27,582 nucleotides of DNA from a virus. The stretch lies in the IMG/VR virus record IMGVR_UViG_3300021091_000338, positions 1-27,582 of that record, one strand, 5' to 3'. The notes below the pieces were generated by a model. The model searched no databases and was not told where the DNA came from. It was given only the letters and a program-made list of their open reading frames with translations. Of the stretch, positions 1 through 27,582 are shown piece after piece. Positions within the stretch are counted from its first letter, which is position 1; each line of letters starts with the position of its first letter. The position numbers and the translations under genes were made by a program.

Positions 1-67
1 GGCGGTGTGGCATAGGGAAAGTATTTCCGACTTGATCGCTCGAGATCATAGGGGTCTCGCGTTCACC
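1..67. repeat. Terminal direct repeat, left copy
   Basis: Bases 1-67 are identical to 27515-27581; the next base differs (t at 68, a at 27582). The simplest reading is an assembly overlap of a circular or circularly permuted phage genome. At 67 bp it is short for a true terminal redundancy. The repeat contains the start region of the first packaging gene and the stop codon of the HTH gene at 63-443. It also holds a CTCGAG palindrome and a TGATC/GATCA inverted pair around positions 33-48. Confidence 0.9.
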
Positions 68-443
68 TGTTTTGGGGGGGGTGGCAGGAGACTCCTTGAC
101 CGATGGTGCAGGGATGATGTGCCTGCCTTTGGGCCTGCAGGTGCAGCTCGTGGCCCTTGGAAATGATGTAAACCACCGAGCCCTTGGGCACCCGGCATTG
201 CTTGGCCACATCCTCAAGCGACATACCAAGATCTCGTAATTGAAAAGCCTTCAGACATAATTGAGGAGTGTGTGTGCATGATGTGATAGAATCATCCGGG
301 TCGATGATGGCAATGGGTGATCCGGTGATGTCAAACTTGGTGCCCAATGGATAGGACATGAGGCCAGCTTTGACAGCCTTGGCGACTAGATCCTTAGCTT
401 CTGCCAATAGCTTTGCCTTTTGAATATCAAACGACATCAACAT
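63..443 (-). CDS. Small helix-turn-helix protein
   Basis: This encodes 126 residues. Residues about 68-98 (LRDLGMSLEDVAKQCRVPKG and following) read as a helix-turn-helix of the homeodomain/resolvase type, so the product probably binds DNA; its target is unknown. The N-terminal 30 residues are Ala/Lys-rich and helical. The gene follows the helicase gene by 19 bp and is the last gene of the replication module. It may start at 443 or at the second Met at 437; there is no Shine-Dalgarno sequence, only an A/T/C-rich leader. Its 3' end runs through a C8 homopolymer (coding strand), so the last few residues depend on an exact base count. No known family is recognised beyond the HTH. Confidence 0.7.
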   Translation of the reverse strand: MLMSFDIQKAKLLAEAKDLVAKAVKAGLMSYPLGTKFDITGSPIAIIDPDDSITSCTHTPQLCLKAFQLRDLGMSLEDVAKQCRVPKGSVVYIISKGHELHLQAQRQAHHPCTIGQGVSCHPPQNR

Positions 444-462
444 AATGATAAATTGTTATTTG

Positions 463-1758
463 TCATAAAGTTGGAGATGAATCAGAAAACCTACAGAATT
501 GTCCCTCATAATGAAGGTTTACAATGCCACATTCTCCATCTCTTTGTTTTGCGATGATGATGCAGGCCTCGCCGCTGGTCTCCTTGCGGTCGCGATTAAG
601 CAGCATCACGATGTCGGCGTCACGCTCGATCTGACCTGAGTCGGCTAGGTCGGTCAGCCGTGGCTGTCTGCCCTTTTCCTTTTCCGACTCTCGATTTAGC
701 TGAGCAAGGCAGAGCATGGCCACTCCGGTCTGTACTGCGACATCCTTGAGCTTGCCGCTGACCTCTGCGACCTCGTAGGTGCGTTTTTCTGCACGGTCGG
801 CTGCCTTGATTTTTTGGAGATAGTCGACGATGACAAGGCGGACCTGATGCTTGCGGACGGCCCGTCGCACGCTGGCTGTGATGGAGGAGATGCTGTGGCT
901 TGCTGCTCCATCTAGGAACCATAGTGGGCTGTGACTGATTTTGCCCGAGGCTGACATCATCTGCCTCATGTCGCTTTCGGTGAGGTCGCCACTCTTGAGA
1001 TTCTGCATCGGCACACTTCCGATCGTCGAAACCATCCTTCTCAGGATTGCCTCCTTAGACATCTCAAGACTGACAAACAAGGTCGGCACCTTGTTTTCGA
1101 CCGCTGCCTTATTGGCGATGGCAATGGCGATGGCAGTCTTCCCGATGGAGGGACGGGCAGCAATGATTGCCATCTCCCGATGCTGGAGGCCGTCGGTTTT
1201 GACGTCGAGCCAATGGAAGCCGGTGGCTATGCCTGACAAACTGCCCTTGCGATTGAACCGATCCTGCATTTGGTCTAGGAAGCTGCCGGCCACCTGTTTG
1301 CTGGTCGAGAGAGTCTCACGGGACACGTCAATGCTGAGTCCTGCTTCCGCATTGGAGACGATTTCGTCCGGCTTGAGGGTTAGGACAGCGGAGTCGCGCA
1401 TCAGGCGATCTCCGGTGTCTTTGAGCTGGCGCCGATGGGCGGCCTCGGTGATGCCCTGCGTGTAGTACGGCAGATTGGCGGGCGATGGGCAGGCTGCCAT
1501 TGCCTTGTTCCAGGCCTCAAACGGAATCGGAAACTCGCCGTAGGCCTTCTTCCATTCCTTTGCCAGTTCTTGGAGGGTCGGGCTTTTGTTCTGCTGCACC
1601 AATCCGCGGATGGCATCGAAGGTCAACCGGAGGTCGTCCTGGGTAATCCAGGAGCTATGCACATCTGCCAAGGCATCCGAGCAGGTATCGATGTCTCCGG
1701 TTAGGCAGGCGCCAATCATGCCTGATTCATCCTCGGTCGGATAATAGGGGTCGCTCAT
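463..1758 (-). CDS. dnaB-like: DnaB-type replicative DNA helicase
   Basis: This 431-residue protein should be the hexameric helicase that unwinds the fork 5' to 3' during phage replication. The N-terminal helical domain spans about 5-110. The RecA-like ATPase domain runs from about 170 to the end, with Walker A ARPSIGKT (201-208), Walker B VRLVIVDYLQ (D312) and downstream motifs LAQLNRE and ERDADIVMLLNRD. Its length is typical of DnaB proteins (about 420-470). The ATG at 1758 overlaps the stop of the DUF1376 gene as ATGA and is preceded by a good Shine-Dalgarno (GGAGGG, about 7 bases upstream). The upstream DUF1376 protein is the likely initiator or loader. No primase is present, so the host primase is presumably used. 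Confidence 0.95.
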   Translation of the reverse strand: MSDPYYPTEDESGMIGACLTGDIDTCSDALADVHSSWITQDDLRLTFDAIRGLVQQNKSPTLQELAKEWKKAYGEFPIPFEAWNKAMAACPSPANLPYYTQGITEAAHRRQLKDTGDRLMRDSAVLTLKPDEIVSNAEAGLSIDVSRETLSTSKQVAGSFLDQMQDRFNRKGSLSGIATGFHWLDVKTDGLQHREMAIIAARPSIGKTAIAIAIANKAAVENKVPTLFVSLEMSKEAILRRMVSTIGSVPMQNLKSGDLTESDMRQMMSASGKISHSPLWFLDGAASHSISSITASVRRAVRKHQVRLVIVDYLQKIKAADRAEKRTYEVAEVSGKLKDVAVQTGVAMLCLAQLNRESEKEKGRQPRLTDLADSGQIERDADIVMLLNRDRKETSGEACIIIAKQRDGECGIVNLHYEGQFCRFSDSSPTL

Positions 1759-2492
1759 AGCGAGTCCCTCCAGTCGATTGCCTGTTTTTCCGCGCCTCTA
1801 CTTCCTATTGCATCAGGGCGTTCTTTGAGGCGTGCCCACCAGTTCCTGAGAGCAGCAGGCCATGACTTCATCGGGTTCTTGCCTACCCGCCACCCGTTCG
1901 ACTCGTAGTAGTTCAGGAACTTGTCGACCTCAATGGCAGGGAGGCCAATCCGGGCAGCCTCGATGTGCAGTTGCTCCGAGCTCGGCTTCTGGAACCGAGC
2001 GGAAGGCGGCTTGTCCGCCTGTATCTTATTAATAGGAGATGGAGATGGAGAGCCATCATCTGGCCATGCTGTGGCCAATGGGGTCGCCATCGTTTGGCCA
2101 TTGGGGTCGCCATCGTCTGGCCATTTTTTCCATCGTTTCTTGGCCCCATTGAGGCCTGCGGCTGCTTGTTTTGCCCGGAAAGCCTGCTGTTCCTCCCTGA
2201 TCCTCTCGAGTCGAGGGTGCTGGAGCGTATGGCCAACGGATAGCGAGAACTTAGCCAGGACATAGCCAAAACATGGCGACCCCATCAGTCCTGCGATGCG
2301 TGCTGCACGGTCTTGGTCAGCCGGGATGCCGCCGTGCGTCCATTGATGGCAGAGCAACCGGATGAGCCCGCCGACCTCCTCGGCGGTCATGTCGGCGGTT
2401 CCGGCGATGAAGTCGTCGGCGTAAAGCTGGAAGGCTGGTGGCCGGCCCTTTTCTTTCCTTGTTTGCATCGATGAATTGATTGGCCTACCCAT
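1755..2492 (-). CDS. DUF1376-type replication initiator/organiser-like protein
   Basis: This encodes 245 residues. The N-terminal region (AFQLYADDFIAGTADMTAEE, about residues 20-90) matches DUF1376, a domain common in phage replication genes. A Pro/Ser/Asp/Gly-rich linker follows, then a C-terminal segment (YESNGWRVGKNPMKSWPAAL) of the kind found in phage replisome-organiser proteins. It lies directly before the DnaB gene and overlaps it by ATGA, so a role in origin recognition or helicase loading is likely but inferred. ATG 2492 overlaps the upstream stop (ATGGGTAG); an alternative Met lies at 2468. The linker-coding DNA carries 23-bp periodic repeats that look like iterons. Extending the frame upstream to 2633 would run through the zinc-protein gene and is rejected. 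Confidence 0.85.
   Translation of the reverse strand: MGRPINSSMQTRKEKGRPPAFQLYADDFIAGTADMTAEEVGGLIRLLCHQWTHGGIPADQDRAARIAGLMGSPCFGYVLAKFSLSVGHTLQHPRLERIREEQQAFRAKQAAAGLNGAKKRWKKWPDDGDPNGQTMATPLATAWPDDGSPSPSPINKIQADKPPSARFQKPSSEQLHIEAARIGLPAIEVDKFLNYYESNGWRVGKNPMKSWPAALRNWWARLKERPDAIGSRGAEKQAIDWRDSL
2035..2052. repeat. Hexamer GGAGAT repeats and AT-rich stretch beside the iteron array
   Basis: The plus strand reads GGAGAT twice and then GGAGAG, encoding the SPSPSP run of the DUF1376 protein. It is preceded by the locally AT-rich TCTTATTAATAGG (2024-2036). Its position next to the 23-bp repeats resembles the purine-rich/AT-rich flank of lambdoid origins, but the tract is short and could reflect only the protein linker. 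Confidence 0.5.
2061..2145. repeat. Iteron-like array, candidate phage replication origin
   Basis: On the plus strand TGGCC begins at 2072, 2095, 2118 and 2141, exactly 23 bp apart, with one extra TGGCCA at 2061. The units at 2072 and 2095 differ at only two of 23 bases, and share GGGGTCGCCATCGT. The unit at 2118 keeps TGGCCAT and CCATCGT around a T-run. Because 23 is not a multiple of three, the repeated DNA is read in different frames and does not make a protein repeat, which argues for a DNA-level function. The array sits inside the initiator-like gene, as lambda iterons sit inside gene O. Origin function is inferred. Confidence 0.6.
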
Positions 2493-2733
2493 CGACCACC
2501 ACTGTTTGGTATTCCGACCGTTTTTTTGGAAGCACCGTAATGTAGTAGCCTTTGTTGTACAACGGACTGCCTCGATGACAATGGGCGATCCGATGCTCCG
2601 CATCCGAATCCGGCGTCTCCTTCGACCACCCATGGATGTGGGTCTTCCTGCAGTATGGGCACCACACCTCCAGCGTTGTCCCGTTTCGATGCCCAGCCAG
2701 CAACGGCCACGCCTTTTTGTTCCAGCGTTTCAT
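2485..2733 (-). CDS. Small zinc-binding phage protein (CPYC...H...HC type)
   Basis: This encodes 82 residues. C25-P-Y-C28 is followed by THIHG (H32, H34) and HRIAHCH (H47, H51, C52, H53), an arrangement well suited to binding one zinc ion. Short phage and prophage proteins with a WCPYC...H.HG...HR.AHC pattern are widespread in replication regions, and their function is not established. The ATG at 2733 lies one base after the stop of the exonuclease gene, and the 3' end overlaps the DUF1376 start by 8 bases. It is thus in the same transcription unit as replication genes and may help DNA or RNA binding. Confidence 0.75.
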   Translation of the reverse strand: MKRWNKKAWPLLAGHRNGTTLEVWCPYCRKTHIHGWSKETPDSDAEHRIAHCHRGSPLYNKGYYITVLPKKRSEYQTVVVDG

Positions 2734-2734
2734 T

Positions 2735-3403
2735 TCACGAGATGGTTTGAATGAGGATGTTTGCGACCTGCTGGGTGAGCTGTACGTCGCGCAGGCAGTA
2801 GTTGATTGCCGCCTGCCTGTCGGTCTGCCAGAGCTCGTGGAAGTGCGCCCCGCTGCCCAGCTTCTCGCCGAGGCCTAAGTGCCGGGAGATGGCAGCCAGG
2901 CTGCCATGCGCTCTGGAGTCGCCTAGCTGCCAGACCTCGCGCAGGTCGACGATCCCATCGTGCCAGTACCGGCCATTACGGAGCCAATAGGGTGGGACGA
3001 TGCCGTGCTTCCAAGATCGTTTAAACAGGAACGGGAGGTCGAAGGCTTTGATGTTGAAGCCGATCAACCGCGGATGCCGGCTGTCCCGCGGCCTGCAAAG
3101 GCTCCAGAACTGCCGGAGCATCTCTGCCTCGCCGTCGGCATCGGCGCACAGGATGCTGATCTCCTCGTGCTCGTAGCGGTAGCCGATGCAGAGCACCTGT
3201 CCGCTGAGTGCATCGAGCGCCGCGTTCTTGATGTAGTCGGCCTGGTGGTTCTCCTCGGCCTTCTGAATTTTCTCGGCAATGAGGTCCGGGTTCTTGGTGT
3301 TCCCGACTTTTACGTCTGCCGGATTGAATGGCGGGATGACCAGCTCGTTGAACGGCAACGGCCCGGTCTCAATGTCGAAGTAGATGGTGGGTGATTGTGG
3401 CAT
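2735..3403 (-). CDS. DnaQ-like 3'-5' exonuclease (DEDDy, DNA polymerase B exonuclease type)
   Basis: This 222-residue protein carries the three exonuclease motifs: Exo I YFDIETGP (D10, E12), Exo II GFNIKAFDLPFL (D122) and Exo III NYCLRDVQ (Y202, D206). These are the DEDDy metal-binding residues of the 3'-5' exonuclease domain of family B polymerases. It should remove nucleotides from DNA 3' ends in proofreading, repair or recombination. No polymerase domain follows and none is encoded elsewhere in the window, so it must act alone or with host enzymes. The leader is C/A-rich without a Shine-Dalgarno sequence. It is followed one base later by the zinc-protein gene. Confidence 0.88.
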   Translation of the reverse strand: MPQSPTIYFDIETGPLPFNELVIPPFNPADVKVGNTKNPDLIAEKIQKAEENHQADYIKNAALDALSGQVLCIGYRYEHEEISILCADADGEAEMLRQFWSLCRPRDSRHPRLIGFNIKAFDLPFLFKRSWKHGIVPPYWLRNGRYWHDGIVDLREVWQLGDSRAHGSLAAISRHLGLGEKLGSGAHFHELWQTDRQAAINYCLRDVQLTQQVANILIQTIS

Positions 3404-3503
3404 GGTGATGTCTTACGTTGGAAAGTTGGTCGTGCGTTATTCTGCGGGTGCGCACCCCCCGCTGAGTCCATGAGCCGCCGGGCAACCAGTCCCGGCAGAG
3501 TGT
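3404..3503 (-). promoter_or_regulatory. Intergenic leader with palindrome and small hairpin
   Basis: This 100-bp gap is one of the two longest non-coding stretches. It holds a perfect 12-base palindrome GGGTGCGCACCC (3446-3457) and an inverted pair GCCGGG/CCCGGC (3477-3482 and 3491-3496, 8-base loop). The segment next to the exonuclease start is G-poor (coding strand ends in CCAACGTAAGACATCACC). I see no convincing -35/-10 pair or U-run. Operator or RNA-structure function is possible; the HTH gene just upstream is a candidate binder. Confidence 0.4.
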
Positions 3504-3881
3504 CTAGGCCGCCTTCCCGCAATGCGGGCACAGCCGCGGCGCCTTCGGCCGCTCCTTGAGCATCGGCACCTCGAGCCAGTCGCAGATCTCCCGGTAGGAG
3601 ACCCAGCCGAAGCCGGTGACCACCGCCGGATGGATGTGCCCGCTGTGATACAGTGCCAGCGCTTCCTTCTTGTCGGCGACCGCCAGCCGCTGCAGCACGT
3701 GGTAGGTCCGAGCGCTGAATGGATAGCCCCATTCGGCCTGGATCTGTTCCAGGCGTTTGGCCGCCTTGGCTATCTGGCTGATCCGCTGCTTCGACAGCTT
3801 CAGCTCTTGGCCGATCTGCTGCAGGGTCATGCCATCGGATCGCATCAGGACAACCTTCGGCACCAAGTGTTGCAGTTTCAT
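3504..3881 (-). CDS. HTH DNA-binding protein with C-terminal CPHC motif
   Basis: This encodes 125 residues. Residues about 12-44 contain TLQQIGQELKLSKQRISQI, a helix-turn-helix very close to sigma-70 region 4-type sequences, so a transcriptional role is likely. The C-terminus ends in CPHCGKAA, half of a possible zinc knuckle. It starts two bases after the stop of the SSB-like gene and is followed by the 100-bp intergenic region. It could be a phage regulator that acts on promoters such as the spacer at 7232-7371. The direct target cannot be seen. Confidence 0.75.
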   Translation of the reverse strand: MKLQHLVPKVVLMRSDGMTLQQIGQELKLSKQRISQIAKAAKRLEQIQAEWGYPFSARTYHVLQRLAVADKKEALALYHSGHIHPAVVTGFGWVSYREICDWLEVPMLKERPKAPRLCPHCGKAA

Positions 3882-3883
3882 CT

Positions 3884-4621
3884 TCAGAATGGGATGTCGT
3901 CGTCGAAGGTGGGCGTTTCGGCCTGTCTGATCTCATCCATGCGCTTGGTGACGGCAGCGATCAGCAATTTGTCCTGTGGCGACTTTTCGGCGGCAGCCTG
4001 CGCCTTCGGCAACCAATGCTCGGCCAGGCCACGCACGGCATCGGACGTGAGTTCTGACAGAGCGATGCCCCTGAACTTGCCGACGTGAACTTTGACCTCA
4101 GTCGTTTTTACCGGCGCCGCTGGAGCAGGTGTCTGAATGGTCATCTGGTCCTCGCGAGGCGGCCTGTCCTGTATCCTGACCCAAAGTCCAGAGGGCTGTA
4201 GTGCAGCACCCACCTTGTGCGGCTGGATCAGCTTGATGTTGGCGAATGTTTTGCTGCCGTCCTGGCTCGCCTCATGCACGATCACCAGCGAGGCCGGGCG
4301 CCCGATGAGCGTGTCCAGATCGAAGCTGCTGGTCTCCTGCGGTGTAAGTGCCCGGCCAAACCAATCGCGCAGGAGCCTGGTCAAAGCTGCCTTCTCATGC
4401 AGGCTGACTGTCATGGGGGCGGTCATTGTTACCCATGGTTGCTTTGGTGTCCTCGACTCGTCGATAAGGTCGATTTCAAATGCGACCTTGAACTTTTGCT
4501 TCGTACCGTACTGCGTCTCGTAGGCCTTCAGCGGTGTGATGTCGACACACACCGCTCTGCCTTGGTATTCCGGGCAGGGCGTGAAGTTGCCGCCCTGGCT
4601 TTTGCTTGCTGTGATTCCCAT
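3884..4621 (-). CDS. SSB-like single-stranded DNA-binding protein with C-terminal GKFRG domain
   Basis: This encodes 245 residues. The N-terminal 135 residues (PCPEYQGRAVCVDITPLK, then SLHEKAALTRLLRDWFGR and ANIKLIQP) resemble an OB-fold-like phage DNA-binding family. After a Pro/Ala linker, residues about 177-205 (VGKFRGIALSEL, then GLAEHWLP) resemble the short DUF3820-type motif. The protein ends TFDDDIPF, which matches the acidic C-terminal peptide by which bacterial SSB recruits host replication proteins. It probably coats single-stranded DNA at phage forks and docks host partners. It neighbours the HTH, exonuclease and RuvC-like genes. The start is ATG 4621 with a CAA-rich, SD-less leader. 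Confidence 0.75.
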   Translation of the reverse strand: MGITASKSQGGNFTPCPEYQGRAVCVDITPLKAYETQYGTKQKFKVAFEIDLIDESRTPKQPWVTMTAPMTVSLHEKAALTRLLRDWFGRALTPQETSSFDLDTLIGRPASLVIVHEASQDGSKTFANIKLIQPHKVGAALQPSGLWVRIQDRPPREDQMTIQTPAPAAPVKTTEVKVHVGKFRGIALSELTSDAVRGLAEHWLPKAQAAAEKSPQDKLLIAAVTKRMDEIRQAETPTFDDDIPF

Positions 4622-4653
4622 GTTGCTTTGCTTTTGTGTTGGTTGTTGCTGTA
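4622..4653 (-). promoter_or_regulatory. CAA-rich SD-less translation leader of the SSB-like gene
   Basis: The 32 bases before the ATG read, on the coding strand, CAACAACCAACACAAAAGC followed by AAAGCAAC. The leader contains no GGAGG-like sequence and almost no G, so it should be unstructured. A similar AAAGCAAC element precedes the gene at 7034-7231. This suggests initiation by an accessible, unstructured leader rather than by anti-SD pairing. Confidence 0.5.
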
Positions 4654-4848
4654 TTACGAGGGCGAGTTCTCGTCCTCAAAATTGCTTTGGGCCAGTCGCA
4701 GGTAGTAGGCCCAGTAATCGGGCCAGGCCTCTTTGATCTTCGCCATATTGGTCGGGTCAGCCCTTAATGCTGCTGCCCCCAATGCGGAGACAAAGCTCCC
4801 GCCGTACTCCTGCATGGTCCTGGCCACGTCCCTGTCGGTGATGTTCAC
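4654..4848 (-). CDS. Small hypothetical protein, 64 aa
   Basis: The product begins MNITDRDVARTMQEYGGSF and ends NFEDENSPS. It contains a Trp/Tyr-rich stretch (EAWPDYWAYYLRLAQ). I chose the GTG at 4848 because it overlaps the upstream stop as GTGA and has an AAAGG Shine-Dalgarno seven bases upstream. A longer reading to an ATG at 4923 would run through the neighbouring gene. No family is recognised. It lies in a cluster of tiny genes between the RuvC-like and SSB-like genes and may be a recombination or replication accessory. Confidence 0.65.
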   Translation of the reverse strand: MNITDRDVARTMQEYGGSFVSALGAAALRADPTNMAKIKEAWPDYWAYYLRLAQSNFEDENSPS

Positions 4849-4997
4849 TTGCCGGCCTTTCCTCTTGGTCGGCGCCAGTAGCCGACGTCGCCGCGGAGCT
4901 TGTGCTGCCGGGCAGCCCGGCACGCCGCGCCGGCCTCGGCCCTGCTGATGTGGTAGGGTTCTGCGCCCGCTTTGATCTGTTGCTTAGGTTGATTCAT
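4845..4997 (-). CDS. Small basic hypothetical protein, 50 aa
   Basis: The product begins MNQPKQQIKAGAEPYHISRA and is rich in Arg, Lys and Ala, with a GDVGYWRRPRGKAGK tail, which suggests nucleic-acid contact. The ATG at 4997 has a very strong Shine-Dalgarno (AGGAGGAGG just upstream, which also encodes the Glu-rich tail of the preceding gene). It overlaps that gene's stop as ATGA, and its own stop overlaps the next start as GTGA. The function is unknown. Confidence 0.65.
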   Translation of the reverse strand: MNQPKQQIKAGAEPYHISRAEAGAACRAARQHKLRGDVGYWRRPRGKAGK

Positions 4998-5209
4998 AGC
5001 TCCTCCTCCTCCTGCCAAAAATCTAGAGCCTCCGGTCGTGTGGTCTTTAGCCCCAGCCGGATCAAGTGTCTGATCCGGTCGTTCTTCTGGCGGCAGATGT
5101 TGCGACTGGCATCCAGATCCCACCGCAGCGTCTGGATGATGTGGTTGAGCTCCCACACCTCCTGCTTCAGCTTGGCAAGGTCGCTCGGCATGGTGTGTTT
5201 CTGGCTCAT
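4994..5209 (-). CDS. Small coiled-coil hypothetical protein, 71 aa
   Basis: The product begins MSQKHTMPSDLAKLKQEVWE and has heptad-like spacing of Leu/Ile/Val through about residues 10-55, followed by an acidic end (FWQEEEEL). It is probably a helical, oligomerising accessory protein; no family is recognised. The ATG at 5209 overlaps the stop of the RuvC-like gene as ATGA and carries a GGAGGG Shine-Dalgarno about six bases upstream. A longer in-frame reading to 5398 is rejected because it would run through the resolvase gene. Confidence 0.7.
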   Translation of the reverse strand: MSQKHTMPSDLAKLKQEVWELNHIIQTLRWDLDASRNICRQKNDRIRHLIRLGLKTTRPEALDFWQEEEEL

Positions 5210-5661
5210 TTGATTCCCTCCGAGAGCATTGCGTGCTCGAGCAGCAGCACCGCGTCCGCGGTCTTGAGCGTGATGACTAGGCCGGGCTGCCTCTGCTGGG
5301 CGATACCCTTGAGGTGCGCCTTCCACCGCGTGCCGTGCGTTGCCTTGGTGCCGGCGCCTAGCGTCTTCTGCCACCGTTGCGGCGGCACCTCGATGCACCT
5401 GGTCTTGCTGGCCGAGATGAGGCCGTGCAGGAAGCCGACGTTGCGCCCGAAGTTGAACATCGAGCTCCCGGGGGCGCCCTTCCCGCCGACGTAGCCGCCG
5501 ACCCGCTCAATGTAGACCACATCCGAGATCGCCAGCCGGTCCATCACCAGGATGCTGACGTCCTGGTCGGTGGCCGGCATGGAGTCGAGGATGATGCCCG
5601 CGGCGCCCAGGTAGGCCAGGCCGCCGCTTGCCCCAGGGTCAATGGCGAGGATGCGCTTCAT
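5206..5661 (-). CDS. ruvC-like: RuvC-like Holliday junction resolvase
   Basis: This 151-residue protein has the RNase H-fold signature of RuvC: ILAIDPGASGG with D8, VVYIERVGG with E52, and KTADAVLLLEHA with D136. These acidic residues should bind two metal ions. It would cut four-way junctions or branched DNA to resolve recombination intermediates and trim concatemers before packaging. The length is slightly short of bacterial RuvC (about 170). The ATG at 5661 overlaps the upstream stop as ATGA and has a GGAGGG Shine-Dalgarno. It lies in a run of coupled genes from the ParB-like protein to the SSB-like protein. Confidence 0.88.
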   Translation of the reverse strand: MKRILAIDPGASGGLAYLGAAGIILDSMPATDQDVSILVMDRLAISDVVYIERVGGYVGGKGAPGSSMFNFGRNVGFLHGLISASKTRCIEVPPQRWQKTLGAGTKATHGTRWKAHLKGIAQQRQPGLVITLKTADAVLLLEHAMLSEGIK

Positions 5662-5789
5662 CGGGCAGCCCTCCGTAGGAAGGAGGCCAGCACCTTGTCG
5701 GCGACGGCGTGCATCTTGAGTCCTGCCCGGAGGCAGTAGGCCCGGAGGGCTTTGTGAGTGTCGGCGGTGATGTTGATGGTCTTCTTCAT
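5658..5789 (-). CDS. Ribbon-helix-helix-like protein, 43 aa
   Basis: The product begins MKKTINITADTHKALRAYCL and ends SFLRRAAR. The pattern of a short beta strand (TINIT) followed by two helices fits a minimal CopG/Arc/MetJ ribbon-helix-helix DNA-binding protein, which would act as a dimer. It starts five bases after the ParB-like stop region, and its TGA overlaps the RuvC-like start as ATGA. It is a plausible binder of the 10-bp tandem repeats at 7301-7330, since this fold often recognises short tandem sites; that link is inference. Confidence 0.7.
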   Translation of the reverse strand: MKKTINITADTHKALRAYCLRAGLKMHAVADKVLASFLRRAAR

Positions 5790-5793
5790 TTCG

Positions 5794-6642
5794 TCAGCTT
5801 TCTTCGCGTATTGATAGAATGTTTGTGCGGCAGCCCTTGTTGAGCTCCTGCATCACACCTAGTGCCCAGATCTTCGGTCCGCCCTTTGAGTAGAACGCCG
5901 CCGCTCGCTGCGATGCATCCTGAATACCTTTGAAACCGAGTCGCAGGATCTTGTCGCGCCAGCGCTTATCGACAACGCTCTGGCCATCGACCAGGTTGCA
6001 TTCCAGGTACATCAACGCACTCAGGACGCGTTCGTGCAGCACATTACCTTGGCAAACTTGCACTACCAGCGGCCACACTAGCTCAAGTTCTTTGCGCGTG
6101 TTGCGCGCTGCCGCCACCAAAGCTCCGAGGCATCGCACCGTGGTGGGCGCAGCGGCATTGGACGGGATGCGCCCAGATTTCATAATAATTGAGTGCGCGA
6201 ATACAGTTGGCTCGTCCTGAGCCACCAGCTCTGCGTTCCACTGCTCAAACGTAGTGATGGGCCGGCGCTCCTTGTTTGCGTCACGAAATGCCACTGCCTC
6301 GTCACGCATTTCAGCGCTTTCAAATACCAAGCATGGCAAAAACTCAATGTCGCTGCGCTTTAGCGCAGCCATTAGGCGGTGTTGTCCGTCCACCACATAG
6401 TACCGACCGCCACGCATTGCAACCGTCAGTACCCCGCAGGCCAGCCAGTTCCATTTCTTTGCCAGCCGTAATACCCTGGAGTTCTTGGCGTTGCGTTGAT
6501 AGCTGTGGTCAATTTGCAGTGCGCTCTTTGCCAGGTACACAAGATCGCCTGGCTTACCGGTCATCAGCCACTTGTACTGTTCGACCTTTGTCATTCCAGT
6601 CCCTGCGTTGATTTCGTCGTTGATTGGTTCTTTTATGTTCAT
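5794..6642 (-). CDS. ParB/Srx-fold DGQHR protein
   Basis: This encodes 282 residues. The core YYVVDGQHRLMAALKRS (DGQHR at 85-89) is the signature of ParB/sulfiredoxin-like domains, preceded by an SYQRN segment and followed by an all-helical C-terminal half. Free-standing phage members of this group may bind or cut DNA or bind nucleotides; the exact role is unknown. No ParA partner is present, so classical partitioning is unlikely. ATG 6642 overlaps the endolysin stop as ATGA; a downstream Met in TGMTKVEQ is an alternative. The region appears less G+C-rich than its neighbours. Confidence 0.78.
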   Translation of the reverse strand: MNIKEPINDEINAGTGMTKVEQYKWLMTGKPGDLVYLAKSALQIDHSYQRNAKNSRVLRLAKKWNWLACGVLTVAMRGGRYYVVDGQHRLMAALKRSDIEFLPCLVFESAEMRDEAVAFRDANKERRPITTFEQWNAELVAQDEPTVFAHSIIMKSGRIPSNAAAPTTVRCLGALVAAARNTRKELELVWPLVVQVCQGNVLHERVLSALMYLECNLVDGQSVVDKRWRDKILRLGFKGIQDASQRAAAFYSKGGPKIWALGVMQELNKGCRTNILSIREES

Positions 6643-6980
6643 TTGATGTTTTTGCTCATTTGTTTTTTGACCTTAGACCAGTAGGCCTCGGTCGAAGTCT
6701 TGCGGTCGCCGGTAGGCCCACCGTTCCACCGCCGGGCCAGTTGCTCTGGTGTCGCGCCCTTGCCGTAGTGCTTGAGGTAGGCCTCGCACACCGCCCGGGC
6801 CTGCGCCCGGTTGGTCATGTCCTGGTGCCGGTAGGTGGAGCCGGTGATCCGGTTGACGTCGATGACGACAGCCTTGTGGATCTGCAGGGCGCCGATGGCC
6901 TTGCCGCCGTCGCCGATGGCAAGGTCGTTGCCGGAGGACTCCACGGCGATCAGGGCGGTGATAAGGTTGGTGAGGTTCAT
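6639..6980 (-). CDS. Endolysin: lysozyme/transglycosylase-like (SLT fold)
   Basis: This 113-residue protein has LITALIAVESSGND with the likely catalytic Glu (E14), then KAIGALQIHKAVV and the late RRWNGGPTGD segment, all typical of lysozyme-like lytic transglycosylases. It should cleave the glycan strands of host peptidoglycan at lysis. There is no signal peptide, so release would need a holin. The holin candidates lie about 9.7 kb upstream at 16593-16945. The ATG at 6980 has an SD-less C/A-rich leader. Its stop overlaps the ParB-like start as ATGA, an unusual coupling of lysis with DNA metabolism. Confidence 0.85.
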   Translation of the reverse strand: MNLTNLITALIAVESSGNDLAIGDGGKAIGALQIHKAVVIDVNRITGSTYRHQDMTNRAQARAVCEAYLKHYGKGATPEQLARRWNGGPTGDRKTSTEAYWSKVKKQMSKNIK

Positions 6981-7033
6981 GGTTTGGAAGAAGTTGTGCG
7001 CGTTGGCCAGTCGCGCCCCTGGGTGGGGGTGCC

Positions 7034-7231
7034 TTAGGCTGCTAACTTGAGGACTTGCATGAAGGTCAGCAGCCGACCGTCACTCACCAAGAAGGCCGTC
7101 TCGCCATTGGCGAAGCTGCCGTCAGCACCCGGGATCCAGGTGCTGCTGACCAAGAAAATCTGCTTCTTGGCCAGACGGCGAAGGGTGGCGTTGGAGAACT
7201 TAGAACCCGCGATGGGGTGGTGGGAGGTCAT
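7034..7231 (-). CDS. Small hypothetical protein, 65 aa
   Basis: The product begins MTSHHPIAGSKFSNATLRRL and contains a hydrophobic KKQIFLVSSTWI strand and a FLVSDGRLLTFMQVL segment that look like beta structure. It has no signal peptide and no recognised family. It is the first gene after the repeat-bearing spacer and precedes the endolysin by 53 bp, so it may be the first product of the late-lysis and replication unit. Coding is supported by its position and the CAA-type leader rather than by homology. Confidence 0.55.
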   Translation of the reverse strand: MTSHHPIAGSKFSNATLRRLAKKQIFLVSSTWIPGADGSFANGETAFLVSDGRLLTFMQVLKLAA

Positions 7232-7235
7232 ACAG

Positions 7236-7262
7236 GTTGCTTTGTTTGCTTCGTTTGCTTCG
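7236..7262. repeat. Three tandem 9-mers in the leader of the 65-aa gene
   Basis: Plus-strand TTTGCTTCG occurs at 7245-7253 and 7254-7262, with a degenerate copy GTTGCTTTG at 7236-7244. On the coding strand this gives CGAAGCAAACGAAGCAAAC followed by AAAGCAAC before the ATG. It forms an unstructured CAA-like leader similar to that of the SSB-like gene. Confidence 0.75.
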
Positions 7263-7300
7263 TTCGACGAGGAGACAATCGCACGCCTCTGCCGCGGCGT

Positions 7301-7330
7301 CTACACTTTTCTGCACTTTTCTACATTTTT
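7301..7330. repeat. Three tandem 10-mers, candidate operator
   Basis: The plus strand reads CTACACTTTT, CTGCACTTTT, CTACATTTTT back to back. The 10-bp period places each copy on the same DNA face. Such arrays are typical operators for small dimeric repressors, including ribbon-helix-helix proteins. The 43-aa protein at 5658-5789 and the two HTH proteins are candidate binders. Confidence 0.75.
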
Positions 7331-7371
7331 TGCGGAAAACCCAATGTTTATGCGGGTCAAACGAGGGTCGA

Positions 7372-10122
7372 TTATTCGTTGGGAAGGCGCAGGTCGACGT
7401 ACCGGAGGAAGAGGTAGACGTAGTTTCCGGTCGTCACATCGAGGTAGCTAGCGGCCTGCACGCGCTCGCCGGGGCCGTAGTTGCGGACGGCATCGTACCG
7501 GGTCGGATCGACTGGTGGATTCTCGGTTGGTCGTCCATTCTGGGTGTCCCAGTTGTAGGATGAAAAGCCCATGCGTAGACAATAGGTCGATAGCTCGACG
7601 GCCGGGATGAACCAGTAGTCGTTGCCTCCAGGGTCGGTCTGCCTGTAGGCGATGACGCCGTTGGCGATCCAGATGTCGGCCTGCGCCTCGGAGACGTAGT
7701 AGACGCGCATGTCGAGGCCGGCCTCGTAGCCGGTCGTCCCGAGAGTCAGCATGCCGGCGGTCAGCACGTCCAGCACCGCGGCGCCCCCAGACGCGTCCCG
7801 CACCGGGCAGACGTTCTGCCCGTGGCAAAGCGGGATGGCCCGCGTCCACGACCGCACCGACCATTCCAGCAGGTTCCAGAGCCAGGTCGACTTGGGGATC
7901 TTGTGGAAGAACGGCCCGCCTCCGGTGGTGTCGCCGGAATTGGCGCCCGGGTAGTACGGCACGTCGAACCCGGACTCGGACCCATAAGTCCATCGCAGGT
8001 CGGTCAGGCCTTCCTGATAGTTGGCCGGCGACGTCACGGGCAACGGCAGGGTCGCCGCATAGTTGGCGCCAAGCTCGTCCCGGAAGATGTCGTCGGTCGG
8101 TCGTGTCCCGACGTTGTTGATGTCGGCTAGGTCGAGCTGCCGGGTGCGATTCGGGCTGCCCGGGATTCTCACCGAGGCGTCGATGCCGTTGGCACCGCCC
8201 CACTTGTTCTGCCAGAAGTCGGCGCCCCAGCCTCGAGGATCCGATGATCCGACCGCGAAACCATAGGCACGGGCCCGCTCGGTGTCCCAGACCGATGATG
8301 AGAAGCCCCACGGGCCGCCGGGAGGGATGAAGGCGGTGTTGACGGCCTGAGCACTCCAGAAGCCTGAGCTTACAGCCAGCGACATCGAAGGAAACAAGCC
8401 GGACCATTGGGGCGCGGTCGTTGATCGCTGACGGTGCAGGTAGTAGATGCGCGTCCTTGCCGTGTAGCGGCTGGTTGCCCATGGCCCGGCGCCCCAGCCG
8501 ATTGGACGGTCGGCAATGTACAGAGACTCGTTGTCTGCATTGGCCTCGAAGTTGATGAGTAGATCGCCGTCGATGCCGGTCGAGCTGGTTGCCCTGACGA
8601 CAAGCCCCATCGGGGTCGTGGTGACGACCGAGACCTTCTCCTCGACGATGTCGTGCACGTCGTCGTAGTTGTTGATGAATCCCTCCTCGACGGCCACCTT
8701 GCGCCGGAGGTCGATCATCTGGTCGAAGATGGTCACTTCGTTGCCGGCGGTCCATGACTTCGACTCGTAGAAGTTGACCGACGACGACCGGACGAAGGTT
8801 TGCGGGTAGATCGTCGAGATGACCACCGCGGTGGAACCGATTTCCCAATATGGCACGCCCTCCCGGGTGAAGATGTTGGCGTCGATGGGATAGATGCGGA
8901 TGACGCCCCGATTCGAGGTCAGGGTCAGATCGGTGGGATTGACCGTCACCGTCATCCCGAGCGACCTGAGACCCTGCTCGAGGGTCGACGTGCCGTTGAA
9001 TCGGACGACCCGGTCGTCGAAGATGTCGCCCGCGGCGTTTTCGTAGGTCACGCGGGCGCGGCCCCAAGTGAAGACGCAATCGCCCACCGCAGTCGCAAAG
9101 GCACCGGGGTCGGCGTAGCTGCGCTGGTAGATCTGGCGGATGTCGTAGGACGCGAACGGGTCGTGAATCGCACCCATGACACGGCGCCATTCCATCAACA
9201 CAAACGGGTTCGCGACGTTGTTGGCTTGGGCAGATCGTTCAATGGCGAGAAACGGTGACTGGGCCGAATTAGCTGACCAGTCGGGCGGGCCTCCCGCATA
9301 GAAAGGCACATCCCCGGTGAAGGTTGGGAAGAAGTAGGTGCAGACGCCACCGCCCGGCCAGGTGTTCGCCCAGGTGCCATCCGGCTTGCGGCGGAACGAC
9401 CGGCACCCGCCCTTGGGTACGAAGTGCCGCTCGGAGCTGCCGTCGGGCAGTTGCAGGTTGACCCGCAGGACGTTGGCCCCGCAGTTGTGGACGCGCCAAC
9501 AGTCGAAGCGCTGGTAGGTGTTGAGGATGGAAAAGCTGGACAGCCCCTCGATGGCGATCTCGGCGACGGCCAGCCGGTGCTTGTGGATCCGGCCGGGCGG
9601 CAGGGTCGGGTCGATTGGCCCGAGGCTGCCGCGGATGTAGCTGCTCAGGCCGGCGTTGGTCGGGTCGTAGCCGAGGTGGACGTCGTACTGGATGCCGGCG
9701 ATCTCCCGGCGCCACAAACGCCATGAGTAGTGAATCGCAGCCACGTCGCAGGTGAACGGGTCGCCCGCGGCAACAAAGCGGTCGACGTAGACCTGCCCGC
9801 CGACCACGTCGAGGTGCTTGTTCTCCAGCTTCGACAGCTCGATCCCGGCAGCGACCTCAGAATGCTCGTCCCTGTAGTCGGTGCCGATGCCTGGAATGCC
9901 GTTTCCCGTGTCTACAAGGCGGCGTGCTGCGTCCGGGTCGTTGCGGAAGACATACCAGACCCCGAACGGATATTGGCCCACCCACGGGCCATCCTTGGAA
10001 CCAGCAAACAGCGGCGACTTGTCATCCAGCACCCGAGCGCACTTCTGGTCGAAGCGGCTGTACAGGTTGTTGAGGTTTGCCGCCGTCCACATCTTCTCCA
10101 GGCGGTCGACGGCGAATGGCAT
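7372..10122 (-). CDS. Large virion/tail-tip protein of unknown family, 916 aa
   Basis: The product begins MPFAVDRLEKMWTAANLNNL and ends YLFLRYVDLRLPNE. It is the largest protein of the window and closes the tail module, downstream of the tape measure and three small tail genes, where central tail-tip or receptor-binding proteins are usually coded. The sequence is rich in Trp, Tyr, Gly, Asp and Thr with many predicted beta strands, has scattered Cys (for example WRVHNCGAN, PKGGCRSF, GVCTYFF) and lacks a signal peptide, membrane helix or collagen-like repeat. I recognise no enzymatic motif. A role in adsorption or tail-tip structure is inferred from position. The ATG at 10122 follows the preceding stop by 10 bases. 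Confidence 0.75.
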   Translation of the reverse strand: MPFAVDRLEKMWTAANLNNLYSRFDQKCARVLDDKSPLFAGSKDGPWVGQYPFGVWYVFRNDPDAARRLVDTGNGIPGIGTDYRDEHSEVAAGIELSKLENKHLDVVGGQVYVDRFVAAGDPFTCDVAAIHYSWRLWRREIAGIQYDVHLGYDPTNAGLSSYIRGSLGPIDPTLPPGRIHKHRLAVAEIAIEGLSSFSILNTYQRFDCWRVHNCGANVLRVNLQLPDGSSERHFVPKGGCRSFRRKPDGTWANTWPGGGVCTYFFPTFTGDVPFYAGGPPDWSANSAQSPFLAIERSAQANNVANPFVLMEWRRVMGAIHDPFASYDIRQIYQRSYADPGAFATAVGDCVFTWGRARVTYENAAGDIFDDRVVRFNGTSTLEQGLRSLGMTVTVNPTDLTLTSNRGVIRIYPIDANIFTREGVPYWEIGSTAVVISTIYPQTFVRSSSVNFYESKSWTAGNEVTIFDQMIDLRRKVAVEEGFINNYDDVHDIVEEKVSVVTTTPMGLVVRATSSTGIDGDLLINFEANADNESLYIADRPIGWGAGPWATSRYTARTRIYYLHRQRSTTAPQWSGLFPSMSLAVSSGFWSAQAVNTAFIPPGGPWGFSSSVWDTERARAYGFAVGSSDPRGWGADFWQNKWGGANGIDASVRIPGSPNRTRQLDLADINNVGTRPTDDIFRDELGANYAATLPLPVTSPANYQEGLTDLRWTYGSESGFDVPYYPGANSGDTTGGGPFFHKIPKSTWLWNLLEWSVRSWTRAIPLCHGQNVCPVRDASGGAAVLDVLTAGMLTLGTTGYEAGLDMRVYYVSEAQADIWIANGVIAYRQTDPGGNDYWFIPAVELSTYCLRMGFSSYNWDTQNGRPTENPPVDPTRYDAVRNYGPGERVQAASYLDVTTGNYVYLFLRYVDLRLPNE

Positions 10123-10132
10123 GGCGTGTGGA

Positions 10133-10342
10133 TCAGTAGAACCAAGACTCCTCGGCCGTCTGGGTGATGGTCAGGCCGGGCTGGACCTTGAGCGTCGTGC
10201 CGTTGGCGTTCTGCTCGACCCGCTGACCCGGGCCGGCAATGAGCTGCACCCGGCGCACGGCCTCGATCAGTTGGTTGATCGCACGGGCATGGTCCGACTT
10301 GAGACCACGCTCGGACAGTTTGGCTGGGAGTTGGATCGCCAT
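10133..10342 (-). CDS. Small tail-region hypothetical protein, 69 aa
   Basis: The product begins MAIQLPAKLSERGLKSDHAR, with a helical first half (INQLIEAVRRVQ) and a short strand-rich second half (TTLKVQPGLTITQT). It lies between the duplicated pair and the 916-residue gene with gaps of only 4 and 10 bases, so it is probably co-translated with them. It may be a small tail adaptor or trimerisation piece; no family is recognised. Confidence 0.65.
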   Translation of the reverse strand: MAIQLPAKLSERGLKSDHARAINQLIEAVRRVQLIAGPGQRVEQNANGTTLKVQPGLTITQTAEESWFY

Positions 10343-10346
10343 GGTG

Positions 10347-10703
10347 TCAGATTTCGCAGAACTGGGCGAAGATCTTGACCGGGCTGTTCGAGGCTTTGAC
10401 GTACATCGTGGCGTCTACCCAAGGGATCAGGATGAACTGACCGGCCGGAATCTGGAACGAGTACGGGCTCGACGGCCCGATGGAGACCGCGTTGACGAGG
10501 TCGAGGTTGACCACCAGCAGCCGGTAGGGCGTGCCGAGGTCGGCCGTCAGGTCCAGCGCCTCGTCGGTGGTGCCGACCACCTGGGTCTGCTGGCCCATGT
10601 CTGTCCCGGTCATGTTGGCGATGGCCGAGTAGCTCTGCGAATTGATGACGGCCCCGCCTTTGCTGGCGTAGAGCCGGGCCGACATCTCGACTTCGTTTGC
10701 CAT
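10347..10703 (-). CDS. Tail-region beta-rich protein, second copy of a tandem pair, 118 aa
   Basis: The product begins MANEVEMSARLYASKGGAVI. It is collinear with the protein at 10716-11075: both share M.ARLYASK.GA at the N-terminus, then GTD.G.QTQV.G, PY.LL..NLD, IPAG and a closing FCE. The hydrophobic/polar alternation suggests a beta sandwich. Small tandem duplicated genes after the tape measure probably encode tail decoration or tip subunits. The leader is C/A-rich (CCCATTACCACC) without a Shine-Dalgarno. The exact function is unknown. Confidence 0.7.
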   Translation of the reverse strand: MANEVEMSARLYASKGGAVINSQSYSAIANMTGTDMGQQTQVVGTTDEALDLTADLGTPYRLLVVNLDLVNAVSIGPSSPYSFQIPAGQFILIPWVDATMYVKASNSPVKIFAQFCEI

Positions 10704-10715
10704 GGTGGTAATGGG

Positions 10716-11075
10716 TTAGACTTCGCAGAACGTGGCTTGGATCGTGACTGACGACGTGTTCGCCAGGAGATAGAGCGTGGCGCTGACATAAGGCAGCAGC
10801 AGCGTCTCTCCTGCCGGGATCCGCATGGTGTAGGTGCCGCTTACGAAGCCCAGCTCGACGTAGTTGGTGACGTCAAGATTGGAGATGAGCAGCTTGTACG
10901 GGCTGCTCACGTCGACCGGCACGTCGAGCGATTCGACCGTCAGGCCGATGACCTGCGTCTGGGATCCCAGGTCGGTGCCGACCATGGTGGCGGTTTTGGT
11001 GTAGGTGACGCTCGGGAGGTAGGCGCCATTCTTGGACGCATAAAGCCGGGCCGTCATTTGGATCTCGTCTGCCAT
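10716..11075 (-). CDS. Tail-region beta-rich protein, first copy of a tandem pair, 119 aa
   Basis: The product begins MADEIQMTARLYASKNGAYL and is clearly related along its whole length to the next gene (10347-10703), which points to an ancient tandem duplication. It is probably a beta-sandwich virion subunit. The leader is SD-less and C/A-rich, with CCAAC directly before the ATG. It lies between the 275-residue tail protein and its paralogue, so it may form heteromeric rings with the paralogue; that is inference. Confidence 0.7.
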   Translation of the reverse strand: MADEIQMTARLYASKNGAYLPSVTYTKTATMVGTDLGSQTQVIGLTVESLDVPVDVSSPYKLLISNLDVTNYVELGFVSGTYTMRIPAGETLLLPYVSATLYLLANTSSVTIQATFCEV

Positions 11076-11093
11076 GTTGGATGCGGGTTGGGG

Positions 11094-11921
11094 TTATATG
11101 AACGGGTAAATGTCGGTGTCGTAGGGAGCAAATGTCCATGATATGTTTTGCTCCACTTGGTTTGTCTTCTGGATAAGACTGGAACTAAAGTTGGTTTGCC
11201 TCCAGCCCCAAGCTGTCCCTGACGGCGCCTGCACCTGGCCGGTCACAGGATCAACTGGCACGGCAGGCAGCATCTGCTGGATGCTGAAAGGGAGCGACCA
11301 GTAAACAACGAATGATGCCGGCAAATAAACCGGCGGGATGCCCTGTGGTATCTGAGGCAATCCAAGGTTGCCAGGAAAGCTAGCAATGCGGGTCAGGCTG
11401 ATTCGGGCGACAGGAAACGATTCTTCGCCGCGGGATAACTTCTGCCAGATTCGTCTGGCCACAGGCAGATTTCCTAGCGGCGACACATCGGTGAGCTTCT
11501 GGCCGTTCCTGACAGTCTCCTCGATGGTCTTCTTGTAAAAGGCGGGATCTCCAGTTGCCTCTGCCTCCTTTGCAACTGCCGGAAGCGCAAACACAGACAC
11601 GTCGACGTAATCGGTGCGGAACTCATAGCGGATTTCTGGAGCGACCTCGTTGGACAACGGTGCCGATTGATCTGAGATCGGCGTCCCGGGATCGAAGTAG
11701 GTTCCGCCGATGGTGACCGTGGCCTCTGAAAAGGGACCATCCTCTCGGATCTGGTATTTCGCACCCAGGGCGACCCATTGGGCTGAGGCTATCCGCAGGG
11801 CGTCCTTGGAGCCCTTGAAGACGAGCGTGATCACCCGGCCGGTGCCGGTGTTTTCAAAGCCACGACTTACCTCGATGTATTCGAGGGCCGTCGGATTCGG
11901 GATGCCTTGGATCGTCGCCAT
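11094..11921 (-). CDS. Distal tail protein candidate, 275 aa
   Basis: The product begins MATIQGIPNPTALEYIEVSR and ends APYDTDIYPFI. It follows the tape-measure gene directly, where distal tail or baseplate-hub proteins are normally coded. It is beta-rich at the N-terminus (GRVITLVFKGSKDALRIA) with no signal peptide or recognised catalytic motif. I take ATG 11921 rather than the upstream ATG at 11933, because GAGGAA lies six bases before it; this Shine-Dalgarno is one of very few in the structural genes. Middle sections seem less G+C-rich than the surroundings. Confidence 0.7.
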   Translation of the reverse strand: MATIQGIPNPTALEYIEVSRGFENTGTGRVITLVFKGSKDALRIASAQWVALGAKYQIREDGPFSEATVTIGGTYFDPGTPISDQSAPLSNEVAPEIRYEFRTDYVDVSVFALPAVAKEAEATGDPAFYKKTIEETVRNGQKLTDVSPLGNLPVARRIWQKLSRGEESFPVARISLTRIASFPGNLGLPQIPQGIPPVYLPASFVVYWSLPFSIQQMLPAVPVDPVTGQVQAPSGTAWGWRQTNFSSSLIQKTNQVEQNISWTFAPYDTDIYPFI

Positions 11922-11922
11922 G

Positions 11923-13011
11923 TTATTCCTCAACAGCCTCGGCGGTGCGCTGGGTGTTGCGGCTGATGTCCCGGATGTCCTGCGCTTGGGTCTTCACCGC
12001 GCCAAAGTAGCGGTCCATGTTGTTCTGGAAAGCGGTGAAGCCGCCGGTCCTAGCAAGCTGGTCTCCAGTGGCGGCAGAGACTGCCACGGTCTTGAACTTC
12101 TCGCCTTCATAGCCTTCAGGAGTCATCTCAATCTTCCTTCTTACCTCTGCTCGTTTTTCCCTAGCCTCACGTTTGGCTTGCATTTCGGCATCCATCTCGT
12201 CCAGGGCTGCACGTCTGCTCTGTGCAAACTGCTGAAAGAAGTTCTCGATTTGGAAACCGGCTCGGCCTTCCGCAAACATAGCACCAAAGAATCCTTGAAT
12301 ACCTGCTCCAAGCGCGTCGAGTTGCCGGAAAACTGGCTCAATAATATTTGCCATGAATGAGCCAGTTCCAGCTTCTATAGTCTTCCGCATGATGTCCATG
12401 CGGTCATTTGCCTCGTCCAATGTGTCGATCACATCGGTCGACATGACCATGCCCAATCTCTGAGCCTGATTTGCTGCATCCGAAAGTCCTGACGCCATTG
12501 CGGGAATGAGTGATCCGGCGCCGCGCCCAGCCAGTTCTCGGAACGGTGCCAGCAGGTTCTGCGGGTTCGCGTCTCCCTCAAAGGCCTTGCCGATCTTGAG
12601 GAAGATGTCCTCGATCTTGGCGGATTTGATCTCCTGAGCCGTGACCCCGAATCGGGCAAAAGCATCCAGCAGGCCTTGATCTCCACCCAGCGCCTTGCCG
12701 CGGGCGATGGTGATCTTCTGGAGCGCGGCAGAGACGTCATCCAAGCTGGAGCCACCCATGTCGGCAGCGAACTTCATCTCCTGGAGGAACTGCGCCGAAA
12801 CTCCAAGCTCCGTTGAAAGGTCGTTCAGCTTGCCGGCCGTGTTGACAGCCTCCATCCCGAACTGCGCCAGCTTGTCGACAGCAAAGATCCCGGCCAGCGT
12901 CCCGGAGATTTCCCGGCCGATGCCCTTGGCCAGCGACTGCGACCGCTTCAGCCCGGTCTCGAAGGACGTACCGTCGAGGCCCAGCTTTGCCAGAAGTGAG
13001 AAGATGGCCAT
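11923..13011 (-). CDS. Tape measure protein (short)
   Basis: This 362-residue protein starts MAIFSLLAKLGLDGTSFETG, the pattern typical of tape measure proteins (short strand, then long helices), and continues with SLAKGIGREISGTLAGIFAV and a charged coiled region about 260-300 (DEMDAEMQAKREAREKRAEV). It would set tail length and be ejected with the DNA. At roughly 0.15 nm per residue, the established rule for siphoviruses, it predicts a tail of about 50-55 nm. It lies between the chaperone-like gene and the distal tail gene. Most tape measures are much longer. Confidence 0.85.
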   Translation of the reverse strand: MAIFSLLAKLGLDGTSFETGLKRSQSLAKGIGREISGTLAGIFAVDKLAQFGMEAVNTAGKLNDLSTELGVSAQFLQEMKFAADMGGSSLDDVSAALQKITIARGKALGGDQGLLDAFARFGVTAQEIKSAKIEDIFLKIGKAFEGDANPQNLLAPFRELAGRGAGSLIPAMASGLSDAANQAQRLGMVMSTDVIDTLDEANDRMDIMRKTIEAGTGSFMANIIEPVFRQLDALGAGIQGFFGAMFAEGRAGFQIENFFQQFAQSRRAALDEMDAEMQAKREAREKRAEVRRKIEMTPEGYEGEKFKTVAVSAATGDQLARTGGFTAFQNNMDRYFGAVKTQAQDIRDISRNTQRTAEAVEE

Positions 13012-13014
13012 GGA

Positions 13015-13572
13015 TCAGTTCTTGTGGTTCTGCTGCACCCACCGCCACAGGGCCTCCTCCTTCGGGCTCCACAGCTCGACGTCACCGTGGGTCTCGGCGC
13101 GAGCCAGGACAAGCCTCTCCGCATCACCAATGGGCATGGCCAGGACGGTGGTCTCGGACAAGCCGATCTCCAGGCAGCAGGCCAGCATCCGTTCCGGCCA
13201 CGGCATGGCCAGTTCGCGGGACTTGCCCGGCTTCGACAGGATCTCCGGGGCGGTCGACTGCCCGGCCATCCATTCGGACCACTTGCCGAACTCAACGTCG
13301 AACGACAGGCCGCGGGTCCGGCGTGCCCAGAGCCACAGGACAGCCTTCCGCAGCGGCGACCGCATGGCCTTGATGGACTCGACCACCGACTGGGAGCAGA
13401 CCATGACGGCCTCCATGAGGTCGGCACGGCTGACCTCGCCGCCGATGACCAGCGGCGAACCGATGCGGTGGAGCAGGAGCGAATGCCCCACCGAATACGG
13501 CACGACCCGCAGGCCCATGATGATCGGACACGGGCCAGCGGTGATCGTCAGGATGTCGGCCAGGCCGGTCAC
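13015..13572 (-). CDS. Tail assembly chaperone candidate, 185 aa
   Basis: The product begins MTGLADILTITAGPCPIIMG and ends WRWVQQNHKN. It lies between the tail tube and tape-measure genes, where tail assembly chaperones (lambda G/GT type) are coded, and is mostly helical in its middle part. I see no slippery site that clearly gives a frameshifted extension. The start is GTG 13572, overlapping the tube gene stop as GTGA. The functional call rests on synteny, not motif. Confidence 0.6.
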   Translation of the reverse strand: MTGLADILTITAGPCPIIMGLRVVPYSVGHSLLLHRIGSPLVIGGEVSRADLMEAVMVCSQSVVESIKAMRSPLRKAVLWLWARRTRGLSFDVEFGKWSEWMAGQSTAPEILSKPGKSRELAMPWPERMLACCLEIGLSETTVLAMPIGDAERLVLARAETHGDVELWSPKEEALWRWVQQNHKN

Positions 13573-14045
13573 AGGCTTGTGGCAGCACCCGATGCGCTCA
13601 GGTTGGTAAACCGCTTGAGCGTGATGGTGCCGGTGACCTTGCCGGTCTGGGTGAACTTGAGCGAGCCACCGCCAGCATAGATCCAGCGGTTGCCGGTGGC
13701 AGCGTTGATGGCGTCAACATATCCGCCCATCTTGACCTGCGGAGCGCCGGTCAGGATGCAGGTGCCGTTGACCTCGGGCAGAGTCGTGGCCAGAAGCGCA
13801 TTGGCCGCAGAGGTTGCGGCCGGGATGAAATTGACCGTCAGCGTCAGGCGGTCGTTGTAGCCAATATGGCCGACGACCTCGCCGGCCGAGTTGCGAACCT
13901 CCTCGGTGTCGGCCTCATGGGTCAGGTCGTAGGATTCCATGTCGGGCGAGACGTAGCCGACGATGACCAAGTTGTTGTTGGCATCGTATAGCTGGAGGGT
14001 GGCAGGAGAGCCGAAACGATAAACGCGTCCTTGTGAAGAAGCCAT
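13569..14045 (-). CDS. Major tail tube protein
   Basis: This 158-residue protein begins MASSQGRVYRFGSPATLQLY and contains HEADTEEVRNSAGEVVGHIG, a tail-tube-like segment, then ending strands such as GKVTGTITLKRF. Size, beta richness and position between the tail-completion gene and the chaperone/tape-measure genes fit the hexameric tube subunit. The leader is CCCAACACCAACAAC directly before the ATG, with no Shine-Dalgarno; high expression would be expected, so the leader is of interest. Confidence 0.82.
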   Translation of the reverse strand: MASSQGRVYRFGSPATLQLYDANNNLVIVGYVSPDMESYDLTHEADTEEVRNSAGEVVGHIGYNDRLTLTVNFIPAATSAANALLATTLPEVNGTCILTGAPQVKMGGYVDAINAATGNRWIYAGGGSLKFTQTGKVTGTITLKRFTNLSASGAATSL

Positions 14046-14060
14046 GTTGTTGGTGTTGGG

Positions 14061-14543
14061 TTAGGTGGTTGCGCTGCAGTAAAGCGTGAAGTTGCGAGTG
14101 AACGTTCTGGACCGATTGGAAATCGAAGATGCACCAAAATCAAGCGGAGCGGCGAATTGCGCGGTGAACGGGCCATTGCCGTCGTCTTCCGCGGCATCTA
14201 GGTCCGAAGCCCCGGAATCATCGAAGAGCGGCAGGATGCGGTTGTCTAAGATGCGGACGGTCGAGAGGGCTGCCGACTCGTCGGTGTCGTCAGCCGATAG
14301 CTGCAACTCCACCTCAATCTCCACCTCGCAGGTCAGGTCGGTGCGTTGCATGGGCCGAGCCGAATTGCTTGAGACAACCAGCCGCGGGAAGTTGGGCATT
14401 GTGTCCTCGAGATCCGGGTCATCGTAAAGGCCGCGGCTGTAGGACGTCAGGCAGGTCGGCGTCCCGGTGCCAGACTCGGACCAGTCGGCGGCTGCCAGAT
14501 AGTCTGCCACAGCCTTTTCTGCTCTAAGGGCGACGGCGTTCAT
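14061..14543 (-). CDS. Tail terminator/completion protein candidate, 160 aa
   Basis: The product begins MNAVALRAEKAVADYLAAAD and contains PRLVVSSNSARPM, CEVEIEVELQLSADDTDES and TFTRNFTLYC, the helix-plus-sheet order seen in tail terminator proteins (gpU-like) of siphoviruses. It lies just before the tube gene and just after the HK97-gp10-like gene. The ATG overlaps the upstream stop as ATGA. Family assignment is by position and pattern. Confidence 0.65.
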   Translation of the reverse strand: MNAVALRAEKAVADYLAAADWSESGTGTPTCLTSYSRGLYDDPDLEDTMPNFPRLVVSSNSARPMQRTDLTCEVEIEVELQLSADDTDESAALSTVRILDNRILPLFDDSGASDLDAAEDDGNGPFTAQFAAPLDFGASSISNRSRTFTRNFTLYCSATT

Positions 14544-15337
14544 TTGATGTCGAAGCCGTTGTCCTCCAAGACCTTTCCGTTGGCAAGCAGGGCCTCGGTC
14601 ATGTGGTTGGTCAGCTCGGCCGTCTCGTCGTCGAGCGCCCGCTGCATGGCCGGATGGTAGATCCCGGCAACGCGGTTGTATTGGTTGTCGGCGATGCCGG
14701 CCGTCATCACGATGGTGGCGGTCGGGTTGTATCCTGGAACAGCTTGGAAACCGCGGGCACGGGTGCCCTTGTGCACGGCGACGTTCTCCTCGGGCAGGCC
14801 GTATTGATTGGCTAGGGCCACCAGAGCGGCATTGGTCTTCTTGGGCGCCTTGTAGCCTGCAGGCTTAGACAACGGCTTCCACTTCGGGCTTTGGAACTGA
14901 GTGAATCCGCGGTTGTAGACTCGGATGGCCTTGACCACCGCGGACCGGAGGTAGCCGACCGAGGCGATGGATTTCCGCATCAAGGACGATGCAGCGGCCT
15001 TCATCTGCTCGCCATAGAGGCCGCGCCGTCCAGCCTTGGCTTCCCTTGATTGAGCAATCAGATGCACCCGACGCAGCAACCTAGACCGGCCGATGCGTTT
15101 TCCGGTCTTCTTGCTCTTGCGGTTTATGTCGCCCAGCGGTGTGCCGAGGTAGTTAGCAATGCGTCGGCGCTCCTGTCCCGGGCTCTTGGGCGGCACCAGG
15201 ACGAACAGCCGGACCATGAGGAAGAAGAACCGGGCGTTGATCGCCTTGTGCAGGTCACGCTGGGTCGACAGCAGGTACTGCTTCAAGGCCGCATCGAAGC
15301 GGCTTGTGTCGACCTCCATGTAGACTGCCGGTCTCAT
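14540..15337 (-). CDS. HK97 gp10-like / minor tail neck protein, 265 aa
   Basis: The product begins MRPAVYMEVDTSRFDAALKQ, followed by a strongly basic stretch (GRSRLLRRVHLIAQSREAKA and KAGRRGLYGEQ). Such basic proteins with an N-terminal helical repeat are typical of the gp10/minor tail Z-type neck position. I chose ATG 15337 because it overlaps the upstream stop as ATGA. The same frame stays open to 15694, but that part overlays the neighbouring gene and reads as Arg/Gly/His-rich low-quality sequence. Confidence 0.7.
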   Translation of the reverse strand: MRPAVYMEVDTSRFDAALKQYLLSTQRDLHKAINARFFFLMVRLFVLVPPKSPGQERRRIANYLGTPLGDINRKSKKTGKRIGRSRLLRRVHLIAQSREAKAGRRGLYGEQMKAAASSLMRKSIASVGYLRSAVVKAIRVYNRGFTQFQSPKWKPLSKPAGYKAPKKTNAALVALANQYGLPEENVAVHKGTRARGFQAVPGYNPTATIVMTAGIADNQYNRVAGIYHPAMQRALDDETAELTNHMTEALLANGKVLEDNGFDIK

Positions 15338-15789
15338 TTGGTCTTGGCCCCCAGTTCGAGGCTGTAATAGGCGCCGGAGGCATCCACCCGGCAGGACATG
15401 ATCCGCAGGGTGCGTCCTTGGTAAACCAGCGTCCGGCCGACCACCGGACGTGGCTTGCAGAAGGTCAGGGCGATGCGGTCGGTGTTCTCCTGCAGAACAA
15501 AGCCCGAGTCCTCCCGCTGCAGTCTTGAGAAGGTGGTGCCCTGGTCGAGCGTGTAGAGCGTGGAATCCATCGTCACCAGCGTGCTGTCGCAGGTCTTCCA
15601 ATCGGAGAACTTCACCAGGATCCGAGATGCCACGTTGTCCTGGAATCCTCCGGCCACCGGGGTGTTGGCGTCGTTGACGGCTGCCGGGATGCACCGGATG
15701 GAAGATCCCTCCCAGATGAACATGGGCGCCCCCAGCATCTGCTGCAGCACCGTCATGCCCTGCTGTAGACTGGATCCGATGATGGTCAC
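15334..15789 (-). CDS. Head-tail connector / head closure candidate, 151 aa
   Basis: The product begins MTIIGSSLQQGMTVLQQMLG and is beta-rich afterward (ASRILVKFSDW, FSRLQREDSGFVL, GRTLRIMSCRVDASGAYYSL), like small stopper proteins between portal and tail. The start is GTG 15789, overlapping the upstream stop as GTGA; the stop overlaps the next start as ATGA. Position between the portal/capsid genes and the neck genes supports a connector role. No direct family match can be claimed. Confidence 0.6.
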   Translation of the reverse strand: MTIIGSSLQQGMTVLQQMLGAPMFIWEGSSIRCIPAAVNDANTPVAGGFQDNVASRILVKFSDWKTCDSTLVTMDSTLYTLDQGTTFSRLQREDSGFVLQENTDRIALTFCKPRPVVGRTLVYQGRTLRIMSCRVDASGAYYSLELGAKTK

Positions 15790-16298
15790 GGCGGCGGAGT
15801 GGTGAAGAACAGGCCGGTGATGATCAGACGAGAAGTGGCCTGGACGTGGGCCGTCAGCGAATCGGCGTTGCCGTTCTCGTAGTGCGAGAGTTGAGCGTAA
15901 TTTGTTCCGGCGGAGATCAGGCCCTGAATGTCGGTCTTGGCCGAGGAAGTAAGGTTGTCGGCCCAGATCTCGACAGACCCGGAGTAGGTAGAGGTTGCCG
16001 GCAGGCTGATCCTAAGCTCACCGGAGGCGGACCCAGAGACCGCGGTGACGGTCAAGTCGACCGTGAACCATCTCAGATTGCCAATCTCAGTTGTGCGCGC
16101 TGTGGCAATCGTAAACGTAAATGTGCGACCGCCACCGGAATCGACCAAGGTCGGGGTGTAGGCCGTCGCAGTAGTCAGGGCCGAGATGTCGGTGTAGAGC
16201 TCGGTGAAGTTGTCATTGATCTTCTCGCCAGCACCGCGGAGCGTGTCTCCGGTGTTGTCGTTGGCGATGGCGCCGATGTTGATGGTTTGCTGGGCCAT
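15786..16298 (-). CDS. Structural protein with NIGAIANDNTGDTLR motif, 170 aa
   Basis: The N-terminus MAQQTINIGAIANDNTGDTL then GEKINDNFTELY is a well-known phage tail-fibre/appendage motif (N.G..pNDgTGD.lR...K.NdNF.ELY). The rest is beta-rich (FTFTIATARTTEIGNL, GELRISLPATSTYSG). It may be a short fibre or a decoration subunit. It sits between the lysis cassette and the connector genes, so adsorption and neck genes are interleaved here. It starts at 16298, three bases after the lipoprotein stop. Confidence 0.7.
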   Translation of the reverse strand: MAQQTINIGAIANDNTGDTLRGAGEKINDNFTELYTDISALTTATAYTPTLVDSGGGRTFTFTIATARTTEIGNLRWFTVDLTVTAVSGSASGELRISLPATSTYSGSVEIWADNLTSSAKTDIQGLISAGTNYAQLSHYENGNADSLTAHVQATSRLIITGLFFTTPPP

Positions 16299-16301
16299 AA
16301 A

Positions 16302-16532
16302 TCATTCTTTTGGGAGAACGTACCACCCGGCGGGCAGCGTCACATTGGACGGCCCGACGAGCTTCTTGTCTCGGTCGAAACCATAGACGCTGGCCGTCAC
16401 GGGCTTGGCCAGCATCACCGGATCACCGTGAGGCACCAGGACCACCTTGGTCATCTGGCAGCCTAGGCAGATCGGCAACACGACGAGCCAGATCATCCCG
16501 TAGATCCTGCGGAGCTTGGCCGTGCTGGACAT
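16302..16532 (-). CDS. Candidate lipoprotein, possible outer-membrane spanin-like protein, 76 aa
   Basis: The product begins MSSTAKLRRIYGMIWLVVLP; a basic n-region and a hydrophobic stretch are followed by ICLGC, a passable but imperfect lipobox with Cys at about residue 25 (-1 Gly is right, -3 Cys is atypical). The mature part is 52 residues with a GPSNVTLPAGWYVLP end. It follows the holin genes and overlaps the preceding small gene by 110 bases in another frame, as Rz1 overlaps Rz in lambda-like phages. It is therefore a candidate lysis lipoprotein; a host-exclusion lipoprotein is the alternative. Confidence 0.65.
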   Translation of the reverse strand: MSSTAKLRRIYGMIWLVVLPICLGCQMTKVVLVPHGDPVMLAKPVTASVYGFDRDKKLVGPSNVTLPAGWYVLPKE

Positions 16533-16596
16533 CGGTAGCTGGGGTTTCGCGGAAGAAGTCGAGGATGGCGCGGAGGATCTGATAGATCCAGTTCAC
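16423..16596 (-). CDS. Small lysis-region protein, 57 aa, overlapping the lipoprotein gene
   Basis: The start is GTG 16596, overlapping the holin stop as GTGA. The product begins MNWIYQILRAILDFFRETPA and continues DVQHGQAPQDLRDDLARRV. The first 16 residues form a hydrophobic or amphipathic helix; the rest is polar. It overlaps the lipoprotein gene by 110 bases in a different frame. It lacks the long transmembrane helix and coiled coil expected of a classical i-spanin, so the spanin reading is tentative. It may instead be a small lysis regulator. Confidence 0.5.
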   Translation of the reverse strand: MNWIYQILRAILDFFRETPATDVQHGQAPQDLRDDLARRVADLPRLPDDQGGPGASR

Positions 16597-16763
16597 TCGG
16601 GCTTCTTGCGGTTGCTCTTGATGGACCATCCGACGCTGGCCAGCGACAGCAACGCACCGACGATCTCGGTGAGCTGCTCAGTCGAAGCGATGCCCTTGGC
16701 GACCAAGAAGCCACCAGCAGCGGTAAGGGCGTGGCGGATGAGGGAGGCGATGTTGGGATTCAT
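16593..16763 (-). CDS. Small holin-like protein (Pam3 gp28-like), 56 aa
   Basis: The product begins MNPNIASLIRHALTAAGGFL, then VAKGIASTEQLTEIVGALLS, and ends in a basic tail (IKSNRKKPE). The two hydrophobic helices separated by a short Glu-containing turn and the RHALTA.GG.L..KG pattern match small holins of the Pam3 gp28 type. It would form membrane lesions that let the endolysin escape. Its ATG overlaps the upstream membrane-protein stop as ATGA. It is too short for default gene-length cut-offs. Confidence 0.75.
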   Translation of the reverse strand: MNPNIASLIRHALTAAGGFLVAKGIASTEQLTEIVGALLSLASVGWSIKSNRKKPE

Positions 16764-16945
16764 TTGTTACGGTTTTTCCAGATCTCCAGGACGTTGCGGA
16801 TGATGACTGTCAGGGCCGCCAGCGAGCCCAAGATGACGCTGATGTTGGCGACCATAGGATCGGAGACGATGCCGGCCACGAGCAGGCCCCCAGCGGGTCC
16901 ACCGATCCCGATACTGAGGTCGCGGATGGTATCGTGGAGGTTCAT
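16760..16945 (-). CDS. Small membrane protein, second holin/antiholin candidate, 61 aa
   Basis: The product begins MNLHDTIRDLSIGIGGPAGG. It contains a Gly/Ala/Val hydrophobic stretch (about residues 12-28) and a second helix (ISVILGSLAALTVIIRNVLE), with a positively charged end KNRNK. Two adjacent small membrane proteins next to a holin suggest a holin/antiholin pair. It overlaps the next gene as ATGA. The polarity of the pair cannot be told from the sequence. Confidence 0.65.
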   Translation of the reverse strand: MNLHDTIRDLSIGIGGPAGGLLVAGIVSDPMVANISVILGSLAALTVIIRNVLEIWKNRNK

Positions 16946-16948
16946 GGT

Positions 16949-17101
16949 CTACTGGGTCTTTGCGGCGTTAGCAGCTTCGAGGATCGCATCGGCCAGAGGA
17001 ACGCCGACCTTGGCGTTCTGGTAGCCGCCCGCTTTGATCGCGATGTCGATGAGCTGGAGCAAGGCCTGCACCTGCTGCTCGGTGAGTGGGATGTTGATCA
17101 T
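16949..17101 (-). CDS. Small hypothetical protein, 50 aa
   Basis: The product begins MINIPLTEQQVQALLQLIDI and ends LEAANAAKTQ. It is soluble-looking and helical, with no recognised family. It overlaps the upstream DUF7936-like gene as ATGA and lies three bases before the membrane-protein start. Tight spacing and a good reading frame support it as a real gene of the lysis block. Confidence 0.6.
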   Translation of the reverse strand: MINIPLTEQQVQALLQLIDIAIKAGGYQNAKVGVPLADAILEAANAAKTQ

Positions 17102-17502
17102 GGCGCGACAGGATCAACAACCGGCTCGTCATTCGCAACCACAGGCTTCGGCGGAGCTTGCAGCGTCGAAGCGTCGATGCCACCAGTCGGCCACGGCAGC
17201 GGAGGCGTGATGATCGGAGGATTCTTCTGGTTCTCGATCTGCTGCACCACAGCAGCCTCCGCAGAGTCCTTGTCCACGCCGTTGGTCCAGACCCAGTTCA
17301 GCACCTCTGCCTGCGTGAGGTTGGGGTACGGAATGAATGCCGAAGGATCGGGCGGTGTGAACGACACGGTTGCGTAGACGCTGCCGGTGTAGGTGCCATC
17401 GGTGCCGTTGCAACGCCAGGCGGCGGTGACGACGACATCGGTGAGCGAGCCTTCGACGGGACGAACCCAGAGGGTTTCGATGAGCCAAGTGAGGGTGGGC
17501 AT
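17098..17502 (-). CDS. DUF7936-like phage protein, 134 aa
   Basis: The product begins MPTLTWLIETLWVRPVEGSL, then VVVTAAWRCNGTDGTYTGSV and a C-terminal IITPPLPW followed by a Pro-rich tail. The pattern W.IE.L...P..G.TDVV....WRCNGTDG.Y.G.V is common in fibre regions of cyanophages and other aquatic phages. Its role is unknown but it is usually next to tail fibres, as here. It starts one base past the fibre gene stop (TAATATG). Confidence 0.75.
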   Translation of the reverse strand: MPTLTWLIETLWVRPVEGSLTDVVVTAAWRCNGTDGTYTGSVYATVSFTPPDPSAFIPYPNLTQAEVLNWVWTNGVDKDSAEAAVVQQIENQKNPPIITPPLPWPTGGIDASTLQAPPKPVVANDEPVVDPVAP

Positions 17503-17503
17503 A

Positions 17504-18802
17504 TTAGCGGGTTTCGAGGGTTTGAACGCGAGCGGTCAGTTCTTGGATGGCAGCGACGAGGATCGGAACCACGCGAGACATATCAATCGACTGGGCTTTG
17601 ATTGATCCATCGGAATTCACAGCGTCCTTTTCGCCAGTCACAGCAGCAGGAACAACCTCAGCCAATTCGTGAGCCAAGAAGCCTTCACCAGCGGAACCAT
17701 TGGCTTTCCACTTGTAGACGGAAGGCTTGAGAGCATTGACGCGAGCCAGACCACCGGAGAGCGGAGCGACAGCCTCCTTCAAACGATAGTCTGAAGTGCT
17801 GTTGAACGTGGTTCCGGTTGTAGTGACAGATACATTTCCAACAGCAGTTCCATTTCTCGTAAAATACAGGACAATTCCATCATTGTTTCGGTTAAATGCC
17901 CCAGCAACTCCAGTAGTGTTTGAAACACTCAAGAAAGCAGGTTGGATAGAAATTCCATCAACAGCATTGTAAGCCGGATTTGTATTCGTCGTCCCCACCA
18001 ACAAATTCCCATCGCTCGTCAGCGTCATCGCCTGCGTGTAGGCAATTGTTCCACCGGCAACACCATTGTTGGAAGTCCACCAAGAATGAGTTCCGTCATC
18101 ACCACGCGCAAGATAGCGAGTGCTGTATCCGTTGTATATGAACTTAAAATCAGCCGCGCTATTGATAAACGCGTTTGAAGTAGCAACAAGCCAAGGAAGC
18201 GATGCAGAAGTATGTCCAGAAATCGCGCCGCCAGAGCCAAATTGAAACGCTTTCCAACTGCTATTCCACGCACTCGGCGTAACCCCTAGGCCAAGGTTGC
18301 CTGCGTAGTCGAGCAACATCTTATCGCTGCCAGCAATTTGAAAAGCTAACTGACCCAAGGCTCCAATAGAGTACGCAGCATTGAAGACAACAGTTCTGTC
18401 GTCTGCCAAGCCGTCGCTGCGTGTTGCAATAACAAGACCACGGTTTACGGTTCCTGTGAAAATCGCTTGCGTGGTATTGTTTGCGCCTCTGACATCAAGA
18501 GTAGTCGCCGGACTCGCCGTCCCAATACCCACCCGATTGTTCGCCGAATCGACCTTCAGGGTGCTGGTATCAACGGTCAGGTCGCCGGTGATGGTGGCGG
18601 ATCCGGCGGTCACCAGACCGGAAACAGTAAACGCTCCAGTCGCAGTTGGAGACGATGACAACAGGTTGTTCAGCGTCACCTTCTTTGTGGTTCCGGTCGC
18701 TGCCATCGACGTATCGGAAACATCGACCAGCACCAGAGGATCATTGGCCGGATCGGTTGAAGTGCCGATTGAGGTTAGGGCTGTAATCTTAGAATCAGGC
18801 AT
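17504..18802 (-). CDS. Tail fibre with C-terminal S74 intramolecular chaperone
   Basis: This encodes 432 residues. The N-terminus (MPDSKITALTSIGTSTDPAN) is a typical virion-attachment segment of phage fibres. The middle consists of beta-rich repeats (VDSANNRVGIGTASP, GNLGLGVTPSAW). The C-terminus carries an endosialidase-type S74 autoprocessing chaperone: TSDYRLKEAV with catalytic S337 and K342, followed by GFLAHELAEVVPAAV and a helical end. The chaperone trimerises the fibre and cuts itself off, leaving the receptor-binding part. The DNA of the middle part is clearly less G+C-rich than neighbouring genes, a sign of module exchange. Confidence 0.9.
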   Translation of the reverse strand: MPDSKITALTSIGTSTDPANDPLVLVDVSDTSMAATGTTKKVTLNNLLSSSPTATGAFTVSGLVTAGSATITGDLTVDTSTLKVDSANNRVGIGTASPATTLDVRGANNTTQAIFTGTVNRGLVIATRSDGLADDRTVVFNAAYSIGALGQLAFQIAGSDKMLLDYAGNLGLGVTPSAWNSSWKAFQFGSGGAISGHTSASLPWLVATSNAFINSAADFKFIYNGYSTRYLARGDDGTHSWWTSNNGVAGGTIAYTQAMTLTSDGNLLVGTTNTNPAYNAVDGISIQPAFLSVSNTTGVAGAFNRNNDGIVLYFTRNGTAVGNVSVTTTGTTFNSTSDYRLKEAVAPLSGGLARVNALKPSVYKWKANGSAGEGFLAHELAEVVPAAVTGEKDAVNSDGSIKAQSIDMSRVVPILVAAIQELTARVQTLETR

Positions 18803-18814
18803 GGGTCGAGAGCG

Positions 18815-18973
18815 TTAGTCGGTTGAGAGTGAGAAGATGATTTTGGAAGTGCCGTCCTCTTGGAAAACAAATGACGTGCCGTCCTCCTGCATCATTTGAC
18901 GATCCATCGCTGGATATATGACCTCAATGACATCATCCGATGTCGAGAGATTGAGCGACAGCGAGAGCGTCAT
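18815..18973 (-). CDS. Small hypothetical protein, 52 aa
   Basis: The product begins MTLSLSLNLSTSDDVIEVIY. It contains the near-repeat QEDGTSFVFQEDGTSKIIF. It reads as a small strand-rich structural peptide. It sits between the 86-residue gene and the fibre gene with gaps of 3 and 12 bases, consistent with a real gene of the adsorption block. No family is recognised. Confidence 0.6.
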   Translation of the reverse strand: MTLSLSLNLSTSDDVIEVIYPAMDRQMMQEDGTSFVFQEDGTSKIIFSLSTD

Positions 18974-18976
18974 GGA

Positions 18977-19237
18977 TCAGGCGCGAGCGAGGTATGCGAT
19001 CACGGAACCGCTGGCGAGCTGGAAGCTCGAAATCTTGCCGACGATGGTAAAGCCAGCAGGAATGGTCGTTGCAGTCCAGGTGCCGCTGATGCCGGTGCCG
19101 CTAATGCTGGTGAATACAGCAGCAGAGACGATCTGGATGGCGATGTACCCAGCGGATTGTGCAGACGTATTGGTCACCAGAGCGAAGCCCTGATGTCCCA
19201 TCGAATCCTGCGTTGCAATATCAGTTTGAACGGCCAT
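18977..19237 (-). CDS. Small virion protein candidate, 86 aa
   Basis: The product begins MAVQTDIATQDSMGHQGFAL and ends SSFQLASGSVIAYLARA. It is Ala/Ser/Thr/Gly-rich with alternating hydrophobics, which fits a beta-sandwich decoration or spike protein. It follows the capsid gene and its accessory, the usual place for head decoration or fibre adaptor genes. The leader is A-rich (CCGAAAAACAAA) without a Shine-Dalgarno and follows a strong hairpin at 19253-19282. Confidence 0.65.
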   Translation of the reverse strand: MAVQTDIATQDSMGHQGFALVTNTSAQSAGYIAIQIVSAAVFTSISGTGISGTWTATTIPAGFTIVGKISSFQLASGSVIAYLARA

Positions 19238-19252
19238 TTTGTTTTTCGGTTA

Positions 19253-19282
19253 GGGGGCCCCGGCCGGATTGCCGAGGCCCCC
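19253..19282. terminator. Strong 12-bp hairpin between capsid accessory and next gene (no U-run)
   Basis: Arms GGGGGCCCCGGC (19253-19264) and GCCGAGGCCCCC (19271-19282) pair over 12 positions around a 6-base loop, with one position that is a G-U wobble in the minus-strand transcript. It would form a very stable RNA hairpin 15 bases before the next start codon on the minus strand. No U-run follows on the minus strand, so it is not a classic intrinsic terminator. It may instead attenuate, process or stabilise the capsid-gene mRNA. Confidence 0.6.
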
Positions 19283-19294
19283 AGGTTGAGCTGC

Positions 19295-19471
19295 TTATCC
19301 TTTGCGGATCTTAGGGCACAGGGCTCCCTGTATCCACAGGATGAGCTTGCCTCCTTCGGGAACATTCGCGGTGTTGAAGTCGCTGCGCTGGAGAGACGCA
19401 TCGACCTCGGGACCGGCGACAATCTTGGCCTTGCCGTTGCGGTCCACCGAGATGGTTGTGGCGATTCTCAT
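19295..19471 (-). CDS. Small hypothetical protein after the capsid gene, 58 aa
   Basis: The product begins MRIATTISVDRNGKAKIVAG and ends WIQGALCPKIRKG. It looks like a small beta-rich protein. It lies 11 bases downstream of the protease-capsid gene, so it may be a head accessory or decoration factor. The leader has no Shine-Dalgarno. No family is recognised. Confidence 0.6.
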   Translation of the reverse strand: MRIATTISVDRNGKAKIVAGPEVDASLQRSDFNTANVPEGGKLILWIQGALCPKIRKG

Positions 19472-19482
19472 GGTCCAGGCGA

Positions 19483-21636
19483 TTAGGCGGTGACCAAGAC
19501 CTCGGCTTGGGTGGTATCTGCAGCAGCAGCGCCGAACATGATGTCGTATGACGCCATGTGCGAGCGGCTCGCCCGGCTGTACCAGACCGACAACAGGCAG
19601 GAGAGACCGTTGTTCGTGGTGACCGTGCGCTGCTCGAGGAACTCGCCAGCGATCATCCCGACCGGCAGACCGGCGGCGATGGCGATGGCATCCGGGCCGC
19701 AGACGAAGCCGGCGGTGTTGGCCTCGGCAGACGTCCAGCGGTTGTTCTCGGCGATCACGTCGAAGCCGAACCGGCCGTTGTTGAGGGCCTCGAACCGGCC
19801 ATCGGGGAACGTGTTGGACGCGGCAGAGAACTGCAGACGGGCCAGATGGCCACCGTCGAGAATCAGATTCTTCGAGCGGTAGTTCTTGGCTAGGGCCAGA
19901 ATCGCAGGCAGGTCAGAAGTGTCAAAGTTCGCTGCGGTGCCGATAACCGTGGCAGCGCCGTAGTTGCCGGAGACCATCAGCGCGGTCAGCACGTCGCTGA
20001 TGCCGTAGGCGAACAGGTCAGCCGAACCAGCAGCCAAGTCAGCCAGAGCGAAGCCCTGGTTGAGCTCCTGCTGGGTCACGGTGAAGTTCTTGGCGATCTG
20101 ATTCACCGTCACCGAGGTGGCGGCCAGCGTGCTGTCGTTGTTGGTCTCCCAGCTCGACGGGTTGGTCTGCGCGGCGGTGCCGGTGGTGTATTTTTTCACC
20201 TGGACCGTGGCGCGGGGGCGGAGGTTGTCCAGGCCGACGTTGCGGGAGAAGGCGCTGACCAAGGCCAGGCGGGTGGCCGCCACGGTGATCACGGCGTCAG
20301 CGAGGTAGTCGACAACCAAGCCGGAAGCGAACGTGTTGGCGTTCTGCGGGGCGTGGATGACCGATTGGCGGAGCAGCTCGGAGTGGTTCTGGATCAGGAA
20401 GTCACGCCGCTTGGCACCGGCTTGAAACTTCTTGTGCTGCTCGAGCAACGGGTTGCCGAGGTTCTCGACGCGAACCGGAGCGACGGGCTCAGGAGCCGGC
20501 GCCGCGGTCGGGGCCTTAGCGCTGATGGCAGCAGCTATGGCCTTGGCGACGATGGCCTCGATGTCCAGCGCGGTAGGGGCGGCAGGGGCCGGCGCAGGCA
20601 AAGCGGCCGGCACCACGGGATCAGGGGTCTTGGTTTCCATGTTGTGTGGTGTCTGTGATGTCGGCGCGGTTGTTGCGCCATCGCCGCCAGCGGAAGTGCT
20701 GTCGGTCGAAATCTTGTCGTCGATGGATTCATCAGAATCCTCCAGCTCTTCCTGCTCGAGCTGCGCGTAGAGGGCTCGGAACCAGTCACGGCCTGCGGCA
20801 CCGCCCCAAAGGTTGGCGGCAACGTCAGCCGGGGTGTTGGCCTCGGCTTCCAAGAAGCGCTCGTTGCGGGCCCACCAGGCATTGGCCTTGCGGATCTTTC
20901 CTTCAGATGGTGCCTCGCCGGCTTTGAGGGCGTAGGCCTCCCGGAGGGTCACATCCTCGAGGCCGTCGCCGCCATAGCCATCCTCGACCTGCTTGATGCC
21001 CTTGTCCAAGGCCGCGCGGACCGCCGGAGGCGCGGTCTTGGTGACGGCCCGCGGATGCCAGCAGGCCGCCATGGCGAGCTGCTCGGTGGAACGGTCGGCC
21101 AGGCCGAAGGTGATCGCCTCGGCGGCCGTGAACCAAGTCTCGGCCTTCATGGCCTTGCGGATTGAATCGGTCGTCCTGCCGGTGCGTTTGGCGTAGATGC
21201 CGGCCAGCACCTCGGCGTGCTGATCGAGTGCATCGGCCATCTTCCGCATGTCATCGGAGCTGCCCGCCACCATGCCGGACGGGTCGTGGATCATAAACAG
21301 CGCCGCCTCGGCGATCTCCACGTCATCACCGGCAAGGGCGATGATCGAGGCAATGGAGGCAGCGATGCCGATCACCCGGGTGGTCACCGGGGCCTGGCGC
21401 CCGCGGAGCATGTTGTAGATGGCAAGACCGTCCCAGACGTTGCCGCCCGGGCTGTTGATCTCGACAACCAGGGGGCCCTGGCCGACCGACTGCAGAGCAT
21501 CAGAGAATGCCTTGGCCGAGATGCCGGAACCACCGAACCAGTCCTCGCCGATCTGATCGAAGATCTGAAGCATGGCCGGCTCAGAGGCCGAGGCCCGCGG
21601 GCTGTACGAAAGCCAGTTGTTGACTTTAGTCGTCAT
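19483..21636 (-). CDS. ClpP-type prohead protease fused to major capsid protein
   Basis: This 717-residue polyprotein combines two functions usually split. Residues about 20-185 are an S14 ClpP-like protease: VVEINSPGGNV, nucleophile S94 in GIAASIAS, H117 in FMIHDPSG, and E166 at the usual Asp position in ETWFTAAEA. A middle segment (about 225-300) with KANAWWARNERFL and WGGAAGRDWF is typical of phage proteases. An acidic/Ala-Pro linker with a coiled segment (347-375) leads to an HK97-like capsid domain (about 400-717; RPRATVQVKKYTTGT, FTVTQQELNQG). The protease would free the coat domain and digest the scaffold-like linker. ATG 21636 overlaps the portal stop as ATGA; Met333 (20640) could start a separate coat protein. 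Confidence 0.88.
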   Translation of the reverse strand: MTTKVNNWLSYSPRASASEPAMLQIFDQIGEDWFGGSGISAKAFSDALQSVGQGPLVVEINSPGGNVWDGLAIYNMLRGRQAPVTTRVIGIAASIASIIALAGDDVEIAEAALFMIHDPSGMVAGSSDDMRKMADALDQHAEVLAGIYAKRTGRTTDSIRKAMKAETWFTAAEAITFGLADRSTEQLAMAACWHPRAVTKTAPPAVRAALDKGIKQVEDGYGGDGLEDVTLREAYALKAGEAPSEGKIRKANAWWARNERFLEAEANTPADVAANLWGGAAGRDWFRALYAQLEQEELEDSDESIDDKISTDSTSAGGDGATTAPTSQTPHNMETKTPDPVVPAALPAPAPAAPTALDIEAIVAKAIAAAISAKAPTAAPAPEPVAPVRVENLGNPLLEQHKKFQAGAKRRDFLIQNHSELLRQSVIHAPQNANTFASGLVVDYLADAVITVAATRLALVSAFSRNVGLDNLRPRATVQVKKYTTGTAAQTNPSSWETNNDSTLAATSVTVNQIAKNFTVTQQELNQGFALADLAAGSADLFAYGISDVLTALMVSGNYGAATVIGTAANFDTSDLPAILALAKNYRSKNLILDGGHLARLQFSAASNTFPDGRFEALNNGRFGFDVIAENNRWTSAEANTAGFVCGPDAIAIAAGLPVGMIAGEFLEQRTVTTNNGLSCLLSVWYSRASRSHMASYDIMFGAAAADTTQAEVLVTA

Positions 21637-23171
21637 TTCTTCTTCGCCTTCAGTTTGCGCCGGGTCGTCGCCTTGGCAATAACTTGCCCGGCATTTTCAG
21701 CAGGGATCGGATCTGGCAACGGTTCTTCCGAAGGCGTGTCCTCGACCGCCGGCAAGGCGGGCTCCGGTGCAATAGGCAGCTTCTGGGCCGTCGAGATCTC
21801 GGAGATGTCGATGCCGTATTTGACCGCTAGGTCTCGGATATGCTTTGCCTGCTGGGCCTTAGACTCAAGGGCCGACCGCCAGTCGATGCCCCGGGCGCCG
21901 TAGATCTCGTCGTAGGTCGTGATGCCAGCTTCTAGCTCGGCAAGCTGGGCGGCAGAGTTGCGGCCGACGTCGACATTCGGCGACCGCGGAGCTTGGATCG
22001 CCACCTCGTACCAGTCGTCCGGGCTGTCCTGTAGGGTCGGGTCCACCCGGATGGCATATTCCATGACGTATTCCCAAATGCGGCGGGCGGCCGAGGCCAT
22101 TACCTGGTGGCGTGAACGGAACCACACCGACGACATGTCCAAGGCGCCGCGGTAGACCGTGCCCTGCATGCCTTCCGGGAACACCAGGACGTAGGGGATG
22201 CCGACGCCGGCACAAACCTTTTCAGTCAGGCTGCGCCAGTATTCCCTCATGTTGACGTTGGGGCGGTCGGCTTGGAACTGCTCGAACTCGTCTCCGGTCT
22301 TGAGCACCTTGACCGTCGAACCAAAGATGTTCTCGTAATAGGTCTGGGCGGTGCCTTGGCTGCCGGCCACACCGGACCGAAGGCTTGTAGCCTGCACTTC
22401 GCCGGAGCTGGTCTTGATGATCTGCGCCACGCTGGAGGCCAATTTGCAGGATTCCATTTCCAGCTTCTGGAGATCGTCGAGGTCGTGCAGGTCGTTGATG
22501 ACGCAGGCCACAAAAGGAAGTCCGCGGAGCTGGCCAGCCCGCTGAGCCTCGAAGATGTGAATGATCGAATCCGACGAAATCGACCGGACGTCGGAAAGCT
22601 GCCCTTGCTGCTGCTCTTGGCCGCAAAAATAGGACAAGGCTCGACCAGTCCGCGGGTCAAACCGCACGCCGTCAAAAATGTCGGGCTGGCTCTCCTGGCC
22701 ATTCGGGGTGGCTACCTGCTGAGGCTCGATGAGTTGCAGACGAGGGCGACCGGACTCACCGCGGGTCAGGAGGATGAACGATTCGCCATCGTAGAACCAC
22801 CCGCGGGCGGCGAGCGACATCAATGTGCCAAACGATTGTCTCGACCCAATGTCAGGAAATCTCGACCAAATATCCCAGGCCCGCTTGGCTCGGAGGTTCC
22901 AGTCGGGATCAGAGCTGGCCGGCTGGACGGAGAAGTTGCTGCCGACTGTGTAGTTCTCGAACAGGTCGCCCAGCCGGTTCATCACCGCGTTGTTCTGCTC
23001 GAAGAACCGGGACTTTCGGACGATCTGCTGCCTGGTGCTGCTGGTGACATCGAACCTCACCGAGGTGTAGGAGGTATCGAGGAACGAGCGCCGGATGCTG
23101 TTGGACGCGCCCTCGTAACGGTCGACAGGCGCCGACCGGAACTTGGCCAAGATGTCGGTGATCAGGCCCAT
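21633..23171 (-). CDS. Portal protein (lambda GpB type)
   Basis: This 512-residue protein forms the dodecameric ring at the capsid vertex. Markers include QNNAVMNRLGDLFENYTVGS near the N-terminus, the central LLTRGESGRPRLQLIEPQQV wing region, IIHIFEAQRAGQLRGLPFV, and the clip/stem PYVLVFPEGMQGTVYRGALD. The acidic Pro-rich tail ends in a Lys/Arg cluster (TTRRKLKAKKK). Length fits the lambda portal family (about 530). ATG 23171 overlaps the upstream stop by one base (TGATG). It is followed by the ATGA-coupled protease-capsid gene. Confidence 0.93.
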   Translation of the reverse strand: MGLITDILAKFRSAPVDRYEGASNSIRRSFLDTSYTSVRFDVTSSTRQQIVRKSRFFEQNNAVMNRLGDLFENYTVGSNFSVQPASSDPDWNLRAKRAWDIWSRFPDIGSRQSFGTLMSLAARGWFYDGESFILLTRGESGRPRLQLIEPQQVATPNGQESQPDIFDGVRFDPRTGRALSYFCGQEQQQGQLSDVRSISSDSIIHIFEAQRAGQLRGLPFVACVINDLHDLDDLQKLEMESCKLASSVAQIIKTSSGEVQATSLRSGVAGSQGTAQTYYENIFGSTVKVLKTGDEFEQFQADRPNVNMREYWRSLTEKVCAGVGIPYVLVFPEGMQGTVYRGALDMSSVWFRSRHQVMASAARRIWEYVMEYAIRVDPTLQDSPDDWYEVAIQAPRSPNVDVGRNSAAQLAELEAGITTYDEIYGARGIDWRSALESKAQQAKHIRDLAVKYGIDISEISTAQKLPIAPEPALPAVEDTPSEEPLPDPIPAENAGQVIAKATTRRKLKAKKK

Positions 23172-23578
23172 CAGGTCATTGAGGTGCGGATCGTGCCCTC
23201 TCGACGGAAGTTGGAGAAGTCGCCGCCATAGGAGGTGACGGCCACCAGCACCTCATCCATCAATTTGTCAAAGATCTCCGCATCGGTCGGGCTGGAGATG
23301 CCGTCCTGGTCGAGAAGATCGACGGCGAGATCATAGTCGCCGATCAACGACTCCCACATCTCGACCATCTCGGAGGGCGTCGGGGCGCCCTTGCCCGGCT
23401 CGGCGAACTCCACCGAGACATCGGAGGAAGACGTCGACCGGACGACCTGGCCGGACTCGATCACCGAGGCCGCGGCAATCACCTTCGACGTCAGGGCGTC
23501 CAAGAGCGTCGCGCCTCCGAGGGCGCTGTAGACGCTGCGGAGATAGGCCCGCTTGATGGACACGGTAAACGTGAACAC
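23171..23578 (-). CDS. Head-tail joining / gpW-region protein candidate, 135 aa
   Basis: The product begins MFTFTVSIKRAYLRSVYSAL. It has an acidic middle (LAVDLLDQDGISSPTDAEIF) and helical ends. It lies between the large terminase and the portal, where lambda has gpW, but it is longer than gpW (68 aa), so the match is only positional. The start is GTG 23578, 31 bases after the terminase stop; no strong Shine-Dalgarno is visible and a CTG or other upstream start is possible. Confidence 0.6.
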   Translation of the reverse strand: MFTFTVSIKRAYLRSVYSALGGATLLDALTSKVIAAASVIESGQVVRSTSSSDVSVEFAEPGKGAPTPSEMVEMWESLIGDYDLAVDLLDQDGISSPTDAEIFDKLMDEVLVAVTSYGGDFSNFRREGTIRTSMT

Positions 23579-23609
23579 GCCGCGGACGATGCGGGTCAGG
23601 ACCGGAAGA

Positions 23610-25463
23610 TCAAGCGGTTAGCACAGAATCCTGCGGGATGAGATCGTTCCAAAGCATGACCATGGCGAGCTGCATGATTTCGCAGTCGTGAAGGTGATCC
23701 GGCCATTTCTGATTTCGCTTCATCCAGACGTGCTTGATCCGGCCGGCTCGGTTGGCCTGCGGACGTAGAACGTGCGAATCCAGATGGCGCCAATACAGGT
23801 CGGGCTCGGCCAAGTAGGCGCCGTCGACCTGCCATTCGCCCGGGGCGTCGGAGATGCCCCACTCCCGGTCGATGTCGCCTTTTCGCAGGCGAGACAGCAT
23901 TTCCCGGAGGTGCTCGGTGTCGAAGACTAGGAGCGGCTGGACGACATCGGTCCGCATCGACGATGACGTGGAGATCCCGAATGGATGCACCGCGCCGGCC
24001 TTGGTAGTGAACCTGGCACCCACCTCCCGCCCTTTCAGCGGCATCCAGCCGATGATCATCGGCTTGCGGAGGCCTCCCTCCGGCGGATACCGGAGGCCGC
24101 AAGGGAATGTCACCGGATTGGATGTGGTGGTTGAATAGCCGGCACAGGCATCGTAGACCGTCTGGGTGTTGAAGCCGGAGTCGATGCCGACATCCATGTC
24201 ATGGACCTCGAGCTTTACCTGCACCCGGCGAAGGGCGGCAAAGTCGTCGGCATGGCCCGCGGCCACCAGCGTGCTGTTGCCGTCCTTCCACTCGCGGCAG
24301 ACCCACCAGAGGTACGGTGCGACGGCCTGGACATCCGCCGTCAGGTAGCGGCGGCCGCCGTCGACCCGGACGATCTGGGCGGTCTCGGTGCGGTCCTGCT
24401 GCACGTCCTGATGCTCCCATGGCTCCGCCAAGGTGCCGTTGATGAAGGCCTGCAGGCCGGCCATCGAGGCCTTGGCCTCGAGGAAGCTGACCGCAAGATG
24501 ACCCCAGGTGCATTTGCGGTCCGGGCTGTAGAGGCTCGACAGGTGGTAGGACCGGACGCCCGGGAGAGCGCCAGCATTTTCCGGCATCCACCGGCCATGC
24601 CGTAGTGCCGCCACCTTGTGGGCATCGGTGATGCGCCCTTGGCAGAGCTGGCAGACGTAATGGGCCGAGGCCCGGATCTTGGCTAGATCATGCCTGCCAT
24701 CCTCGGTGCGGGCGTCCTCCCAGGTGACCTGCGGCCACAGCAGCTTGATGGGCTCCCGGCAATGTGGGCATGGGATGTAGAACCGACGCTGGTCGCCGCG
24801 GAGGAACCGCTGCCAGATCCGGCCTTCGACGACGGTGGGCGTCGATGTCATAAAGGCCTTCGACGATGAGAACGACTTGAGGCGCTGCTCGGCCAGGTCG
24901 AGGGCATCGGCCTCCTTGGCCGTGGCCTCGGCGAACTTGTCGACCTCGTCGGCGATCAGCACCCGGACGGGACGGGAGGCTAGGTTGGCCGGGCTGTTGG
25001 AGCCGACGAAGGTTAGCGTCGACCGGGTGAAGTTCTGCTCCAGGTTGGTGATTTTATCAGACTCTGCCGGGAAGCATTCGAGCATGGCCGGGCTGTCCTC
25101 CAACATCGGCATCCAGCGGCTCTTTGAGAACGACCGAGCCAGATGCTCCGACGGCATCAGCCACAGGGCCGGGCTGGGCTCGTTGGCGATCAGCCACGCC
25201 AGACCTGCCATCAGGGTAGTCGTCTTCGATGTCTGGGAGCCCCAGCAGAGCGTGACCTCGGAGACGCCCGGGTTCTTCCAGTCCTCCATGGGCTCCCGGG
25301 TGTAGGGGCGGACGCTGGTCGAGAACGGCCCGGGATGCTCGGTCTGCCTGGCCGTCAGCTTGAGGTTGGCCTCGGACCATTCGACCACCGTCTGCTGCGG
25401 GGTCGGGCGGTAGAGGTTGCGCCGATAGTCGAGCAGGCTGCGCTGCAAATCGGTTAGGTTCAC
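23610..25463 (-). CDS. terL: Large terminase subunit (GpA type)
   Basis: This 617-residue ATPase-nuclease drives DNA packaging. Walker A lies in TLCWGSQTSKTTTLMAG (G75-T82) and Walker B in VRVLIADEVDKF (D172, E173). A CPHCREP/CQLCQG zinc pair in the middle and DMDVGIDSGFNTQTVYDACA in the nuclease domain follow the order of phage lambda GpA. The length is close to lambda gpA (641). The start is GTG 25463, overlapping the methyltransferase stop as GTGA. It is followed by the joining gene. GpA-type terminases often cut at cos sites, but the packaging mode here is not seen. Confidence 0.95.
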   Translation of the reverse strand: MNLTDLQRSLLDYRRNLYRPTPQQTVVEWSEANLKLTARQTEHPGPFSTSVRPYTREPMEDWKNPGVSEVTLCWGSQTSKTTTLMAGLAWLIANEPSPALWLMPSEHLARSFSKSRWMPMLEDSPAMLECFPAESDKITNLEQNFTRSTLTFVGSNSPANLASRPVRVLIADEVDKFAEATAKEADALDLAEQRLKSFSSSKAFMTSTPTVVEGRIWQRFLRGDQRRFYIPCPHCREPIKLLWPQVTWEDARTEDGRHDLAKIRASAHYVCQLCQGRITDAHKVAALRHGRWMPENAGALPGVRSYHLSSLYSPDRKCTWGHLAVSFLEAKASMAGLQAFINGTLAEPWEHQDVQQDRTETAQIVRVDGGRRYLTADVQAVAPYLWWVCREWKDGNSTLVAAGHADDFAALRRVQVKLEVHDMDVGIDSGFNTQTVYDACAGYSTTTSNPVTFPCGLRYPPEGGLRKPMIIGWMPLKGREVGARFTTKAGAVHPFGISTSSSMRTDVVQPLLVFDTEHLREMLSRLRKGDIDREWGISDAPGEWQVDGAYLAEPDLYWRHLDSHVLRPQANRAGRIKHVWMKRNQKWPDHLHDCEIMQLAMVMLWNDLIPQDSVLTA

Positions 25464-26680
25464 AGAAGGCGCCCTTCGTGTTGGTTGGACATTCTGGCCA
25501 TGGCGATCTTGTGGTATTCCGGGTCGCGTTCAATGCCGATGAAGCGGAATCCTTCGAGGATTGCCGCTTTGCCCGTCGAACCGCTGCCCATGAATGGGTC
25601 AAGAACCACGCCACCGGGCGGCGTGACAAGGCGGCAGAGATACTGCATCAGGTCGGTCGGCTTGACGGTGGGGTGGTTGTTTCGCCAGACCTCCTCCTCA
25701 ATCCCGAAAAGCGGAAGCGCACCCTTGATGTGATTGCCCCGATTCTCACCCGACGCCTTCGCGCAGTAAAAGAACCGGGCGGCGGAGCCTCCGGCGTCGT
25801 TGTGGCCCTTTACGATATCACCATCCGCTCTGCCGTTGCCCCAGTCCATCGGGTTTGGATTCGTGCCGCCCCTTGCCGCCGCCTTTGCTGGCCCCGTCTC
25901 CGGAAACAGCCCCACCACCTCGTCGCTGCCGTCGTGTATCAGGTTCGCGGGCCAGCGGCCTTGCACGGTGCGGCCTGTGTATTCATGCCCCGCACCCCCG
26001 CCAAATGGCTTTGCGCCATCATTCCATGTGTTAATCGTCACCGCCTCCGTCCCTACCCTGCACCCGTCCACATTGATCGCGCCCGTGCCGTGCGCCAGGA
26101 CGTTCTCGGCAACGGTGCCGTCGAGCGGCTTGCGGGCGACGGTGATCGGCTCCATGGCCGGCTTGAGCGCCGTGCCCCAGCCGGACCATTGCTTGGCGGC
26201 TTCGGTCACGGGGACCGGGCCGTCAACTTCGTGGTAGCCAACCTCTCGACTGCGCTCAATCCACGGGCGGGTATCGGACGATCCGCTCATTGTCCCGCTT
26301 GTTTCTGAGCGCGGTTTGTGCCTCACCTTTTCACGCTCCTCCCCCGCCGCTTTGTCAATCGCCTTGCTCACGTCCAGCGACTTCGGGAATCCGGACCCAT
26401 AGATCCAAGCGATCATGTCGCGGATGTCAAAGCCTGCATCCTCAATGTTGCACGCCATGCGGTGTTGCGTGCGTGTCCCCGCGAACGCCAGCAGATGCCC
26501 GCCCGGCTTGAGTACGCGCAGGCACTCGGCCCAGACCTCGACGCCGGGCACGTCGTAGTCCCACTTTTTTCCCATGAATGAGAGCCCATAGGGCGGGTCG
26601 GTGACGACGGCATCGACGCTGCAATCCGGCAGCGTTCGCATCACCTCGAGGCAGTCGCCCAAGTGGAGCTGGTAGGTCAT
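25460..26680 (-). CDS. Beta-class DNA (adenine/cytosine-N4) methyltransferase
   Basis: This 406-residue protein transfers methyl groups from S-adenosylmethionine to DNA. Catalytic DPPYG is near the N-terminus (about 28-32), and the SAM-binding DPFMGSGSTG is near the C-terminus (about 361-370). This motif order (IV before I) marks the beta class. HPTVKP is also present. The target sequence cannot be read from the gene, and no cognate nuclease is seen, so it is an orphan enzyme that probably protects phage DNA. I chose ATG 26680 (ATGA overlap with the small terminase); ATG 26686 two codons upstream is possible. It lies between terS and terL. Confidence 0.93.
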   Translation of the reverse strand: MTYQLHLGDCLEVMRTLPDCSVDAVVTDPPYGLSFMGKKWDYDVPGVEVWAECLRVLKPGGHLLAFAGTRTQHRMACNIEDAGFDIRDMIAWIYGSGFPKSLDVSKAIDKAAGEEREKVRHKPRSETSGTMSGSSDTRPWIERSREVGYHEVDGPVPVTEAAKQWSGWGTALKPAMEPITVARKPLDGTVAENVLAHGTGAINVDGCRVGTEAVTINTWNDGAKPFGGGAGHEYTGRTVQGRWPANLIHDGSDEVVGLFPETGPAKAAARGGTNPNPMDWGNGRADGDIVKGHNDAGGSAARFFYCAKASGENRGNHIKGALPLFGIEEEVWRNNHPTVKPTDLMQYLCRLVTPPGGVVLDPFMGSGSTGKAAILEGFRFIGIERDPEYHKIAMARMSNQHEGRLL

Positions 26681-27303
26681 TTCCATGGATCGGTCTGGTG
26701 AAGGGTCTTGAGCGCCACCTCCTGCACCCAGCGGTTGAGCTCCCGCTCGGCGTGCTCGGGGTCATGCGGAGCGATCCGCCCGGAAAGCTGCTTCGGCATG
26801 GCCTTGAGCAGGGAAGCCACCGCGCCGTCGTGCTCCTGCATCACCCGCTTCACCCAGTCGCCGGAGACAAGCCGCCGCTCCTTCTCGGCCTGCGCCGTCA
26901 CCTCGTCCCGGGCGCTGGTCAGGTTCTTGGCCGCGGCCGCATGGATCGCAACCAGGCGCCCGGCATCCGCCCGACGGTGACGCAAGGCCTCGACCGCCAG
27001 ATCATAGGCCGCACGCTCAATCTGCCGCTGGCGCTCGTAGGCGCCCTCCGGCGAGTCCGTGGCCGCGGTGGCGGTGTCGATAGGGGTCGAGGCCTCCGCA
27101 GGACGGTAGGGGCCTTCCTGCTCCACGGCGGTGCCTTCCTCCGGGATGGTGTCGGTAGGGCGCCGGATGTTCTTGGCCCGGATGTTCCGAGCACGCCAGG
27201 CATCGGCCGCCTCAATGCTGTCCATCGGCATCCCCTTCTTGACCAACATCGTGACATAGCCGGTCGTCAGGCCGGAATGCTCCGCATAGGAACGCTGAGT
27301 CAT
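26677..27303 (-). CDS. terS: Small terminase subunit (Nu1-like, HTH)
   Basis: This encodes 208 residues. The N-terminal MTQRSYAEHSGLTTGYVTML followed by KKGMPMDSIEAADAWRARN is a winged/HTH DNA-binding segment like Nu1-type terminase small subunits. A charged central region and an Ala-rich helical end (AAYDLAVEAL, IHAAAAKNLTSA) follow and could form the oligomerisation and TerL-binding part. It would recognise the packaging site. The start is ATG 27303, which overlaps the upstream stop as ATGA; a frame extension to 27417 is rejected. It is followed by the methyltransferase (ATGA). Confidence 0.8.
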   Translation of the reverse strand: MTQRSYAEHSGLTTGYVTMLVKKGMPMDSIEAADAWRARNIRAKNIRRPTDTIPEEGTAVEQEGPYRPAEASTPIDTATAATDSPEGAYERQRQIERAAYDLAVEALRHRRADAGRLVAIHAAAAKNLTSARDEVTAQAEKERRLVSGDWVKRVMQEHDGAVASLLKAMPKQLSGRIAPHDPEHAERELNRWVQEVALKTLHQTDPWK

Positions 27304-27563
27304 GGGCGGATAGCGGTGCGGATGTTCTCCGGCAGCGCCGAGTCGGGCACCGTGCCGGCATACTGCAGCGCCCGCAATACGCCATCCCGCCTGCTGTCCC
27401 GCGGATCCGGTACGCAATAGCCGGCAAGCTGCTCTGGCGGTGTGCCGCTTTTCATCAGGCGGATGAACCAGGCGGTCGTGACCAGACCGAATTGGTCGAT
27501 CAGGAATTGAAGGTGGCGGTGTGGCATAGGGAAAGTATTTCCGACTTGATCGCTCGAGATCAT
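27300..27563 (-). CDS. Hypothetical protein before the small terminase, 87 aa
   Basis: The product begins MISSDQVGNTFPMPHRHLQF and ends DSALPENIRTAIRP. The sequence LIDQFGLVTTAWFIRLMKSG is helical; no family is recognised. Starts are possible at 27563 or at Met13 (27527); both lie in the terminal repeat, so the gene continues across the circular junction. It overlaps the terS start as ATGA. Loss of one C in the C8 run upstream would make it continuous with the HTH gene at 63-443. It could be a packaging accessory. Confidence 0.6.
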   Translation of the reverse strand: MISSDQVGNTFPMPHRHLQFLIDQFGLVTTAWFIRLMKSGTPPEQLAGYCVPDPRDSRRDGVLRALQYAGTVPDSALPENIRTAIRP

Positions 27564-27581
27564 AGGGGTCTCGCGTTCACC
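27515..27581. repeat. Terminal direct repeat, right copy
   Basis: This is the identical partner of bases 1-67. The final base of the window (27582, a) does not match position 68 (t), so the overlap ends one base before the contig end. That may reflect sequence variation, an assembly error, or a branch in the assembly graph beside the C8/G8 homopolymer. Confidence 0.9.
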
Positions 27582-27582
27582 A

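Follow-up and report, generated by a model that had tools for sequence, protein, structure and literature searches.

A DUF1376 gene as a probable phage replication initiator with a candidate iteron origin in its own coding sequence

Here, I report that a DUF1376 gene of a virus very probably encodes a phage replication initiator and contains, among its own codons, the origin of replication. The DNA analysed (the window) is a linear fragment of 27,582 bp that makes up one complete IMG/VR record, and the gene lies near its end. The reading best supported by these sequence comparisons is an in-gene iteron origin of the lambda/P22 type, with a DUF1376 initiator and a phage DnaB encoded downstream: the gene holds arrays of helically phased repeats beyond what coding constraint explains, an AT-rich tract adjoins them, a helicase gene follows, and the iterons go with the N-terminal module of the protein. 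From these features I infer DNA binding, strand opening, helicase loading and origin activity, the first three because of the precedents set by lambda, P22 and SPP1 (PMC7466680, PMC6316719) and because of the gene order.

The candidate initiator gene and its repeats

The protein matches Pfam PF07120 (DUF1376) with E=3e-7 and 31 bits, against a gathering threshold of 30.1, as well as PHROG 'primosomal protein' families, and the equivalent of its start Met is used in relatives (Table 1). In the AlphaFold2 model, the N-domain (aa 11-115) consists of helices, the last of them long, and a small pair of strands, with a core pLDDT of ~85-94, and the linker (aa 119-153) is predicted to be disordered, with pLDDT <50. 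Searches of PDB folds with the full protein and with the N-domain returned mostly winged-helix matches, none of them significant, the nearest to the N-domain being the winged helices of MotA, the DnaD N-domain and ORC2 (below significance); a sequence search against solved structures found nothing convincing. No similarity of the N-terminal domain to lambda O emerged from the Pfam and PHROG scans, whose matches were limited to DUF1376, 'primosomal protein' families and families of unknown function. The C-terminal domain is presumed to be the contact with the helicase or primosome.

Table 1. Positions in the window of the candidate initiator gene, its proposed origin elements and neighbouring genes
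Feature	Position	Strand	Description
DnaB-type replicative helicase gene	463..1758	-	directly downstream of the initiator gene; Pfam DnaB_C 9e-76; PHROG 19
Candidate initiator gene	1755..2468	-	ATG at 2468, 237 aa; DUF1376 N-terminal domain, disordered linker, C-terminal domain
C-terminal domain codons	1818..2003	-	NYYESNGWxVGKNPMKSW type; three helices in AlphaFold2, pLDDT ~76-90
Perfect 6-bp stem, AGGCGG-CTTGT-CCGCCT	2004..2020	.	adjoins the AT-rich stretch
AT-rich stretch	2021..2040	.	candidate DNA-unwinding element
6-bp repeat tract	2035..2051	-	coding CTCCAT repeats, Ser-Pro; strand-asymmetric; GGAGAT x2.8 in Tandem Repeats Finder
Linker iteron array	2045..2124	-	seven ATGGC-type units in 11/12-bp steps, the last running into the hexamer tract
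DUF1376 domain codons	2124..2438	-	aa 11-115; predicted winged-helix-like
Second iteron array	2229..2284	+	five units, starts 2229, 2240, 2251, 2262, 2273
Exonuclease-like gene	2735-3403		near the DUF1376 gene; Pfam/PHROG
Holliday-junction-resolvase-like gene	5206-5661		near the DUF1376 gene; Pfam/PHROG

The order of the DUF1376 gene before DnaB, part of the original prediction for this DNA, is borne out by Pfam, the helicase gene overlapping the initiator stop by 4 bp. Between the exonuclease-like and the DUF1376 genes, a small ORF (2485-2733, minus strand) displays a zinc-ribbon-like motif, CPYCRKTHIHGW; Pfam and PHROG scans found no family match for it. An Rfam scan of the first 6 kb of the window gave no match.

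The original prediction read TGGCC words starting at 2061, 2072, 2095, 2118 and 2141 as 23-bp iterons of a lambda-like origin. All five positions are right, and Tandem Repeats Finder does return a period of 23 (2063-2123 and 2072-2125), yet 23 bp is not the unit, since 23 = 11 + 12; on the coding strand, units start at 2124, 2113, 2101, 2090, 2078 (as TTGGCC), 2067 and 2056. The array is situated in or next to the part predicted by AlphaFold2 to be disordered. The lambda-like reading is kept, with a shorter unit and with a second array that had been overlooked.

This second array falls in the codons of the DUF1376 domain, its units exactly 11 bp apart (Tandem Repeats Finder period 11 at 2240-2274) and opposite in orientation to those of the linker, so that the two arrays are divergent; it forms an inverted-repeat pair with 2078-2101. 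Outside the two arrays, no chain of at least two such units occurs in the 27.6-kb window. If the origin reading is true, an array in the codons of a structured domain would be a clear case of bases serving both a DNA and a protein function.

In the coding direction, the linker array is followed by the CTCCAT tract, an AT-rich 14-mer and the 6-bp stem, in this order. GGAGAT repeats had been noticed beside the array, and they are there, but on the non-coding strand, as the gene runs on the minus strand and the coding repeat is CTCCAT; the short AT-rich stretch thought to flank the repeats also exists, since CTATTAATAAGATA, the most AT-rich 14-mer of the gene, is found within 2021-2040, a 20-mer in the top 0.26% of the window. 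The hexamer tract is possibly one for strand opening or helicase loading. The stem was rejected as a lambda-like palindrome, being present only in genes with one C-terminal type. GC skew is dominated by gene orientation both in the window, where the gene is close to one end of a linear fragment, and in four relatives of 40-44 kb, in which no consistent minimum occurs at the gene; it lends no support to an origin there.

Repeats were compared with a null model in which synonymous codons are permuted within the gene, preserving protein and codon usage. Off-frame and inverted 8-mer pairs in the DUF1376 gene number 30, against 6.1±3.6 expected, and 0 of 2000 shuffles reach 30; by the same count, E. 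coli ydaV and the exonuclease and DnaB genes do not leave their null ranges, or barely do so. The earlier argument that protein constraint is insufficient to account for repeats read out of codon frame is thus upheld, and chance or protein constraint as their source is ruled out by the synonymous shuffles. This pair count is the strong test; the single-array chain test is weaker (the observed chain length of 5 is also reached in 13 of 5000 synonymous shuffles).

N-terminal modules and their repeats among relatives

Relatives were taken from 44 loci whose DnaB is 75-82% identical to that of the window, identity being 100% in two. The gene before DnaB usually carries one of four N-terminal modules, combined with interchangeable C-termini. 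Module A is that of the window; like A, modules B and C either fall within DUF1376 or are similar to it (Pfam bits are 34.8 for type B and 23.3, i.e. below threshold, for type C), and module D is an unrelated N-domain that starts MIIEPDF and has no Pfam match. Each has its own repeat in the linker DNA, namely GCGACCCCAATGGCC in type A, GCATTGCC/ATATGCC in type B, CAACCGGA every 11-12 bp in type C and GGTTAACCCA in type D. A second cluster in the DNA-binding-domain codons is present in types A, B and C and absent from D, with z scores at the 11-bp lag of 11.4, 13.1 and 11.4 for A, B and C, respectively.

Repeated 7-mers were learned on genes with one C-terminal type and scored on genes with the other: they cover 34-52% of the linker where the N-type is the same and the C-type differs, and 0-8% in other N-types. 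The repeat belongs to the N-domain because the learned words cover linkers of the same N-type across C-terminal swaps; as judged from word content, the iteron sequence is specific to the cognate N-terminal domain and not to the C-terminal one. Module types and boundaries were defined on the sequences that prompted the idea, and only this cross-test and the held-out set (see below) are independent of them. Loss of the periodicity from a retained linker would have spoken against the original prediction; relatives were instead found to vary freely in linker peptide, and in unit number as well, while retaining the 11/12-bp phasing.

Other architectures occur as well. In the gene at 1464-2165 of L079, which shares the C-terminal domain without being DUF1376, a long CCCTCG tract encodes (Ser-Pro)n. 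By eye, extra domains are seen at or near the iteron linker of the DUF1376 genes of L154, L150, L187 and L219; such inserted domains are HNH-like (Desulfobacterales), GIY-YIG/T5orf172-like (Kosakonia) or possibly nuclease-like, of ~110-120 aa (E. coli), and they are possibly homing elements targeting the origin.

Known in-gene origins, the proposed scheme and its alternatives

The same shuffle statistic gives z 11.7 for lambda O, z 16.6 for gp18 of phage L, which has an annotated putative ori, and z 6.2 for P22 gp18, where 37 of 42 repeat ends are in one 120-bp stretch largely overlapping the annotated rep_origin; neither lambda P nor P22 gp12 shows an excess. TP901-1 rep, which I take to carry an in-gene origin, scores z 0.5, with no repeat excess, and therefore the test misses some in-gene origins.

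The closest in repeat length is Salmonella phage L, for whose gene 18 six ~11-bp repeats, TGTCCAACGGA, were proposed as origin from sequence (PMC8022706). Like the window, it has an initiator gene with ~11-bp repeats midway along it and then a DnaB-type helicase gene, whereas its N-terminal domain resembles another helix-turn-helix type and not DUF1376. P22 has an initiator gene 18 with an internal origin, directly followed by the DnaB-like helicase gene 12; it differs in its O-like N-domain and in its repeats, four of ~20 bp (PMC8022706). In lambda, too, iterons in the middle of gene O precede an AT-rich tract (PMC7466680, PMC3349717), but they are four, of 18 bp and 20-24 bp apart, the next gene is P rather than a phage DnaB, and the AT-rich tract of the window is shorter and less AT-rich than the 38 bp of lambda (PMC3349717). 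SPP1 has oriL within gene 38 (PMC6316719), and differs by a separate helicase loader, gp39, and a second origin, oriR.

Along the same line, the linker of YdaU (DUF1376, 92.4 Pfam bits) from the Rac prophage of E. coli K-12 contains TGTTCAAACA direct repeats and a TGTTTGAACA inverted repeat, followed by ATAAAG/ATACAG hexamers, with a repeat excess of z ~4 (4 of 2000 synonymous shuffles). It thus shares with the window the domain, the direct and inverted linker repeats and the hexamer tract, and differs in the next gene, which encodes a putative ATP-binding protein, YdaV, and not DnaB. Among E. coli ydaU copies, N-domain and repeats are constant and the C-terminus changes; in YdaU relatives from E. 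coli and Leclercia (L230, L143), the C-terminus is a Pfam DnaT domain and not of the K-12 type. A viral-contig scan led by a YdaU alignment retrieved almost only near-identical Rac copies. Rac is reported to have an active origin, oriJ (PMC3945230), and no mapping of oriJ to ydaU was found in the open-access literature searched.

By analogy with these systems, the N-terminal domain would bind an 11-12-bp site, present as one array in the linker codons and as a second, divergent one in the DNA-binding-domain codons. Spaced by roughly one helical turn on one face of the DNA, the bound protomers would wrap or stretch it; the initiator complex would open the CTCCAT-repeat/AT-rich tract (2021-2051), and the C-terminal domain would load the phage's DnaB, the product of the following gene.

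It is improbable that the repeats are sites of the DUF1376 protein for regulation only (autorepression, copy-number control or incompatibility), the origin lying elsewhere. Initiators often bind additional regulatory sites, and regulatory binding cannot be told from initiation binding by sequence. However, no sigma-70-like promoter pattern was found near the arrays, the hexamer/AT-rich tract comes after the linker array as an AT-rich tract comes after the iterons of lambda (PMC7466680), DnaB is adjacent, and in P22 and phage L the same layout is annotated as origin.

A role of the repeats, or of the hexamer tract, as recombination junctions that promote swaps of N- and C-terminal modules appears highly improbable. 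Swaps do occur near the hexamer tract, which is common to types A, B and C and also to YdaU variants with different C-termini; yet the swapping may be a by-product of tract homology, and type-specific iterons, helical phasing and the array in the DNA-binding-domain codons would be left unexplained. Functionless repeats, generated by tandem duplication or slippage in an unconstrained linker, can hardly be credited: disorder is predicted for the linker and its peptide is variable among relatives, but copies are found in both orientations and inside a structured domain, the same words are kept in diverged relatives and through C-terminal swaps, N-terminal domains unrelated to one another have the 11/12-bp phasing, and control genes contain nothing comparable, simple slippage being disfavoured by the inverted copies, the second array and the conservation across types.

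Possible generality of the candidate in-gene origin among phage initiators

Returning to the in-gene origin, a z of ~3 or more is reached in ~60 of 89 distinct related initiators, many of which are near-duplicates, as compared with 8 of 179 control ORFs from the same loci above 3 (mean z 0.46, sd 1.4); four of these eight, including the top two, turn out to be helix-turn-helix initiator-like genes that lie upstream of DnaB relatives. In 25 clusters of <60% identity, the lag spectrum has z scores of 9.8 at 11, 5.4 at 12, 8.2 at 22 and 6.9 at 23 bp. Of the 25 initiator clusters, 8 have a strong 6-bp tract; of 164 control genes, 3 do.

The held-out set comprised 17 DUF1376 genes of named phages, of Pseudomonas, rhizobia, cyanobacteria, acetic-acid bacteria, Acinetobacter, Azospirillum, Methylophilaceae, marine Vibrio, Thalassomonas and Moraxella. 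Taken together, they score z 7.2 at lag 11, 8.6 at lag 22 and 4.9 at lag 23; individually, 8 of the 17 are above z 3, and several have no repeats detectable by the exact-word test. No repeats were detected, either, in the genes found in the initiator position of L126, L137 and L132, and the origins of these phages may, on this evidence, lie elsewhere.

Whether these data amount to a general rule is evenly poised, namely that many helix-turn-helix-type phage initiators, including DUF1376, have their cognate origin in the initiator gene, as helically phased 11/12-bp sites, often in two arrays (one over the DNA-binding-domain codons), with a strand-asymmetric 6-bp tract behind them. If such a rule were true, phages would exchange N-domain and iterons together, as a single cassette, and origins and the recognition codes of initiators would be readable from sequence in thousands of uncharacterised phages and prophages. 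Many phages and prophages, E. coli Rac among them, have DUF1376, a domain of 'unknown function'; if the origin reading is true, its function would be that of an origin-binding initiator, a simple sequence test would predict the origin in such phages, and natural module swaps would supply recognition domains already paired with their DNA sites.

In-gene iteron origins are already known, one having been proposed with ~11-bp repeats in phage L (see above). In the open-access literature searched, DUF1376 is seldom mentioned, and no paper linking it to an origin was found; as far as this search reaches, the DUF1376 assignment, the 11/12-bp split, the second array in the DNA-binding-domain codons and the cassette of N-domain plus iterons are new. 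In one DUF1376 gene, that of Vibrio phage 1.183 (MG592549; L270, 1855-1884), a stretch is annotated as 'CRISPR spacer', and it may be the repeat region of the gene, mistaken for a CRISPR array.
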